A stretch of DNA of 64,000 nucleotides from an uncultured Alteromonadaceae bacterium (GTDB taxonomy: Bacteria; Pseudomonadota; Gammaproteobacteria; Enterobacterales; Alteromonadaceae): assembly GCA_938085045.1 (NCBI GenBank), contig CALKGI010000028.1, positions 62,001 through 126,000 on the forward strand, written 5' to 3'. Position 1 is the stretch's first letter. Every line of letters starts with the position of its first letter. The notes below the pieces were generated by a model. It searched no databases. It worked only from the letters and a program-made list of their open reading frames with translations, and was not told the origin of the DNA. Both the position numbers and the translations under genes were made by a program. Positions 1 to 64,000 of this stretch are shown one piece after another.

Positions 1-1303
1 CAATAATTGCACGGGTAGTTGGGATGTCAAAACGTTTGCCGGTGCCGTATGGGCCGCCTGTCCAGCCGGTGTTAACCAGATAGACCTTTGAGTTAAATTC
101 ACGTACTCGCTTCATTAACAACTCGGCATAAACGCCCGCAGGACGTGGGAAGAAAGGTGCGCCGAAACAAGTTGAGAATGTTGATTCGATGTCAGAAGTT
201 GAACCGATTTCAGTTGAACCGACTTTGGCGGTGTAACCACTCAAGAAGTGATAAGCCGCGGCTTGTTCAGAAAGTACAGATACCGGAGGTAATACACCGC
301 TAACGTCACAAGTCAAAAATACAACGGCTTTTGGTTCACCAGCACGATTTTCAATAATGCGTTTTTCGATGTGCTCAAGCGGGTAGGCGGCGCGTGAGTT
401 TTTGGTCAGGCTGGTATCGGTGTAATCAACTTCACGCTGTTCGTCCATTACGACGTTTTCGAGGATAGTACCAAAACGGATCGCATTCCAGATAACAGGT
501 TCGTTTTTCTGAGATAGGTCGATACACTTAGCGTAACAACCGCCTTCGATATTAAATACACTGCCAGGTGCCCAGCCATGTTCGTCATCACCAATCAGTG
601 AACGTTTAGGGTCTGCTGACAAGGTTGTTTTACCAGTACCAGATAAACCAAAGAACAAAGTGGTATCGCCATCATCACCAACATTTGCTGAACAATGCAT
701 AGGCAATACATCTTTTGCTGGCAACAGGAAGTTTTGCACAGAGAACATTGCTTTTTTCATCTCACCGGCGTAGCGCATACCAGCCAGTAAAACTTTGCGT
801 TGGGCGAAATTAATCATCACTACGCCATCGCTGTTTGTGCCATCGCGTTCAGGCTTACAAACAAATGAAGGGACGTTCATGACCTGCCAAGTGGGTTTGT
901 TTAATGCATTCCAGTTTTGTGGAACGATAAACAAGTTACGGGCAAATACATGATGCCAAGCTGTTTCGGTGGTGACCGTCATTGAAATGGTGTGCTCTGG
1001 ATCAGAACCTACTTCAAGTGGCGATACAAAATGATCGCTATCTTGAACATAAGCTTCAACTCGGGCCCACAGGGCGTCAAATTTTTCAGCGTCGATTGGT
1101 TGGTTGACGTTGCCCCATTGAATATCGTTTTGAGTACTGTCTTCCTGCACGATGAAACGATCTTTGGGAGAACGTCCAGTGCGGCGTCCAGTCTCGGCTA
1201 CAAATGCGCCATTGGCGGCAATTTTGCCTTCTTCTCGACGAACGGCATGTTCAATCAATTCAGCTACTGATAGATCGACATAACGAGTTGCGTTCGATGT
1301 CAT
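1..1303 (-). CDS. pckA: Phosphoenolpyruvate carboxykinase (ATP), C-terminus cut by window edge
   Basis: Catalyses ATP-dependent decarboxylation of oxaloacetate to phosphoenolpyruvate, the first committed step of gluconeogenesis in the cytoplasm. About 434 N-terminal residues are visible of the roughly 530-540 usual for the family. The kinase-1a P-loop [11 protein letters not shown] and the following [14 protein letters not shown] stretch are intact, and the PEPCK phrases RSPKDRF and [14 protein letters not shown] are present. The start ATG (1301-1303) is preceded by a good AAGGAGCACC ribosome binding site. It lies upstream of hslO/hslR and the gsp operon, a neighbourhood common in Alteromonadales and Vibrionales. 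Confidence 0.97.
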
Positions 1304-1440
1304 GTGAGGGTGCTCCTTGAAACGGGCTGTAATTAGTGGTTAATAGCAGGTTAAAATATGATGCTAATTTTGCGCGCCATTTTACAGTAAATGATCATAA
1401 TGATCGACTAGTATTCCGCCATTATTTCATATAACTAAAT
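1304..1440 (-). promoter_or_regulatory. pckA leader with palindrome
   Basis: This AT-rich stretch upstream of pckA holds the ribosome binding site about 6 bases before the start. It also holds a perfect inverted repeat, GATCAT-A-ATGATC, at 1393-1405 that could be a regulator site. I could not assign clear -35 and -10 boxes. Confidence 0.4.
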
Positions 1441-1560
1441 TGTATGCAAAAACAATTTAATTTGTTCAAGAGGTGGTCAAATAAGGAGTGGGGTGATGTA
1501 AGCTTTTTGTTGTTGTTTTTAGAGGTTGAAGTTCATCAGTTATGTTTATTTAGGTCAATA

Positions 1561-1584
1561 AAAAGCCCGGCAGGTGCCGGGCTT
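1561..1584 (-). terminator. Rho-independent terminator of the M36 peptidase gene
   Basis: A perfect 9-bp stem (AAGCCCGGC / GCCGGGCTT) with a 4-base loop lies 33 bases after the stop codon at 1617. Read on the minus strand it is followed by a run of T (TTTTTA). It fits transcription ending after the protease gene. Confidence 0.85.
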
Positions 1585-1616
1585 CAATTTGTTAAGTGTT
1601 ACGTTAAGGTTAAACC

Positions 1617-4600
1617 TTACTTAACAAGTTTTTGCTTTCTACGACGGATGAACGCCAAAGGAGCCAACAGTAGTGTAACCAGACCCATGCCTGCACCACT
1701 AGAAGTGTTTTTGATGTTTACAGTCATATTGACCGCATCACTGGTGAACACGCCATCGCTTACGGTTACAGATACAGCAGAAGTGCTGTCTTCAGTTACT
1801 CGTGGTGCGATGAACTCGTAAGTGTTGCCACTGTTGTTGACTGCTTCGCCATCTACCATCCAGGTATAGGTCAGGTCATCACCATCAGTGTCGACACCAG
1901 TTACAGACAATGTAACGCTCTTCTTCTCATCAACTGAATAAGTTGCTGAGTCGGCTGACAATGTTGGTGCAGTGTTACCCAATACTGTGAAGCTGAACGA
2001 GGCTGCTTCACTGGTGAATTCACCATCAGAAGTCATTGCAGTAAACGTCAACATTTCGTCGTCATCAACTTGTGGTGCATTAAACGTCAAGTGGTCTGTT
2101 GTACTTGCGAACGTAGCAGCTGTACCGCCAGTTTGAGCCCAAGTATACGTCAGAGCATCACCTTCAGGATCTTCACCCATGGCAATCAAGGTCACTTCCA
2201 TATTTTCATTGACTTGCTCAGGACCAGTAATACCGCTAACCATAGGTGCACTGTTAACGTTAGTGATTCTCACACCAACTGTTGCTGTGCTGGCTGCTGC
2301 GCCGTCACTTACTTCAACACTAAAGGTCATGTCAGTGTCAGAACCTACAACCGGTGCTGTGAAGCTTGGCGTTGCAGAGTGTGAATCGTCAAGTGTTACA
2401 TCAGGACCAGAAGTTTGAGTCCAGTTGTAAGTGAACGCACTGTTGTTAGCTGCTGCTACTGCGGCAAACTCTTCATAGGTGTCGTATTGACGCAAGATAT
2501 TTGCTTTACCTGGATCATCATGGTCGATTACGTTAACGCTCAACGTAATGACATTTTGATCGCCACCAGCGGCTTCAGTCACTTCTTGAGTTTGAGTGCC
2601 AATCGCAGGTGGACGGTTAACACAAACGCCTGAGTCAGCAACAATTGAAGACCAAGCTGGGTTTTCTGCGTTAGTGAATGAAACATCATCAAGGTTCCAA
2701 CCCCAACCACCAGCGGCTTGGTCAGTACCAATACGGAAGCGGAATTGAACATCATGACCGTTCATTGTGCCTTCTGGGAAGGTAATACGCTCTGGTGTGA
2801 TCCACAAAGTACTAATGGTATCAACGAAGGCTGTACGGCCACCCAATACTGGGTTGCTGTCTACCAAAGTACCGTTGTAACCACCGTTTTCTGTAAAGCT
2901 ACCACCAGCTGCGATTACGTCGGTCCAATCACCGCCATCTACACTGATTTCTAATACAGAACCATCCCAATATATAGCTGGAGTGTCGCCATCGGCTGGG
3001 CTTACTTCATATTCATAGTAATGATTGAAGTCCATGGCAAATTCGCCACTAGCGCCAACTTTTACCATTGGTGACATCAAAGAGATATCTGTTTGAACTC
3101 GGCCATCAGGACCCATCATGGTGTTACCGGTACCAAAGCCAACATCAAGAACTGTCCAGTCATCTAAGCCAACGAAGTTACCTGAATCGGCAGGACCAAT
3201 TTTGTGTTGTGACCAATCAGCCCAAACAGTTGGTATTGTTTCAAAATCGTCCATTGTACGACGTTCATCTTTGGCGATATCACGGTTAACAGTAACTGTT
3301 GCATCAATGTCTGCTGGCAAACGAGCTGAGCTGTCTTCTGCTGAAAAGGTGATGTGAATTGGAATAGTTGAGTTTACATCGGCACTATTAAGTGTCATTT
3401 CAACAAGTGCGCTTTTTGAAGCATTCCAAACATGCATGTTTTCAAATTCGACAACGCCACCATTTGCAAAAGTAACATCAGCTGTTGAGCTAACCATGGC
3501 TTTAACGCCATGTTGCATTGTTGTACCACTGTTGCGAACTGTGAAGCGTAACGCTGCTGTTTCACCGACATCTAGAATATCGTCAGAGTCACAGAACGCA
3601 CCTTCTAGACCAACATATGCAGTGTCAAGGTCGGCTGCTGTCAATTCAACTGCACTATATTGTGTAGTGAAGTCTTCAACAACGCCTGCATGTCCTTGGC
3701 TTGCATCTGTGCCGTCAAATCCGGCATCATTACGGGCAGGAGATACTGCGCCTGGGCCCATACCACGTTTAGCGAAGGCTGCACGCATAAGAGTGTAGTC
3801 GTCCATGCTATTGGCGATTACAACTGCAAGTATTGCATCACGTGCTTCAGTATAGGTTGGATTGGCTGGGGTCATCTTCAAGCCTGCAACGATGTAATCC
3901 ATCATTTGGCCTTCTGACTCATCAAACGATTTGCCATCACGATTCAACAAGGCAACATAAGATTCCCATAATGCCAATGCCCAGATTTCACCTGCGGCGT
4001 GAACTTCAGCATTGAATCCACCGCTCTTGCCAAAATCGCTTGAGTTAAGCGGATGAGTGTCAGGCAATGCGACTTGATCTTGGATGTGTTTAAACGTTAG
4101 TGCGTTAAACTCCATGTTGGTTGTGTATGGTGCTCTACGTAAACCGAAGTAGTACGGGTCAGTCCAGCCACCGTTGTTAAGTGAATAACCACCATCGTTA
4201 TAAAGCGCTTCAAAATGCTCGTTTCCGGCAATTTGTTGATCTTCTTCACGAACGACATGCATCAAGGCAACAAAGTCACCCCAACCTTCACCCATACTGC
4301 CGCCTTGGCTATTACCATACATGCCTACAGCTAAACGACCAGAGAAATAGTGACCCCACTCATGCTCGATAATTGGGTTATCCACTGTTCCGTCACGTAC
4401 TGACTGATCGGATGCTACGCTGACTTCAATCGGACCGTTGGCCATTTCGGCATAGGTTGCAACACCGGTGTTATAAGAAATTGATAGAACTGGGATTGTG
4501 ATATTTGGTGGATTGTCACCAGCACCCATGTTAACCAATTGATCTGGATTGTCGGTATCATTGTTGGCTATGAGCACACCCAGTGCGCCAGCAGCTTGAG

Positions 4601-6356
4601 CATTGCCCGCTTTTAATGAGAAATCACAAGCGCCACGGTCAAGAATGACAATGTTACCAGCCAGTGCATCGGCGTTAGTTGCAGATTCACAAGCATCGTT
4701 TGCTGGGTCTGTGCCATCTTCATAACGAACTAGACTACCAGATAAGTTATACACACCTGGGCTAAAGCTTGAGTTAAGGAAGTCGACTTCTGTTTGTGTA
4801 CCAATGCTCAAAGGTAAGTTATTACCTTCAACCCACAAATACATTTGCATCCGTGGTGAACGACCATCGTTAGGAATGGTCATGTTGGCATTGTTGGTGC
4901 TTTCGCTATCTTGACCTTGAACATGTAACGGATCGCCGTCTAAACCGCCACGACCGAAGTTGTCCATTTGTGCATTACCCGATGCTTCGTCAAAACCGTG
5001 GTCATAGTAAACATCATGAAGGTAGTTGTTTACATAGAACAAGTTGACGATAGCGGCATTCATGTTGGTTGGCGTATCGTGAGCATCAGTTTGAGTGAAC
5101 TGGTAATCAAATGCGCCAGCAGAAGTTGTTTGAGCTCTGACGTCACCTGGAACTGCATTACCTTCATCATCTGTGGTTGGGGCGTTGAATCCATCTGGTG
5201 CTGTAATGTCGGCATAAGCATCAACATTGTTACCAGTAGTTTCAGTTGCGCCCGCTGGCAGCCATGGATCGTTGGTTGAAATACCAACGTTCTCAATCGT
5301 CAGGTCATTCATTGGCTGTTGTACTTCGGTCAAAACGTCAGTAGCAACACCCGTTGGATGAGGTGATAATTCGTTACCCATTGGGCTGTCGTAAGGTTTG
5401 TATGGTGCAGTGGCATCAGCAAACACTTTATAAGTGAAAGCTTCATTAAAGGTCATGCTGTGACGGCTTAAGATAGTACCGTTTTTAGCTGAGATCACAT
5501 AGCGATAACCTTGTGAACTTGTAGAACCTTTAGTGGCACCGATAACTTCAATATAGTAAGCCGGAACCAAGTCTTTTTTACCTGGGTAATAAACTTTCTT
5601 AGCGCGAACTTCGTCAGAAACGCTTAACTGGCTGTCGCCGTTTTGCACTTTGAAGTTCTGGTATTTACCTTTGTCAGCAGATTTGGTCATGCTGACTTCG
5701 TCACCACCCATGTCACCAATAGCAACATTGATAGCATCGGTTACAGCGAATTTAAACTGAACGCCAATCGGTTGGAGCGGCATTTTGGCTTTAGAGAAGT
5801 AACCGGTTGTGGCAACCAATTCCATGTCTTGATTCATCAATACATTGAATTGACGACCTTCAACTTCGATACCATTAACCATTTGTTGATACTTGGAAAC
5901 AAGACCACCACGACCTGTGTCGTGTATGTATTTCAGTTCAGCTTGAGCAATGGCATCAGTTGTTACGCCATGTTTGGCACCTACTGTTTGTGCGAATTGC
6001 AATGAAGCTTGTTCAATACCAGCTTTGCGGTTTAATACGTTAAAAGGAACCGCCGCTTTGCTTTGCTCACTGGTAGCCCAGCTGAAAGTATGAACGTCTA
6101 ATACTTTGTCATAATGATCAGATTTGGCTGTGCGGGTGATCCCGCGGTTGAGGTTTTCGACTTTTTTAAAGTCATTCGCTACTCGGACATTGGGGGCTTT
6201 GGCATTGTTTTTGGCTTCTCGGGCCATCTGGACGTTGTAGTCAAAGCTTGGTAAAGCATGTTTGGCTGGGAGTGAATGAGAAGCTGCGAACGCGGTGCTG
6301 GTCAGCACAGAAGAAACAGCAGCGGCGACAAGCGTCGTTCTTATTTTGTTATCCAT
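1617..6356 (-). CDS. Secreted M36 (fungalysin-type) metalloprotease with PA and Ig-like domains and C-terminal sorting tail
   Basis: A 1579-residue exported zinc protease. The start at 6356 follows a GAAGGTAAT ribosome binding site and gives a clean signal peptide ending near TAFAASHS; an in-frame ATG at 6401 would add 15 residues ahead of it. The N-terminal third looks like an FTP/PepSY propeptide. A protease-associated insert (GACDFSLKAGNAQAAGALGV) lies near 555-610. The zinc site HEWGH is near residue 664, followed by EGWGDF carrying the third ligand, as in M36. Three PKD/cadherin-like repeats fill about 1245-1545. The last 30 residues are a Ser/Gly hinge, a hydrophobic helix and RRRKQK, resembling a GlyGly-CTERM tail cut by rhombosortase. 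It is probably exported by the nearby type II system and processed at the cell surface. Confidence 0.93.
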   Translation of the reverse strand: MDNKIRTTLVAAAVSSVLTSTAFAASHSLPAKHALPSFDYNVQMAREAKNNAKAPNVRVANDFKKVENLNRGITRTAKSDHYDKVLDVHTFSWATSEQSKAAVPFNVLNRKAGIEQASLQFAQTVGAKHGVTTDAIAQAELKYIHDTGRGGLVSKYQQMVNGIEVEGRQFNVLMNQDMELVATTGYFSKAKMPLQPIGVQFKFAVTDAINVAIGDMGGDEVSMTKSADKGKYQNFKVQNGDSQLSVSDEVRAKKVYYPGKKDLVPAYYIEVIGATKGSTSSQGYRYVISAKNGTILSRHSMTFNEAFTYKVFADATAPYKPYDSPMGNELSPHPTGVATDVLTEVQQPMNDLTIENVGISTNDPWLPAGATETTGNNVDAYADITAPDGFNAPTTDDEGNAVPGDVRAQTTSAGAFDYQFTQTDAHDTPTNMNAAIVNLFYVNNYLHDVYYDHGFDEASGNAQMDNFGRGGLDGDPLHVQGQDSESTNNANMTIPNDGRSPRMQMYLWVEGNNLPLSIGTQTEVDFLNSSFSPGVYNLSGSLVRYEDGTDPANDACESATNADALAGNIVILDRGACDFSLKAGNAQAAGALGVLIANNDTDNPDQLVNMGAGDNPPNITIPVLSISYNTGVATYAEMANGPIEVSVASDQSVRDGTVDNPIIEHEWGHYFSGRLAVGMYGNSQGGSMGEGWGDFVALMHVVREEDQQIAGNEHFEALYNDGGYSLNNGGWTDPYYFGLRRAPYTTNMEFNALTFKHIQDQVALPDTHPLNSSDFGKSGGFNAEVHAAGEIWALALWESYVALLNRDGKSFDESEGQMMDYIVAGLKMTPANPTYTEARDAILAVVIANSMDDYTLMRAAFAKRGMGPGAVSPARNDAGFDGTDASQGHAGVVEDFTTQYSAVELTAADLDTAYVGLEGAFCDSDDILDVGETAALRFTVRNSGTTMQHGVKAMVSSTADVTFANGGVVEFENMHVWNASKSALVEMTLNSADVNSTIPIHITFSAEDSSARLPADIDATVTVNRDIAKDERRTMDDFETIPTVWADWSQHKIGPADSGNFVGLDDWTVLDVGFGTGNTMMGPDGRVQTDISLMSPMVKVGASGEFAMDFNHYYEYEVSPADGDTPAIYWDGSVLEISVDGGDWTDVIAAGGSFTENGGYNGTLVDSNPVLGGRTAFVDTISTLWITPERITFPEGTMNGHDVQFRFRIGTDQAAGGWGWNLDDVSFTNAENPAWSSIVADSGVCVNRPPAIGTQTQEVTEAAGGDQNVITLSVNVIDHDDPGKANILRQYDTYEEFAAVAAANNSAFTYNWTQTSGPDVTLDDSHSATPSFTAPVVGSDTDMTFSVEVSDGAAASTATVGVRITNVNSAPMVSGITGPEQVNENMEVTLIAMGEDPEGDALTYTWAQTGGTAATFASTTDHLTFNAPQVDDDEMLTFTAMTSDGEFTSEAASFSFTVLGNTAPTLSADSATYSVDEKKSVTLSVTGVDTDGDDLTYTWMVDGEAVNNSGNTYEFIAPRVTEDSTSAVSVTVSDGVFTSDAVNMTVNIKNTSSGAGMGLVTLLLAPLAFIRRRKQKLVK

Positions 6357-6455
6357 CGGATTACCTTCAGTTTTGGTAGTAAAGCTATTGTAGAAGTGCA
6401 ACAGCCTTTTTGTTCACCCTTGGGGCACGCGCTTAAAGGATGACTAATTATCATA

Positions 6456-6484
6456 ATTATGTAAAGAAATTTAAGCATTTTCAA
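6456..6484 (-). promoter_or_regulatory. Sigma70-type promoter for the M36 protease
   Basis: On the minus strand TTGAAA (6479-6484) and CATAAT (6456-6461) are separated by exactly 17 bases. The promoter lies about 100 bases upstream of the 6356 start and just beyond the terminator-like hairpin at 6508-6529, so the gene is probably transcribed alone. Confidence 0.55.
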
Positions 6485-6503
6485 TATAGCAGCATTTTCC
6501 AAG

Positions 6504-6529
6504 AAAAAAAACACGCATTATCGTGTTTT
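6504..6529 (-). terminator. Terminator-like hairpin downstream of hslO
   Basis: Stem AAAACACG / CGTGTTTT with a 6-base loop, followed on the minus strand by eight T. It lies about 140 bases past the hslO stop and just ahead of the protease promoter. It would insulate the two units. Confidence 0.65.
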
Positions 6530-6617
6530 TGTTAGATATCTGCTATGGGGCTGGGCACCCTGTATACAGGGGATGGGGACTGATTATTAAAGAAGCAATC
6601 GAGTCTTTTAGGGGATG

Positions 6618-6647
6618 TGTCACCATGACTGTGGTGTCAATGGTGAC
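6618..6647. repeat. Inverted repeat in the hslO 3' region
   Basis: Nine-base arms TGTCACCAT / ATGGTGACA are separated by 12 bases and sit about 20 bases past the hslO stop. There is no adjacent T run in the hslO direction, so this is an RNA hairpin or weak attenuator at most. Confidence 0.4.
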
Positions 6648-6668
6648 AAAACGATTTTAAAACTAGGA

Positions 6669-7556
6669 TTAGCTTGGTAATTTTTTGATGTCGGCTGCAT
6701 CAAAGGAAAAACGGGCTTGACAAAATTGACAATCGACATTGATAGGGCCTTGTGACTCAACCTGTTCAAGTAACTCCTGTTTGTCCATACCGACCAGTGC
6801 CGCTTCGGTTTTTTCGCGGCTGCAGCCACATTTAAATTTAACTTCTTTTGATGGGAAAATAGTGGGATTTTCTTGATGGTATAACCGAGTTAACAAAGTA
6901 TTTGCATCTAGATGCAATAATTCTTGGTCTTTAACCGTGCTGGTCAATACCGACAAATGTTGAAAATCCTCTTCAGCGCGGGTGGTGTTGGCAGGCAGTA
7001 TTTGTAAAAACAGCGCAGCAGCTTTGTTATTTTCTGGTGACAGCTCGCAGGCTATCCAAAGTTTGGTTTTGAGCTGTTCAGATTGTTTAAAGTAAGCTTC
7101 AAAGCATTGTGCCAAATTCTCACCTTCTAATAAGACGATGCCTTGGTAACGTTCACCTTTAACTGGGGTGATGGTGATCACCATGTGGCCATGGCCAAGA
7201 AGTGAATGCAAATCTTCGTTCACGATTTCACCTTGTAATTTGGCTAAGCCGCGCAATTCTAATTTGTTGTTACCGTTGATCACCGCATAATTGACCGGAC
7301 CATCACCTTGTAACTGCACCGAAATATCGCCTTCAAACTTTAGTGTGGCGGTCAGTAGGGCGGTTGCGACCATCAGTTCTGCCAAAAGCTGTTTTACTGG
7401 CTGAGGGTATTGGTGATTTTCAAATACTTGATTGAGGCTTTGATTAATTTGCACCAACTCACCACGGCAATCTAGCTCATTAAAAACGTAGCGGTGAAGC
7501 CTGTCGTTTTGCTGTTCATTTTGTTGAGGTTGGTTTTTACTTAGAGAGTCGGTCAT
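6669..7556 (-). CDS. hslO: Hsp33 redox-regulated molecular chaperone
   Basis: A cytoplasmic holdase activated by oxidation that binds unfolding proteins during oxidative heat stress. It has 295 residues, the usual Hsp33 length. The C-terminal redox switch is complete: CGC near residue 238 and CQFC near 271, giving the four zinc-binding cysteines in the CxC-n-CxxC layout. The start has AAAGGGG about 7 bases upstream. The gene follows hslR by 11 bases, so they form a heat-shock operon. Confidence 0.97.
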   Translation of the reverse strand: MTDSLSKNQPQQNEQQNDRLHRYVFNELDCRGELVQINQSLNQVFENHQYPQPVKQLLAELMVATALLTATLKFEGDISVQLQGDGPVNYAVINGNNKLELRGLAKLQGEIVNEDLHSLLGHGHMVITITPVKGERYQGIVLLEGENLAQCFEAYFKQSEQLKTKLWIACELSPENNKAAALFLQILPANTTRAEEDFQHLSVLTSTVKDQELLHLDANTLLTRLYHQENPTIFPSKEVKFKCGCSREKTEAALVGMDKQELLEQVESQGPINVDCQFCQARFSFDAADIKKLPS

Positions 7557-7567
7557 GGGAAACCCCT

Positions 7568-7978
7568 TTAACTGTTCTTGAATTGAATGATTTGACGACG
7601 TTGCTTTTTGTCGGGCCTACGTTCTGGCGCAGGAGAGAAAAATGCATTGTTTTTGCGATCTTCCGCATTTTTCTCACGTTTGGCAATACTTTTAGCGGTT
7701 TCACTATATAAGGTTTGTGCTTCGGGGGCGCCTCGTCGATGTCCGCTGATACGCTCAATGATAACCGTTTTTTCTTCATTGCCTTGAGACAGTGTGATGG
7801 TCGCGCCAAGTTCAACGTGTTTACTCGCTTTGCTACGTTGCTCATTATAATGAACTTTACCACCTTGAACCATCTCTCTGGCAATGCTACGGGTCTTATA
7901 AAAGCGGGCTGCCCAAAGCCATTTGTCGAGCCGTACGGCATCTACTTCGTCTGCTTGAGCTTGTTTGTTTTTTGCCAT
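7568..7978 (-). CDS. hslR: Hsp15, ribosome-associated S4-domain heat-shock protein
   Basis: Binds free 50S subunits carrying a stalled nascent chain and helps recycle them. The 136-residue protein begins with a canonical S4 RNA-binding domain (VRLDKWLWAARFYKTRS, then GGKVHYN) and ends in a lysine/arginine-rich tail (RRPDKKQRRQ), as in E. coli Hsp15. It is first in the hslR-hslO operon. The gsp operon begins about 700 bases away on the opposite strand. Confidence 0.95.
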   Translation of the reverse strand: MAKNKQAQADEVDAVRLDKWLWAARFYKTRSIAREMVQGGKVHYNEQRSKASKHVELGATITLSQGNEEKTVIIERISGHRRGAPEAQTLYSETAKSIAKREKNAEDRKNNAFFSPAPERRPDKKQRRQIIQFKNS

Positions 7979-8052
7979 TGGGTTGGTTTTTTTGCAACGT
8001 CTAATAATGTGGGGGAATTTAGCATAATTCTATTTTGATAAAAAGGATGGTC

Positions 8053-8116
8053 AGTGGTGGTTTTGTTAAGAGCTGGTAGAACGAAGTGGTGGCCTTGTTA
8101 AGGGGCTGGAGGAACG
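8053..8116. repeat. Imperfect tandem repeat, about 31-base unit
   Basis: Two adjacent copies of a unit starting AGTGGTGG and containing TTGTTAAG, AGCTGG/GGCTGG and GAACG lie at 8053-8083 and 8085-8116. Most positions match. No gene is seen here. Confidence 0.6.
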
Positions 8117-8158
8117 GCAATGCTGTTGACTTAAGAATAAAAAATCAAAAACTTATCA

Positions 8159-8190
8159 CCACAGAGGACGCAGAGAACACAGAGAAGGGC
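8159..8190. repeat. CACAGAG-type short repeat
   Basis: Contains CACAGAGGACGCAGAG followed by AACACAGAGAAG. It resembles the CACGGAG repeats at 60204-60360, suggesting a dispersed non-coding repeat family in this genome. Open frames across it read as repeat translation, not protein. Confidence 0.6.
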
Positions 8191-8682
8191 AAAAAACAGC
8201 AAATTGGGTCTTTTTCTTTGACCCCCTTGCGGAGCCTCCGTTCCTCCGGCCACCAACGAAGCCCCAGTCAAATTCGTCTCTCCACCCCCAAAACCTCTAT
8301 CGCCACCCGGACAAAAGCTGTCGCGAAGCAGACAGCGCCATGTCCTTTATGCGACAAAGTGAATCTATCCCTTTGAAATTAAACAATAATTTATGAATCG
8401 TTCACTTACTGCACGAACTTGCTATCACCCCAATTTAGGATGATACTAAAAACCGTCAGCCAACGGCGTTAAGTCAGTCTTGTTATATTAGCGACCATGA
8501 GCAGCGTACTAAAAGAGCCTGTGACATGGCAAATTACTTTATGAAGCAATTAATTGTAAATAGCAGGTAAATAATTTTCGACGCGGCTTGTTGAACCTTG
8601 TTCATTCAGGGTATCATCAACGGCTTTCTTACGGACCCAATGGGTGGGTTCGGGGTTTTATTTCAGCAAGTAAGGTTAACTT
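8191..8682. other. Intergenic leader of the gsp operon
   Basis: About 490 bases with no supportable gene. It presumably holds the gsp promoter, but no box pair could be assigned. The only clear signal is the AAGGTTAAC ribosome binding site at its end, just before the TTG start of gspC. Confidence 0.5.
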
Positions 8683-9723
8683 TTGTCTTCTTTAACAGAT
8701 GTATTAAACAAGTTAAAACAGTTGCCTCAAGCGCGTTTAAGTCAGCTTGTTGTAGCACTGGGGCTGATTTATATTGCCTCCATTTTGGCCAATATCAGCT
8801 GGATGTTGGTGCCCGGGGCTGATGGCGGTTCTAACATCACATCACCTGGACAGCGTGCTTCTAGTGCAGGCAAATCCTCTGGTTCGTCATTTAATATCGG
8901 CTCGCTAACTGGCTTGAATATCTTTGGCAAACACCAGATTGAAACCAAAAAGGTTGACGTGGCACCGCCGCCGGTTCAAACCGATGCGCCCGAAACCAAC
9001 TTGAACCTGACTTTGTCGGCCACTGTTGCCGAGGGCACGAGTGGCGAAGGTTCAGCCATCATTGAAAGTGGTGGTACTCAGGGTACTTATGGTATCGGTG
9101 AAAAAATTAATTCAAGCACGGCGATTGTCCGTCAGGTTTATACCGACCGAGTGATTATTCAAAACGGGTCAAGAAATGAAACCCTGATGCTTGATGGTGT
9201 TGAATACGACAGCAAAAATGTGGCTCACGAGGTTAAAAAACCCAATAGCAACGCACGGCCACAAAAGAAAAAACTCTCTTTGAATAACAATCGCAAGGTC
9301 GATAAACGTAAAGATCCTAAACTAAGTAGCCGATTAGCACAGCAGCGCGATGAACTGGCTAAAGACCCAAAGAAACTATTTGAATTAATTCGTTTTTCGC
9401 CTGTACGTAAAGGCGGCGGCTTGGCGGGTTATCGTCTTAACCCAGGTGCGCAGCCTGACCTGTTTAAACAAGCTGGTTTTAGGCCGAACGATTTGGCGGT
9501 AGAAGTTAACGGTTATGCCTTGAATGATATGCAACAAGCGATGAAGGTGTTGCGCGAGTTCAGAACATTGACCGAAGCCAATATAGTGGTAGAGCGTGAT
9601 GGTATTCGTACAGAAATTTTGTTCTCTTTGGATGGGGCCTCGGACAACAGTCGAGGGCCACAATCGCGTGAACCAAAACCTCGCCAGCCAGCACCGCGCA
9701 AGCCCAAAGGCCAATTAAATTAG
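8683..9723 (+). CDS. gspC: Type II secretion system protein GspC
   Basis: Inner-membrane clamp that links the GspD secretin to the inner-membrane platform. The 346-residue protein has a short cytoplasmic segment, one membrane helix near residues 20-45 (LVVALGLIYIASILANISWML), an HR domain (NLTLSATVAEGTSGEGSAII) and a C-terminal PDZ domain around 245-315 (GYRLNPG, NDLAVEVNGYALND). A Pro/Arg/Lys-rich tail follows. The start is TTG at 8683, chosen because TAAGGT lies just upstream and it gives the expected N-terminus. First gene of a twelve-gene operon. Confidence 0.95.
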   Translation: MSSLTDVLNKLKQLPQARLSQLVVALGLIYIASILANISWMLVPGADGGSNITSPGQRASSAGKSSGSSFNIGSLTGLNIFGKHQIETKKVDVAPPPVQTDAPETNLNLTLSATVAEGTSGEGSAIIESGGTQGTYGIGEKINSSTAIVRQVYTDRVIIQNGSRNETLMLDGVEYDSKNVAHEVKKPNSNARPQKKKLSLNNNRKVDKRKDPKLSSRLAQQRDELAKDPKKLFELIRFSPVRKGGGLAGYRLNPGAQPDLFKQAGFRPNDLAVEVNGYALNDMQQAMKVLREFRTLTEANIVVERDGIRTEILFSLDGASDNSRGPQSREPKPRQPAPRKPKGQLN

Positions 9724-9797
9724 ATGCATTGTCGTCTTAAAACATATTAATTAAACTTTTTGTTCAACCTGTAATACTAAACTGTGGTAAACCTAAA

Positions 9798-11849
9798 ATG
9801 ATAAAAACACTGATGACCAAGGTCTCTGTTGCCGTACTTGCAGGATGTATGTCACTTTCTGCTTTTGCAACTGACTATTCACCCAACTTCAAAAACACAG
9901 ATATTACTGAATTCATTAATATTGTTGGCAAAAACCTAGAAAAAACCATCATTATCAACCCCAACGTACGTGGCAAAATTAATGTCCGTTCGTATGAGAT
10001 GTTGACTGAAAAACAGTATTACCAGTTTTTCCTCAATGTATTGGCGGTGTACGGTTTTGCCATTGTTGAAATGGACAATGAAATTCTCAAAGTCGTGCGT
10101 AACAAAGACTCCAAGCAAATGGCCATACCGGTAGTGGGTGATGAAAACCCGGGCGTTGGTGATGAAATGGTTACCCGTGTTTTGGAAGTGAAAAACGTGC
10201 CGGTAAGAGATTTATCTTCATTGTTACGTCAGTTCTCTCATCAGGCGGGTGGCGGACACGTTGTTCATTACGACCCAGCTAACGTTATCATGATGACAGG
10301 TTCGGCGGCGACTGTAGCCCGTTTGGTTAAAATCATCGAATTGGTTGACCATGCCGGTGACCAAGAAGTACAAATCATCAAGCTTAAATATGCAACCGCT
10401 GGCGAGATTGTTCGTATTATCGACAACATCTATAAAGGCAAAGGCGGCAAGCCAGACCAGCCTTCATTCTTAATCCCCAAAGTTATCGCCGATGAAAGAA
10501 CCAACAGCGTTATCATCTCTGGTGAACCACAAGCACGGCGCAAAGTTATCAAGTTGGTTGAACGTTTAGATAGCGACTTAGAAGACAACGGTAATACTCG
10601 GGTATTCAACATCCGTTACGCCAAAGCAGAAGATTTGGTTAAAGTATTAAAAGGCGTTAGTGACTCACTGGCGGCGGCAGAGAAAAAAGGCTCTAAGACT
10701 ACCCGTAGCCGCGCAGGTACTGGTCGAGATATCAGTATCAACTTCCACGGCGACAGTAACACACTTGTTATCACCGCCAACCCAGACATGATGCGTTCAT
10801 TGGCTGATGTCATTCGTAAGCTTGATATTCGTCGTGCACAAGTATTGGTTGAGGCCATTATCGTTGAAGTATTTGAAGGCGACGGTGTAAACCTTGGCGT
10901 GCAATGGATGAGTAGAGACGGTGGTTTCACCCAGTTTAATAATGGTGCACCAGGCATAGGTTCAGTTGCTGCGGGCATTTATGCCTCTAAACCCATCAAA
11001 GGGCAAACTCGTAACTTTACTGACTCAAATAATAACCCAAGAACTGAAACTGACGCCGACACTCCGGGTGATGCAAGTTTGCTGGCCAATTTGCTGGGTT
11101 CAGTTAACGGCATGATGTTTGGTTTGATTGAAAATGACTGGGGCGCCGTGGTTAACATGGTCAGCTCAGACACCAATTCAAACGTACTAGCAACACCGAG
11201 TATCACCACACTAGATAACGAAGAAGCCTCGTTCTTAGTGGGTCAGTCAGTACCAACCATTACAGGCACAAGCGCAAGTTCAGGTGCCGGTAATAACCCG
11301 TTCCAAACGGTTTCTCGTGAAGAGGTGGGTATAAAACTCAAAGTGACGCCACAAATTAACGAAGGTGATGCGATTCAATTGACCATTGACCAAGAAGTTT
11401 CAAGCGTTAGTGGTACTACCGCAGTGGATATCACCATTAACAAACGTGAACTTAACACAGTGGTTATGGCTGATGATGGCGGCGTGGTTGTTCTTGGTGG
11501 CTTGATTGATGAAGACGTGCAAGAAAGTGTTTCGAAGGTGCCAATTCTCGGTGATATTCCAATCTTGGGCCACTTATTCAAATCAACCAGTACCACCAAA
11601 AAGAAACGTAATTTGATGGTGTTTATCCGTGCATCGATTGTTCGTGATGCGGCAACTATGAGTCAGCTGAGCCATCGTAAGTACAACTACATTCGTGCGC
11701 AGCAGTTGCAACGTCAGTCTGATGGGGTTTCTTTGATGCCAAACATCGACACGCCTATTATGCCAAATTGGGATGATGCGCTGACTTTGCCACCGACTTT
11801 CGAAGAGTTTATTCAAAGCAACGACAAAAAGAAGTTAGAAGATGAGTGA
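9798..11849 (+). CDS. gspD: Type II secretion outer-membrane secretin GspD
   Basis: Forms the multimeric outer-membrane channel for folded exoproteins. It has 683 residues with a signal peptide ending near AFATDYSP and N0-N3 periplasmic domains ([21 protein letters not shown] is the N0/N1 start). The secretin core contains [15 protein letters not shown]. The last residues ([15 protein letters not shown]) form a short S-domain-like tail. It starts 74 bases after gspC and overlaps gspE by 8 bases. Confidence 0.97.
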
Positions 11850-13434
11850 TAGCCTGACAGAAGAACTTGTCGAGCGGGGCGAAGCGCAGCCGCTCACGAA
11901 TGCTGATGACGAATTGTTGGAGCAAGAGCACGACAGCCCGTTGGATGAAGGTGAAGAAGACCTATTCAAACATCGCTTGCCTTTTAGTTTTGCCAAGCGG
12001 CATGGGGTGCTGATATCTCATGAAGATGAGCTGTATGTTGCCAATATCAAAGGGTCTACTTCAATAGAGACACTTGGTGAAGCCAGACGTTTTTTACGCA
12101 AGCCGTTTGCCATCAATGTGATGCAAGATGATGATTTTGAATTGCTGCTAGAAGCGAGTTTCCAGCGAGATTCATCAGAAGCTAAGCAAATGATGGAAGA
12201 CATTGGTAACGAGGTAGATTTATTTACCTTGGCCGATGAAATGCCAGAAACCGAAGATTTGCTCGAAAGCGATGACGATGCACCTATCATCAAGCTGATT
12301 AACGCGATGTTCTCTGAAGCCATCAAAGAAGGCGCTTCAGATATTCATATCGAAACGTTTGAAACCGTATTGATGATTCGTTTTCGTGTTGATGGCGTAC
12401 TTCGTGAAGTACTCAAGCCCAATCGTAAATTGGCGTCATTGTTGGTTTCTCGTGTCAAGGTTATGGCCAAAATGGACATCGCCGAAAAACGAGTACCACA
12501 AGATGGCCGTATTTCGCTACGAATTGCCGGACGCGGTGTTGACGTTCGTGTATCAACCATGCCGTCAAACTACGGCGAACGCGTTGTACTGCGATTACTC
12601 GATAAAAACAATGCCCGTTTAGATTTACGTGATTTGGGTATGACAGTAGAGAATCGTGATCACTTCTCGACATTGGTGCATAAACCACACGGTATTATTT
12701 TGGTTACCGGACCAACAGGTTCTGGTAAGAGTACAACCTTGTATGCGGGTTTGACTTCGATTAATTCTAAAGACCGTAATATTTTGACCGTTGAAGACCC
12801 AATTGAATATGAATTGGATGGTATTGGTCAGACTCAGGTTAACCCCAAAGTGGATATGACTTTTGCTAGGGGTCTTAAAGCGATATTACGTCAAGATCCC
12901 GATGTGGTAATGGTTGGTGAAGTACGTGACCTTGAAACTGGCCATATTGCTGTTCAAGCCAGTTTGACAGGTCACTTGGTACTGTCGACTTTGCACACAA
13001 ACACCGCAGCAGGTGCGCTGACTCGTCTTGAAGACATGGGCGTAGAACCATTTTTGTTGTCGTCTAGTTTGCTGGCGGTATTGGCACAACGATTGGTAAG
13101 AACCTTATGTAAAGAATGTCGTGAAACGCATCGTCCAGATCACGAAGAGTGCGTGATGCTCGGCATTGGTGATGATACGACTAAAACCATTTTCCATGCC
13201 AAAGGCTGTGAAAAATGTAACTTCACTGGTTATCGCGGCCGTACAGGTATTCATGAGTTGCTGATTGTTGATGAAACAGTACGTGAAATGATTCACAACG
13301 GCAAAGGCGAGCAGACCATTGAGAAGTACATTAGACAGAATACCCCAAGCATCCGCCAAGATGGTTTTGCGAAGGTGGTTGCTGGTGTAACCACTTTAGA
13401 AGAAGTGTTACGCGTAACCCGTGAGGATGCATAA
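11842..13434 (+). CDS. gspE: Type II secretion ATPase GspE
   Basis: Cytoplasmic hexameric ATPase that drives pseudopilus assembly. The 530-residue protein has the Walker A motif [12 protein letters not shown] near 290, an Asp box ([16 protein letters not shown]), Walker B ([14 protein letters not shown]) and a His box ([10 protein letters not shown]). It keeps the zinc-binding CxxC pair (CKEC, CEKC) typical of GspE. It overlaps gspD by 8 bases and its stop codon overlaps the gspF start by one base. Confidence 0.98.
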
Positions 13435-14648
13435 TGGCAGCTTTTGAATATAAGGCACTGGATGCCAAGGGAAAAAATAAAAAAGGGATCATGGAAGGCG
13501 ATACGATTAAGCAAATACGCCAACAGTTACGCGAAAAAGGTTTTGTGCCGTTGGAAGTAACGCCAACAGCGCAAAAAGAAAGTAAAAAAGCGGGGGGATT
13601 TTTTGAACCTAAGATCTCTGCTTCTGATTTGGCTTTGATCACCCGCCAATTAGCGACTTTGGTACAATCGGCTTTGCCCATAGAAGCATCAATACTGGCA
13701 GTGGCCGAGCAATCTGAGAAACCACGACATAAAAGCATGTTGATGGCGGTAAGGGCCAAAGTGGTCGAGGGTTATTCATTGGCCGAGGGGTTGGGTGAGT
13801 TTCCAACCACTTTTGATAATTTGTTTTGTTCAATGGTTGCGGCTGGCGAAAAATCTGGTCACTTAGATCAAGTATTAGAACGCTTGGCTGATTACACCGA
13901 ACAGCGTCAACATATGAAGTCGCAGATGACCTCTGCGCTAATGTATCCGATGATATTGAGTGTTTTTGCTGTCAGTGTAATTGGTATATTGCTGGCGACA
14001 GTAGTGCCAAAAATTGTTGGCCAATTTGAAAATATGAATCAGGAACTGCCTGGCACCACCCAGTTTTTGATTAAGGCCAGTGATTTTATCCGAGGCTACG
14101 GACTCTTTGTACTGATAGGCATAATTGCATTGGTTGTACTGGTTAAGCGGTTGTTGACCAAGCCAAAAATACGCCTTAGGTTTGACAAATTTTTACTTAA
14201 TGTACCTGTGGTTGGCAAGGTGTCGAAAGGCATCAATACCGCGAGATTCGCCCGAACGCTCAGCATATTAACTTCAAGTGCAGTGCCACTGCTCGAAGGG
14301 ATGCAAATAGCGGGTAAGGTACTGGAGAATCAATATATAAAAGGCACTATTAAAGAAGCGGCTGCTAGGGTACGTGAAGGGGCCGGGTTAAAAGTGTCAT
14401 TAGAAAACACCAAAATCTTTCCGCCGATGATGTTGCATATGATTGCCTCAGGCGAGAAGAGTGGCGAGCTAGAGCAGATGCTTGGTCGCGCCGCAGATAA
14501 CCAAGATCGTGATTTTGAGATGCGCGTGAGCATTTCATTGAAAATATTTGAACCCGTTTTGGTTGCTGTCATGGCGGGTATGGTGCTGTTTATCGTGATG
14601 GCGATACTACAGCCAATTTTGAATCTTAATAGTATGGTAGGAGTATAA
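13434..14648 (+). CDS. gspF: Type II secretion inner-membrane platform protein GspF
   Basis: Polytopic membrane protein that couples GspE to pseudopilin assembly. It has 404 residues with two T2SSF domains, each with the usual ITRQLATLVQSALP / FARTLSILTSSAVPLLEG phrases. Three membrane helices lie around 170-195, 220-240 and 375-395. The start ATG is at 13434, overlapping the last base of the gspE stop. The gene order E-F-G is standard. Confidence 0.97.
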   Translation: MAAFEYKALDAKGKNKKGIMEGDTIKQIRQQLREKGFVPLEVTPTAQKESKKAGGFFEPKISASDLALITRQLATLVQSALPIEASILAVAEQSEKPRHKSMLMAVRAKVVEGYSLAEGLGEFPTTFDNLFCSMVAAGEKSGHLDQVLERLADYTEQRQHMKSQMTSALMYPMILSVFAVSVIGILLATVVPKIVGQFENMNQELPGTTQFLIKASDFIRGYGLFVLIGIIALVVLVKRLLTKPKIRLRFDKFLLNVPVVGKVSKGINTARFARTLSILTSSAVPLLEGMQIAGKVLENQYIKGTIKEAAARVREGAGLKVSLENTKIFPPMMLHMIASGEKSGELEQMLGRAADNQDRDFEMRVSISLKIFEPVLVAVMAGMVLFIVMAILQPILNLNSMVGV

Positions 14649-14651
14649 GAA

Positions 14652-15110
14652 ATGGGTATTAAATTTTCTAAGAAGCATTCAGTAAACAAAACAAAAGGTT
14701 TTACATTACTAGAGGTGATGGTTGTTATTGTTATCTTGGGCACTATTGCCGGCATGGTTGTGCCATCTTTGATGAGCAGCCAGAACGAGGCCAACATTTC
14801 AGCCGCCGCTATTGAAATCAAGACCATTGAAACGTCAATGAAAATGTACAAGCTGAAAAATAACGTCTACCCAACAACAGAGCAGGGTCTAGAGGCTTTG
14901 GTTACACAAACTGACATTGAGCCAATTCCACGTTCATTCCCAGAAGAAGGTTACTTACCTGAAATGCCAAAGGATCCATGGAACAACGAATACTTGTTAG
15001 TTAGTCCGGGTGATAATGGCGTTTTTGATATCTTTAGCATGGGTCCTGATGGACAAGCTGAAACTGAAGATGATATCGGCAACTGGTCAACAGAGGATGA
15101 AAACCGCTAA
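14652..15110 (+). CDS. gspG: Major pseudopilin GspG
   Basis: Forms the main body of the type II pseudopilus. The 152-residue precursor has a prepilin leader ending in KTKG, cut before FTLLEVMVVIVILG with Glu at position 5. The C-terminal calcium-loop region (PKDPWNNEYLLVSPGDNG ... DIFSMGPDGQAETEDDIGNW) is the classic GspG signature. It starts four bases after gspF. Confidence 0.98.
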   Translation: MGIKFSKKHSVNKTKGFTLLEVMVVIVILGTIAGMVVPSLMSSQNEANISAAAIEIKTIETSMKMYKLKNNVYPTTEQGLEALVTQTDIEPIPRSFPEEGYLPEMPKDPWNNEYLLVSPGDNGVFDIFSMGPDGQAETEDDIGNWSTEDENR

Positions 15111-15171
15111 ATCATAGTGGCATTTAGTTAGCAGTATTGGTTCAGGGTAGCTGGGTTGGAGTAGTAAAGTG

Positions 15172-15735
15172 ATGAAAAGAAACAACGGTTTTACCCTGCT
15201 AGAAGTGATGCTGGTGATCCTTATTATCGGTGTCATGGCCAAACTGGTGGTGCCAAGTATTACCTGGGGCTCTGACGAAGACCGACTGGCTGATAGCTCA
15301 AGACGATTTAAAGCGGTTTTTGACATGGCATCAGATTACGCGATGGTGAACAACTATGAACTGGGGTTGATCATCAAAGACAACGACTATCGTTTTGTCG
15401 CTTTTGATGGCCAGCGCTGGGCTGACTTTGCTCAGGAGAAGTATTTCGAGCCTTCGCGTCATGAAGAAGGCGTTGAGCTTACGTTAGAATTAGAAGGTTT
15501 GCCTTGGGCCGAAAATAACTTGTTAAACGAAGTGAGCTTTCAGGTCGAAGAAGACGACGATGACGATAAAGAGTTGCTTTCACCGCAAATATTTATCTTA
15601 TCTTCAGGGGATATTACCCCATTTAAGCTGACTTTTAGCTACAAACCTGACTTCGACGAGCCTGTCTATTTTGAGGTTACAGGTGACTTTACGGCACCTA
15701 TTACGGTTAATGGCCCTCTGGACAGCATACAATGA
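15172..15735 (+). CDS. gspH: Minor pseudopilin GspH
   Basis: Component of the pseudopilus tip or shaft. The leader is very short (MKRNNG) and is followed by FTLLEVMLVILIIGVMAK with Glu5. The rest is a GspH-type beta-rich domain with an acidic run (EEDDDDDKE) around 125-133. A GTG three bases upstream (15169) is an alternative start, but the ATG is better placed. A 61-base gap after gspG is the largest within the operon after gspC-D. It overlaps gspI by 4 bases. Confidence 0.93.
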   Translation: MKRNNGFTLLEVMLVILIIGVMAKLVVPSITWGSDEDRLADSSRRFKAVFDMASDYAMVNNYELGLIIKDNDYRFVAFDGQRWADFAQEKYFEPSRHEEGVELTLELEGLPWAENNLLNEVSFQVEEDDDDDKELLSPQIFILSSGDITPFKLTFSYKPDFDEPVYFEVTGDFTAPITVNGPLDSIQ

Positions 15736-16148
15736 TTAAACCTTATCAAAACTGCGTAAAGAGCAATAGCCTCACAAAGCGCAGCAAAAGCCAAGGGTTT
15801 ACCCTGCTAGAGACTTTGGTTGCAGTGGCTATTTTGGCTGTGGCCGGTGTTGCGATTGTCAGGGCTAGCGCAGAGCATATTAATAGTCTGATTGCCTTAA
15901 AAGAGATCACATTTAGCTCTTGGGTGGCCGAAAACCGCTTGGTTGAATTACAACTTGAAGCCAAGTGGCCGCCCAAGAACAACAAAAAGGGCAAAATGGA
16001 GATGGCAGGACGTGAATGGTTTTGGCGTCAAGAAGTCGAAAAAGTGGGAGACAAAAACATGCGTCAGATCACTATTTTGGTTTTGCTCAACGAAGATGAC
16101 AAAGAGCCTGCATATCAATTGACGACTTTTTTGGGAGACCCCAAATGA
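15732..16148 (+). CDS. gspI: Minor pseudopilin GspI
   Basis: Part of the I-J-K tip complex that primes pseudopilus assembly. The 138-residue precursor has a long basic leader ending in KSQG before FTLLETLVAVAILAVAG (Glu5 present). The mature part has the GspI phrases WVAENRLVELQ and WFWRQEVE. Its ATG overlaps the gspH stop, and its end overlaps gspJ by four bases. Confidence 0.95.
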   Translation: MIKPYQNCVKSNSLTKRSKSQGFTLLETLVAVAILAVAGVAIVRASAEHINSLIALKEITFSSWVAENRLVELQLEAKWPPKNNKKGKMEMAGREWFWRQEVEKVGDKNMRQITILVLLNEDDKEPAYQLTTFLGDPK

Positions 16149-16810
16149 GACGTAAAAACTTTTCTTCGCCTTATGCAGCGCAAGGGGGTTTTACCCTGAT
16201 AGAAATGCTGTTGGCTTCGGTTATTTTTGCTTTGGTCAGTTACGCTTCATTTTCGATGTTAACAGCGGTGACTGATGCCAATACTTTGTCTGAAGAAACC
16301 ACCAAAGAGTTGTATGGTATGCAGCGAGCGTTTTTTTGGATGGAACGAGATTTTCTACAAGCCACCAAACGTCAAGTTCGGGTTGATGGCGAAAAGGCCA
16401 CAGATAAAATATTTTCTGGTGGTGAGTTGTTGATGGAAAGTGAGGGCGGCGCAGTTGCCTTTACCCATGATGGCTGGCGCAACCCGGGAATGATTTTGCC
16501 ACGCAGTGAAATTCAGTCGGTTTCATATCGCATGTTTGAGGGCAAGCTGGAGCGATTGTTTTTCAATTATCCCGACCCAGTTACTGGCGAAATACCTAAG
16601 TCACAAATCTTATTAGAAGAAATTGAAGGGCTGAGTTTTGAATTCTTCTCTAGCGATGGTTGGGGCAACGTGTGGGAAAAGCCTGGTTTGCCCCGTGCGG
16701 TTAAAGTAGAGATTGAAACCAAAGCACTTGGCAAACTCGAACGTATATTTTTGCTGACAGATAACGTCTTAGCGCAAGGCGCGAGCAAAGGCCTGGGCAA
16801 AGGACCATAA
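16145..16810 (+). CDS. gspJ: Minor pseudopilin GspJ
   Basis: Tip-complex pseudopilin of 221 residues. The leader ends in AQGG before FTLIEMLLASVIFALVSYAS with Glu5. The GspJ phrases MQRAFFWMERDFLQ and FFSSDGWGNVWE are visible, and the length is normal. Its ATGA start overlaps the gspI stop. The gspK start lies 5 bases past its end. Confidence 0.95.
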   Translation: MRRKNFSSPYAAQGGFTLIEMLLASVIFALVSYASFSMLTAVTDANTLSEETTKELYGMQRAFFWMERDFLQATKRQVRVDGEKATDKIFSGGELLMESEGGAVAFTHDGWRNPGMILPRSEIQSVSYRMFEGKLERLFFNYPDPVTGEIPKSQILLEEIEGLSFEFFSSDGWGNVWEKPGLPRAVKVEIETKALGKLERIFLLTDNVLAQGASKGLGKGP

Positions 16811-16815
16811 CAGCA

Positions 16816-17949
16816 ATGAAATTATCTAAACATAACTTGCGACATACTAATAGACCGAGTAAACAACGGGGCGTAGCCTTGGTGTCAGTGTTGTTTGTGG
16901 TTGCGCTTACGGCAATCGTTGCGGTGGAAATGACTGAGCGTTTGCAATTGCAAATTCACCGCACCACAAACTTGACTGGTTCAAGACAGGCTTATTGGTA
17001 TGCGGTGGGCGCCGAGCATTACGTTAAGCAACAGCTTAAGCGTATTAATGAAGATCCGAATAAGCGTTCGAACACCATACACGCTGGACAAGATTGGGCT
17101 AAGCCGTTGCAATTTCCGGTTGATGGCGGCACTATCGCCGGTGAATTAAAAGACCTACAAGCTTGTTTTAATCTTAATTCGTTGGCAGCGACAGTGGGAG
17201 GGGCCAATACGCCTAAGCCCACAACACCGCCAACAACGGGTACACCTAGACCCAATCCCAGCCCAACACCGGCCCCAACGCCAGCGCCGACTTCACCTGC
17301 ACGCAAAAAGGGCATTACTTTTGAAATGGAAGCCTTTGAGCGGTTATTGGTTGAATTAGAGATAGACACCATTTCAGAGGCTCCGCCAGAATATCTGACC
17401 CAGCGCTTAAAAGATTGGCTTGACGAAGATGGTCGCCAAACGGGCGGCGGTGGTATGGAAGAGGGTGATTACATGGCGCTTGAAATTCCTTACTTGGCTG
17501 CGAATACGTTAATGACCAGTGTCAGTGAGTTACGGTTGATAGGAGGATTTACGCCTGCGGTCGTGGCGAAACTCAAACCATATGTTTGTGTTATACCGGC
17601 AAGCCAGATGTTGAAAATCAATATCAATACCATGACTGCCGATACAGCCCTTTTGCTTAGTGCCATGCTTAAAGGTTTAGATGTAGATGACGCTCAGGCG
17701 TTAATTAGTGGTGGTCAGCCCGACGGTTATGAAAAAGTCAGTGATTTTTGGAGTAAACCCGAAATGAGCCAAATAGACCAGGGCGCAAAAGATGAAGCAA
17801 TTAAATATTTTGATATCACCACCAGTTACTTTGAGCTAAAGGCTGAAACGAGTTATGGTGATTCAAAATTCTTTTTAAATTCAAAGTTACATGTTAACCA
17901 GAGCAAACAAGTCACAGTGATTGCTCGAAAATTCGGAGTTGATTTGTGA
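16816..17949 (+). CDS. gspK: Minor pseudopilin GspK with Pro/Thr-rich insertion
   Basis: Caps the pseudopilus tip. The leader ends in KQRG before VALVSVLFVVALTAIVAVEM and lacks Glu5, as GspK normally does. The ACFNLNSL motif near 119-126 and the large alpha domain with LKININTM near 270 identify the family. Between them, residues about 131-165 are an unusual low-complexity linker of alternating Pro, Thr and Ala (TPAPTPAPTSPA) that I would not expect in the family core. The gene ends in a GTGA overlap with gspL. Confidence 0.94.
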   Translation: MKLSKHNLRHTNRPSKQRGVALVSVLFVVALTAIVAVEMTERLQLQIHRTTNLTGSRQAYWYAVGAEHYVKQQLKRINEDPNKRSNTIHAGQDWAKPLQFPVDGGTIAGELKDLQACFNLNSLAATVGGANTPKPTTPPTTGTPRPNPSPTPAPTPAPTSPARKKGITFEMEAFERLLVELEIDTISEAPPEYLTQRLKDWLDEDGRQTGGGGMEEGDYMALEIPYLAANTLMTSVSELRLIGGFTPAVVAKLKPYVCVIPASQMLKININTMTADTALLLSAMLKGLDVDDAQALISGGQPDGYEKVSDFWSKPEMSQIDQGAKDEAIKYFDITTSYFELKAETSYGDSKFFLNSKLHVNQSKQVTVIARKFGVDL

Positions 17950-19190
17950 GTGAAGTATTACTGATACGATTGGGCAGCCGTGCTGAGGACGTTATTCCTT
18001 GGATGGTTTGGTCTCAGACTGAGCAAGAGATCATAGGCTCAGGTGAAATAGACAATGCCGGTGAACTGGATAGATTAACTGAGCATGGGCAAAGCCGTGA
18101 GGTTCGAGTTTTGGTGCCATCTTGTGATGTGACCATGAAAACAGTGCCGTTGCCGGGAAAATTCAACCGTCAACTGCAAACCGCGCTGCCATTTATGCTC
18201 GAAGATGATTTGACCCAAGATGTTGATGATTTGTTTTTTGCGGTGGGTGATAAAACCACCGTGGGTGACAAACCAGCCATTGAAGTGGCGATTGTTGCCC
18301 GTCAATTGATGACCGATTGGTTGAGTTGGCTCAAAGCGGCCCAACTACATGCGGTAGCGGTTATCCCTGATGCTCTGTGCTTGCCACTTAGTGATGACGG
18401 GACCACCGGGGTTGAACTCAACAATCAATGGTTGGTGCGCAGTGGCATTTGGAATTGCGATAACATCGACAGTGTTTGGTTTGACGATTATCTTAAGTTG
18501 TCGGCCAACCACTTTGATGTGGGGAAAGACGAGCAAAGTGATGCAGTGTTTACCTTTATCACCCATAGTCCATGCCTAGTTGAGGCAGATAATTTGGTTG
18601 TTAGTGAAGCCAGTGCCGAATTGCCGTTGAAACTGTTGGCCAGTTCTGTGAAAACCACTGGATTTAATCTCTTGCAAGGCGATTTTATTGTTAAAAAAGA
18701 ATCCTCGCAATCTTGGCAAACTTGGAAGTATGCCGCAGTGGTTTGTGGTTTGGCGATTGTTTTGCAATTGGCTTATCGTGGCACGGTGGCATGGCAACTT
18801 TCAAATGAGTTGGCCGTTCAAAAAGCCGCTTTTATTCAACAGTTCAAAAAAGCGTACCCCGGTGACAAAACCCGCGTTCAATTCATTGAAAAGCAACTTA
18901 AGAAGCGCCTAAAAGATGCAACTGGTGGCGCCAGTAGTGATGCTGGATTTTTGGCCATATTGGCTGAGGTTGGTCCGTTATTGAGTCAGTCTGAAGGCTT
19001 TATGCCCACCAGTTTTAGGTATGACGCTAAGCGTAACGAGTTACGTTTGCAAGCAACTGGTGATGGTTTCCAGAGCTTCGAAAAATTCAAGTCGTCAGCG
19101 CAGAAGCTTGGTTTTACCGTGCAACAGGGCTCACTAAACAACGATGGTGACAAGGTTGCTGGTGCGATAACAATTAAGAGGGCTGGCTAA
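17946..19190 (+). CDS. gspL: Type II secretion inner-membrane protein GspL
   Basis: Bitopic protein that recruits GspE to the membrane through its actin-like cytoplasmic domain and contacts GspM in the periplasm. It has 414 residues: a cytoplasmic domain up to about 255, one membrane helix (YAAVVCGLAIVLQLAYRG), then a ferredoxin-like periplasmic domain. The start is GTG at 17946, overlapping the gspK stop. The cytoplasmic phrase LPGKFNRQLQTALPFMLEDDL is characteristic. Confidence 0.94.
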   Translation: MSEVLLIRLGSRAEDVIPWMVWSQTEQEIIGSGEIDNAGELDRLTEHGQSREVRVLVPSCDVTMKTVPLPGKFNRQLQTALPFMLEDDLTQDVDDLFFAVGDKTTVGDKPAIEVAIVARQLMTDWLSWLKAAQLHAVAVIPDALCLPLSDDGTTGVELNNQWLVRSGIWNCDNIDSVWFDDYLKLSANHFDVGKDEQSDAVFTFITHSPCLVEADNLVVSEASAELPLKLLASSVKTTGFNLLQGDFIVKKESSQSWQTWKYAAVVCGLAIVLQLAYRGTVAWQLSNELAVQKAAFIQQFKKAYPGDKTRVQFIEKQLKKRLKDATGGASSDAGFLAILAEVGPLLSQSEGFMPTSFRYDAKRNELRLQATGDGFQSFEKFKSSAQKLGFTVQQGSLNNDGDKVAGAITIKRAG

Positions 19191-19660
19191 TGTTAAAAAC
19201 TTGGTGGGAAAGTTTAAGTGACCAAGAACACAAATTGGTGATAGTCGGTGGCAGTATTTTTTCTGTCGGTTTGTTTTATTGGATACTCTGGTCGCCTTTG
19301 GCCAATGCCGTAACCGATAATCGTGCTGCCTTAGACAGACAGCTCAAACTCAACGGTTGGGCCAAAGATGCTATCGTCACAATTAAATCCGCTAGTGGTA
19401 GCAGACCGGGCGGCAGCGGTGGTTCGTTATCACAGATAGTCAACCAAAGTAGTCGCCAGTTTAATTTACAAATTGGCCGTATGACCCCCAAAGATCAGCA
19501 ATTGACCTTATTGATTGATGAAGTGGTGTTTAATGACTTGCTTAACTGGTTGTCACATCTGGAGAAAAAACAAGGGATTAAGATTAACAATCTTGATCTC
19601 ACTGAAATTGAAGTGCCCGGTAAAGTCAGGGTGTCGCGCTTGGTCATAGAGAAGAGCTAA
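19190..19660 (+). CDS. gspM: Type II secretion inner-membrane protein GspM
   Basis: Partner of GspL in the inner-membrane platform. It has 156 residues: a short cytoplasmic N-terminus (WWESLSDQEHKL), one membrane helix (LVIVGGSIFSVGLFYWILW) and a periplasmic ferredoxin-like domain. A Gly/Ser-rich loop lies near 67-77. The TAATG junctions with gspL and gspN show tight translational coupling. Confidence 0.93.
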   Translation: MLKTWWESLSDQEHKLVIVGGSIFSVGLFYWILWSPLANAVTDNRAALDRQLKLNGWAKDAIVTIKSASGSRPGGSGGSLSQIVNQSSRQFNLQIGRMTPKDQQLTLLIDEVVFNDLLNWLSHLEKKQGIKINNLDLTEIEVPGKVRVSRLVIEKS

Positions 19661-20409
19661 TGAAGAACTGGAAGTTAAATATCACCTTGTTTGTGGTCGC
19701 ATATGTTGTCTTTATGTTGGCTATGGTGCCTGCGAGTATGGTTGTAGGCAGTGTTACGTTGCCACCAACGGTTAAACTTGGTGAGGTCAGCGGCTCTGTA
19801 TGGAGCGGTAATATTAGTGCTGTGCAGCTTAAAAACGAGGTGATTAATGATGTTAATTGGCAACTGAGTCCTTTGGGGTTACTTACAGGGAGCTTGTCGG
19901 GCAACGTTAAATTTGGTAACTCACGTAAGGTCGCTATGATCTCAGGCAATGGTGATGTTTCTACCAACTTTTCATTCGATCATTTTAGTGCCAGTGATTT
20001 TACCCTTAACTATCCAGCAGCTGAACTAGTTGACCGATTAGGCATACCTATACCGGCCGATATTGGCGGTAGAATAGTGCTTAAGCTCAATGATTATGAT
20101 CAAGGCAAGCCTTATTGCGAAACGCTTGATGGCACTATGGTTTGGAGCAAAGCATCAGTTAAATTTGGCAAAGAATTTAACATTGGTAAAATTGATGCTG
20201 AGCTTGGTTGTGCCAAGGGTGAAGTTGAGTTGAAGATCGCCAAAAAGAACCCGCTGGGTTTACAAATAACCTCGCTTATTGGTGCCAAAAACAAATTCAC
20301 CGCCAAAGGTTTCATTAAACCCAACGGCGATATGCCTACCGAGGTGCATAACATGATGAAAATGTTGGGTCAGCCAGATTCACAAGGGCGTTTCCCGGTA
20401 AACTTTTAG
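19660..20409 (+). CDS. gspN: Type II secretion protein GspN
   Basis: Inner-membrane anchored accessory component, present in only some type II systems. The 249-residue protein has one N-terminal membrane helix (ITLFVVAYVVFMLAMVPAS) and a periplasmic beta-rich domain containing GEVSGSVWSGN and PLGLLTGSLSG, both typical of the T2SSN family. It is the last gene of the operon and is followed by a strong terminator. Confidence 0.92.
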   Translation: MKNWKLNITLFVVAYVVFMLAMVPASMVVGSVTLPPTVKLGEVSGSVWSGNISAVQLKNEVINDVNWQLSPLGLLTGSLSGNVKFGNSRKVAMISGNGDVSTNFSFDHFSASDFTLNYPAAELVDRLGIPIPADIGGRIVLKLNDYDQGKPYCETLDGTMVWSKASVKFGKEFNIGKIDAELGCAKGEVELKIAKKNPLGLQITSLIGAKNKFTAKGFIKPNGDMPTEVHNMMKMLGQPDSQGRFPVNF

Positions 20410-20430
20410 GTCGTGTTGTTATGATAGAGG

Positions 20431-20456
20431 GCGAGGTTAATACCTCGCTTTTTTTT
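20431..20456 (+). terminator. Rho-independent terminator of the gsp operon
   Basis: Perfect stem GCGAGGT / ACCTCGC with a TAAT loop, followed immediately by eight T. It begins 22 bases after the gspN stop. Confidence 0.92.
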
Positions 20457-20584
20457 GGCTGTTTTTAATGCTTATTTATTTGCTATTCAAAACCTCCTCG
20501 CTTTAGAACAAATGAGTTTGAAGACAGTACAAAAACCCCATCGCTTTGCAGAGATTTCTTACATCAGGTTGTTTGTCTTTTGGT

Positions 20585-20590
20585 TATAAT
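20585..20590 (+). promoter_or_regulatory. Consensus -10 box ahead of the poly-C tract
   Basis: A perfect TATAAT hexamer. No good -35 is visible at 16-18 bases; CTTACA at 20559-20564 is 20 bases away. The predicted transcript would begin around 20597 and place the poly-C run in the 5' leader of the small gene at 20634. Confidence 0.45.
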
Positions 20591-20604
20591 TGTGATAAGC
20601 GTCA

Positions 20605-20619
20605 CCCCCCCCCCCCCCC
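20605..20619 (+). repeat. Homopolymeric tract of 15 C
   Basis: Fifteen consecutive C lie between a TATAAT box and the AAGGA ribosome binding site of the small ORF at 20634. Such tracts are prone to slipped-strand length change. The tract is in the leader, so a length change would alter transcription or mRNA structure, not the frame. Confidence 0.9.
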
Positions 20620-20633
20620 GAAGGACAGCTGTC

Positions 20634-20807
20634 ATGCAAAACAAATCATTGAATCTCAGGTACTTAAAAGAGTCTGTTATCCATCTTGATGAATTAATGG
20701 ATAAACAAAGGCATTCGGCTGGTTATGTTCAACTGCTGCGTGAGGCCTTGTCTGATATAGACTTGGAGGTGGCGGTGCTGAGGAGTTCTGTGGAGCACCC
20801 AAGGTGA
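20634..20807 (+). CDS. Small protein of 57 residues, unknown
   Basis: Not recognised. The ATG at 20634 has AAGGA 9 bases upstream, so it is preferred over an in-frame TTG at 20580 that lies inside the promoter. The product is charged and probably helical (LRYLKESVIHLDELMDKQ, LLREALSDIDLEVAVLRSSVE), compatible with a short coiled coil. It has no signal peptide or membrane segment. It stands alone between the gsp terminator and a solute-binding protein gene. Confidence 0.6.
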   Translation: MQNKSLNLRYLKESVIHLDELMDKQRHSAGYVQLLREALSDIDLEVAVLRSSVEHPR

Positions 20808-20920
20808 ATGCGACTGTCGAAGGCAGTTCCTACCAAGGTTTAATTCTTAAGTGATTGGTATTAAGACTGAAACCTTGCCTACGCAAAGCCTCCAAAGATA
20901 GGTCTGTAGCTGAGCTTCAA

Positions 20921-20950
20921 TAGACAACTACCTTCTTATCTCGCTATACT
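20921..20950 (+). promoter_or_regulatory. Promoter for the solute-binding protein gene
   Basis: TAGACA (20921-20926) and TATACT (20945-20950) are each one base off consensus and are separated by 18 bases. They lie 33 bases upstream of the GTG start at 20983. Confidence 0.5.
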
Positions 20951-20982
20951 CAATTCATCGATACAGCACTAAGGGTGAATGA

Positions 20983-21660
20983 GTGAGTAGAGCTAATTTT
21001 CTAGTGACGATCCTAGTGTGCTGCTTTTGCTCTAGTGCAATCGCAATAGATACCTTTGTCATTGCCCGCCATAAAAACTCCTCTACCTTAGACCCTTGTT
21101 ATGAAATCGTCACTCAAGCCTATCGCGCTTTACGCATAAACCTTCGTGTTAATGAATACCCCGGCAGACGTTCTTTGCAACTGGCCAACAGTGGCAAGGT
21201 CGACGGAGATTTATGCCGCATCACTCAAGTGGCCCAATCGTATAGTAACTTATTGCAAGTAGACCCGTTTATTATGTCGATGAGCATTGTTGCCATCACT
21301 CGAAAGGGCGTGGCAGACATTAACGCTTTGGCTGACCTTGGTAACCGTAATCTTGGCTCTGAAAGAGGCATGCAAGCGGTTGAACTGGTGCTGCGAGACA
21401 GAAAAATTCACTTTGAGAATGATGCAGTAAGTCTTGTGCGCTCACTTGAAAAGGGTTTAGTAGATGTAGTTTTGTTGACCAAAGCCGATGTTAAATCACT
21501 TAACAATAAAGGGGCGCTGGGGCAAATTAAAGTTCACCCTAAATACCTATACCAAGTTAAAATGTATCATTATATCCACAAAAAACACCGAGAATTAATC
21601 CCCGAATTAAGCCTGCAAATCAGCAAGACAATGAAAGCGATGAAAGAATCGGATCGCTAA
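20983..21660 (+). CDS. Periplasmic solute-binding protein, family 3-like (orphan)
   Basis: A 225-residue exported protein with a signal peptide (LVTILVCCFCSSAIA). It reads as a bacterial extracellular solute-binding fold: YEIVTQAYRAL, NEYPGRRSLQLANSGKVDGDLCRI and LVDVVLLTKAD are characteristic. The GTG start has AGGGTGA upstream. No ABC permease or ATPase is adjacent, so it may serve a distant transporter or act as a sensory or amino-acid-like ligand binder. Its stop overlaps the end of the convergent gene by four bases. Confidence 0.8.
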   Translation: MSRANFLVTILVCCFCSSAIAIDTFVIARHKNSSTLDPCYEIVTQAYRALRINLRVNEYPGRRSLQLANSGKVDGDLCRITQVAQSYSNLLQVDPFIMSMSIVAITRKGVADINALADLGNRNLGSERGMQAVELVLRDRKIHFENDAVSLVRSLEKGLVDVVLLTKADVKSLNNKGALGQIKVHPKYLYQVKMYHYIHKKHRELIPELSLQISKTMKAMKESDR

Positions 21661-23483
21661 ACGCTTTTGTGCTTAGCGTATTTCAAACGGGTTTTGTCTT
21701 TGCGTCTACCATCCGCAGTCCAATTGGTCACTTTGTCTTTTTTCAGTACTAGCAATATTGATTCGCAGTTTTGGGCCAACTCCAACTCTACCGTCGATAT
21801 CAAGTTGTCATCTTGCTCGGGCTCTTGTGTGTCTATTGTTGATGGTGGCTGGGTCCATAAAGCGACTACCGAACTGGGCGGGAAACCAGAGCCGTCGGCT
21901 CGTTGTGTCATGCCAAGAGGGGTAACCGACAAAACACCGGCACCTGGGTCGTCGGCCAGTATTGACGCGTAACGTCCGGGCCAGCGTGTGGCCAACTGTG
22001 GACCGTCTAATAACAAGGCAACAATCAGGTTGGGCCCTAACGCTCTTATCACTGGGCCGACCGGGTCTTGGCGCGCTAAATCTTCACAAATCAGCGGGCT
22101 GAGTTGGTAATCGTGTTTTTCGCAGTAATAACTGATGAGTGAGCGATGCGGTACTTCAATGTATTCCCACCACTTTTTATGAGAGCACAATTCATCGAGT
22201 AATTTGTAATTTTTTATTTGCCCTTCGTCGAGAAACCAGCGGTGGTGTTTGTGCTGTTCCATGCTTTTAGGCAGCGTTTGTGTTTGGTTTAACCGCGATT
22301 GGGTCGCGTAATGAACCGACAATGCGTTGGCGCCATATTTGTCTTTGCCACCTTCTTTGAAAATACCGGTTACCAGCGTGGGGCAATTATCTAGGTTGCC
22401 AGTTTTACGATAATGTTCGTACAAGGTACTGGCCAATAAGTTGGCATTTTGAGCCGACATGGCACATTCGGGGAAAACAATTAAATCTATTTCTGTGTCG
22501 TTTTGAGCGCGAGCCTTGTCTATGGTGTCTACCACGGTGTCAAAATCGAAAGGTTCTTTGTGGGAATATTCGAAAAAGCCAAACTCTTCGTCCATTTTTA
22601 ACGCGCTTTGTTTTTCAATTGGATTAAAGTAGTCATCTTTGACGATTTTTGGCCACGGAAAAATCATTAAATTTAGTGTATCACGGCTGTCTGGTGTGGC
22701 TCTGCGTTGTACATATTTGGTGATGATGTCAGGCCTAACATAAGCTAGCTTGTGCGACAGGCTATTGAGCGATATGCCACTTTGACACACAAAGTGTTTG
22801 TAATGCACTGTGCCATAACTTTCTTGGGATGCTGACAGGTTAAAACGTTCGATTTTGTGTTTGTTATTATGTTTGTCGTTGCGTTCGACCTTCTCAAAAC
22901 TGTTGCTTATCATGCGTGCGGCGATACTGTTGTCTTTGAGAATATCAGTGTCTATGTCTTTAAAGCTTTCGTCGGCAGCTAGCAATAGTGTCAGTAAGTC
23001 GGTGACGAATTTTGTGTCATCCATTAACTCTTTAAGATTCTGACGAGTTTTGGCTGCTTTGAAAATGTTGTAAATCAGTTCGAGCAGGTTTCGATGGGGC
23101 AGGGTTGGGTTATCTATGGTATCGCTGAGACAAAAATCGCTCCAGCACTGACCAAGCGCAGTGACTTGCTCACGATTGAGTCCAGTCCAAGGGCTGTCTT
23201 TTTGACTGGCAACAATGCGTTTGTAAACCCCGGTCACATCTAAAAACTTGGCACACACCACAAAAGCATTTGGTGGCCATAAAAATACATCGAGTAGGTT
23301 TTGGGGCGGTTCAAGGTAGACGTTGGCAAAATCGCTGAGTTGCTGATAATGCTGGTACTGGTTTAATACTTTTCTTTTAATGGGCTGATGGGATTTTTCT
23401 AAGGTTTGCTCAGGGCCGTGACGTTTGGTAGGTTTTGTATCGTCGTCGATAAAGGCGTTACGAATCAAATCGATAAATTTCAT
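21657..23483 (-). CDS. Large nitrilase-fold (carbon-nitrogen hydrolase) protein with novel N-terminal region
   Basis: A 608-residue soluble protein. The C-terminal half, from about 265, reads as a carbon-nitrogen hydrolase fold. IDLIVFPECAMS carries a candidate catalytic Glu at 339, a lysine lies in GQIKNYK near 423, and LICEDLARQD carries the candidate nucleophile Cys466. The N-terminal 260 residues are predicted helical and unrecognised; no reverse transcriptase YxDD is present. C-terminal nitrilase domains are known in defence reverse transcriptases of the UG1/DRT1 group, so a defence or signalling role is possible but is only an inference. It has no signal peptide and stands alone on its strand. 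Confidence 0.72.
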   Translation of the reverse strand: MKFIDLIRNAFIDDDTKPTKRHGPEQTLEKSHQPIKRKVLNQYQHYQQLSDFANVYLEPPQNLLDVFLWPPNAFVVCAKFLDVTGVYKRIVASQKDSPWTGLNREQVTALGQCWSDFCLSDTIDNPTLPHRNLLELIYNIFKAAKTRQNLKELMDDTKFVTDLLTLLLAADESFKDIDTDILKDNSIAARMISNSFEKVERNDKHNNKHKIERFNLSASQESYGTVHYKHFVCQSGISLNSLSHKLAYVRPDIITKYVQRRATPDSRDTLNLMIFPWPKIVKDDYFNPIEKQSALKMDEEFGFFEYSHKEPFDFDTVVDTIDKARAQNDTEIDLIVFPECAMSAQNANLLASTLYEHYRKTGNLDNCPTLVTGIFKEGGKDKYGANALSVHYATQSRLNQTQTLPKSMEQHKHHRWFLDEGQIKNYKLLDELCSHKKWWEYIEVPHRSLISYYCEKHDYQLSPLICEDLARQDPVGPVIRALGPNLIVALLLDGPQLATRWPGRYASILADDPGAGVLSVTPLGMTQRADGSGFPPSSVVALWTQPPSTIDTQEPEQDDNLISTVELELAQNCESILLVLKKDKVTNWTADGRRKDKTRLKYAKHKSV

Positions 23484-23548
23484 GGCGAGTCTGTTTTGCT
23501 ATTTTTATTCATTATTGTGTAAAAATGGGGATAGGGCAAGGGAGGGAG

Positions 23549-23570
23549 CTGGAGGTGTTTTCACCTCCAG
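23549..23570 (-). terminator. Hairpin after the secreted nuclease gene
   Basis: Perfect 9-bp stem CTGGAGGTG / CACCTCCAG with a TTTT loop, about 19 bases past the nuclease stop. It lacks an adjacent T run on the minus strand, so it may act as an mRNA 3' stabiliser or a weak terminator. Confidence 0.5.
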
Positions 23571-23588
23571 CCTTTAACGAGGGAAGCG

Positions 23589-26500
23589 TTAGAACTGCAA
23601 AGACCAACTATTCAAAGTCCCTTCATCACCATTATAGTGATCTTGCACTTTCAAACGCCATACACCTGCTGCATTGCCAGAGATGTTGCCGCCGTAGGTT
23701 GCATTGATGTTCTGACCACTGTCGCTGTTATCCTTATCTTTTAGCGTATAAATCGAGCCATCTGGTGCATACAGCTTCAAGCTTACGTCACCACGGTAGC
23801 TGTGAGAGATGTCTACTGTAACTTCAACATAACCCGCAGCGCCAGAGCGTACTACAGACATGTCGCTGTAGAACTTCTTGCGGTCTTTAATGTCAGCCGA
23901 AGTGGTGTTTTGGAACAATGACTGTTCACCCGAAGCACCTGCAACATTTACCGTAGTAGAGCTAGTAGCCGTTGCGCCATCGTTGTCGGTTACAGTTAAT
24001 ACAACTGTGTAAGCACCGTCTGCGCTATAGGTGTTGCTTGCGTTTGCACCTGTGCTTGAACTGCTATCGCCCATATCCCAGCTGTAGCTGGCAATTGAAC
24101 CATCGCTGTCTGAACTGCCGCTTGCATCAAACGTACAAGACAAGTCAGTACAGTTGTTGGTGAATGAAGCAACTGGTGCATTGTTTGCCGGTGTGCCGCT
24201 GCCAAATGATTGACCGTTATTTAGTGCACCACTTGTGCTAGCTGCTGGAGACTGCCACGTGAAATCGACATATGCAGTACCGTTACCAGACAGTTGTAGA
24301 GAATGACCAACCGTAGTTGTTGAGGTTTCAGTCACGCCAACATCAACAGAAGTTGTGCCGCTCGCTGGGCCGTTAGTGGCCGTTACCGAACCTTCGTAAC
24401 TTAAGAACTGAACGACAGAACCCGTATTATCTACCAAAGCGATGCCATCTGGAGAACCATTTTGCAAACCTGCGACAGCGAAGTTAAGCGTACCGTAACC
24501 ACTTTGCTGGTCAGCAATGGTGCCTGACAAATTAACAGTTGCGTAGGTTGTTCCGCCATTACCGTTGTAAGCAACTATGCTCCAACCGCTAAGATTTGTA
24601 CCGGCAGCGCCAGCAACTTCAACAGATTCGTTGGTGTCTGTGCCATCGTTGTCGTAATGGAATTCGTTAATCCAAGGTGTAGATGCCGCAGCTGCAACGC
24701 TAACCATAGTGGTGGTTGTGTCAGTTGCGCCGTTGTTGTCAGTGACTGTTAATACAACGTTGTAGTCGCCGTTTAAGCTGTAACCATGAGTTGCGTTAGA
24801 GCCAGTACCGTTTTGTCCATCTCCAAAATCCCAGCTGTAGCTAGCGATTGAACCATCGCTGTCGGTGCTTGAACTTGCATCGAATGTGCAAGATAAAGCG
24901 TTACAGTTTTGCGTGAATGCTGCTGTTGGATTTTGATTAACTGGTCCGCCGTTAAAGGTTTGGTTGTTGTTTACAGAACCCGCTGTTGCTGTTGCTGGTG
25001 CTGCCCAGGTGAAGTCGGCATATGTGCTACCAGAACCTGTTAACTGCAAAGAATGACCTACAGGAGTAGAGGTGGTTTCAGAAACGCCGATGTCAGTTGA
25101 GTTAGTGCCAGACGCCGGACCGTTAGTCGCTGCTACTACGCCTTCATAACTTAAAAACTGAACCACAGCGCCGCTGCCGTCAACCAATGCTACGCCATCA
25201 GGTGCGCCGTTTTGCAAACCAGAGATTGGGAAGTTAATAGTACCCATGCCGCCAGACTGGTCAGCGATAACGCCCGACAAGTTTGTGGTGCTGTAAGTGG
25301 TGCCGCCGTTGCCATTGTAAGCAACAATGGTGTAACCGCTTAAGTTGCTGCCCGCAGTACCTGCGATTTCAACACCTTCGTTACTGTCGGTGCTTGAATT
25401 GTCGTAATGAAGTTCGTTAATCCAAATAGTGACTTGTGGTTGCGGTGCGCCCACATCGGTAGTGCCGTTAACTTCATTGCTGGCTGTTGATTCGTTGTAC
25501 GAAGTATCAACCGCTTTAAGCGTGTAGAAATAAGTGGTTTCGCTAGCTAAGCCGCTATCGTTGTAAGAAGTGGCAGTAATAACGCTGCTGTTCACTTTGG
25601 TGTATGGACCGCTAGTGGCAGTGCCGCGATATACGTTATAACCAAGAATGTCGCTGTCGGTGTTGGCCGTCCAGCTAAGGGCTACGCTTGCATCGCCACC
25701 AACGGCGCTAAAGCCAGTTGGTGTTGCAGGTGGCGTGGTGTCGCCAGAGCCGCCGCCACAAATGTTTTCGAAAACACAGGCAACGTATTCTGGGTGGTCT
25801 ACAAATGGGTTACGGTTGCCTTGAAACATATACACAGTATCGTTGTGACGTTGTTCGAAAGCATCTACCGGATCGTCTTTATGCCATTGTATTAGCGTTG
25901 ATTTTAAGCCCATGTAAGCAACAGACACGTTAGAGCCTGTGCTTGATGAACCAATCAAAGAGCGGTCGTCGGTTAAAATTAGGTCTGGTTCAGAAACACC
26001 AGTAACACCATGTGTGCCGCCTTCGTAACGAACAGACATATACATTAACGCGCGGGCTACGTCGCCTTTGCGAGCGCCCCAAGTTTGCCAGCTGCCGTCT
26101 TCAAAAGAGCCAGCTGTCCAGTTTGATTGTCCTGCGCCACCACGGCCATTGTTAACCAAAGTCGTTTTTTCAGAACAACCGTTACAGTCGGCGTAAGGTT
26201 TATTGCTGCGGCTGCTGTTGTAGCTGCTGTCGGCGATGAAAAGGTGGTGGGTGTCGGTGTATGGGTAGTTGGTGCTGCCGTCATTAGGAAAACCGTAAGA
26301 CTTCGGCCAGCTGTGTTCGCGGTTGTAAAAAGAGTTGCCGCCGCCTTCTTTGGCATAACTTGCATTTTTGTAGATATCGATAACGTTACTGGCGTTATCT
26401 GGATCTTCATCAGCCGATTCGAGAATATCCCAAGTATCGGTTGCTGATGAAGTGTATGGGAAGCGTTGATGGTCGTCGATGATTTCGTGTAATGAGCTTT

Positions 26501-26648
26501 GTAGTGCCGCTTGAGTGGCTGCGTTTGCGCTGTTGTAGTAGCCGGCAGGGATTTCTGCGTGGGCCATAGTTGCTGTGCCTAGTAGGGTGAAGCAAGCAAC
26601 GCTACGTACTACATTTTGACGCTTCTTAAAAAATGCTAAGTTTTTCAT
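23589..26648 (-). CDS. Secreted endonuclease I with FnIII, duplicated LTD-PKD and P-domain
   Basis: A 1019-residue extracellular DNase. A signal peptide ends at TMAHA. Residues about 35-300 are the EndA/NucM endonuclease I domain with the metal/catalytic phrase NREHSWPKSYG near 110 and DTHHLF. A fibronectin III domain (305-395) follows. Next is a pair of about 250-residue modules, each a lamin-tail-like domain (INELHYDN and INEFHYDN) plus a PKD domain (AAFTQNC and ASFTNNC, each with DSDGSIASYSWD). A proprotein-convertase P-domain (908-1019) ends the protein. It probably degrades environmental DNA for nutrients and is a likely type II secretion substrate. Confidence 0.93.
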   Translation of the reverse strand: MKNLAFFKKRQNVVRSVACFTLLGTATMAHAEIPAGYYNSANAATQAALQSSLHEIIDDHQRFPYTSSATDTWDILESADEDPDNASNVIDIYKNASYAKEGGGNSFYNREHSWPKSYGFPNDGSTNYPYTDTHHLFIADSSYNSSRSNKPYADCNGCSEKTTLVNNGRGGAGQSNWTAGSFEDGSWQTWGARKGDVARALMYMSVRYEGGTHGVTGVSEPDLILTDDRSLIGSSSTGSNVSVAYMGLKSTLIQWHKDDPVDAFEQRHNDTVYMFQGNRNPFVDHPEYVACVFENICGGGSGDTTPPATPTGFSAVGGDASVALSWTANTDSDILGYNVYRGTATSGPYTKVNSSVITATSYNDSGLASETTYFYTLKAVDTSYNESTASNEVNGTTDVGAPQPQVTIWINELHYDNSSTDSNEGVEIAGTAGSNLSGYTIVAYNGNGGTTYSTTNLSGVIADQSGGMGTINFPISGLQNGAPDGVALVDGSGAVVQFLSYEGVVAATNGPASGTNSTDIGVSETTSTPVGHSLQLTGSGSTYADFTWAAPATATAGSVNNNQTFNGGPVNQNPTAAFTQNCNALSCTFDASSSTDSDGSIASYSWDFGDGQNGTGSNATHGYSLNGDYNVVLTVTDNNGATDTTTTMVSVAAAASTPWINEFHYDNDGTDTNESVEVAGAAGTNLSGWSIVAYNGNGGTTYATVNLSGTIADQQSGYGTLNFAVAGLQNGSPDGIALVDNTGSVVQFLSYEGSVTATNGPASGTTSVDVGVTETSTTTVGHSLQLSGNGTAYVDFTWQSPAASTSGALNNGQSFGSGTPANNAPVASFTNNCTDLSCTFDASGSSDSDGSIASYSWDMGDSSSSTGANASNTYSADGAYTVVLTVTDNDGATATSSTTVNVAGASGEQSLFQNTTSADIKDRKKFYSDMSVVRSGAAGYVEVTVDISHSYRGDVSLKLYAPDGSIYTLKDKDNSDSGQNINATYGGNISGNAAGVWRLKVQDHYNGDEGTLNSWSLQF

Positions 26649-27165
26649 GTGAAGTCTCTTCAGTTTGTATTCAGGTTAAATGTATTTTCCGCGGTGATTG
26701 TTTTCGGCTATTTTTTACCGTTTTGCCGATTAATTGATCACCCCGATAGCTTTCATTTTTATTGTTTTTATCTGCCCTTTTTTGTTGTGAAAGCGCTAGA
26801 AAGCGCAAGCACTATATATCTAATAAGTTACAAATTCATTACATTTTTGTGCGTTTTTGAGCTAAAAACGTCAATAAATTCAGAACCTGACAGGGCAGTC
26901 AACTTTTTTATAGCCCGATATGAACGATAGATCCACTATTTTTACATTATTTAATCAAAAATATGAAAATAATGTAAAATACTGCCTAAATAGACAGGTT
27001 TATTATTTAATTTACAATTGTGAATGAAAACTATACATATCGGCGGTTTTATTACCGTATAACGAGTATTTTGGGTGGCTTTAGGGTAGGCAAAAAAGGG
27101 GCTGTTAATGGTTGGTTAACGTTCGCAGGCTTTGCAAAGTTTATCGATGTAAGCAATGGCCGAAT
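26649..27165. other. AT-rich intergenic region with a perfect inverted repeat
   Basis: About 515 bases with no supportable gene, between the minus-strand SRAP gene and the minus-strand nuclease. It presumably holds the nuclease promoter. At 26940-26952 and 26967-26979 there is a perfect 13-bp inverted repeat (TTTTACATTATTT and its complement) with a 14-base gap, a possible regulator site. Confidence 0.5.
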
Positions 27166-27849
27166 TTAATCCGCTGGAATCACTTCCATCAAACCAATTT
27201 GATTGCGTTTAGAGGGTTTATCGATAGGCGTGGCATGAAAGCCATAATGTAATACGGGTTTTAAAAAGGGGGTGAATGAACTGACCTGTTGAAAGTGAGG
27301 GTCGAGCCATGCGTCTATCAGTGGTTTATTGTCGAGTGGTAGCATCAAAGGTAATGATTTTCTGTGGATATGCTCAAATTTGGAGTGACCAGGAAGGGTG
27401 ATGATTGAGGTTGAGTGGGTCAATTCACCAGTCGTTTCATTAAGCCAAGTTTTGTATATACCACCAAAAGCAATGGCGGTATTTTCGGGTGTAAGGTGAT
27501 AATAATGCTTGTCTTGTCCTTCAACAAAACTACTGGCGGGTATGATGCAGCGCGTTTCGCGATAAGGATGGTAAGCAATCGCGCGTGAATTGTTGAGCTT
27601 GTCAGAGCGCGAATTAAACGAAGCATATTTGTAGTTGGCTTTTAAACCTTCAGGGCTTTTTTCCATCAACAACCACCAAGTGGCATCGGCGAATACGCGC
27701 TGGTCTTTATCTTGTTTAATGATAGAAACGGTTGATGCTGGGGCAACGTCATCGCTGAATCGCAGCTGTGATTGCTGTTCGAACAAACCAAGCTGTTCGC
27801 ATAAGATTTTAGTTAATGGATCGTCCATCACGTTGAATCTTCCGCACAT
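27166..27849 (-). CDS. SRAP-domain protein (YedK/HMCES type) protecting abasic sites
   Basis: Forms a covalent thiazolidine link to abasic sites in single-stranded DNA and shields them. The 227-residue length is normal. The N-terminal MCGRF supplies the obligatory Cys2 after methionine removal. FNSRSD, FVEG and the HRKSLPLML region supply the conserved Asn, Glu and His. It is monocistronic on the minus strand. A role in protecting DNA from damage or uracil processing follows from the family. Confidence 0.94.
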   Translation of the reverse strand: MCGRFNVMDDPLTKILCEQLGLFEQQSQLRFSDDVAPASTVSIIKQDKDQRVFADATWWLLMEKSPEGLKANYKYASFNSRSDKLNNSRAIAYHPYRETRCIIPASSFVEGQDKHYYHLTPENTAIAFGGIYKTWLNETTGELTHSTSIITLPGHSKFEHIHRKSLPLMLPLDNKPLIDAWLDPHFQQVSSFTPFLKPVLHYGFHATPIDKPSKRNQIGLMEVIPAD

Positions 27850-27890
27850 ATTAACCTGGCCCGTTTTTTATGTTGTAACTAGTGGATTTG

Positions 27891-27934
27891 CCTACAGGGA
27901 CGTAGGCAAGGCGCTGTGCAGGAGCACAACAGCG
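27891..27934. repeat. Pair of adjacent small hairpins (REP-like)
   Basis: CCTAC-AGGGAC-GTAGG is immediately followed by CGCTG...CAGCG around a TGC/GCA core. The pair lies upstream of the SRAP gene and looks like a short dispersed intergenic repeat. Confidence 0.4.
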
Positions 27935-28019
27935 TTTATCCACGCTTTTCATTACGTAAATACCGACTTTACGATAGAATGATTAAACCGATTGTATTAA
28001 TTATTCAGGATTTATCAAC

Positions 28020-28256
28020 ATGAAAATGGTTTCTTTTAGTCAAGTGAAGCAAGACCCTGAGTCATTTTTTGACAGTGTTGTTGTAAACGACGGATGTGTT
28101 GGTATTCGCCGTAGTGATGGCGAAGATGTTGTGACTATGTCAAAGAAATATTATGAGGCGTTAGTGGAGACGTTATATTTGTTAAAAGAACCAGCTAATA
28201 CAGCTCATTTGATAGAATCTATAGCGCAGTATGAAAGTAGGAATGGTGACGAGTAG
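28020..28256 (+). CDS. Phd/YefM-type antitoxin-like protein heading the Wadjet-like operon
   Basis: A 78-residue protein with a Phd/YefM fold signature: FSQVKQDPESFFDSV, an arm with GCVGIRRSDGEDVVTMSKKYYEAL, then a helical C-terminus. Family members bind DNA as dimers and neutralise RelE/Doc-type toxins through the C-terminal tail. No RelE, YoeB or Doc toxin follows; its stop is three bases before the ATG of the JetD-like gene. A CAGGA ribosome binding site precedes the start. It may be the autoregulator of the operon or a guard component. Confidence 0.75.
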   Translation: MKMVSFSQVKQDPESFFDSVVVNDGCVGIRRSDGEDVVTMSKKYYEALVETLYLLKEPANTAHLIESIAQYESRNGDE

Positions 28257-28259
28257 ATA

Positions 28260-29105
28260 ATGCCTAGTCTTGCCCAATACTTGAAGAAAATCCAATGCGG
28301 TGAGTTGGTTAATTACCCTGTCTTTTTAAAAACTCTGCCCAAAAACGAACAAATAGATCATTGGGAGATTTTCAGTTCACAAAAACAGCTTATTGGCAAA
28401 AACAAGTTTAAAGTGGAGATTAAAGACTTACAGCGCTTTGAACAGTTGCTAAGCGATGCTGGTATGCCTGTTGGAAACCGCATACAAGCGGCCGAAAAAG
28501 GCGATTCGCATCAAGTTGCCACTTCTTACAGCTTTTTATTGATTTATCACAGCCAACTTTTCGATAACCGACCCGATGTTGTTTTACTCCATCAAGACAA
28601 ACTTACGCAGTCTTTCAAAGCCAAAAAACAGCTATTAATCATTGAAAACGAAGAGAATTTCTTCAGTTATCAGCAAATGTTGCCATTGTTGTCAGACTTT
28701 TATGGTCAACGACTGAATTTAGACAATTGCGATATCGTCTTTGGTGCGGGCAATCAAATAAACAAAGGGCTTAACTTATGTTTCTTCGACCAGTATCATA
28801 GCGTCCTTTGTGCTTTTGACTTCGATTTGGGTGGTTTGCAGATGTTTAAAACCCTGCATCAACGACTTGATAAAGACGTGACTTTTTTGATGCCCAATGA
28901 TTATGCACCTTGGCAAGTTCATTTTAAAAAATCACCCAAAAACGAAAAGCATTGGGTGGCTGCAATTGATTTGGCTGAAGCATTGGGTTTTGGTCAGTTG
29001 GCAGCAACGTTCAAGCACACACGGTATTTTATGGAGCAGGAGATATTGCTTCGCAATATAGCGGGGATGAATCACCCGCCTACGACAAACAATGAAGGAA
29101 AATAA
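28260..29105 (+). CDS. jetD: JetD/MksG-like TOPRIM nuclease subunit
   Basis: Candidate DNA-cleaving subunit of a Wadjet/MksBEFG-type plasmid-defence condensin. The 281-residue protein has a TOPRIM-like core: IENEENF near 127-133 supplies the Glu, and FDFDLGGL near 186-193 supplies the Asp-x-Asp. It is shorter than typical JetD (around 380 residues), so the N-terminal arm appears reduced. It is placed before the ATPase gene, and its stop overlaps the next ATG. The call rests on the TOPRIM motif plus the MukB/F/E-like neighbours. Confidence 0.72.
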   Translation: MPSLAQYLKKIQCGELVNYPVFLKTLPKNEQIDHWEIFSSQKQLIGKNKFKVEIKDLQRFEQLLSDAGMPVGNRIQAAEKGDSHQVATSYSFLLIYHSQLFDNRPDVVLLHQDKLTQSFKAKKQLLIIENEENFFSYQQMLPLLSDFYGQRLNLDNCDIVFGAGNQINKGLNLCFFDQYHSVLCAFDFDLGGLQMFKTLHQRLDKDVTFLMPNDYAPWQVHFKKSPKNEKHWVAAIDLAEALGFGQLAATFKHTRYFMEQEILLRNIAGMNHPPTTNNEGK

Positions 29106-32041
29106 TGTCAGATCATTTTGAGTTCGAAATCAAACGATTGGTATTGGTTGATTCGGCAGGGTTTTGTTATGTCGACTTGCCAGTGGACGAGCACGCCATA
29201 TTGTTGGGCAATGGTAACCTAGGTAAATCGAGCCTACTCAATTCCTTGCGTTTATTTTTGTTGCCCGAAAACAACTTTAAAAACAGCAAAAATAAGTTCG
29301 CTTTTTCCACGCCCAAGCGTGATGGTTTTTATGACAATGAAGAAAGTTATAACCATTATTTTCCATCAAAATTCAGCTTCTTAATCCTTGAAGTCAGCAA
29401 TAACATGGGTGGCTCTACTCAAACCCATTGCCAAATTTTGCATCGCAGTTCTGGCCACTTGGCATATGAGCGCATTTTTACACCTTTACCGTATGCAAAA
29501 ATCCAACAACTGTTTTGGGATGGCTCAAATGATGAAGATGGCATAGGCCACCGTGTTGAAGGGTTATCGAGCAGTGCTGTTTTCAAAGCTTTAAAAGCAC
29601 TCGACAAAAATACCAGCAGCGTTAAAGACCCTGCCAAATTCAAAGCGCTACTTTATGCCAATGACTTTTTGTCACCCGCTGCAATGCGTTACAGCATTTT
29701 CCCACTGGCAGAATGTGACGAAGCTCGAATAGAATCGCTCAGAACCTTGATTTTATTGCTGTTTGATATGAATGCCAGTTCAGAACCAGTCGCCAACGCA
29801 GTGGCCAATATCATCGAAGCCGACAAAAAATTTGTCGACGATGTGCTCGACTTTGATATCTCGCAGTTTTTAGACAAACACAACGACTTAAAGCAGCAAG
29901 ATATCGATTTGACCAAAATCGAAAACCTCACAGACAAGTACCAACAGCTAAACGGCGATTTTCAGCAATATCGTTCATTGGCCGATAGCGAGAAAAAATT
30001 CGCTGCTTTTTATGAACAGCTCACCACAGTGTCAGAAGGTCAACGATTGTTGCTCAATGACAAATCCACTGAACTGGGCGTGGCTCAAGGTAATGAACGC
30101 GAACAAGGCAAACTTTATAAGTCGCTGTCAGATCAAAATAAAAAGCTCACGGGCGAAGTGAATAGTTTGACCCGCCAGCAAAACAAAGCACAGGCGTCGG
30201 TAGATAAAGCACAAAACCTGTTGGTGACTTACCCAGATATGCCGATTGCTGAAGTTGTTGAACTGATTCAATCAGATATCAGCGAAAACAACAGCCGATT
30301 GGCCGCACTAGAGAGTGAATCGCAACGAGCGGTGCGCATTAATAAGCTAAGAGAGCAGGTTGCAACCAATGAAGCTGACCGCACCAAACGCCAAGCGAAT
30401 TTAGACAATCAGCATTACAGCCTAGAACAGCAATTGCCAGAGGGCAGTTGGCAGGTGCTTGCAGCCGTTAATAAGTCACTTGCACTGGCTAATCCTACTC
30501 GTGAGTTAACTGCTGAAGAACTCAGCACGTTTGAGAATTTTACCGACCTGTTCTATCAAGATGAAAGCACGGTAGCTATTTATAACGAACGCTTTCAAAA
30601 ACAATCAAGCTCATTGGTTCGTGACGATGAGCGCATGATTCAAAACCTCACTGCCGAAATTAACGCCGACAACCGCGAATTGAAGCAACTTGAGCAAGGC
30701 CACAGCAGCGCCATCAACAAAGCTAACGACATTGCTAATCTAAAACGTGATGTTCAGCAGGCCGGGGTAGAATTAGTGCTGATTGGCGACTTAGACTTTC
30801 ATCGAAAAACCGTTGAAAGTTTAAAGCAACCATTAACTGAAGCGCAAAGCCAGTTAGACGAGAATAAACAACAAATTTCGCAAGAAGAAACCAAACTTCA
30901 TACTTTTAGCGCCGAACACGAAAAACTAAAAGCCGAGCGTGCTCAGTTACAAACTCGCGTGAATGCGCTAAAAGAGTTAGAAAACAGCACAGGTCATATG
31001 ATGACCAGCCAGCCTCGATTGGCTGCCGCTGTTAAACAAGGTTTTCCAGATTCAGAAGAACTTGAATTGACGGCAGCCGTGTTGAAGCAAATCAACGAAG
31101 ATTTGATAGCGGTGTCTGAGCTTGGCAACAAACTGCTGTTTGGCTTGCGTCATTTTGTCACCGAGCAAGTGATTGAAGACGAAAGAGGCATAATGGCCGA
31201 AAGCCCAGACAGAAAGGCCATTGTCGAAACCTTCAATTTGTTGATTGATACCTTCAATAACCTGCCCGGACGTCGAAATGTGTTGCAAGAGCAAGTGCGT
31301 ACACACAACGAGTCGGTGCAGGGTTATGCCAATATACTGCACAAAAACCATGAACATATTAAGCGCTTTGAGCAACAGTTGAATCGCGACTTTGCCGAGA
31401 TTGAAATTAACGATCTTGACGGTATTGAGGTCGACATTCATATCGACAAACGCTTTGAAAACCTAGTTCAAGAAGTACATAAGTTCGATTTATTGTCTGA
31501 TGAAATGCTGCCCGAAAACTTTTATGAACGCTTAAAAGCCTTTGCCGAAGGGTTCTTTAAAAACGGTGTTACTGCGCGGTTGACCATGGACAAAGTGGTT
31601 ACCAATCTGTCGTATCGCACCCGTAAAAAAATGCAAAGCACTTGGCAGACCAAACAGCAATCAAACTCTACCACCGCACTTATCAATTTAAAACTGGTGC
31701 AAATACTGCTGAGTAAATTGCGTGCCAATGGTTGTTCTTTGATGTTCCCGCTGGTACTCGATGAAGTGGCAACGGTAGATGTTAACCAGTTTGATTGGTT
31801 ACTCGACGACATTAAGCGCAGTGGCTTTAACTTGTTTGCAGCCAGTACGCACAGTGCCAGCCCTGAGTTGATTTACAAAATCGGCCGCCATCATGAGCTG
31901 GGCGAAATGCGCACGGCAAAGCCTTATTCGAGTGAACGAACCATGGTTTACTGGGGTGGTGCTGAGTTTTTTGCCGACGAACAGTCGGCACATGTTGAAC
32001 AATTGGGTTTGTTAGAGGCGGTTGATGAGCAAACAATTTAG
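29105..32041 (+). CDS. jetC: JetC/MksB-like SMC ATPase
   Basis: SMC-family motor of a Wadjet-type system that extrudes DNA loops and recognises small circular DNA. It has 978 residues. Walker A is GNGNLGKSS at 34-42. A long coiled coil spans about 260-720, interrupted by a short hinge-like region near 440-500. Walker B is PLVLDEVATVD near 882-892, with a signature-like QSNSTTALINLKL before it. The N-terminal ATPase half begins as MukB/MksB proteins do. It is somewhat shorter than usual JetC. Its start overlaps the jetD-like stop and its end overlaps the jetA-like gene by 17 bases. Confidence 0.82.
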   Translation: MSDHFEFEIKRLVLVDSAGFCYVDLPVDEHAILLGNGNLGKSSLLNSLRLFLLPENNFKNSKNKFAFSTPKRDGFYDNEESYNHYFPSKFSFLILEVSNNMGGSTQTHCQILHRSSGHLAYERIFTPLPYAKIQQLFWDGSNDEDGIGHRVEGLSSSAVFKALKALDKNTSSVKDPAKFKALLYANDFLSPAAMRYSIFPLAECDEARIESLRTLILLLFDMNASSEPVANAVANIIEADKKFVDDVLDFDISQFLDKHNDLKQQDIDLTKIENLTDKYQQLNGDFQQYRSLADSEKKFAAFYEQLTTVSEGQRLLLNDKSTELGVAQGNEREQGKLYKSLSDQNKKLTGEVNSLTRQQNKAQASVDKAQNLLVTYPDMPIAEVVELIQSDISENNSRLAALESESQRAVRINKLREQVATNEADRTKRQANLDNQHYSLEQQLPEGSWQVLAAVNKSLALANPTRELTAEELSTFENFTDLFYQDESTVAIYNERFQKQSSSLVRDDERMIQNLTAEINADNRELKQLEQGHSSAINKANDIANLKRDVQQAGVELVLIGDLDFHRKTVESLKQPLTEAQSQLDENKQQISQEETKLHTFSAEHEKLKAERAQLQTRVNALKELENSTGHMMTSQPRLAAAVKQGFPDSEELELTAAVLKQINEDLIAVSELGNKLLFGLRHFVTEQVIEDERGIMAESPDRKAIVETFNLLIDTFNNLPGRRNVLQEQVRTHNESVQGYANILHKNHEHIKRFEQQLNRDFAEIEINDLDGIEVDIHIDKRFENLVQEVHKFDLLSDEMLPENFYERLKAFAEGFFKNGVTARLTMDKVVTNLSYRTRKKMQSTWQTKQQSNSTTALINLKLVQILLSKLRANGCSLMFPLVLDEVATVDVNQFDWLLDDIKRSGFNLFAASTHSASPELIYKIGRHHELGEMRTAKPYSSERTMVYWGGAEFFADEQSAHVEQLGLLEAVDEQTI

Positions 32042-33428
32042 CACCCTAGAAACTTTGCGAATATTGCTCGACCACAAACGGGTGATGTTCGAAGCCATCC
32101 GTTTAATGGATAGGTCGGGCGATCGTTATATCAACGAAGCACGGTTGGCAGTGACTGTTCTCGATCACATGAAAGATTTAGACGGTGTTGAAAAACAACG
32201 TGTACAAATCGCTTTTTCGACCGATAACCTGCTGCAAACCCATATTTTGGCCGACAAAGACACGCATAGCGGCGTTACAAGGCTGATATTCCAAGAAGCT
32301 GTTATTGGTTTGTTTCGTTTGTGTGATGCTTCTTTATATCAAGAATTGACCGACTCGAAGCTTAAATCTCGTTTGGCGGGCTTGTGGCGAGTGCAAGAAA
32401 GGTTTCAGTCAGGCACCTTGTCATATTACGAAGGTGACCCAGATTACACCGAGCTGGTGGACGATACTTTTGAACAACTAAGCATGTTGCTCGATGTACT
32501 CAAACGTAACGTGATTAGAATGAAATCGCTAAGCCAAGATTTTGAAGGTATGTCGACCGAGGCATGTAAAGACCCTCAATCGTTTGCTCGTTTTCGCGAA
32601 GACTTGCTGGTGCAGGTTACCACTTTGTTTGAGCGTCATATCAAACCGACTCAGAGCTTTTTGAACCACAATATTCGCTTGGCTGAGGGCGACAACCTGT
32701 TCGAAGTAATGAACACTATCAAGCTGGTGTTTGAGCGTAATGACAAAATCGATAAAGCCGACCAAATATTTCGCTTCAGCCTTAGCTTTAGCAATATATT
32801 CAAACCTATCACTTTAGTGGCTCATCAAGTAGACCAATTTTTGCGTAAAACTCGGGCATCGATGGCACAGTTTAACGCGATGGAACACCATTATCAGTTG
32901 CTCAGCGATGCCTACGAACTGACGCTTGATCACAAACTCAATAAAACTAAAATTGACTCGAATTACGCCAAGTCGTTTGAGTTTATCAACGGCCTGAAAA
33001 AACTGCCTCGGCCTAAAGATTTACGCATTAGTGACTCACCAAGTTACTTTGCTAATTTGTTTGCTGAGTTAGAAGTACGCCTTGCCGATAAACTGTCGAA
33101 CGCCTTGCCACTAGATGATGCAACTGCGTGGCAAAGCGAAGAGAACAGTAATAAAATCAAACGGAATTTGGCATTGTATGACTACCTGTCGACGATAAAA
33201 CTTCGCCAAACCAACGACTTGACCGCTGTATTACATTACCGCCTAAAAGACTCATTTGAAGGTTACGACATGATGGATTTACTCAGTGCCGTCATTCGAA
33301 TGCGTAAAAAGCAAGATCACTTTGAATTGAAAACCACCAACCGCATGGCGTACATCACCCATGGCGACAACGTTTATGTTTACCGGCGCAAGCGCTTGGT
33401 TGCCACTGAACCCTGTGAGGAAAGTTAA
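32025..33428 (+). CDS. jetA: JetA/MksF-like kleisin subunit
   Basis: Kleisin that bridges the two SMC heads and carries the JetB subunit. It has 467 residues, mostly helical, with an N-terminal winged-helix-like part (LETLRILLDHKRVMFEAIRL). The middle contains long helices and the C-terminus a winged-helix-like segment (RMAYITHGDNVYVYRRKR). Size and position beside the SMC gene match MukF/JetA. The ATG at 32025 lies inside the end of the ATPase gene; a TTG three bases upstream is less likely. Identification leans on context. Confidence 0.7.
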   Translation: MSKQFSTLETLRILLDHKRVMFEAIRLMDRSGDRYINEARLAVTVLDHMKDLDGVEKQRVQIAFSTDNLLQTHILADKDTHSGVTRLIFQEAVIGLFRLCDASLYQELTDSKLKSRLAGLWRVQERFQSGTLSYYEGDPDYTELVDDTFEQLSMLLDVLKRNVIRMKSLSQDFEGMSTEACKDPQSFARFREDLLVQVTTLFERHIKPTQSFLNHNIRLAEGDNLFEVMNTIKLVFERNDKIDKADQIFRFSLSFSNIFKPITLVAHQVDQFLRKTRASMAQFNAMEHHYQLLSDAYELTLDHKLNKTKIDSNYAKSFEFINGLKKLPRPKDLRISDSPSYFANLFAELEVRLADKLSNALPLDDATAWQSEENSNKIKRNLALYDYLSTIKLRQTNDLTAVLHYRLKDSFEGYDMMDLLSAVIRMRKKQDHFELKTTNRMAYITHGDNVYVYRRKRLVATEPCEES

Positions 33429-33429
33429 G

Positions 33430-34044
33430 ATGCAAACCGAAGCCCCCGAGACTGTACAAGTAGCTGCCCCTGTGGCGACAGTCAACCCGTTTGATTTGGT
33501 TAGCGCCCAGCACAGCACGTTAATATATCGTCAGTTTGTGCAAGGCAAGGTGATGACTAAGTTGTTGTACAACGACATAAAAGCCCAGATGATCGAAAAC
33601 CCGTTATTCACGGTGTTGTTCAACCATCAAGCCCATTTCGAGCACCTATATCGGCACTTGGGTTATGAACTGTGCTTCCACCAAAAAGGCGATTTTTACT
33701 ACGTTAGAGAATTACGCGAGGACTCAAGCGAAGAAGCCGACGACAATGCCCTTAAAGTACAAACCACGTTGTTGTTACTTGGCCGTTATTACACTGGGTC
33801 TGGCAGAGATTTAAACTTACTATGCGACCCACACTTTGGCTTGAACGATGCTGATCATAAGGCATTGAACGAGAATGAAGAATTTAAGGCAATTTTGAAA
33901 GCTGTAAGGTTGGATAGCTGGGATAAGGCTTTAGATTTTATCACCGTACGTAATTTTGCGTTTAAGAGCGGTGAAAATTGCTACTTTTTGTCGCAGGCCG
34001 GTAAAGCGTTTTTGTTCCGGTTGGTTGAGGAGTATGAAGGATGA
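33430..34044 (+). CDS. jetB: JetB/MksE-like subunit
   Basis: KITE-type partner of the kleisin in MukBEF-like complexes. It has 204 residues from the ATG at 33430, which has GAGGAAAG upstream; an earlier in-frame ATG at 33361 lies within jetA and is not favoured. The sequence has the MksE layout of two winged-helix-like units (LIYRQFVQGKVMTKLLYNDI, HLYRHLGYELCFHQKGDFYYVRE) and ends with FLFRLVEEYE. Last gene of the operon. Confidence 0.72.
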   Translation: MQTEAPETVQVAAPVATVNPFDLVSAQHSTLIYRQFVQGKVMTKLLYNDIKAQMIENPLFTVLFNHQAHFEHLYRHLGYELCFHQKGDFYYVRELREDSSEEADDNALKVQTTLLLLGRYYTGSGRDLNLLCDPHFGLNDADHKALNENEEFKAILKAVRLDSWDKALDFITVRNFAFKSGENCYFLSQAGKAFLFRLVEEYEG

Positions 34045-34059
34045 TATTTTGTTAAAAGT

Positions 34060-34079
34060 GTGGGCTGGGTTATGCCCAC
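34060..34079 (+). terminator. Weak terminator after the Wadjet-like operon
   Basis: Stem GTGGGC / GCCCAC with an 8-base loop, followed by TTTC, starting 15 bases past the jetB-like stop. The stem is short and the T run weak. Confidence 0.4.
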
Positions 34080-34135
34080 TTTCATTGCCGCTAAAGTTAG
34101 GGTTTCAATACTAAAGTAATATTTAAAGAACTTAA

Positions 34136-35161
34136 TCAGCTGCTCTTATTAATATCTGAATCATCAACGCCTAATTTTAGTGGTGTATTGGATTGGATTA
34201 ATTTCTTTTGGGCTTCATCTCCAATTGACAATTTACTATCATTTATGACAATTTCCGGCTGACCTTCAATCAAGGTGTTTAATGCTTTGGATACAACTAC
34301 GGCTGATTTGTTGATGTGATCATCTAGTTCGTCAACAGAAATGCCTTCTGCGCTTAATTTCTTACGAAGTTCCAATATCGATTCTAACGCTTCGATTTGT
34401 TTTGGGATCGCGGAAAACTTGCCCTCTTCTGTGAAGTTCCGGTAAACAAAGCCTACCCCGGATTTAACTAAGCCTGTCATCAAATCGATAACTTTACTGT
34501 TGCCAAAGACTTTAATCCACAAGCTACCAGACTCGATTTTCAATATTTGAATTGGCGAGGATATATCAGTTAACATGCACAATTCTTTATATATTCTCTC
34601 AATTGACTGAAGCTTCAGAATGAATTCGGCCAGTGACAGGGTTGACGAAAGATAAATTGATAATTCTTTGCCATCTTCAGACTCGGGTGTTGCAGCTTTA
34701 ACATTTGCTACATAAAAACAAAGTCCTTTTTTGAAGCCGTTTAAGAGTGACATCAAAGTCTTCGATTCTTCGACCAACACATACGCGTTTTTCGCATTCT
34801 GATTGTCTATATAACTTTCATAGATATGTGTAAAACTCTCCAATGCATTATCAATTTCATTTAGTTGAGATAGGTCGGTCAAATCAGATGCTTTAATTTG
34901 TCTAATGTCACTCTGAAATTTTTCTATCGCAGCAAATAAACTACGAGGTTTTACGCCGATTGTATCTTTTACAGTGGTGAGTTTATCTCTAAATTCATTG
35001 ATAGGAGGACTCATAAAGTCATCAAAAAATATAATGTCGGTTATTTCTCTTAATTCGGGATTTAAGGAGTTAATATTCTTAAGACCTAAGAACAATAATT
35101 CAGCGTCCTCAAATGCAGTTAATATTCTGTCGATTTCTTCTTTTATTTGAAACGAAAGCAT
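34136..35161 (-). CDS. Hypothetical protein of 341 residues
   Basis: Not recognised. The start has an excellent GGAGGAAA ribosome binding site, so it is a real gene. The protein is acidic and largely helical, with coiled-coil-like parts (EIDRILTAFEDAELL, IPKQIEALESILELRKKL). A conserved-looking central phrase, IESGSLWIKVFGNSKVIDL, precedes a mildly hydrophobic helix (MTGLVKSGVGFVY) that could be membrane-associating. It converges on the Wadjet-like operon and could be a defence accessory or an independent gene; nothing in the sequence decides this. Confidence 0.6.
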   Translation of the reverse strand: MLSFQIKEEIDRILTAFEDAELLFLGLKNINSLNPELREITDIIFFDDFMSPPINEFRDKLTTVKDTIGVKPRSLFAAIEKFQSDIRQIKASDLTDLSQLNEIDNALESFTHIYESYIDNQNAKNAYVLVEESKTLMSLLNGFKKGLCFYVANVKAATPESEDGKELSIYLSSTLSLAEFILKLQSIERIYKELCMLTDISSPIQILKIESGSLWIKVFGNSKVIDLMTGLVKSGVGFVYRNFTEEGKFSAIPKQIEALESILELRKKLSAEGISVDELDDHINKSAVVVSKALNTLIEGQPEIVINDSKLSIGDEAQKKLIQSNTPLKLGVDDSDINKSS

Positions 35162-35428
35162 ATATCTTATTTCCTCCGAAAACTATGAGTACCACTACTA
35201 CGTATTATTGGAAAATAAAATATGTCCAACGTTATACCATAGTGCTGTTTTATATGACGAACAGAATAATACCATGCCTATGATAAAGGCTAAAAGTAAA
35301 GTCCCTCATATTTCGTATGCAACTATGCAAAGTCGTAGCAGTGGTTCTAACTTGTTGATATTGGATTACATGGCGGTGGATTTTTCTTTATACTGTATGC
35401 TCAATCGAGTTAACTACCGGGATATTTA

Positions 35429-36016
35429 ATGTCACTAGCAGCCCAATTAACCTTATCAACCTTAGATTACCTTCAAGGCGAATTGACCGCTGTCAACAAA
35501 CATGAGTTGATTGACGGTGTTGCCTATGCCATGGCTGGTGGAACGGTGGCGCATAATATTATCTCTTTGAATATTGCCGCAGAGCTAAAATATCAACTAA
35601 AAGGAAAGCCATGCAGACCATTCATGGCTGATATGTTGGTGCAAATACTCGGCGATCATTATTACCCAGATGTTATGGTTGTGTGCGAAGAACATGAAGA
35701 TGATACAGACCGGGTATTGAATGCGCCGATGCTTATTGTTGAGGTTCTATCTAAATCAACCCGTGCTTTTGACCATTCGATCAAACAAGCCAAGTATTTG
35801 CAGATCCCATCACTTGAGTATTATGTACTGATTGAGCAAGATATTTGCGAAGTTGCTGTATTGAGTCGGGCGGGTGGTTTTATTTCCAAATATTATTATC
35901 TCGGCGATGACATTGAATTACCTCTGCTCGATGTTATTGTCAGTGTTAACGACATATATGAACGAATTGAAAATGAAGACAAGGTTAACTACCTTAAATC
36001 ATTGGGAGGAACATGA
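35429..36016 (+). CDS. Uma2-family (DUF820) PD-(D/E)xK endonuclease-like protein
   Basis: A 195-residue restriction-endonuclease-fold protein. HELIDGVAYAMAGGTVAHN, PDVMVVCEE and LIVEVLSKSTRAFDH..KQAKYLQIPSLEYYVLI are the family signatures; PDV-x-EV-K/Q mark the nuclease core. The family is very abundant in cyanobacteria and scattered elsewhere; its biological role is unsettled. It is followed by a small membrane protein gene 76 bases downstream. Confidence 0.85.
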   Translation: MSLAAQLTLSTLDYLQGELTAVNKHELIDGVAYAMAGGTVAHNIISLNIAAELKYQLKGKPCRPFMADMLVQILGDHYYPDVMVVCEEHEDDTDRVLNAPMLIVEVLSKSTRAFDHSIKQAKYLQIPSLEYYVLIEQDICEVAVLSRAGGFISKYYYLGDDIELPLLDVIVSVNDIYERIENEDKVNYLKSLGGT

Positions 36017-36092
36017 TTTTTCGGTATTTTCAATATGGATATCTCGCTGTACTGTAGTTAAAACCCAAAACAATATAAGCAGGAATATCTAA

Positions 36093-36299
36093 ATGGATAG
36101 TTCATCAATAATGATTTGGAGCGTGTTGTTTGGCGGCATAGGGATTGGCTTTTTCATTTATGGTAAAAAACAAAAAGCTGTCGTGCCATTTCTTGTGGGA
36201 TTAACCTTGTGTATTTTTCCTTATTTTATGACTAGCCTGACAATGATGCTTATCGTTGGCGTTATTTTAATCGCGATACCCTATTTCATGAAGCTGTAG
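36093..36299 (+). CDS. Small membrane protein, 68 residues
   Basis: Two or three hydrophobic helices separated by GKKQK: MIWSVLFGGIGIGFFIYGKK, then VVPFLVGLTLCIFPYF, then MMLIVGVILIAIPYF. This belongs to a widespread small proteobacterial family sometimes labelled amino acid transport protein without experimental support. The AGGA ahead of ATG 36093 supports expression. Confidence 0.7.
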   Translation: MDSSSIMIWSVLFGGIGIGFFIYGKKQKAVVPFLVGLTLCIFPYFMTSLTMMLIVGVILIAIPYFMKL

Positions 36300-36388
36300 T
36301 TCATACGTTATTTTTCCCACCCCTCTGCTCAGTAGCAACTCTACAAAAGGCAATCTTCAACTCAATTACACTGTGTATCAATCCAGTT

Positions 36389-36431
36389 TATATTTGCATT
36401 ATTTATCTATATATTCTATATTTGCATCATT
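36389..36431 (+). promoter_or_regulatory. Direct repeats upstream of the Xre/ParS-RES operon
   Basis: Two copies of TATATTTGCATNATT at 36389-36403 and 36417-36431, 28 bases start to start, with one mismatch. They lie 50-95 bases upstream of the antitoxin start and are candidate operators for autoregulation by the antitoxin. Confidence 0.5.
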
Positions 36432-36482
36432 AAAGGTCGGTTTTTGAACTAGTTTGATTCAGATATGTATTAGGAGGCTAAT

Positions 36483-36866
36483 ATGCAATTGGCACAGGCA
36501 CCAAAGCTTGATTCAAGAAAAGTCGCCAAAGTTGCGATTAAAATGTTTTTTAATATCTGCCAACAGTGGTCATTATCCTCAGAGCAAATGTTGATATTGC
36601 TAGGTGAGCCATCAACTTCATTGTTTTATAAATGGAAGCGAGGAGACGTCAGTAATTTACCTAAAGATACCCTAGAAAGAATTTCTTATTTGTCAGGGGT
36701 TTATAAAGCACTACAGATTATTTTTGAAGAAAAAAATCAGGCAGACAGTTGGATAAAACGACCTTCATCTGATTTTAATGGTAAATCGGCATTAGACGTT
36801 ATGCTTGGTGGTAACGTTGTCGATTTGGCTGGGATCAGAAAATACCTCGATAGTTACAGAGGTTAA
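36483..36866 (+). CDS. Xre/MbcA/ParS-type antitoxin (DUF2384)
   Basis: A 127-residue DNA-binding antitoxin. The N-terminal part is a Xre-like helical domain (LSSEQMLILLGEPSTSLFYKWKRGD, broken here for description). The C-terminal ALDVMLGGNVVDLAGIRKYL and DSYRG form the toxin-binding DUF2384 domain. The start has TTAGGAGGC upstream. It precedes the RES toxin by one base, which is the standard gene order of this toxin-antitoxin class. Confidence 0.9.
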   Translation: MQLAQAPKLDSRKVAKVAIKMFFNICQQWSLSSEQMLILLGEPSTSLFYKWKRGDVSNLPKDTLERISYLSGVYKALQIIFEEKNQADSWIKRPSSDFNGKSALDVMLGGNVVDLAGIRKYLDSYRG

Positions 36867-36867
36867 T

Positions 36868-37557
36868 ATGACGCAGACTCACTTATTAAAGACAGATGTA
36901 CTTTGGCAAGCGCACCGTATTATTCAAAGTCGTTTTCCCCCAATTAATCTGTTTGAAAGCATTGTTGATGTCGACGAATTAGAAGAAGCTTTTTATATCG
37001 AAGGTCTCACCAATGACAGGTTACGCGAAGAGGCTGGAGATTTGGCTTTAATCGCCAAACAAGACAGAATATGCGGGCCGGGTACAACGTCCATTATGGC
37101 CGCATTCACCCATATTGGCCGTGCAAGTCGCTTTACCAATGGCGATTATGGGGTTTATTACGCTGCGAGTTCTACTGAAACGGCCATTGCCGAAACCCAA
37201 TATCATCAAGCCAAATTTCTCAGCGCTACCAACGAAGTCGACACCAAGTTGTCGATGCGCGAGTATTGTGGCCACGTTCACCGACCAATGTTAGACGTTC
37301 GAGATAAAGTCGCTTTTTCCACTCTTTACCATCTGAGTGATTACTCTTGTGCGCAGGCCTTTGGCGCAGAGCAACGAAAAAACGATGTTAATGGGCTGCT
37401 TTACAACAGCGTAAGGCGAGCAAATAGCGAATGTATTGCGGCGTTCAAACCAATCGCCTTGTCGGCAGTGTTACAGTCAAAACATTTTATTTATTATTAC
37501 AAGCAAGCCAGCCAAATGGTCGAGCAAGTGATGGAAGTTCGACAAGTCGAGCTTTAA
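36868..37557 (+). CDS. RES-domain toxin (NAD+-depleting)
   Basis: RES toxins degrade NAD+ and stop growth when the antitoxin is lost. The 229-residue protein has the conserved RES surface residues in order: WQAHRI near the start, GRASRFTNGDYGVYYAAS with the Arg and Tyr, then ETAIAETQYH. The ATG at 36868, one base after the antitoxin stop, is preferred over an upstream in-frame start within the antitoxin gene. It forms an operon with the ParS-type antitoxin. Confidence 0.92.
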   Translation: MTQTHLLKTDVLWQAHRIIQSRFPPINLFESIVDVDELEEAFYIEGLTNDRLREEAGDLALIAKQDRICGPGTTSIMAAFTHIGRASRFTNGDYGVYYAASSTETAIAETQYHQAKFLSATNEVDTKLSMREYCGHVHRPMLDVRDKVAFSTLYHLSDYSCAQAFGAEQRKNDVNGLLYNSVRRANSECIAAFKPIALSAVLQSKHFIYYYKQASQMVEQVMEVRQVEL

Positions 37558-37796
37558 TTTCTTCTCTGGTTGGTTTTTGCCAGTTATTTCATTATTAAGT
37601 GCAAATCAGAACCTTCAGCTGTAAGACATTCACTACAATCATCGTGGGGTATTCGTACCACCTTCTATCATAAACTCACTAACTTATTGAATTATAATGA
37701 TTTAATTTAATTCAGCCTTTTACTTAGCCTATTCCCCTTATATAAAATATGTCAAAAGCTGGCATAATTATAAATATGAGAAAAAAGGAGGTAAAT

Positions 37797-37958
37797 ATGC
37801 ATTTGAAAATGAGTTTGAATTTGGTTGAGTTGAAGCAAAACTTGGCTTTTTATAAAAATATGGGGTTTTCCCAATTGTATATTGATGAGGTTAAGCGGGA
37901 TTTAACTATACGCGAGCAAAAGTATGCTCAACTTTTGCTGGCAAGTACCATTCAGTGA
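37797..37958 (+). CDS. Small protein of 53 residues, copy 1 of a tandem pair
   Basis: Not recognised. The ATG at 37797 has a near-perfect AAGGAGG ribosome binding site. The product is helical: LVELKQNLAFYKNMGFSQLY, then DEVKRDLTIREQKYAQLL. It clearly aligns with the 53-residue product at 38044 (shared LxxxKQxLAxxKxxGFSxxYxxExxRDL). It has no membrane helix or signal peptide. Confidence 0.75.
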   Translation: MHLKMSLNLVELKQNLAFYKNMGFSQLYIDEVKRDLTIREQKYAQLLLASTIQ

Positions 37959-38043
37959 TAACAAAGCTTTTGAACTGGCTGGCGACAATAAGGCTGACTT
38001 ACATGGCGTTATTACAGCGATATAAGTTAAAAGGAGAGGGAAC

Positions 38044-38205
38044 ATGGCTAATTTAACTGATGCTGCCGATTTGGTGTTGATGAAACAAACTTTGGCGTAT
38101 TTCAAAAAGTTGGGTTTCAGCGATAAATACGTCAAAGAGATAGAACGAGACTTATCTGAGCATAAGCAAAAGCTGGCTGAGATTTTACGTGACGAAAACA
38201 AATAA
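38044..38205 (+). CDS. Small protein of 53 residues, copy 2 of a tandem pair
   Basis: Not recognised. It has a strong AAAGGAGAGGG ribosome binding site before ATG 38044. The sequence ADLVLMKQTLAYFKKLGFSD, KYVKEIERDLSEHKQKLAEIL is a diverged copy of the upstream 53-residue protein, with identical length. Amphipathic helices and many charges suggest a small helical or coiled-coil regulator. It lies 85 bases downstream of copy 1, probably on one transcript. Confidence 0.75.
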   Translation: MANLTDAADLVLMKQTLAYFKKLGFSDKYVKEIERDLSEHKQKLAEILRDENK

Positions 38206-38223
38206 ACCTGCCGTACATTTGAG

Positions 38224-38823
38224 TTAGTTGTGATTCGAGGGCATGCCAAATAAAATGAATGTCTTCAGCATAAAAGGTTTGAACTGAGCACTGAGTGCCA
38301 GGTGCAAAAAATGCACTTCTACATAGCTCGAACGGCTATATCTAAAGCCAAACAAGGGCGTTGAAAACTCAAACATCGCCGCAGTTTTTCGCCAGCCAAT
38401 TAAACCCATGTGATTTTTGCCAATGCCTTGTGGGATCATCTGATGGTCGATGTGGGCTTGGGTTAATATCCATTGTACATAGGTATTGCTGTTTGGACCG
38501 GGCCAGTAATGATAACGCGCCTTGAACGGATAACTACTGGGTGAATTACGCAAAACCTCGGCCAATTTTGATGCCTCATCACCTTGCCAATAGGTTTCGA
38601 CCCAACTGTTTCCGTTACCAACGCCTCGGTCAAAAGGGAGTAAATTCTTATGAATATGTTGCCAACTGCTGTGGTTTTGGCTTGGCAATTGCCACACTTC
38701 CCAGCGCTCAGTCTGCCTACTTTGATAAATCACAAACCAGTAGTGCACAGCCACCAAGCCAATGCCTGGAATTTTGGCAGCCCTTAATTCTACGGTCAGA
38801 CTTTTGTCGTTATTGATGGGCAT
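38224..38823 (-). CDS. DUF3750-family protein
   Basis: A 199-residue protein of unknown function. The start at 38823 (MPINNDKSLTVELRAAKIPG) is favoured; upstream in-frame codons extend the frame to 38961 but would overlap the divergent fetB start. Phrases HYWFVIYQ, NSNTYVQWIL and GFRYSRSSYVEVHFLHLALS are typical of the family; the Cys/His-poor core hints at a papain-like or NlpC-related fold, which is unproven. It is divergent from the FetB-like gene. Confidence 0.75.
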   Translation of the reverse strand: MPINNDKSLTVELRAAKIPGIGLVAVHYWFVIYQSRQTERWEVWQLPSQNHSSWQHIHKNLLPFDRGVGNGNSWVETYWQGDEASKLAEVLRNSPSSYPFKARYHYWPGPNSNTYVQWILTQAHIDHQMIPQGIGKNHMGLIGWRKTAAMFEFSTPLFGFRYSRSSYVEVHFLHLALSAQFKPFMLKTFILFGMPSNHN

Positions 38824-38893
38824 TGCTGCTCTGGTATTTGTTGTGAATTTGTCATTATAATAGCCGCCTCTGTCATTCAAACCAATGTGTATT

Positions 38894-39616
38894 ATGCAAA
38901 CTATTGAGCTGAGCCAACTGCTGTTGACCTTTATTCCCGTTGTCTTTGTGCTGCTAATCATTTGGCGCTGGGGTTTAAATTACACCACGGCAATTTATGG
39001 CATGTTTAGAATGTTGGTGCAGTTGCTGTTGATTGGTTATTTCTTGGTGTATATCTTCGAGGCCGACAGCCATTGGATTGTGATGATGGTTTTGGCGGTG
39101 ATGCTGCTCGCATCCAGTTGGATATCGCTACGTACAGTTGAAGGTTCGCGCAAAAAGCTGTTTGGTAAGTCGTTGATTGCTATTTCGGTGAGCGGTGTAT
39201 TGGTGCTGGCTTTGGTGTCGCAATGGGTGTTGGTGCTCGACCCATGGTATAAACCGCAATATATGATACCGCTGGCGGGAATGATATTCGCCAATTCAAT
39301 GAATAGCATTTCTTTAGCTGCTGAGCGCTTGAGTGCTGAACTCAAACGCGGCGATAGTTTCGAAAAAGCCCGAAATACGGCTTTTCAGGCGTCTATTATT
39401 CCCATTACTAATTCGCTATTTGCCGTTGGTTTGGTGTCTTTGCCCGGCATGATGACAGGGCAAATCCTCTCTGGTGTTTCGCCTTTTATTGCTGCTCGTT
39501 ATCAAATTATGGTGATGTGTATGTTGTTTGGCGCTACGGGCATTTCTTCTGCGCTGTTTTTAGTGTTAGCCAAAAAGGACTTTAAAGGCTTGAAGACTAA
39601 TACCCTTTCTTCTTAA
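38894..39616 (+). CDS. fetB: FetB/UPF0014-family membrane protein
   Basis: Permease half of the FetAB-type exporter implicated in iron efflux and oxidative stress in E. coli. About 240 residues with around seven hydrophobic helices. The family phrases NYTTAIYGMFRMLVQLLLIGY, MIFANSMNSISLAAERL and GQILSGVSPFIAARYQI are evident when read in pieces. No FetA ATPase is adjacent, so the partner is elsewhere or absent. The 3' end overlaps the convergent gene by 20 bases. Confidence 0.88.
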   Translation: MQTIELSQLLLTFIPVVFVLLIIWRWGLNYTTAIYGMFRMLVQLLLIGYFLVYIFEADSHWIVMMVLAVMLLASSWISLRTVEGSRKKLFGKSLIAISVSGVLVLALVSQWVLVLDPWYKPQYMIPLAGMIFANSMNSISLAAERLSAELKRGDSFEKARNTAFQASIIPITNSLFAVGLVSLPGMMTGQILSGVSPFIAARYQIMVMCMLFGATGISSALFLVLAKKDFKGLKTNTLSS

Positions 39617-40184
39617 GCTCGGCGTGTGTTTCTTTGTGCGTTTTGAGCACGGCTGCTTCGAGTAAAACCACAAAACTTAAATATTGGTCAAAGGCTCCAC
39701 TGGGCATATCGGCATCAGATTTTATGTCAGGGTTCATGGCTATGGCCATTGATGTTGTTTGCATCATGGCTTGTATTAGCTGATTGGTGTATGACCTATA
39801 GAGTCCTTGAAGTGCGTATACTTCTGACAAAGTGTATAGCTGGTCGTAGGTCATATGTTCAGCTGTGCCGGTCGACATCGCCGTTTTCCAGGCTGTATCG
39901 AGTATTTGCAATGCAGGCCTAAATACGCCCGCTTTTCTGGTATCACCATCTTTTTGCATATCAACAATTTTCTGATTATTGGCATGAACCGTTTCAAGCA
40001 GTTTGATATTTTTGCCCATTTCGCTGGTGATTTTAACCATGGCCGCTTTGACATTTTGCTGATGATTGCGGTTTTTATTCCACTCACTCACCGCCAACGC
40101 AATTAATACGGCGGCGACTATAGACAACATTTCAATCGCAAGGGCTTTTAATGAACGTTGGGTGAGAAAGTTTTTCACTGGCAT
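39597..40184 (-). CDS. Hypothetical single-pass membrane protein
   Basis: Not recognised in detail. From ATG 40184 (MPVKNFLTQRS) it has about 195 residues with one N-terminal membrane helix (EMLSIVAAVLIALAVSEW), followed by NKNRN and a helical soluble domain. The helix-then-EWNKNR layout recalls a widespread group of small membrane-anchored proteins of unknown role. An upstream extension to 40289 is open but has no better start signal. Its end overlaps fetB. Confidence 0.6.
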   Translation of the reverse strand: MPVKNFLTQRSLKALAIEMLSIVAAVLIALAVSEWNKNRNHQQNVKAAMVKITSEMGKNIKLLETVHANNQKIVDMQKDGDTRKAGVFRPALQILDTAWKTAMSTGTAEHMTYDQLYTLSEVYALQGLYRSYTNQLIQAMMQTTSMAIAMNPDIKSDADMPSGAFDQYLSFVVLLEAAVLKTHKETHAELKKKGY

Positions 40185-40297
40185 GACAGTATTATGTTCA
40201 GGGATAATGATGTTGGCAGTGTACAACAAGCGCTGGAAATAGTGGATCAATTCAGGCAAATTAGGCAATGTAGATAAATAATAAGGCAAGGACTTTG

Positions 40298-41056
40298 ATG
40301 AACACTAAATACAGCCACCGTTTGGTTGGCCATCGGGGATTGATGGTTAGCCACCCCGAAAACACCCTAGTTGGATATCAAGCAGCCATTGCGGGGGGTG
40401 CCCGTTTTATCGAATGTGACTTGCAACTGACCAAAGACAAACAAGTGGTAGTGTTGCACGACGATAACCTCAAACGAACCGCCGGTATTGATGCCTCAAT
40501 TTTTGATTTAGACCTCAAAGAGGCAATGAATACATCGGTGCACCAGCCTAATGAATTTGGTGACGAATATAAAAGAGAATTTATTGCTCCGCTAAATGCA
40601 TTTGTTAAATTGGTCGCAAAACACCCGCAAGTAAAGGCGATGATTGAAATTAAGCAAGAAAGCATCGACCGGTTTGATTTAAACACCTTTGTTGATGAAG
40701 TTTTTCTGCTAGCCAGACAATTGCCAGAGCAACTAATTGTTATTTCGTTTAATGCTGATGTAGTTTTTGAAGCCAAACAAGCTGGTTTGATATCAGGCTG
40801 GGTGATTGAAGATATGAACGAAGCGAGCGAACGGTGTGCGGCCAAACTGAAGCCAGATTACTTGATCACCGATGTACTTAAGGTGAATGTTAATGAACCT
40901 AAACTGTGGCAGCCGCCCGTAAATCACCAATGGCAATGGATGTTATACGATGTGATGGATGCAAATGTTGCCAAATCGCTGATGAACAAAGGTGTTGATT
41001 TGATTGAAACCGGCGATATTGCTGCTCTGATAAAATACTTTAATTTGCAACAGTGA
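40298..41056 (+). CDS. Glycerophosphodiester phosphodiesterase
   Basis: Hydrolyses deacylated phospholipid headgroup diesters to glycerol 3-phosphate and an alcohol. The 252-residue protein has the GDPD motif set: HRG with PENT near 11-25, then ECDLQLTKD and VVLHDD supplying metal ligands Glu, Asp and His. There is no signal peptide, so it is the cytoplasmic UgpQ-like type. CAAGGA lies just ahead of ATG 40298. Confidence 0.93.
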   Translation: MNTKYSHRLVGHRGLMVSHPENTLVGYQAAIAGGARFIECDLQLTKDKQVVVLHDDNLKRTAGIDASIFDLDLKEAMNTSVHQPNEFGDEYKREFIAPLNAFVKLVAKHPQVKAMIEIKQESIDRFDLNTFVDEVFLLARQLPEQLIVISFNADVVFEAKQAGLISGWVIEDMNEASERCAAKLKPDYLITDVLKVNVNEPKLWQPPVNHQWQWMLYDVMDANVAKSLMNKGVDLIETGDIAALIKYFNLQQ

Positions 41057-41069
41057 TTCGATTACCCTA

Positions 41070-41158
41070 TTAATCGACTCATATTATGAGTTGATTAAAT
41101 AGCCTAATTGACTCATGATATGATTCAATTAGCCATTTTAATCGACTCATATGAACTC
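41070..41158 (+). promoter_or_regulatory. Three related palindromic operator-like sites ahead of fic
   Basis: Site 1 at 41070-41098 is a near-perfect palindrome with 13 of 14 pairs matching, built on ACTCATA / TATGAGT. Site 2 at 41105-41131 has 11 of 13 pairs and the core ACTCATGATATGATTC. Site 3 around 41141-41158 contains GACTCATATGA and overlaps the fic start codon. The shared core suggests one dimeric regulator binding three times, plausibly the Fic protein through its C-terminal winged helix. Confidence 0.65.
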
Positions 41159-42278
41159 AAACTCTGATCAAACACAGTGGATTTGGCAGCACAGCGATTG
41201 GCCAAACTTCAGCTACGACGAAAAAGCCGTGATGCCTGTTTTAGAAAGGTGCATTCAAACTGTTGCACCACTGAAAAAGCTGGGCACTGTATTAACTGAA
41301 CAGCAGCGGCTCGACTGGGAAGCTGCCATTTTGCTCGATGAAACCCTGTCGTCGGCGAAAATTGAAGGCGAGTTGTTTGACCGTGATTCGGTGCGTTCAA
41401 GCATTGTCAGAAAGTTGGGTTTAGGCGTTGGCATTAAATTCGACAAACACTGCGACGGTGCGGTTGAACTGTTACTACGCTCTATTCGCTCTACAGACCG
41501 TACCATCACTCATGATGTGCTCAAATCTTGGCATCAACTGTTATTCCCCGAGCAACCACTAATCACGCCAATGACCATAGGCGACTACCGCGACGATGAA
41601 ATGCAAATTTTGTCTGGTCGTTATGGTAAACAAACTATTCATTATGTTGCGCCGGGTGATGCTAGGCCCGGTGTTACCGGGCAAATGGATCAATTTTTGA
41701 ATTGGCTTAATGCGCCAATCGAGGGTTCGGCTTATATTCGCGCAGCTATTGCCAAGTTCTGGTTTGTTACCATTCACTCGTTTGATGATGGTAACGGTAG
41801 ATTATCTAGAGTGATTGCCGAGCGTTGTTTGGCTGAGGCCGAAAAGACCAATTTAAGATTATTTTCATTGTCGACGGTGCTGGAGCAAAATCGCAATGAA
41901 TATTATCAACAACTTGAAAGTCACCAACGTGGCAATCTCGATTTAACCCAGTGGATAATTTGGTTTTTGAAGAGCGTTGAGCAGGCTGCGCACAATGCTG
42001 ATGCTGAATTTGAACGAGTGATGCACAGAACTCGATTTTGGCAGACCCATCAACAAACCACGTTTAATCCAAGGCAACTCAAATTACTCAAACGAATGCT
42101 TGAAACCACTGATTTTGCTGATGGTATCAGCCGCAAAAAGTACAAGTCGTTATCTAAAGCTGCCGATGCAACAGCTGTTAGAGACTTGACCGACTTGGTC
42201 GATAAAAAAGTGCTGGAGGCCCAAGGCGAAGGTCGGGCTAGGCGGTATTTGTTAGTGTTAAGTATTACTAAACTATAA
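41151..42278 (+). CDS. Fic-family protein with N-terminal inhibitory motif and C-terminal winged helix
   Basis: Fic enzymes transfer AMP to hydroxyl side chains of target proteins. The 375-residue protein has the catalytic motif HSFDDGNGRLSR near 208-219, complete with His and the anion-binding GNGR. An SAKIEG sequence near residues 68-73 fits the S/TxxxEG/N inhibitory helix, placing it among self-inhibited class II proteins. The C-terminal 80 residues (ADATAVRDLTDLVDKKVL) look like a winged-helix DNA-binding domain. Strong palindromes overlap its start. Confidence 0.93.
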   Translation: MNSNSDQTQWIWQHSDWPNFSYDEKAVMPVLERCIQTVAPLKKLGTVLTEQQRLDWEAAILLDETLSSAKIEGELFDRDSVRSSIVRKLGLGVGIKFDKHCDGAVELLLRSIRSTDRTITHDVLKSWHQLLFPEQPLITPMTIGDYRDDEMQILSGRYGKQTIHYVAPGDARPGVTGQMDQFLNWLNAPIEGSAYIRAAIAKFWFVTIHSFDDGNGRLSRVIAERCLAEAEKTNLRLFSLSTVLEQNRNEYYQQLESHQRGNLDLTQWIIWFLKSVEQAAHNADAEFERVMHRTRFWQTHQQTTFNPRQLKLLKRMLETTDFADGISRKKYKSLSKAADATAVRDLTDLVDKKVLEAQGEGRARRYLLVLSITKL

Positions 42279-42304
42279 TCTTTATCCTGACACAAAAATA
42301 GCTA

Positions 42305-42327
42305 TAACCCATATTAAATATAGGTTA
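42305..42327 (+). promoter_or_regulatory. Inverted repeat ahead of the AbiE pair
   Basis: TAACCCATATT / AATATAGGTTA match at 10 of 11 positions around a single central base, 44 bases upstream of the TTG start. AbiEi antitoxins are known to bind inverted repeats in their own promoter, so this is a good operator candidate. Confidence 0.55.
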
Positions 42328-42370
42328 ATATAAATCAACATAAGTAATTTACAATCGATTGGAGTGCATT

Positions 42371-42994
42371 TTGTCGGTTTCAGTATTGGTCGCCAATAAA
42401 ATTACGCGTATGAAACGAGGTATTCCTTTTTCTATAGCTAATTTTTACGGCTTAGGAACGGTAACATCCGTTCAAAAAGCAATGAGTCGACTGAGTAAAA
42501 CAGGGCTGATTGTTCGTGTTGCAAAAGGTATATATTCCCGGCCAAAGCCACTACCGAGTATTCCATCGATCAAAATTACAGCTAAAGCTGAAGATGTAGC
42601 TAAAATATGGGCACGCATACACAAGTTCAAAATAACCCCCCAAGGGTTGGAAGCTGCATATCGTTTGGGCATGCAAACTCAGGCGCCTGTTAAAACAGTA
42701 TATTGGACGACTGGGCCATCGCGAGAATTTAAGGTCGGTAATGAAAAAGTGCAGGTAAAACATGCTAGTGCAGCCAAGCTTCAATGGATAAATAAGCCCG
42801 AAGGGACTTTGTATAGAGGCTTACTTTCTCTTTCGCCTGAACATACGTCCGTTTTGATGTTAAGACAGGCTGTACAACGTTTGAGGTTGAGTCAAAAAGA
42901 AACCATTCGAATTATCCATAGATTAAGCGTATTACCATTACTGAAAGCTTGGCAACTTAAGTTAATTGAATTAAAAAATGTGTTGTCATCATGA
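42371..42994 (+). CDS. AbiEi-type antitoxin (DUF6088-like)
   Basis: Antitoxin and repressor of a type IV toxin-antitoxin / abortive infection system. It has about 207 residues. The N-terminal winged helix (SVQKAMSRLSKTGLIVRVAKGIYSR, shown here as the family landmark) is followed by the AbiEi C-terminal domain. The TTG at 42371 has GGAG six bases upstream and is preferred to the TTG at 42359. Its last four bases overlap the AbiEii gene. Confidence 0.85.
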   Translation: MSVSVLVANKITRMKRGIPFSIANFYGLGTVTSVQKAMSRLSKTGLIVRVAKGIYSRPKPLPSIPSIKITAKAEDVAKIWARIHKFKITPQGLEAAYRLGMQTQAPVKTVYWTTGPSREFKVGNEKVQVKHASAAKLQWINKPEGTLYRGLLSLSPEHTSVLMLRQAVQRLRLSQKETIRIIHRLSVLPLLKAWQLKLIELKNVLSS

Positions 42995-44052
42995 GTATTT
43001 TTGACCTGTATGCAGATAAATCCAAACATAATGAGTTGGCCGATATATTTGCTGTTGCGGCGCAACAGCACGAGCATGGCTTAGCGGCCAACTTTTTGGA
43101 AAAAGATGTTTGGGTTACCGAAATTCTTCGTTTGCTCTACGATGAGGGATTGTTGGGTGAATATTCTGTTGCATTTAAAGGCGGGACGGCATTAAGTAAG
43201 TGCTGGGGTGCTATTGAACGATTCTCTGAAGATATTGATTTGTCTATTCATTGGGCTGATTTATCTGTTCGTTCAGAAGAAGATGAACAAGTAGCATGGG
43301 ATAAAAGCACCCAAAGTAAGAGCCAAAATAAAAAATTCAAAGATGAGCAACAAAAACGATTAATTCAGTGGAGTGATGATTTAGTTGTAAAGCTTAATCG
43401 CCGTCTGTCACAGATGAATATTGATGGATTGTTTGCTGAGCTAGAACCTCAGTCACGCGGTGAGAAAATTGATGTTCATTTTCCTAGGGTAACCAAGGAC
43501 CAAAATGACTATCAGCTCGATCATGTATTGCTGGAGTTTGGCGGCAGAAACCGAGGGAAACCGACTGAGATTATCGATATTGATTGTTACATCGAGAATA
43601 TTCAGGGCTTTGAATCACTCGGTTTGCCCAAAGCTCAAGTAAAAGCATTCCAGAAAGACTTTATTTTATGGGAGAAGTTAACTGCACTACACCAATTCTC
43701 TACGCAAGAAAAAGAACCCAACCCAGACCGACTGGCGAGGCACTGGTACGATGTCGATTGCCTTTTGAAAATGGGGTTCGCTGATCCTCTTGGTTCATAC
43801 GATACGATGCAAGCTGTAATAGAAATGAAAAAACATCGCTGGGCCAGTACTGGTGTTGATTATGAGCTTATTCTTCAGGGGCAATTGTTATTGATACCAC
43901 AGGTCCAACGACTGGAAAACATTGCAAAAGATCATCAAAAAGCTGTTGAAGGCGGTATGTTTTTTACAGTACCTGATTTATTCGAAACCATAGTTAAACG
44001 GCTCAATGTTGCTCAACAAGCAATTAATCAAAATATACGGTCATCAAAGTAG
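42991..44052 (+). CDS. AbiEii/AbiGii nucleotidyltransferase toxin
   Basis: DNA polymerase beta-like nucleotidyltransferase that blocks growth when not opposed by AbiEi; related enzymes modify tRNA ends. The 353-residue protein has FKGGTALSK at 61-69 and RFSEDIDLSIHW at about 77-88, the GS and DxD motifs of the family. Overlap with abiEi by four bases shows a two-gene operon. Confidence 0.93.
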   Translation: MSIFDLYADKSKHNELADIFAVAAQQHEHGLAANFLEKDVWVTEILRLLYDEGLLGEYSVAFKGGTALSKCWGAIERFSEDIDLSIHWADLSVRSEEDEQVAWDKSTQSKSQNKKFKDEQQKRLIQWSDDLVVKLNRRLSQMNIDGLFAELEPQSRGEKIDVHFPRVTKDQNDYQLDHVLLEFGGRNRGKPTEIIDIDCYIENIQGFESLGLPKAQVKAFQKDFILWEKLTALHQFSTQEKEPNPDRLARHWYDVDCLLKMGFADPLGSYDTMQAVIEMKKHRWASTGVDYELILQGQLLLIPQVQRLENIAKDHQKAVEGGMFFTVPDLFETIVKRLNVAQQAINQNIRSSK

Positions 44053-44224
44053 TCAAATCGCTTACTTGGTTATGCTCGTTATCTGAAGGCAATAAACCTT
44101 AAGACGGAAAAATCAACCGAAAACAACTGCCGGGATCGCTACTTGTCACTTGATTTGTTACTTCTATCAGCGTAAACGTCCTTTAAATGCGCTGCGGTAT
44201 GGTTAAAGCGTCATAGTCAAGGCC
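44053..44224. other. Intergenic region between convergent genes
   Basis: No gene or clear terminator was found in this 172-base stretch between the AbiEii toxin and the amidotransferase. Confidence 0.4.
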
Positions 44225-44947
44225 CTATGCTTTAGCAAAATCTAGCAGCCAGCGAGCTACTTTCTTGTGATCGGCAGCATTGGCGAACGAACTTAACGCT
44301 TGACTATAAACCTCTTCAGCAATCACATCTTTGCGGCTTTTCATCAGTTCTTTGGCATAGTCAGTGGTAAATTCAGGATGGCCCTGAAAACACAAAACCT
44401 TGTCTTGAATAAAATAGGCAGCGTTGGGGCAAAAGGGGTTTGAGGCAAGCAAAGTTGCGCCCTTGGGCAACATTAGCACTTGGTCTTGATGGCTGACCAA
44501 CAGCTTAAACTGTATTGAATGGTCTATAAGCCAAGGCAAGTCTAGGTTGGGGGTTATTTGGCTGTTGTATATGCCTACGCCCCAGCCTTTGTCGCTTTTG
44601 GCAGCAAGCCCCCCTAATGCATGGGCGATAACCTGATGACCAAAGCAAATACCCAGCAACTTTTTATCTTGTTCGATTAAGGTTCGAATGTAGTCTTTAA
44701 GCACCACAATCCATGGGTCTTCGTCATAACTGTTGTGTTTGCTGCCTGTGATTAAATAGGCATCGCATTCGTTGATATCACTGGGATATTCACCATCAAT
44801 CACATTGTAGGATTTGAATTTTACTGTGGGGTCTTGTTCATTTAACAAGGTGCGAAACATGTCTGGATACGAACCGTATTTTGGTAGGAATGTTTCGTTC
44901 ACTAACCCGGTTTCTAGTATGCCCAGTGTTATTGGTGTTGTTTTCAT
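44225..44947 (-). CDS. Class I glutamine amidotransferase-like hydrolase
   Basis: The 240-residue protein is a free-standing class I amidotransferase domain. LLGICFGHQVIAHALGG carries the nucleophile Cys near residue 100, and FQGHPEF carries the catalytic His and Glu. In this operon, which also encodes a gamma-glutamyl ligase-like protein, it may release glutamate from a gamma-glutamylated product, as PuuD and IpuF do. That role is an inference from context; it could also be a GMP synthase-like domain of other function. Its start overlaps the upstream gene stop by four bases. Confidence 0.85.
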   Translation of the reverse strand: MKTTPITLGILETGLVNETFLPKYGSYPDMFRTLLNEQDPTVKFKSYNVIDGEYPSDINECDAYLITGSKHNSYDEDPWIVVLKDYIRTLIEQDKKLLGICFGHQVIAHALGGLAAKSDKGWGVGIYNSQITPNLDLPWLIDHSIQFKLLVSHQDQVLMLPKGATLLASNPFCPNAAYFIQDKVLCFQGHPEFTTDYAKELMKSRKDVIAEEVYSQALSSFANAADHKKVARWLLDFAKA

Positions 44948-46128
44948 GAGAAATTCCCCTCTACTGCTTTAACAAAAATACTGGCGTATTGGGCCGCACT
45001 TAATGCAACTGGATTGCCTGAGGCACAAGGGTCTAAAACGGCCTGTTCACCTATCATCTGGTGTTTTTCGGCTGATATGCCAATATCGCCGAGGTTTTGT
45101 GGAATATTTAACTGTTGGCTAAAATCGGCTAACCAGTGCATAAATCCGTCGAACGTAGGGTCATCTAGCCTTAAGTGATAGGCAACTTCAGCAATTTTGA
45201 CTTCAATGTGCGCACGATTCGCATTTAACACATAGGGCAATAAAATGGCGTTTAGTAAGCCGTGATGCGCATCAAAATTAGCACCTAATGGGTGGGCAAG
45301 CGCATGAACGCCGCCCAGCCCTTTTTGAAAAGCCGTTGCGCCCATGGTTGAGGCCACCATCATATGGCTGCGGGCAGTGAGGTTTGTGCCGTCATTAAAA
45401 GCCGTCGGTAACCAGTTTTTTATCAGCCGCATACCTTCAAGTGCAATGCCGTCAGCCATAGGGTGATAACCCGGGGCGCAATAGGCTTCAAGGTTATGAA
45501 CAAAGGCATCGATACCCGTTGCTGCGGTTATGTGAGCGGGTAATCCAACCGTTAATGCTGGGTCGCCAATCACTACCTCGGGCAGCATTTTTGGGTGAAA
45601 AATGAGTTTTTTATTGTGCTGCTGTTCATCAACAATCACCGATGCTCGGCCGACTTCTGAGCCCGTGCCTGAGGTGGTAGGAATGGCGATAATTGGCGCG
45701 ATGCCTTGCTCGTTTACCCGTAACCAATTGTCACCCACATCTTCAAAATCCCAAATTGACCTGTCTTGCCCTACCATCAATGCAATGGCCTTGCCTGCAT
45801 CGAGTCCACTGCCGCCACCAATGGCAATAACTCCATCGTGGTTGCCTTGGTGATAACACTTAACGCCATCCGCGATATTACTGCCTGTGGGGTTGGGTTT
45901 AACTTCGCAAAAGACTACTGGGTTGAAGTTTGCATCACTGAGTTGTTGCAAAATATCGGTGATAAGGGGCAAGCTGGCTAACCCTTTATCGGTTACCAGT
46001 AATGGACTGTTGACGTTAAGCTGGCGGCAAACATCAGTCAGTTCGCCAATTTTACCGACACCAAAGCGAACACTGGTGGGGTAATTCCAGTTGCCATACA
46101 GTTCAGACAATTCGGTTATGTCAGCCAT
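44944..46128 (-). CDS. Iron-containing alcohol dehydrogenase
   Basis: NAD(P)-dependent group III alcohol dehydrogenase, 394 residues. The nucleotide-binding IGGGSGLDAGKAIALM, the substrate-loop IPTTSGTGSEVGRASVI and the metal-binding region HALAHPLGANFDAHHG with its His ligands are complete. It likely oxidises the hydroxyl of a pathway intermediate to an aldehyde. Located 14 bases after the aldehyde dehydrogenase gene on the same strand. Confidence 0.95.
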   Translation of the reverse strand: MADITELSELYGNWNYPTSVRFGVGKIGELTDVCRQLNVNSPLLVTDKGLASLPLITDILQQLSDANFNPVVFCEVKPNPTGSNIADGVKCYHQGNHDGVIAIGGGSGLDAGKAIALMVGQDRSIWDFEDVGDNWLRVNEQGIAPIIAIPTTSGTGSEVGRASVIVDEQQHNKKLIFHPKMLPEVVIGDPALTVGLPAHITAATGIDAFVHNLEAYCAPGYHPMADGIALEGMRLIKNWLPTAFNDGTNLTARSHMMVASTMGATAFQKGLGGVHALAHPLGANFDAHHGLLNAILLPYVLNANRAHIEVKIAEVAYHLRLDDPTFDGFMHWLADFSQQLNIPQNLGDIGISAEKHQMIGEQAVLDPCASGNPVALSAAQYASIFVKAVEGNFS

Positions 46129-46141
46129 GGATTAGCGCCTA

Positions 46142-47533
46142 TTATTTAGGATGAGACAGGTTAAAAGATTTGGGGCGAGTCAATTGTTCGTAACCTAAAG
46201 TGGACAACGAACAACCTCGGCCTGAGTTTTTCACGCCAACCCAAGGTAAGGCTGGGTCGAGATAATCGCAGCGATTCATGAAGACTGTGCCGGTTTCTAA
46301 CTGATCACCAATGGCAATCGCTGCATCTTGGTCGGTTGTCCAGATTGACGCGGTGAGGCCAAATTCACTATCGTTCATTAGCTCAATGGCTTGCTCATCA
46401 CTGTCTACCGCCATAATGCCAACGACAGGGCCGAAGCTTTCTTGGGTCATTACCGACATAGTGTGATCAACATCGGTTAAAACCTGTGGTGCCATATAAG
46501 CGCTACCTTGTTGGTCCATGCTAAATTTGGTGGTATCAATATGCGCTATTGCGCCTTTGTTTATGGCTTGCTCTATTTGTTGGCGAACATGAGTCGCAGC
46601 AGCTGCATTGACTAAAGGGCCTAAGGTTGTGAGCCTTTTCAGTGGGTTACCAAGACGATAACAATCAACAGTTTCTACCACGCCCTGAACAAATTCTTTA
46701 TACACCGACCTATCGACATAAACCCGCTCGATACCGCAACAAGATTGCCCTGAATTGAAAAAAGCCCCATCGACAATTTGCTCTACCGCGTGTTTAATAT
46801 CGGCATCACTTCTGACGTAAGCAGGGTCTTTGCCACCAAGCTCTAGCGCCACGCCCATAAACTGCCGGGCGGCGGCTTCTTCAATCGCTTCGCCACCACT
46901 AACCGAGCCGGTAAACGACACAAAATTGATTTCCTTTTGCTTAATCACCTTGGCGGTTAGGTGGTGATCTAAATGCAAATACTGAAAAACCCCGCTGGGC
47001 AAACCGGCTGCTTCAAAGGCTTCAAAAAAGCGTTCGGCACATAACAGGGTTTGAGCAGAGTGTTTTAAAATCACTGCATTGCCCGCCATTAAAGCAGGAA
47101 TAATGGAGTTAACGGCGGTTAAATAGGGGTAGTTCCATGGTGCTATGGTGAAAACAACACCCAAAGGTTCGCGGCGGATAAACCGAGTTGCACCTGCCTT
47201 GCCGGGAATTTTCATGTCGAACAGCTGTGATTTTGCAATTTCAATCATGTGTCGACCACGCTCGGCCAAGCCAGCTATTTCGCCCTCAGCATATTGAATG
47301 GGACGGCCCATTTGTTTGGTGAGTTCTTTGGCCAAAACCGCTTTTTGCAGCATCATAAAATCAATGGCGTCATTGAGGTATTTGGCACGCTGATGCAAAG
47401 AGGTTTCGCGCCAGCGTTTTTGTGCTTTAACTGACTGGTCTATGGTCTGCTTAATCTGCGTATTACAGGCCAGCTCGCGTTCGGCTATTACTTTGTTGTC
47501 TATCGGTGAAACGACTTTTATTGTGTTGGTCAT
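46142..47533 (-). CDS. NAD-dependent aldehyde dehydrogenase
   Basis: A 463-residue member of the aldehyde dehydrogenase superfamily. The catalytic Cys lies in FNSGQSCCGIERVYV and the general-base Glu in ELGGKDPAYV; the cofactor-binding phrase WNYPYLTAVNSIIPAL is present. It is slightly short but intact. In the operon it would convert the aldehyde from the alcohol dehydrogenase to a carboxylate. Three bases separate it from the glutamine synthetase-like gene. Confidence 0.95.
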   Translation of the reverse strand: MTNTIKVVSPIDNKVIAERELACNTQIKQTIDQSVKAQKRWRETSLHQRAKYLNDAIDFMMLQKAVLAKELTKQMGRPIQYAEGEIAGLAERGRHMIEIAKSQLFDMKIPGKAGATRFIRREPLGVVFTIAPWNYPYLTAVNSIIPALMAGNAVILKHSAQTLLCAERFFEAFEAAGLPSGVFQYLHLDHHLTAKVIKQKEINFVSFTGSVSGGEAIEEAAARQFMGVALELGGKDPAYVRSDADIKHAVEQIVDGAFFNSGQSCCGIERVYVDRSVYKEFVQGVVETVDCYRLGNPLKRLTTLGPLVNAAAATHVRQQIEQAINKGAIAHIDTTKFSMDQQGSAYMAPQVLTDVDHTMSVMTQESFGPVVGIMAVDSDEQAIELMNDSEFGLTASIWTTDQDAAIAIGDQLETGTVFMNRCDYLDPALPWVGVKNSGRGCSLSTLGYEQLTRPKSFNLSHPK

Positions 47534-47536
47534 AAC

Positions 47537-48904
47537 TTATATTATCTCGAAATAGCGGTCCATTTCCCACTGGGAAATATGTTTGCGAAACTCGCGTTCT
47601 TCCCACTCACGGCTGGCGGAGTAATGATAAACAAACTCTTCGCCAAACCACTGCTTTGCCATCGTAGAATGCTTGTATTTTTGAGTGGCATCCCACAGGG
47701 TATTAGACAACTGCAAATGCTCAGGAAAGTCTTGTTCGTATGCATTGCCGGTTACCATAGCTTCAATATCACCGGGATTTTCAATGCCCCACAAACCCGA
47801 AGCGATAACCGCGGCCAGTATGATGTAAGGGTTAGCATCGGCAGCAGCAATACGGTATTCAAGGCGTTGAGATTTTTCGTTACCCTCAATGATGCGAATG
47901 GCACAAGTGCGATTGTCTACGCCTACGGTAGATTCTGTTGGTGCCCAAAACCCGGGGATTAAACGCCGATACGAGTTAATTGTAGGGGCAATCATTGCCA
48001 GTAATTCTGGCATCAGTTTTTGCTGCCCAGCGACAAAATGCTTCATGGTTTGGCTCATACCATTGGCATCGTTGGCGTCATAAAACATCGACTTGCCGTC
48101 TTTATCTTTGAGTGACACATGAATGTGGCCACTTTGTCCGGCGTAGTCGTTTGACCATCGGGCCATAAACGTGGCGAGCTTGCCCTCACGTTGTAATGCA
48201 ATTTTACTGAAGGTTTTAAACATGGCCGCGCGGTCGGCAGATTCTAATGCGCTGGAATAGGTGATGGCAGCTTCAAGCACGCCGGGCCCGGTTTCTTCGT
48301 GCAGGCCTTCAAGACCCATGTCCATGGTTTCGCACACATCTAAAATGTTCTGATAGGTTTCGGCATCAACGGTATTGCGGATAACCGAATAACCAAAATC
48401 ACCCGGTGCCAATGGAGTGAGGTTTTGGTAGTTTTTATCGCGAATCGATTGGGCGGTTTCGTTGAAGACAAAAAATTCATATTCGAAACCGCTGAATACT
48501 TCAATGCCCATTTTTTCTGCTTTGTCGAGCACTTTGCGTAATACGGCGCGAGGGCAAACTTGTTCAGCTTGTTTGTCCATTTCGCCCAAAAAGAACAAAC
48601 CGTTTTCTTCAAAAGGCAATTCGCGGCAGCTTTGCGGGAGTATGCGTACGGGGGCATCGGGATAACCTGTGTGCCAGCCTGTGTACTTTGTGTTGTCATA
48701 AAGTTGGTCTTTAGAATCCCAACCTAGGATGACATCGCAAAAGCCAAAACCGTTATCAAGGGCCGATAAAAACTTGGCCTGCGACATATACTTACCGCGC
48801 ATAATGCCGTCTATATCAAACACCCCAACTTTAACAAATTTGGGGTCTCTTTCTTTAATTAGTTGTTTGGCATCAGCCACATTTTTTATATTTCTCGGTT
48901 CCAT
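47537..48904 (-). CDS. Glutamine synthetase-family gamma-glutamyl-amine ligase (PuuA/IpuC-like)
   Basis: A 455-residue ATP-grasp-like glutamine synthetase-fold ligase. The metal/ATP signatures FEYEFFVF, GHIHVSL and RLIPGFWAPT with NRTCAIRI are present. The sequence is closer to gamma-glutamylputrescine/amine synthetases than to assimilatory GlnA, judging by its first 120 residues and its operon. It is first in the operon with AAGGAAGG upstream. It probably attaches glutamate to a primary amine or amino alcohol. Confidence 0.88.
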   Translation of the reverse strand: MEPRNIKNVADAKQLIKERDPKFVKVGVFDIDGIMRGKYMSQAKFLSALDNGFGFCDVILGWDSKDQLYDNTKYTGWHTGYPDAPVRILPQSCRELPFEENGLFFLGEMDKQAEQVCPRAVLRKVLDKAEKMGIEVFSGFEYEFFVFNETAQSIRDKNYQNLTPLAPGDFGYSVIRNTVDAETYQNILDVCETMDMGLEGLHEETGPGVLEAAITYSSALESADRAAMFKTFSKIALQREGKLATFMARWSNDYAGQSGHIHVSLKDKDGKSMFYDANDANGMSQTMKHFVAGQQKLMPELLAMIAPTINSYRRLIPGFWAPTESTVGVDNRTCAIRIIEGNEKSQRLEYRIAAADANPYIILAAVIASGLWGIENPGDIEAMVTGNAYEQDFPEHLQLSNTLWDATQKYKHSTMAKQWFGEEFVYHYSASREWEEREFRKHISQWEMDRYFEII

Positions 48905-49032
48905 ATTAACCTTCCTTACAGCCCGTTTTTATTTGTCTTAAGATTAGCAGGAATGGACAAAAGCGGGGAGGTTTTTCTATAGGCGTTATAGACATGTATA
49001 CTTAAAGGCATCTTGAATTTGGCCAATTTCAA

Positions 49033-49704
49033 ATGAATAAACTTAATGATTTACAAATCATCAAATCTTGGAAAAACAACGTTAAACCTTGGGTTGAGGC
49101 GATTGAACAAGCGCAGATACCCAGCCGGGTTGAAGTCACAAATCAAGCCATCATCGACGTTGTTGTAGCATGCTCACCAAAAACGGTTATGGATGTTGGC
49201 TGCGGCGAGGGTTGGCTAACTCGGGCACTGGCACATAAAGGCATCGATGTACTAGGCGTTGATGTAGTGCCCGAATTGCTAGAGGCGGCTAAAACCAAAG
49301 GTGGTGGTCGTTTTAAAACCATCAAATACGAAGATTTTTCGACCAAGGTGCCCGGTGAAAAGTTCGATGTCATTGTTTGTAATTTTTCACTGCTGGGAAA
49401 GGAGTCTGTCGAACACATTTTTAAAGAAGCTCACAACATAATTAATGATGGCGGAGCCTTTATTGTGCAAACAATTCATCCGGTAGTGGCTTGCGCAGAT
49501 GAGCCGTATCAAGATGGCTGGCGAGCAGGTAGTTGGGCGGGGTTTAGTGAGAAATTTACCGATCCTGCGCCTTGGTATCTTCGAACCATGCAAAGTTGGG
49601 GAGCGTTGTTTACTGCTAATGGTTTGGTATTAGAAAAGGTGATTGAACCGGTGAACCCGCAAACAAATATGCCCGCTTCGATTATTTTTGTTGGCCGTAT
49701 TTAA
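49033..49704 (+). CDS. Class I SAM-dependent methyltransferase
   Basis: A 223-residue methyltransferase. Motif I is MDVGCGEGWLTRAL near 56-69, followed by VLGVDVVPELLEAAK with the acidic ribose-binding residue, then DVIVCNFSLLG as motif IV. The substrate is not evident; the C-terminal half (PAPWYLRTMQSWGALFTANG) resembles UbiE/TehB-like small-molecule methyltransferases. It diverges from the glutamine synthetase operon. Confidence 0.9.
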   Translation: MNKLNDLQIIKSWKNNVKPWVEAIEQAQIPSRVEVTNQAIIDVVVACSPKTVMDVGCGEGWLTRALAHKGIDVLGVDVVPELLEAAKTKGGGRFKTIKYEDFSTKVPGEKFDVIVCNFSLLGKESVEHIFKEAHNIINDGGAFIVQTIHPVVACADEPYQDGWRAGSWAGFSEKFTDPAPWYLRTMQSWGALFTANGLVLEKVIEPVNPQTNMPASIIFVGRI

Positions 49705-49763
49705 GAGATAAATGAACCCTATGTAGATCTTTGCATTGCAGCCAAATTGGGTCTAAAACTACT

Positions 49764-50028
49764 AGGGCGTGTTGACCTTTCGAGTTGAAATTTTGTTCGA
49801 GTTCAAAGCGTTTTAATCGCGGCGCGGGCTTCGAAGTCTATTCATATAAACAAGAAAGCCCGTAACAATGAGTAAAACGCTTTGAAACGAACCCAAAGGG
49901 CAGCGTTTGTTTACACTTTCTACTGCGTTATCGATTGTTTATGTAGAATAACTACACTGCACAATCTCTGCCTTGTATAAAGCGCAAACAAACAGCTGCA
50001 AAAATTAACTCCAAAGGTCAACACGCCC
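49764..50028. mobile_element. MITE-like element with terminal inverted repeats
   Basis: About 265 bases bounded by AGGGCGTGTTGACCTTT at the left and its exact complement at the right; arms extend imperfectly to about 30 bases. Inside, a second nested inverted repeat uses TTCAAAGCGTTTTA and its complement. There is no coding capacity and no clear target duplication. The structure fits a non-autonomous transposable element inserted between the methyltransferase gene and the toxin-antitoxin operon. Confidence 0.7.
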
Positions 50029-50079
50029 TTAGGCAGTGGCCAGGGAATTAGGATGTCGGCCACTATTTTCAAATTGAAC

Positions 50080-50107
50080 TTGACTTGTACGCTATGTGGC
50101 GTACAAT
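50080..50107 (+). promoter_or_regulatory. Promoter with embedded operator for the MqsR/MqsA-like operon
   Basis: TTGACT (50080-50085) and TACAAT (50102-50107) are 16 bases apart. Between and overlapping them is a perfect inverted repeat TTGTACGC-N6-GCGTACAA (50085-50106). Binding of a dimeric repressor would block RNA polymerase directly, as expected for an autoregulated toxin-antitoxin operon. Confidence 0.65.
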
Positions 50108-50122
50108 CCAAAGGAGTGGCAG

Positions 50123-50440
50123 ATGGGATTCAAATCAGCAAAAAACAAAATTATTACGTGCCTGAAATCAGGCATGGTTTATCACCAACAGCGTAATAAT
50201 CTTGATACCAAGAATGTACTTGCTATGGGCGTCATTACCAATGAACACGTAGCACAAATTATCGCCCGTTCTAGTGGCGATGGTTATTCCTCCAGCCCAC
50301 ATCATATGGACAGCAATATTGATGTTCATATTGTCAAAACAAGATACGCCGGGTTTCAGTGGTACATAAAGTGGTATTTTATGCAAGATGATGGTGTGTT
50401 TATCAGCGTTCATAACAGGAGTGTGTCATGCAAATCTTAA
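50123..50440 (+). CDS. MqsR-like toxin, putative
   Basis: A 105-residue basic protein starting at ATG 50123 with AAGGAG upstream. The layout matches MqsR-type RelE-fold mRNA interferases: an N-terminal helix (NKIITCLKSGMVYHQQ), LAMGVITNEHVAQII, then a SSSPHHMDSNIDVHIVK segment, WYIKWYFMQDDGVFISVHNR as paired strands. The match to MqsR is by pattern only, not by search. The following gene overlaps it by 13 bases and begins with a zinc-finger, as MqsA does. Toxin-first order also fits. Confidence 0.6.
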   Translation: MGFKSAKNKIITCLKSGMVYHQQRNNLDTKNVLAMGVITNEHVAQIIARSSGDGYSSSPHHMDSNIDVHIVKTRYAGFQWYIKWYFMQDDGVFISVHNRSVSCKS

Positions 50441-51021
50441 AAGTGGGTGATAGCCAAAAAGCGGCTTGCGAGCATTGTCAGTCTTTTCAAACCGCAATTT
50501 TGCAATTAAAAGATGTGCCCTTCAGCGATGGTAACGGTTTGGCCAAAAATGTATTGGTTGGCGTTTGTGAGGGATGTGGTCAGGTCATTTTGATGCCTCA
50601 CCAGTCTACGCCGTCAGTAAAAAAGCAGTATGAGGTGCAGCGTAAAGCGCTTGAGAGCCGGGTGCCTGCACACATGATTGATATTCTTAATTTGGTCAGC
50701 TTTGAACTCAGTGGTGGCACTGAGTTTGTGCCAAACTTGGTTAAATTTTATTTGCATTCATTGTCGAATAACAGCATTTGTTCAAGTGGTATTGCTGCTT
50801 ATTTGCAAAGTGAGCTGGCACAAGGCAAGGCGCAAAAGCGCTTATCACTTAAAGGTCGGCAGGTCAGTGAACAAATGGCGCAGCTCAAAGCAATGACCAA
50901 CATCAAAAGCACCACTGATTTGCTTAAGGGGATTGTGTTGAAGATTCATGATGATTTGTTGGTAAATAGGGACGAAAACACGATTAAGCAGCTTAAAAGC
51001 ATTGTCGCCGCAACGGCTTGA
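50428..51021 (+). CDS. Zinc-finger antitoxin-like protein (MqsA-like N-terminus)
   Basis: A 197-residue protein. Residues near 14-17 (CEHC) and 48-51 (CEGC) give a CxxC-n-CxxC zinc knuckle like the N-terminal domain of MqsA. The rest is helical and not a clear MqsA HTH domain (KRLSLKGRQVSEQMAQLK could contribute). It overlaps the putative toxin gene and shares its promoter-operator, so it is the likely antitoxin and repressor. The longer, divergent C-terminus makes this an unusual variant. Confidence 0.6.
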   Translation: MQILKVGDSQKAACEHCQSFQTAILQLKDVPFSDGNGLAKNVLVGVCEGCGQVILMPHQSTPSVKKQYEVQRKALESRVPAHMIDILNLVSFELSGGTEFVPNLVKFYLHSLSNNSICSSGIAAYLQSELAQGKAQKRLSLKGRQVSEQMAQLKAMTNIKSTTDLLKGIVLKIHDDLLVNRDENTIKQLKSIVAATA

Positions 51022-51097
51022 TTCGTTTGTCAATTTCATTCACTATCATTGCAAGATAGTGATTAAATGACGGGCAAACAGCCTGATTGAGCGCTCA

Positions 51098-51463
51098 ATG
51101 AACTTTAGCCAAACCATTAAACCCTTTGTGACCAATGAGGTCAATTTGGCCACTCAGTATTTTGCCAAAGGCGAACATACATTGGCATTTCATCATCTTG
51201 AAAGGGCTCATGTGCTAGCGCAACAATCGCCATCGCAGCACTTGCGAACACATGTTCATATGTTTTGGTGGGCACTTAGAACGTTTTCGCCAAAAGAAGC
51301 ATTTGGCCAAGTTATTCGAATGTTAGGTTCGATGACGCAAGTCATCACCGGATATTTTCCGCCGGGCAATACCGGCGGTAGTGACATCAGCCCATTTAAA
51401 GAATTACCCATACCTGAAGATCTACTCAAAGTGATTAACCGAGCCAAAGCTGACACCCTTTAA
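51098..51463 (+). CDS. DUF3703-family protein
   Basis: A 121-residue soluble protein of unknown function. FHHLERAHVLAQQSP, HVHMFWWALR and FPPGNTGGSDISPF are family landmarks; the conserved His pair suggests metal or heme contact. The family is often found beside metal-resistance genes, but none is adjacent here. Confidence 0.85.
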   Translation: MNFSQTIKPFVTNEVNLATQYFAKGEHTLAFHHLERAHVLAQQSPSQHLRTHVHMFWWALRTFSPKEAFGQVIRMLGSMTQVITGYFPPGNTGGSDISPFKELPIPEDLLKVINRAKADTL

Positions 51464-51535
51464 CGCGGGTTTTTGCCAAGAGCGACCGCTTAGTTTATGC
51501 TGTCAAAATCTCAAATCAAAACCCGGAGAATAATA

Positions 51536-52309
51536 ATGACTAATAAAAAATTATTGGGCGGTGCACTGCTAGGTGCATTGTTGGTGACTAGTTACGTTGA
51601 TGTTGCCAAAGCCTCTGCCTCAACGGTAATCAAAACAAAGACCAGTGATGGCGTGACCATTCATGGTGAAAAGTACTTTTCTACCCTCAATGACAAATCC
51701 CCTTTGATATTATTGTTTCATCAAGCCGGTTCAAACGGTCGTGGTGAGTATGGTGAATTAATTCCGTGGTTGAACAAATCTGGTTTTAGGGTAATTGCTT
51801 GGGATCAGCGCAATGGCGGTAAACGCTATGGGTCAGAAAATCGCACGGTGAATATCTTGCCAAAAGGCACACCAAATAGTTATTGCGATGCCTACCCAGA
51901 CCTTCAAGCTGCGCTAGATTATACCGTTAAAAAAGGATTCGCCGATAATGTCATGGTGTGGGGTAGCTCATATTCTGCGGCATTGGTGGTGCAATTAGCA
52001 GCCAAAAACAACAGCAAGGTCACAGGTGTCGCGTCATTTTCTCCGGCCTCTGGTGGCCCAATGGTTGATTGCCGCGCCCGACACTGGCTAGGTAAGGTTA
52101 AAGCGCCTATGTTGTTTATGCGCCCCGAATCAGAAATGGCACGAGAATCATCAGTTGAACAAAAAGGGATATTAATAAAAGCAGGGGCTGACTTTAAGGT
52201 GGTCGAAAATGGTGTTCATGGTTCATCTATGTTGGTTGATGCTCGTACCAAACACGATATGGCTCAGGCGCGTGCGGGCGTGATGAAGTGGTTAAAAGAT
52301 AAAAGTTAA
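51536..52309 (+). CDS. Exported alpha/beta hydrolase (dienelactone hydrolase-like)
   Basis: A 257-residue secreted or periplasmic hydrolase. The start at 51536 follows CGGAG and gives a signal peptide (KKLLGGALLGALLVTSYVDVAKA). The nucleophile elbow is WGSSYSAAL near 141-149, a G-x-S-x-S variant; the acid and the final His (VHGSSM) are in place. The substrate is not apparent. Confidence 0.85.
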   Translation: MTNKKLLGGALLGALLVTSYVDVAKASASTVIKTKTSDGVTIHGEKYFSTLNDKSPLILLFHQAGSNGRGEYGELIPWLNKSGFRVIAWDQRNGGKRYGSENRTVNILPKGTPNSYCDAYPDLQAALDYTVKKGFADNVMVWGSSYSAALVVQLAAKNNSKVTGVASFSPASGGPMVDCRARHWLGKVKAPMLFMRPESEMARESSVEQKGILIKAGADFKVVENGVHGSSMLVDARTKHDMAQARAGVMKWLKDKS

Positions 52310-52320
52310 AAATATCAAAT

Positions 52321-52342
52321 CCCCCTCTGTAAAAGGAGGGGG
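52321..52342. terminator. GC-rich hairpin between convergent genes
   Basis: CCCCCT / AGGGGG with a 10-base loop lies between the hydrolase stop (52309) and the receptor stop (52361). T runs are weak on both sides, so it may be a weak bidirectional terminator. Confidence 0.4.
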
Positions 52343-52360
52343 TTGATGATTTCAATGTTG

Positions 52361-54622
52361 TTAAAAGAAGTTAACCTTAAACTCAGCCCCAACAAAACGA
52401 CCTTCATTTACAATGCCCGTGAGGTTATTAAAGTCGATGCCACCAATGATGTTTTCTTCATCGGTGATGTTACGAATATATAACGCCACATCATATTCGT
52501 GTTCATCGGTAGACCAGCTATAACCGACTCTTAATCCACCTTCTAGCAGCGATTTTCCTTCGAATTCCACTGATTTGTACAAGAAAAAATCAATCGAACT
52601 GCGATAAGACCAGTCGGTGTAAACATAAAGCTCACCTTCGCCTATTTGCGTGGAATATCGAGCGGTGAAGTTGGCTATCCACTGTGGTGCATGGGGCAGG
52701 CTGTTACCATCCAAAATCGCTCGACCGTCGGCGTTGAGTGCATTGGTAACCGTACACTGAGCACAGACCGGAATCGATAAAGTATCGTCATTCAGTTTAG
52801 TGTTGTTATAACTGAGGTTGGCGGTGAGCAATAAATCTGGTGTTGCGGCCAATTCGGCATCGACTTCAAAACCATAACCCACGGTTTCATTGACATTCAC
52901 CAAGCGGTTGAAGTTGCTATTACCACCTACGGCAGTGATCTGCTGGTCGTTCATAACATAATAAAATGTAGACGCATTAACACGGGCACGGCCTTCGAGC
53001 ATGTCGGCTTTTATGCCTGCTTCAAATGACAAAATGGTTTCAGAGTCGGCTACTGTCACCTCATCGCCAAACAAAATCCTACCCTGCACACTAGGTGCTC
53101 TAAAACCATCTGCTATGCGGGCATAGAAGTTAGTGTCATTGTCAATCTCGTAAGTAGCACTGATATCCCAACTGACATGAGAATCACTAGGATGCGCTTC
53201 ACCCGAGATATTCGGTGCACCTGAGGGAGATAGCGTTCGTTGGGCAAAAAAGTCTTTCTTGTCTTTGGAATAACGTAACCCAGTGGTGACCTTCCACAGT
53301 TCAGACAGGTCATAATCAATTGTGCCGAACACGGCCCATGCGACTGTATCTTGCTGTTGCTGGGCTACGCCGTCTAGTGTGCCACCGGCCAAGGTATTAA
53401 AACTAAAGCTGTCAATGGTTAGCTCTTCATCAAAATAAAACACGCCCACTTGATAGTCTAATTTGCCTATATCATTGGTAGAGAGCCTTAACTCTTGAGA
53501 CAACTGTGAATGGTCTGGTATGCCATCACGACTCTCAGCGGGGAAGAAAATTACCCCCGGTCCCATTGGCACCTCGGGTGGCAAAAATGCAGCACCGTGG
53601 CCACCATCAACATCCGCCCCCGAGAGTATTTCGACACTCTCGTAGCCTGTTATGGCTGTGACGGTATATTTGTCGTAAGAATATTCTAACTTGAGACTGC
53701 CCCCTTTACTGTCAACGCTTTGCATAGCTCGGCTTGCTGCATCTTGATAGATTTTATTACTGTCATAACCGTCGGCAAAGTCGTTGGTGCCCGGTTTAAT
53801 TATGTTGGCTCTAAAGGGGATCGGTGAGGCATCCATTGAACGCATATGATAATTGAACAACGCGGTCATATCGTTGCCCTCATAGAGAAATTGCAACCGT
53901 GCAGCGGTTTCTTCATGACCGCCAAGCACGTTGTCTTGTAAAAAACCGGGTGCATGATTGTCAATCCAGTTATCTTTTTCTTGACGCAAAACAGACAAAC
54001 GGGCAGAAACGTTGTCACTTACACTGCCACTGACCGCCGCGTCAAAATCAATCGAGCTGTGGGTGCCATAAGAAAAATTGGCATACCCTTCAAATTCTTG
54101 TGAAGGTTTAGCTGAATCAAATTTGACTAAACCTGCGGGGGTATTACGGCCAAATAAAGTGCCTTGGGGGCCGCGTAAAACTTCTACCCGGGCCACATCG
54201 AACACTGGAAAGCCCTTAAGAATAGGATTTTCAAGTACGACCTCATCAAACACCAAAGATACGGGTTGTGAGCCGTTTAGGTCAAAGTCGGTGTTACCCA
54301 ACCCCCTAACGTAAAAACGAGGAAAGGTTCGACCAAATGACGATTCGATAGATAGGCTAGGAATTTTGCCGCTTAAAAAGCGAATATCCATGCCGCCTGA
54401 GCCATAAACATCCAACTTTTCACCTTGAATTGCCGTGACAGAAGCGGGCACGTCTTGCATATTCTCTACCCGCTTACGAGAGGTGACTTGAATAACTTCG
54501 AGTTTAAACAGCTTGTCGAGCGACATATCGCCCAGTTCGTCGTCGGCGTTATCATCTTCTGCCAATGCCACGCTGGGCAATGTCGCAGACAGCAGTAACG
54601 CCATAAGAGTTTGTTTTTTCAT
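52361..54622 (-). CDS. TonB-dependent outer-membrane receptor
   Basis: A 753-residue outer-membrane transporter for a small ligand, energised by TonB. Signal peptide (LMALLLSATLPSVALA), a TonB-box-like LEVIQVTS near 42-49, a plug domain (QDVPASVTAIQG, RVEVLRGPQGTLFGRN), and a beta barrel ending in an aromatic KVNFF. The ligand is unknown; the absence of iron-type features and the divergent monooxygenase-nitrilase pair suggest an organic compound. Divergent from 54797. Confidence 0.95.
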   Translation of the reverse strand: MKKQTLMALLLSATLPSVALAEDDNADDELGDMSLDKLFKLEVIQVTSRKRVENMQDVPASVTAIQGEKLDVYGSGGMDIRFLSGKIPSLSIESSFGRTFPRFYVRGLGNTDFDLNGSQPVSLVFDEVVLENPILKGFPVFDVARVEVLRGPQGTLFGRNTPAGLVKFDSAKPSQEFEGYANFSYGTHSSIDFDAAVSGSVSDNVSARLSVLRQEKDNWIDNHAPGFLQDNVLGGHEETAARLQFLYEGNDMTALFNYHMRSMDASPIPFRANIIKPGTNDFADGYDSNKIYQDAASRAMQSVDSKGGSLKLEYSYDKYTVTAITGYESVEILSGADVDGGHGAAFLPPEVPMGPGVIFFPAESRDGIPDHSQLSQELRLSTNDIGKLDYQVGVFYFDEELTIDSFSFNTLAGGTLDGVAQQQQDTVAWAVFGTIDYDLSELWKVTTGLRYSKDKKDFFAQRTLSPSGAPNISGEAHPSDSHVSWDISATYEIDNDTNFYARIADGFRAPSVQGRILFGDEVTVADSETILSFEAGIKADMLEGRARVNASTFYYVMNDQQITAVGGNSNFNRLVNVNETVGYGFEVDAELAATPDLLLTANLSYNNTKLNDDTLSIPVCAQCTVTNALNADGRAILDGNSLPHAPQWIANFTARYSTQIGEGELYVYTDWSYRSSIDFFLYKSVEFEGKSLLEGGLRVGYSWSTDEHEYDVALYIRNITDEENIIGGIDFNNLTGIVNEGRFVGAEFKVNFF

Positions 54623-54747
54623 GATGATTTATCCTGTTATTCGATTATTATAATTTGATTAATTATTGAACACTATGTTTTAACCATAGATGAGCGGCAA
54701 GTAATTACCAGTCTGTTCTGGGGGCCTAATGGCGTATACAAGGCCAG

Positions 54748-54756
54748 TGATATAAT
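54748..54756 (+). promoter_or_regulatory. Extended -10 promoter for the monooxygenase-nitrilase operon
   Basis: Perfect extended -10 TGATATAAT, 40 bases upstream of the ATG at 54797. No clear -35 is needed with an extended -10. Confidence 0.6.
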
Positions 54757-54796
54757 GTTAATTTTAATCTTGGATAAACAAACTTGAGGAAAATCA

Positions 54797-55111
54797 ATGA
54801 TATTGGAAGTAGCCATACTGGATGTGAAGCCCGGGCAAACCACAGATTTCGAAGTGGCCTTTAATCAAGCGCAAGCGATTATCTCATGCATGAAGGGATA
54901 CGTTTCGCACCAACTGCAAAGGTGTTTAGAGAATGAGCAGCGTTATATTTTACTGGTTAATTGGCAAACGCTAGAGGATCACACTGAAGGTTTCAGGCAA
55001 TCAGCCGAGTATCAGCAATGGCGTAGCCTATTGCATCATTTTTACGACCCTTTTCCAACGGTAGAGCACTATAGCGGTGTGTTTGAAAACAACAGCGGTG
55101 AAAATCAATGA
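54797..55111 (+). CDS. ABM-family (antibiotic biosynthesis monooxygenase-like) protein
   Basis: A 104-residue ferredoxin-like dimeric alpha-beta barrel protein. ILEVAILDVKPGQTTDFEVAF, YVSHQLQRCLEN and YILLVNWQTLEDHTEGFRQS are typical. It may be a cofactor-free monooxygenase or a small-ligand binder. The last bases overlap the nitrilase start, so they are co-translated. Confidence 0.88.
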   Translation: MILEVAILDVKPGQTTDFEVAFNQAQAIISCMKGYVSHQLQRCLENEQRYILLVNWQTLEDHTEGFRQSAEYQQWRSLLHHFYDPFPTVEHYSGVFENNSGENQ

Positions 55112-56067
55112 GCAGCGATAAACTAAAAGTAGCATTGGCGCAAATAGCCCCAGTTTGGTTAAACCGACAAGCCACTACAGACAAAATCATCAAAACTATC
55201 CGTCAGACCAGCGACGAAAACCCTGATTTGATTGCCTTTGGCGAAGCCTTGTTACCCGGCTACCCGTTTTGGCCAGAATTGACCGACGGCGCAAGGTTCA
55301 ACGCACCCGACCAAAAAACACTGCACGCTCATTACATGGACCAAGCCGTACAAGTAGAGGCCGGACATCTCGACACCATTTGCCAAGCGGCAAAAGACAC
55401 CAAAACCGCCGTGTATCTGGGCATTATTGAAAAAGCCAAAAATCGTGGTGGTCACAGTTTGTATTGCACCATGGTTTATATCGACAAAGCAGGTTCGATT
55501 GGCTCAATTCACCGAAAATTGATGCCAACCTACGAAGAGCGTCTGACTTGGGCACCAGGAGATGGCAACGGCTTGCGAGTACACGAGCTCGGCGCATTTA
55601 CCGTTGGCGGCTTAAACTGCTGGGAAAACTGGATGCCACTGCCAAGGGCTGCATTATATGGTTTGGGCGAAGATTTACATGTAGCCATTTGGCCCGGTGG
55701 CATTAATAACACCAAAGACATCACCCGATTTATGGCAAAAGAAGGGCGTTCGTTTGTTATGTCGGTAGGTGGCTTGATGCAACCTAAAGACTTCCCTAAA
55801 GACACCCCTCATTTAGAGGCAATATTGGCCGGTTGTACACAAGACTTTTTAGCCAATGGCGGCTCTGGATTGTGCGGGCCAGACGGCGAATGGATAATCG
55901 AACCTCAAGTCGAAAAAGAAGGGGTATTTTACGCTGTTATCGACCACGTAAAGGTGCGTGAAGAGCGACAAAACTTTGACCCCGCTGGCCACTATTCACG
56001 ACCTGACGTAACCAAGTTGACGGTTGATAGACGGCGACAATCTACTGTTGAGTTTGTTGATGAGTGA
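55108..56067 (+). CDS. Nitrilase (true nitrilase branch)
   Basis: Hydrolyses organic nitriles to carboxylates and ammonia. The 319-residue protein has the complete Glu-Lys-Cys triad: FGEALLPGYPFWP with Glu46, HRKLMPTYEERLTW with Lys137 and NCWENWMP with Cys171. The sequence following the cysteine (CWEN) is typical of nitrilases, not amidases. It is in operon with the ABM protein and divergent from the TonB-dependent receptor, suggesting uptake and breakdown of one nitrile substrate. Confidence 0.93.
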   Translation: MSSDKLKVALAQIAPVWLNRQATTDKIIKTIRQTSDENPDLIAFGEALLPGYPFWPELTDGARFNAPDQKTLHAHYMDQAVQVEAGHLDTICQAAKDTKTAVYLGIIEKAKNRGGHSLYCTMVYIDKAGSIGSIHRKLMPTYEERLTWAPGDGNGLRVHELGAFTVGGLNCWENWMPLPRAALYGLGEDLHVAIWPGGINNTKDITRFMAKEGRSFVMSVGGLMQPKDFPKDTPHLEAILAGCTQDFLANGGSGLCGPDGEWIIEPQVEKEGVFYAVIDHVKVREERQNFDPAGHYSRPDVTKLTVDRRRQSTVEFVDE

Positions 56068-56332
56068 AGGTATTTATTGAATTGCCAAGCAAGGGCAGAC
56101 ACGGGGGTCGGCACCCTACGGTTGGTGCGAACTGTTTGAGCATAGATTTTAAACGCTATAGCCCATCTGCCTTGCAACAGCTTGTTACGCTTTAAAACAG
56201 TTAACCTGTAGGAATTATTTGGCAATACTGTAAATTAAATGTTCAAAAAAAATGGCGGCCCGGTCTACACTGCATACACAAAAAGACAGGACTTATGCTG
56301 TTAATTATTATAAGAAAGTTGAGGTGAATAAG

Positions 56333-57961
56333 ATGGATAGGCGAAATTTCATGAAATTAAGCGGTGCTGGGTTGGGGTCGTTGATGATCCCGATCACTGG
56401 CAACGTAGTAACAGCGGCAGAATTGCTCGACAAACCCATGGATACGGCGTTTAAAAAGAAACTATCGGATATTGGACTCAATGCTGCAAAAAGCGCTGGG
56501 GCAACTTATGCCGATGTGCGTATTGGTCGATATCTTAACCAATTTGTTAATACTCGCGAAAAACGGGTGAGCAATTTGGTTAACACCGAGTCTAGTGGTA
56601 TTGGTATCAGGGTTATTGCCAATGGCACTTGGGGTTTCGCGTCTACTTCTGATATGTCTCCCGACAGCATTGCCAAAACGGCCAAACAGGCGGTTGGTGT
56701 GGCCAAAGCCAATTCTAAGTTTCAAACCGAACCGGTTAAACTCGCGCCTGTAAAAGGTGTGGGTGATGTCAGCTGGCAAACACCCATCAAGAAAAATGCG
56801 ATGGAAGTGCCCATTAAAGAAAAAGTTGAGCTTTTGTTGGGCGTTAACGCCGCTGCCATGGCTAATGGTGCGACTTACATCAGCTCGAACATGTTTTTAG
56901 TCAACGAACAAAAGTACTTTGCCTCTACCGAAGGCTCTTATATCGACCAAGATGTACACCGCATTTGGGCACCGTTTAGCGCGACTATTGTCGGCGATGC
57001 GGGCTTTAAACGCCGCTCAGGGCTAGGCAATCCGGTCGGTATGGGTTACGAATATCTTGACGGACTAGAAAAAGATAAAATTCGTGTGTCGGGCGCCAAT
57101 GTCGGTTACAAAAACTCATACGATATGATGGAAGATGCCATTGCCGCTGGTAAACAGCTTAAAGAAAAACTCAAAGCACCATCGGTTAAACCGGGTAAGT
57201 ACGACTTGGTTCTAGACCCTGCGCATTTGATGTTGACCATTCACGAATCGGTAGGCCATGCCACTGAACTCGACCGAGTGCTCGGTTACGAGGCAAACTT
57301 TGCAGGTACCAGTTTTGCCACTCTCGACAAATGGCGCAGTAAAACCTTCAAATACGGCTCAGACATCGTTAACTTATTTGCCGACAAAACTCAGGTCGGT
57401 TCGCTCGGTTATGTCGGTTATGACGATGAAGGGGTTAAAACCAAAGAATGGGATATCATCAAAGACGGCATTTTGGTGAATTACCAAGCCATTCGAGACC
57501 AAGTACACATGATTGACCAAACCGAGTCTCATGGTTGTTGTTACGCGCAAAGTTGGGCTGATGTTCAGTTTCAACGTATGTCTAACGTGTCACTTAGACC
57601 CAACAAAAAAGATATCTCGGCTGATGACGTAATAAAAGACGTTGAAAACGGCATTTATATTGCGGGACGAGGTTCGTTCTCTATCGACCAGCAGCGCTAT
57701 AACTTCCAGTTTGGCGGCCAGCTGTTTTACCGCATTGAAAATGGCAAAATTGTTGAACAGATTGAAGATGTGGCTTACCAGTCAAATACCCAAGAGTTTT
57801 GGAATCGTTGTACGGCGATGGCTGGTGAATCTGACTACCGTGTCGGCGGATCATTCTTCGACGGCAAAGGCCAGCCAATGCAGGTCAGCGCCGTATCGCA
57901 CGGTTGTCCTACAACCCGTTTCAACGACGTTAAGGTGATTAACACCAAACGTAAAGTTTAA
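56333..57961 (+). CDS. tldD: TldD-family metalloprotease with Tat signal
   Basis: TldD/TldE heterodimers are zinc proteases that cleave unfolded peptide stretches, as in microcin B17 leader removal. The 542-residue protein starts at ATG 56333 (GAGGTG upstream) with a twin-arginine signal DRRNFMKLSGAGLGSLMIP. HESVGH at 304-309 is the zinc HExxxH motif. E. coli TldD is cytoplasmic, so the Tat signal is unusual and implies an exported paralogue. It is 23 bases ahead of the TldE-like gene. Confidence 0.92.
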   Translation: MDRRNFMKLSGAGLGSLMIPITGNVVTAAELLDKPMDTAFKKKLSDIGLNAAKSAGATYADVRIGRYLNQFVNTREKRVSNLVNTESSGIGIRVIANGTWGFASTSDMSPDSIAKTAKQAVGVAKANSKFQTEPVKLAPVKGVGDVSWQTPIKKNAMEVPIKEKVELLLGVNAAAMANGATYISSNMFLVNEQKYFASTEGSYIDQDVHRIWAPFSATIVGDAGFKRRSGLGNPVGMGYEYLDGLEKDKIRVSGANVGYKNSYDMMEDAIAAGKQLKEKLKAPSVKPGKYDLVLDPAHLMLTIHESVGHATELDRVLGYEANFAGTSFATLDKWRSKTFKYGSDIVNLFADKTQVGSLGYVGYDDEGVKTKEWDIIKDGILVNYQAIRDQVHMIDQTESHGCCYAQSWADVQFQRMSNVSLRPNKKDISADDVIKDVENGIYIAGRGSFSIDQQRYNFQFGGQLFYRIENGKIVEQIEDVAYQSNTQEFWNRCTAMAGESDYRVGGSFFDGKGQPMQVSAVSHGCPTTRFNDVKVINTKRKV

Positions 57962-57984
57962 GTCAGCAATTTTAGAGGTAAATC

Positions 57985-59331
57985 ATGGCCATTCTAAGTG
58001 AAAAAAACGCCAAAAAATTATTAACCAAAGTGCTGTCTTATTCTAAGGCAGATGAATGTCAATGCACGCTAAACGGCGCCCAAAGCGGCAATATTCGTTA
58101 TGCCCGCAACACAGTGACCACCGCAGGTGAAACCTCGGATGTGACATTGGCGGTAAGCTCGTCTTTTGGCAAGCGAACCGGTGTTGCCACCATCAACGAG
58201 TTCGATAACGCTTCACTTGAAAAAGTGGTGCGTCGCTCTGAAGAGTTAGCAAAACTTGCCCCCGAAAACCCAGAACACATGCCCAACTGGGGACCACAAA
58301 AATATCTAAAAGCCAATAACTATGCCAAAAGTACCGCAATGACGAAGCCGAGTTATCGGGCAAAAGCTGCGGATCAAAGTATCACGCCATCAAAGAAAAA
58401 CGACTTAGTGTCAGCAGGCTTTTTGGATGACAACGTGTATTTCACCGCCATCATCAACAAAAAAGGTTTGTTTGCTTATAACGCCTCAACCGATGTTAAT
58501 TTCTCGGTGACCATTAAAACCAGCGATGGCAAAGGCTCTGGCTGGGTATCAAGAGACTATATTGATGTCGACAAACTCGACACCAACAAAGTGTCAAGCA
58601 TTGCTATCGACAAAGCAATTAAGTCGGCGGATGCCAAAGCGATGGAACCGGGTAAATACACGGTGATTTTAGAGCCAGATGCCAGCGTTCAGCTGCTCAC
58701 TAACATGGTGGGTTCGATGAGTCAGCGCCGCGCCGATGAAGGCCGTAGTTTTTTAAGCCGCAAGCCTGAAAAGGGCGAGAAAAATGGCAAAACCAACAAA
58801 CTCGGCGAAAAAATGTTTGATCCCAAAGTTCACATTTATTCTGATCCGCAACACCCAGAAGTTGCCACAGCACCATTTTCGGGTAGTGGCCATCGGGTAG
58901 ATAAAATTGATTGGATCAAAGGCGGTAAAATACAGAACATGTTCAACTCGGCTTTTTGGGCCAAAAAGACCGATAGTGAATATGTGCCGGGTACTTTGGC
59001 ACAAACCCAAATCATCATGGAAGGTGGCAAAGATTCACTCGAAGACATGATCAAAAGTACTCGCCGTGGCATATTGGTCACCCGCTTGTGGTATATCCGC
59101 CAAATGGACCCACAAACGTTGTTGTATACCGGCTTAACCCGTGACGGCACGTTTTATATTGAAGATGGCAAAATCAAACATCCAATCAAAAACTTCCGAT
59201 TTAACGAAAGCCCAATTGTGATGCTCAACAACATCGAAGCACTGGGTAAACCGCAAAGAACCAACGGTTGTATGATCCCACCGATGAAAATTCGCGACTT
59301 TACCTTTACCAGCTCGTCGGATGCTGTTTAA
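57985..59331 (+). CDS. TldE/PmbA-family partner protein
   Basis: A 448-residue non-catalytic partner of TldD. It shows family landmarks (ECQCTLNG, NIRYARNTVTTAGETSDVTLAV, LLTNMVGSMSQRRADEGRSF read in parts, REEGILVTRLWYIRQMDPQT as TRRGILVTRLWYIRQMD) and lacks the HExxxH motif. No signal peptide is visible, so export, if any, would be with the Tat-exported TldD subunit. It lies directly downstream of the tldD-like gene. Confidence 0.9.
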   Translation: MAILSEKNAKKLLTKVLSYSKADECQCTLNGAQSGNIRYARNTVTTAGETSDVTLAVSSSFGKRTGVATINEFDNASLEKVVRRSEELAKLAPENPEHMPNWGPQKYLKANNYAKSTAMTKPSYRAKAADQSITPSKKNDLVSAGFLDDNVYFTAIINKKGLFAYNASTDVNFSVTIKTSDGKGSGWVSRDYIDVDKLDTNKVSSIAIDKAIKSADAKAMEPGKYTVILEPDASVQLLTNMVGSMSQRRADEGRSFLSRKPEKGEKNGKTNKLGEKMFDPKVHIYSDPQHPEVATAPFSGSGHRVDKIDWIKGGKIQNMFNSAFWAKKTDSEYVPGTLAQTQIIMEGGKDSLEDMIKSTRRGILVTRLWYIRQMDPQTLLYTGLTRDGTFYIEDGKIKHPIKNFRFNESPIVMLNNIEALGKPQRTNGCMIPPMKIRDFTFTSSSDAV

Positions 59332-59345
59332 AGATAAAACCTGAA

Positions 59346-59429
59346 AAGTAGGGTGTGCTGTGCGCACCAAAAAAATTGTCATAACCATGGTTTTAAACAC
59401 GATAATGGTGCGCACGGCGCACCCTACTT
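59346..59429. repeat. REP-like palindromic element
   Basis: Twenty-four-base arms at 59346-59369 and 59406-59429 (AAGTAGGGTG... and complement) match except for two positions that give G-U wobbles in RNA. The 36-base loop contains AACCATGGTT. It lies between the tldE-like gene and the DUF4159 gene. The sequence resembles the GTAGGGTGCGC-type dispersed repeats common in proteobacteria. Confidence 0.75.
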
Positions 59430-59441
59430 ATAGGCGTAAAG

Positions 59442-60137
59442 GTGAACCGAAGAGCATTTATTCAAAGATTAATGATGGCAAGTGTGGCAGGCAGTTGTTT
59501 GCCCCGCTTGGCATTGGCGGCAGATCATGACTTCTTTTTCACCCGGCTGAGTTATGAGTCGGGAGATTGGGATGTCGACGAACGAATGCCCGCCAACTTG
59601 CTCAATTCACTGATTGAATACACCAGCATTCGGGTTGATTTAACAGAACGCATCATCCCGCTGGCAGACTCTGCGATGTTGTCGGTGCCATTTTGTTATT
59701 TGGCCGGACACCGTTTGGTGCAATTTAATGCGCAGGAAAGACAAAATTTTGAAGCCTATGTTCGAAACGGAGGCTTCGTTTTTGTTGATGATTGTAATCA
59801 CGATATCGACGGTTTATTTGCCCGTACGTTTGAACGCCAAATGGCTGAGATATTTGGCGATAAAGCACTTAAAAAAATCCCCAACAACCACCAAATCTAC
59901 TCGTCGTTTTTCTCCTTCGACGGCCCGCCAAACACCGGCGTAGAACTTAATGGCTGGGGAGATGACTTAGTACATGACTACCTTAAAGCGATTGAAATTA
60001 ACGGCCGAATTGGGGTGCTTTATTCAAACAAAGACCTTGGCTGCGAGTGGGATTATGATTTTCGTAATAAACGCTGGTTGGCTGTAGATAATACTCGATT
60101 TGGGGTTAATATCGTGGTTTATGCGATGACCGCTTGA
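59442..60137 (+). CDS. DUF4159 protein with RR-type signal peptide
   Basis: A 231-residue exported protein. The N-terminus MNRRAFIQRLMMASVAGS has a twin-arginine and a hydrophobic core, cleaved near ALAAD. The DUF4159 core (FTRLSYESGDWD, GGFVFVDDCNHDIDGLF, GVNIVVYAMT) is clear. DUF4159 is a frequent partner of MoxR-DUF58-BatA clusters. The start is GTG at 59442; an upstream ATG is not in frame with it. Confidence 0.85.
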   Translation: MNRRAFIQRLMMASVAGSCLPRLALAADHDFFFTRLSYESGDWDVDERMPANLLNSLIEYTSIRVDLTERIIPLADSAMLSVPFCYLAGHRLVQFNAQERQNFEAYVRNGGFVFVDDCNHDIDGLFARTFERQMAEIFGDKALKKIPNNHQIYSSFFSFDGPPNTGVELNGWGDDLVHDYLKAIEINGRIGVLYSNKDLGCEWDYDFRNKRWLAVDNTRFGVNIVVYAMTA

Positions 60138-60203
60138 GAGACTTAGGGGCCTCACCTTTTTTGTGCTCCTGCAAAAAAGGCATACTGTCCATCCAGGGAC
60201 ACA

Positions 60204-60360
60204 ACACGGAGACGCGGAGACACGGAGGTTCACAGAGAAAGATAAAATAAAAAGCTTGAAAAACGGAAAATAGATCTCTATAAAAAATGACTTCTTATCA
60301 TACATGTTTTAGTTTTTTGTTTTTCCTCCGTGAACCTCAGCGGCTCGGTGTCTCCGTGTG
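60204..60360. repeat. Inverted CACGGAG-type repeats
   Basis: Left arm 60204-60237 contains ACACGGAGAC, GCGGAGACACGGAGG and TTCACAGAG. Right arm 60325-60360 holds the complement (CCTCCGTGAACCT, GGTGTCTCCGTGT). The two are about 85 bases apart and resemble the repeat at 8159-8190. They fill most of the 274 bases ahead of the MoxR gene. Confidence 0.65.
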
Positions 60361-60411
60361 GAGCTCTTGACTTTCAAAGCAGCAGGTCGCCCAACACCCG
60401 TAGGGAAAAAA

Positions 60412-61410
60412 ATGACAGAACAACAAATTCAAGAAAAGCTCAGCAAGTTGAGCTGCGTCATAGACGAAGTCGGCAAGGTCATAGTAGGCCAACGAGACGT
60501 CATCGAACAACTGCTGATCAGTATGCTTGCTGGTGGTCACTGCCTGCTCGAAGGCGTGCCGGGATTGGCCAAGACTCTAATGGTCAGCACCTTGTCTCAA
60601 ACCCTTGAGTTAGATTTTCGCCGGGTGCAATTCACCCCCGACTTGATGCCAAGCGATATTGTTGGCACCGAAATTCTCGAAGAAGACCATGCCAGTGGCA
60701 AACGCTTTTTCAAATTCCAAAAAGGCCCAGTATTTTGCAACATTTTATTGGCCGACGAAATCAACAGAACACCACCAAAAACTCAAGCAGCACTGCTCGA
60801 AGCCATGCAAGAAAAGCGAGTAAGTTATGGCGGCGAAAGCTATGAATTACCCAAGCCATTTTTTGTGTTAGCCACCCAAAACCCAGTAGAGCAAGCGGGC
60901 ACTTACAGTTTGCCTGAGGCGCAACTCGACCGTTTCTTGATGTTCGTTCGAGTGGGTTATCCAAGCCGTGAAGATGAAATGGAAATACTCAATCGTACTA
61001 CTGGCAGTTGTGAAGTGGAACTGCAAACGATTCTAAACGCACAAGATATTGTTATGTTGCAACAACTGGTGCGCTCGGTTGAAGTGTCGCCACAATTACT
61101 CAGCTACATTACAGATTTGGTGCGAGCGACAAGACCAGACGAAAACAAACCAATTGAGCAAGTCAAAAAATACGTACGTTGGGGCGCAGGCCCGCGAGCC
61201 GGTCAGGCTTTAGTGCTGTGCGCCAAAGCCAAAGCGCTGCTTGATGGCCGTTACGCCATGATCATTGACGATATAAAAGCAGTAACAACCGCTGTGTTAC
61301 GTCATCGCATATTACTTAACTTTCAGGCCGAGGCTGACAATATCAGCACCGATGAAGTGGTGGCTGAGTTACTTAAAGCCGTGCCTTTGCCAAAAAGCCC
61401 GTTGGCTTAA
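60412..61410 (+). CDS. MoxR-family AAA+ ATPase
   Basis: A 332-residue cytoplasmic chaperone-like ATPase. Walker A is GVPGLAKTLM, Walker B is FCNILLADEINRTPPKTQAALLEAMQ, followed by the PFFVLATQNPVEQAGTYSLPEAQLDRF sensor region. The ATG at 60412 (AGGG upstream) is preferred to in-frame codons upstream within the repeat. MoxR proteins activate or assemble partner VWA/DUF58 proteins, and a DUF58 gene follows. Confidence 0.95.
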   Translation: MTEQQIQEKLSKLSCVIDEVGKVIVGQRDVIEQLLISMLAGGHCLLEGVPGLAKTLMVSTLSQTLELDFRRVQFTPDLMPSDIVGTEILEEDHASGKRFFKFQKGPVFCNILLADEINRTPPKTQAALLEAMQEKRVSYGGESYELPKPFFVLATQNPVEQAGTYSLPEAQLDRFLMFVRVGYPSREDEMEILNRTTGSCEVELQTILNAQDIVMLQQLVRSVEVSPQLLSYITDLVRATRPDENKPIEQVKKYVRWGAGPRAGQALVLCAKAKALLDGRYAMIIDDIKAVTTAVLRHRILLNFQAEADNISTDEVVAELLKAVPLPKSPLA

Positions 61411-61430
61411 ATTGAAGATTTAGCTTAGTC

Positions 61431-62333
61431 ATGCAAAGCCTGATAGACCCCAAAACCCTCGCCCGGGTAAAAGACATGCCATTGGTGGCCAAAACCGTTG
61501 CTGACGGTTTTTTGCATGGCCATCAGTCGAGTAATCAAAGGGGCGTAGGCATCGAATTTAGCCAATATCGAAGCTACGAACCGGGTGATCAGCCGGGGCG
61601 AATTGACTGGAAATTGTTTGCCCGTTCAGACCGTTACTTCATTCGAGAAGCCGAACGACAAAGCGACATCACAGTGTGGTTGGTGGTTGATGCCAGTGCA
61701 TCAATGAACCAAGCGTCTGAGCTGAGCCAAAAAGAAGGCTGGAATAAACTCGACTATGCCCGTCACTTGGCCGCAACCCTAGCTTACATCGGCCAAAAGC
61801 AAGGCGACAGTGTGGGTTTACTTGGACTGTCGACCGATCAACTGAGCTTTTTACCACCGGGTGCTGGCGAGCGTCATTGGCACCGCGTTATGGCTCAGCT
61901 TTATAAACTCAAAGCGGGCAGTGTTTTTCCAAACACCAATTTATTGAACCAATATACCGCTCGATTACAACGCCCAGGGTTGGTGTTTTTGCTCAGCGAC
62001 TTTTACCAGCAACACAATGAAATCAATGACTTTTTGGCTCAAGTAAGCCATAACCACAATGAAGTGTCGGCGTTGCAATTACAATCTGAGGACGAGTTAG
62101 CATTCCCCTACAAAGGCCCCATTCGCTTTAAAGACCTAGAAACCCATGAAGAAGTTTTAGTGTCGAGTAATGGCGTCAAAAAAGATTACTTTAATGCCCT
62201 TGATGAACATCAACAATCGCTCAAAGCTCAGTTGGTATCGCTTGGCGTAGATATGAGCTGCATTAATATCGACCAGCCGATGGACGAAGTGTTGTTCAAC
62301 TACCTCAAAGCCCGTCACAAGGTCGTGCGCTAA
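61431..62333 (+). CDS. DUF58 protein (VWA-like)
   Basis: A 300-residue cytoplasmic protein with the DUF58 hallmark RSYEPGDQPGRIDWKLFARSD, followed by a VWA-like DASASMN metal site near 88-94. It is the standard partner of MoxR ATPases. The stop is directly followed by the next ATG. Confidence 0.94.
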   Translation: MQSLIDPKTLARVKDMPLVAKTVADGFLHGHQSSNQRGVGIEFSQYRSYEPGDQPGRIDWKLFARSDRYFIREAERQSDITVWLVVDASASMNQASELSQKEGWNKLDYARHLAATLAYIGQKQGDSVGLLGLSTDQLSFLPPGAGERHWHRVMAQLYKLKAGSVFPNTNLLNQYTARLQRPGLVFLLSDFYQQHNEINDFLAQVSHNHNEVSALQLQSEDELAFPYKGPIRFKDLETHEEVLVSSNGVKKDYFNALDEHQQSLKAQLVSLGVDMSCINIDQPMDEVLFNYLKARHKVVR

Positions 62334-63308
62334 ATGTTGGGTGTTATTTCTATTGTCGCGCTGGTGGGATTAATCAGCCTTGCCATTCCTGTTCTTATTC
62401 ACCTGTTTAACCCGGGCAAAGGGCGCTTGGTGTGGGTGGGCAATATAAATTTGGTACGACTAGCAAAGCAAAATGCAGTGACCGAAAGGCGTATTTCTCG
62501 CTGGTTATTACTGTTGTTAAGGTTGCTGATTTTCACCCTAATCACTTTATTGTTGGCGCAAATCTATTTCAAAGGCGACATCAGTATTGGCAATAAAACG
62601 GTAGTTGTTGTTAGCCCCCAGTGGCTTGAACAGGTCAGTGAGGCGCAAAAGCAAACGGTATTGGCCAGTGGCGACCAAGTCATACAGCTTAAAGGCAAGT
62701 TCAGTCATTGGAGTGAACTGGCTCAACTCGACCAACAACAATCGAATAATGCTATTTTTGAAGTTTATACCACCGACAGTTTGGTGGGTTTTCAAAGCGC
62801 CACAAAAGCCCAGTTTAATCACAACATCAATTGGCATACCTTAGGGGGTAAAGCTGAGCAGGTTACTGAAATTAAAAAGCTAGTTGTCGTTTACTCCGAG
62901 CAAGATAATCAACATGTGTTAGCAGCGCTTGAAACCATCAAAACTCATCGATTACCGGGATTGGAAATAACCCGGCAAATGACAAAAGACAGCCAAACCG
63001 CAGATTGGATAATTCGGCTTGATGAAGCACCATTGTCTAACCAAATCAAAACCTTGATTACTGCTGGTGGACACAAAGAACCGGATTTTGCCAATCGGTT
63101 GTTAGATTTAATGACGCAGTCGTTACTCGTGACTACGTGGTTTGCGGGTTCAACCTTGTCGGATGAACAAATTGCTACCAGCCAACGCTCGGTGCCAGTA
63201 GATGAAGAGAACAACACGCCGTTGCATTCAGCTTTATTGCTGTTACTGGTTTTATGCTGGATTGGCGAAAGGTATATGGCCGAAAAAACGGATGAGGCCG
63301 AGCAATGA
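62334..63308 (+). CDS. BatA N-terminal-domain membrane protein
   Basis: A 324-residue protein with an N-terminal membrane helix (VISIVALVGLISLAIPVLIHLF) followed by NPGKGRLVWVGN, the BatA-like signature. A second helix (WLLLLLRLLIFTLITLLLAQIY) follows. The rest is likely periplasmic with one final helix (LHSALLLLLVLCWIGERY). It lacks a visible VWA MIDAS and may scaffold the MoxR/DUF58 partners. ATGA overlap with the next gene. Confidence 0.88.
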   Translation: MLGVISIVALVGLISLAIPVLIHLFNPGKGRLVWVGNINLVRLAKQNAVTERRISRWLLLLLRLLIFTLITLLLAQIYFKGDISIGNKTVVVVSPQWLEQVSEAQKQTVLASGDQVIQLKGKFSHWSELAQLDQQQSNNAIFEVYTTDSLVGFQSATKAQFNHNINWHTLGGKAEQVTEIKKLVVVYSEQDNQHVLAALETIKTHRLPGLEITRQMTKDSQTADWIIRLDEAPLSNQIKTLITAGGHKEPDFANRLLDLMTQSLLVTTWFAGSTLSDEQIATSQRSVPVDEENNTPLHSALLLLLVLCWIGERYMAEKTDEAEQ

Positions 63309-64000
63309 GCAAGCAAATATTTGCGTTGTTGTTAAGGCGCTCACGCTACACGGTTATTCTTGAAAGAGGGTTGCTGTTGCTGGCGATAATAGCGGTGTAT
63401 TGGGCCTTATATAGCGAGGTTTCTGCGTTATATTATTCTTGGTTTAGTGGTTTGTGTTTAGGGGGTATTCTCTATTTTATTGGCTTCAAAGGGCAGCAAC
63501 AATGGACCAAAATAACGCTGGTCAATCTAGCCGAGCACCTCAATCGTCATTTTGCCCAGCTTGAAGAAAGCAGCAGATTGTTGCTTGAGTCATCAACCAA
63601 CACCAGTGTATTGCAGCGACTGCAAAGGCAAAAAATAGAACAGGCATTTGCTGCACTGTATAGTCAAGGTTTGCTGGTTAAGTCTTTGCCATCAATGCGC
63701 TATAAAGCGCCGGCATTGTTAGTTTTGGTTGGTGTTATCATTCATTTTATTCCTTTAGAGAATGACGCCGAAGAGCACTTTAATCCGCCATCTTTGCAGG
63801 CGATAACTATCACAGTAACGCCCCCGGCATACACGGGGTTGCCGCAAAGCAAATTCAGCGAAGGCGATATCGAAATTATTGAAGGTTCGCAGGTTCAATG
63901 GCAATTATTGATGTCTGAGCCTAATGGTCAATATTCGTTGTTATTTGGCGAAAATAGCCTGCTCGAATTGGTTTATCAAGAGCAAAGCAATCAATATGTG
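63305..64000 (+). CDS. DUF4175-like membrane protein, cut by window edge
   Basis: 232 residues are visible. Two N-terminal hydrophobic helices (LLLLAIIAVYWALYSEVSAL, SWFSGLCLGGILYFIGF) precede a helical domain, a third helix (PALLVLVGVIIHFI), then PPAYTGL, the landmark of DUF4175/BatD-like extracytoplasmic domains. It completes the MoxR-DUF58-BatA-like cluster. The full length is not visible. Confidence 0.8.
   Translation, partial: MSKQIFALLLRRSRYTVILERGLLLLAIIAVYWALYSEVSALYYSWFSGLCLGGILYFIGFKGQQQWTKITLVNLAEHLNRHFAQLEESSRLLLESSTNTSVLQRLQRQKIEQAFAALYSQGLLVKSLPSMRYKAPALLVLVGVIIHFIPLENDAEEHFNPPSLQAITITVTPPAYTGLPQSKFSEGDIEIIEGSQVQWQLLMSEPNGQYSLLFGENSLLELVYQEQSNQYV

Follow-up and report, generated by a model that had tools for sequence, protein, structure and literature searches.

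A divergent Wadjet-like SMC-nuclease operon, jetDCAB, preceded by an orphan Phd/YefM-like gene in an uncultured Alteromonadaceae bacterium

When a gene for an antitoxin-like protein stands at the head of an operon for an SMC ATPase, its partner subunits and a nuclease, two questions arise: what does the machine do, and does the antitoxin-like protein belong to it? Such a locus lies within a window of 64,000 nucleotides (the whole stretch of DNA that was analysed) from the draft genome of an uncultured Alteromonadaceae bacterium (5.9 Mb in 317 contigs, ~81% complete). The first-pass annotation had described a five-gene Wadjet-like operon, and the five co-directional, closely packed ORFs are all present at 28020-34044 (+), as is the gap of three bases between phd and jetD (Table 1). 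The four genes jetDCAB are adjacent and co-directional, as in the complete homologous loci; the phd frame is the best of the six frames by codon use, and phd and jetDCAB are probably co-transcribed. The evidence that follows argues, with a probability of roughly 0.8, that jetDCAB is a divergent Wadjet-like SMC-nuclease operon restricting plasmids or circular DNA, and that the Phd-like gene is an orphan insertion.

Table 1. Features of the jetDCAB locus in window coordinates
Feature	Position	Strand	Size and basis
phd-like (orphan Phd/YefM antitoxin gene)	28020..28256	+	78 aa; PF02604; found in the window genome only
jetD/mksG-like TOPRIM nuclease	28260..29105	+	281 aa; PF09983, invariant residues, model and structural matches
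jetC/mksB-like SMC ATPase	29105..32041	+	978 aa; motifs, profile comparison with MksB
jetA/mksF/mukF-like kleisin	32025..33428 (start 32022 or 32025)	+	467-468 aa; structural matches to MukF and JetA
jetB/mksE-like KITE protein	33430..34044	+	204 aa if ATG 33430 is the start; PF21980
Intergenic, divergent upstream gene to phd	27850..28019	.	dispersed repeat and a short stretch aligning to a relative's promoter region

The assignment of JetD as a TOPRIM nuclease is borne out by domain, structural, and active-site evidence. JetD scores 28.2 bits against the Pfam family JetD_C (PF09983; cut-off 22). In its predicted model (mean pLDDT 82) the TOPRIM domain comprises about residues 88-271, and this segment matches C. 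glutamicum MksG (Z 11.7), topoisomerase VI-A (Z 10.0), and P. aeruginosa JetD (Z 9.6); matches to MksG, topoisomerase VI-A, JetD, and Spo11 span Z 8.6-11.7, while TOPRIM rows of the DnaG/primase type reach Z 6.5 or less. (It should be noted that residues 1-88 lie outside the VIA-align structural matches, none of them being paired with the CAP domain, and that Foldseek with the JetD model alone gives weak matches, with a best E of 0.0016 and JetD ranked third.) The active site is intact: both JetD alignments show E129, D187, E259, and E261 without variation, and these residues correspond by motif and spacing to E236, D279, E349, and E351 of MksG, the acids that bind Mg or are proposed to be nucleophilic (PMC10123090). 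Given the matches of the model and these invariant acids, JetD has the TOPRIM fold on which the nuclease call had been made to depend.

The partner subunits are recognizable by other routes. JetC carries an intact Walker A motif (GNGNLGKSS, residues 35-43), a signature-like stretch (QSNSTT, residues 852-857; distant relatives have QSGGTT or the like), and an intact Walker B motif (PLVLDE, ending at E887), and all three are conserved across its family. A profile of 18 members of this family matches MksB-like proteins with 98.4% probability (E 8.5e-15), in an alignment that takes in the C-terminal head region. For JetA, whose predicted model is of modest confidence (mean pLDDT 70), the eight best structural rows are all MukF (Z 14.0-14.8), and Foldseek ranks E. 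coli Wadjet JetABC first (prob 0.99). JetB scores 68.1 bits against Pfam MksE (PF21980; cut-off 27). The Pfam search returned nothing for JetC (SMC) or JetA (kleisin), the sequences of JetC, JetD, and JetA gave weak or coiled-coil matches only against solved structures, and PADLOC yielded, apart from a weak JetD3 match, only low-scoring LmuB or JetC matches, mostly inside the coiled coil, its JetA, JetB, and JetC models leaving window subunits A, B, and C unrecognized. The identities of the four subunits thus come from Pfam for JetD and JetB, from profile comparison for JetC, and from structural matches for JetD and JetA. All four kinds of subunit are present, adjacent, and co-directional, in agreement with the initial description of the operon as Wadjet/MksBEFG-like.

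To place the operon among its relatives, JetC homologues were gathered from the order, class, phylum, and family of the window's genome, as well as from named genomes and plasmids, and gene order was compared at 40 distinct loci that include jetD. The complete order D-C-A-B in one direction is seen at 38 of these loci; contig ends truncate the remaining two. Most JetD proteins in this set have 260-300 aa, and most JetC proteins 950-1040 aa. The first-pass annotation was therefore correct in reporting the order D-C-A-B and a short nuclease (the JetD/MksG chains among the known structures compared are ~90 residues longer), but neither is peculiar to this locus; with ~40 loci alike, the order is a trait of the family rather than a local rearrangement, and so is the shortness of JetD. 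Strong JetC matches occur in 22 of 297 genomes of the window's family and in 7 of 398 genomes sampled from its phylum, the latter including the window genome itself and three more of its family. A presence of the operon in phages was considered and rejected, as 50,697 phage records gave no JetC match and a scan of viral contigs gave no relative. No paper with the words jetDCAB or mksGBFE was found in the library searched. One copy carries additional small genes: on a plasmid of Photobacterium damselae (locus L013), the start of jetD is overlapped by a 74-aa gene (4967-5191), and jetC is separated from jetA by a DUF5406 gene and a second small gene (8929-9703).

The nearest JetC relative, which is 94% identical, belongs to a metagenome-assembled Algicola sp.; in the one further genome of the genus that was compared, the 94% JetC match has the same contig coordinates, and its locus, L045, is syntenic with the window. 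Comparison with L045 gives dN/dS values of 0.24 for jetD (28260-29105 in the window, 1958-2809 in L045), 0.04 for jetC, 0.03 for jetA, and 0.05 for jetB, and this range of 0.03-0.24 argues that all four are real, selected genes. At the protein level JetD evolves about six times faster than the motor, with 70% identity between the two loci versus 94% for JetC. Replacement of phd and jetD by recombination is not supported as an explanation for this lower identity, because dS is similar across the operon (0.83 for jetD, 0.95 for jetC, 0.86 for jetA) and only dN is raised. Downstream of jetB, the window holds a minus-strand gene for a 341-aa protein without a family and a Uma2-type gene (PADLOC PDC-S03) at 34136-36016; L045 has other genes here, so the site is variable. 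Farther on, a gene for an Xre/MbcA/ParS-type antitoxin (36483-36866) is followed by an ORF of 250 aa (36805-37557) that may encode its toxin, and both are also found in L045.

How, then, does this family relate to known SMC systems? Like Wadjet type I/MksBEFG (JetABCD), it combines a kleisin, a KITE protein, an SMC protein, and a TOPRIM nuclease with the same active-site acids, and it occurs in a defence setting. Unlike type I, the order is D-C-A-B rather than A-B-C-D (the reference order is mksFEBG; PMC10123090), JetD is short compared with about 370-390 aa, JetC has about 980 rather than about 1110-1120 aa, and subunits A, B, and C are missed by the PADLOC type I models. There is some likeness to types II and III, in that JetD is weakly similar to JetD3 of PADLOC (2023; 25.6 bits) and JetA bears some structural resemblance to its Wadjet-II counterpart (Z 9.4); however, the JetC of Wadjet II, at 1371 aa, is much longer, and the type II/III models give no clear matches for A, B, and C. 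Consequently, with JetD3 at this score and nothing convincing for the other three subunits, the operon is filed under none of types I, II, and III. The MksBEF condensin of the Pseudomonas type also has an MksE-family KITE protein and an MksB-like SMC protein of similar length (~940-aa open frames), but the window operon differs from it in having a TOPRIM nuclease and another gene order, and many of its relatives lie beside defence genes.

Several of these neighbourhoods are informative. Among the 38 other loci whose upstream DNA could be read, 18 have a gene for a WYL-domain regulator adjoining jetD upstream (14 divergent, 4 co-directional), and the three of these regulators that were tested all match PF13280; BrxR/CapW-type WYL proteins are repressors of defence systems (PMC9122601). 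The expectation of a regulator ahead of jetD is in this sense well founded, but the protein that commonly occupies this place is of the WYL type and not an antitoxin. Defence genes adjoin the operon at L104 (type III restriction-modification and a GmrSD/SspE-like gene) and at L124 (Gabija). A complete CBASS set, consisting of a cyclase, E1-E2, JAB, and a SAVED-HNH effector, is present at L115 (1383-6192), where it ends 68 bases upstream of jetD in the same direction, and also at L114. At L101 (9707-11637) a CBASS cyclase gene starts ~19 bases after jetB, again in the same direction, and is followed by a 4TM effector, so that jetDCAB and CBASS may belong to a single operon there; a similar cyclase gene occurs at L102 and L103. 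Because the defence neighbours tested were picked by eye and the loci are related to one another, the counts lack independence and do not amount to a statistical test. Nevertheless, the CBASS, Gabija, and restriction neighbours, together with the frequent WYL regulators, point to defence as the likely role of the family.

An alternative is that the complex is mainly a chromosome-organizing condensin like Pseudomonas MksBEF, with the nuclease serving repair or segregation and not defence. The resemblance of the SMC and KITE subunits to MksB and MksE fits this idea, and so do the Colwellia copies (L046-L050), which occupy a conserved housekeeping place beside yejK-, yejL-, yejM-, and pyrC-like genes, unlike the defence islands seen elsewhere. 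A housekeeping role is nonetheless improbable in view of the patchy occurrence of the family, the two divergent copies that some genomes carry, the copies on large plasmids, and the defence genes and WYL regulators that adjoin many copies. For a defensive machine, the most likely target is plasmids or other small circular DNA. By homology, the MukF-like kleisin and the MksE-type KITE protein would link a pair of SMC ATPases to form a DNA motor that would run along or extrude circular DNA; at the end of extrusion, the DNA would be passed to a dimer of the TOPRIM nuclease for cutting.

There remains the first gene. Its product scores 41.1 bits against PhdYeFM_antitox (PF02604; cut-off 29.8), and its best match in the structure database is E. 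coli YefM (2a6q). The first-pass annotation had seen in it an antitoxin built into the system. This reading fails, because the Phd-like gene occurs at one of the 40 loci (with all loci and their flanks searched, the YefM-family profile is positive for the window only) and is missing from L045. A built-in antitoxin is thus excluded as a trait of the family, and the adjacency to jetDCAB recurs at 0 of the 39 other loci. In L045, the distance from the divergent upstream gene to jetD is 71 bases, versus 410 in the window; the extra DNA consists of a dispersed repeat of ~65 bp and phd with a short leader, and part of the 71-bp promoter region of L045 is shared by the window at 27850-28019. The repeat (27885-27950) has a second copy on contig C305 of the window's genome, 92% identical over 65 bp. 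These comparisons suggest that phd was inserted in this lineage between jetD and the ancestral promoter region, a gain here rather than a loss elsewhere.

The inserted gene resembles half of a familiar pair. The protein is at most 48% identical to YefM homologues, which are usually paired with YoeB; 19 of the 21 homologues examined are followed by a YoeB-like ORF that overlaps the end of the antitoxin gene (one of the 19 is truncated). Unlike YefM-YoeB, the window gene has no toxin gene behind it, jetD coming next, and no YoeB (PF06769) match was found in the ~81% complete genome. In addition, the C-terminus is shortened by the last residues of the YefM family, and the N-terminal DNA-binding motif TEARN..K.VLD is mostly lost (SQVKQDPESFFD; R10 to K and L13 to P are among the changes); of the 16 conserved columns in the first 22 residues, 6 are retained. 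The gene is probably a leftover of a YefM-YoeB pair and not part of the machine; remnant is its most likely status, with a role as repressor or in anti-addiction possible.

YefM-type antitoxins are known autorepressors, and the protein might repress the operon in place of the WYL regulator of other family members. Its gene comes first, just ahead of jetD, in a slot that often holds a regulator. However, the erosion of the DNA-binding motif makes this role unlikely, and no clear operator was seen, the sole short perfect inverted repeat sitting within the dispersed repeat. It has also been argued that chromosomal antitoxins can act in anti-addiction, an established idea, and residues 51-89 of YefM bind the toxin (PMC7354431). 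By analogy, the orphan protein could neutralize the YoeB left behind by destroyed YefM-YoeB plasmids and so spare the cell. The toxin-binding segment (residues 49-73) keeps 12 of 16 conserved columns versus 17 of 39 in the N-terminal half, a contrast whose Fisher p of 0.04 is marginal and comes from a split chosen after the alignment had been inspected. YefM homologues are common on plasmids, with marine Vibrio and Pseudoalteromonas among the hosts, and the lack of a YoeB in the genome would also fit, although at this completeness a YoeB gene could be missed. Since the gene is found in one genome only and the protein lacks the last residues of its family, such a role has a low probability. More doubtful still is the capture, by an SMC nuclease operon that destroys plasmids, of an orphan antitoxin no longer able to bind DNA but still able to bind the toxin; if true, this would let the host destroy toxin-antitoxin plasmids without death by post-segregational poisoning.

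With the Phd-like gene taken as an orphan insertion, it offers a clear case of a neighbour that draws attention but, once loci are compared, turns out to be an outsider. The operon behind it has wider meaning: a D-C-A-B family with a short nuclease and a compact SMC protein, which escapes the defence models applied here, would extend SMC-based plasmid immunity beyond its known range, and the frequent WYL regulators and the direct CBASS neighbourhood provide leads on how such systems switch on.
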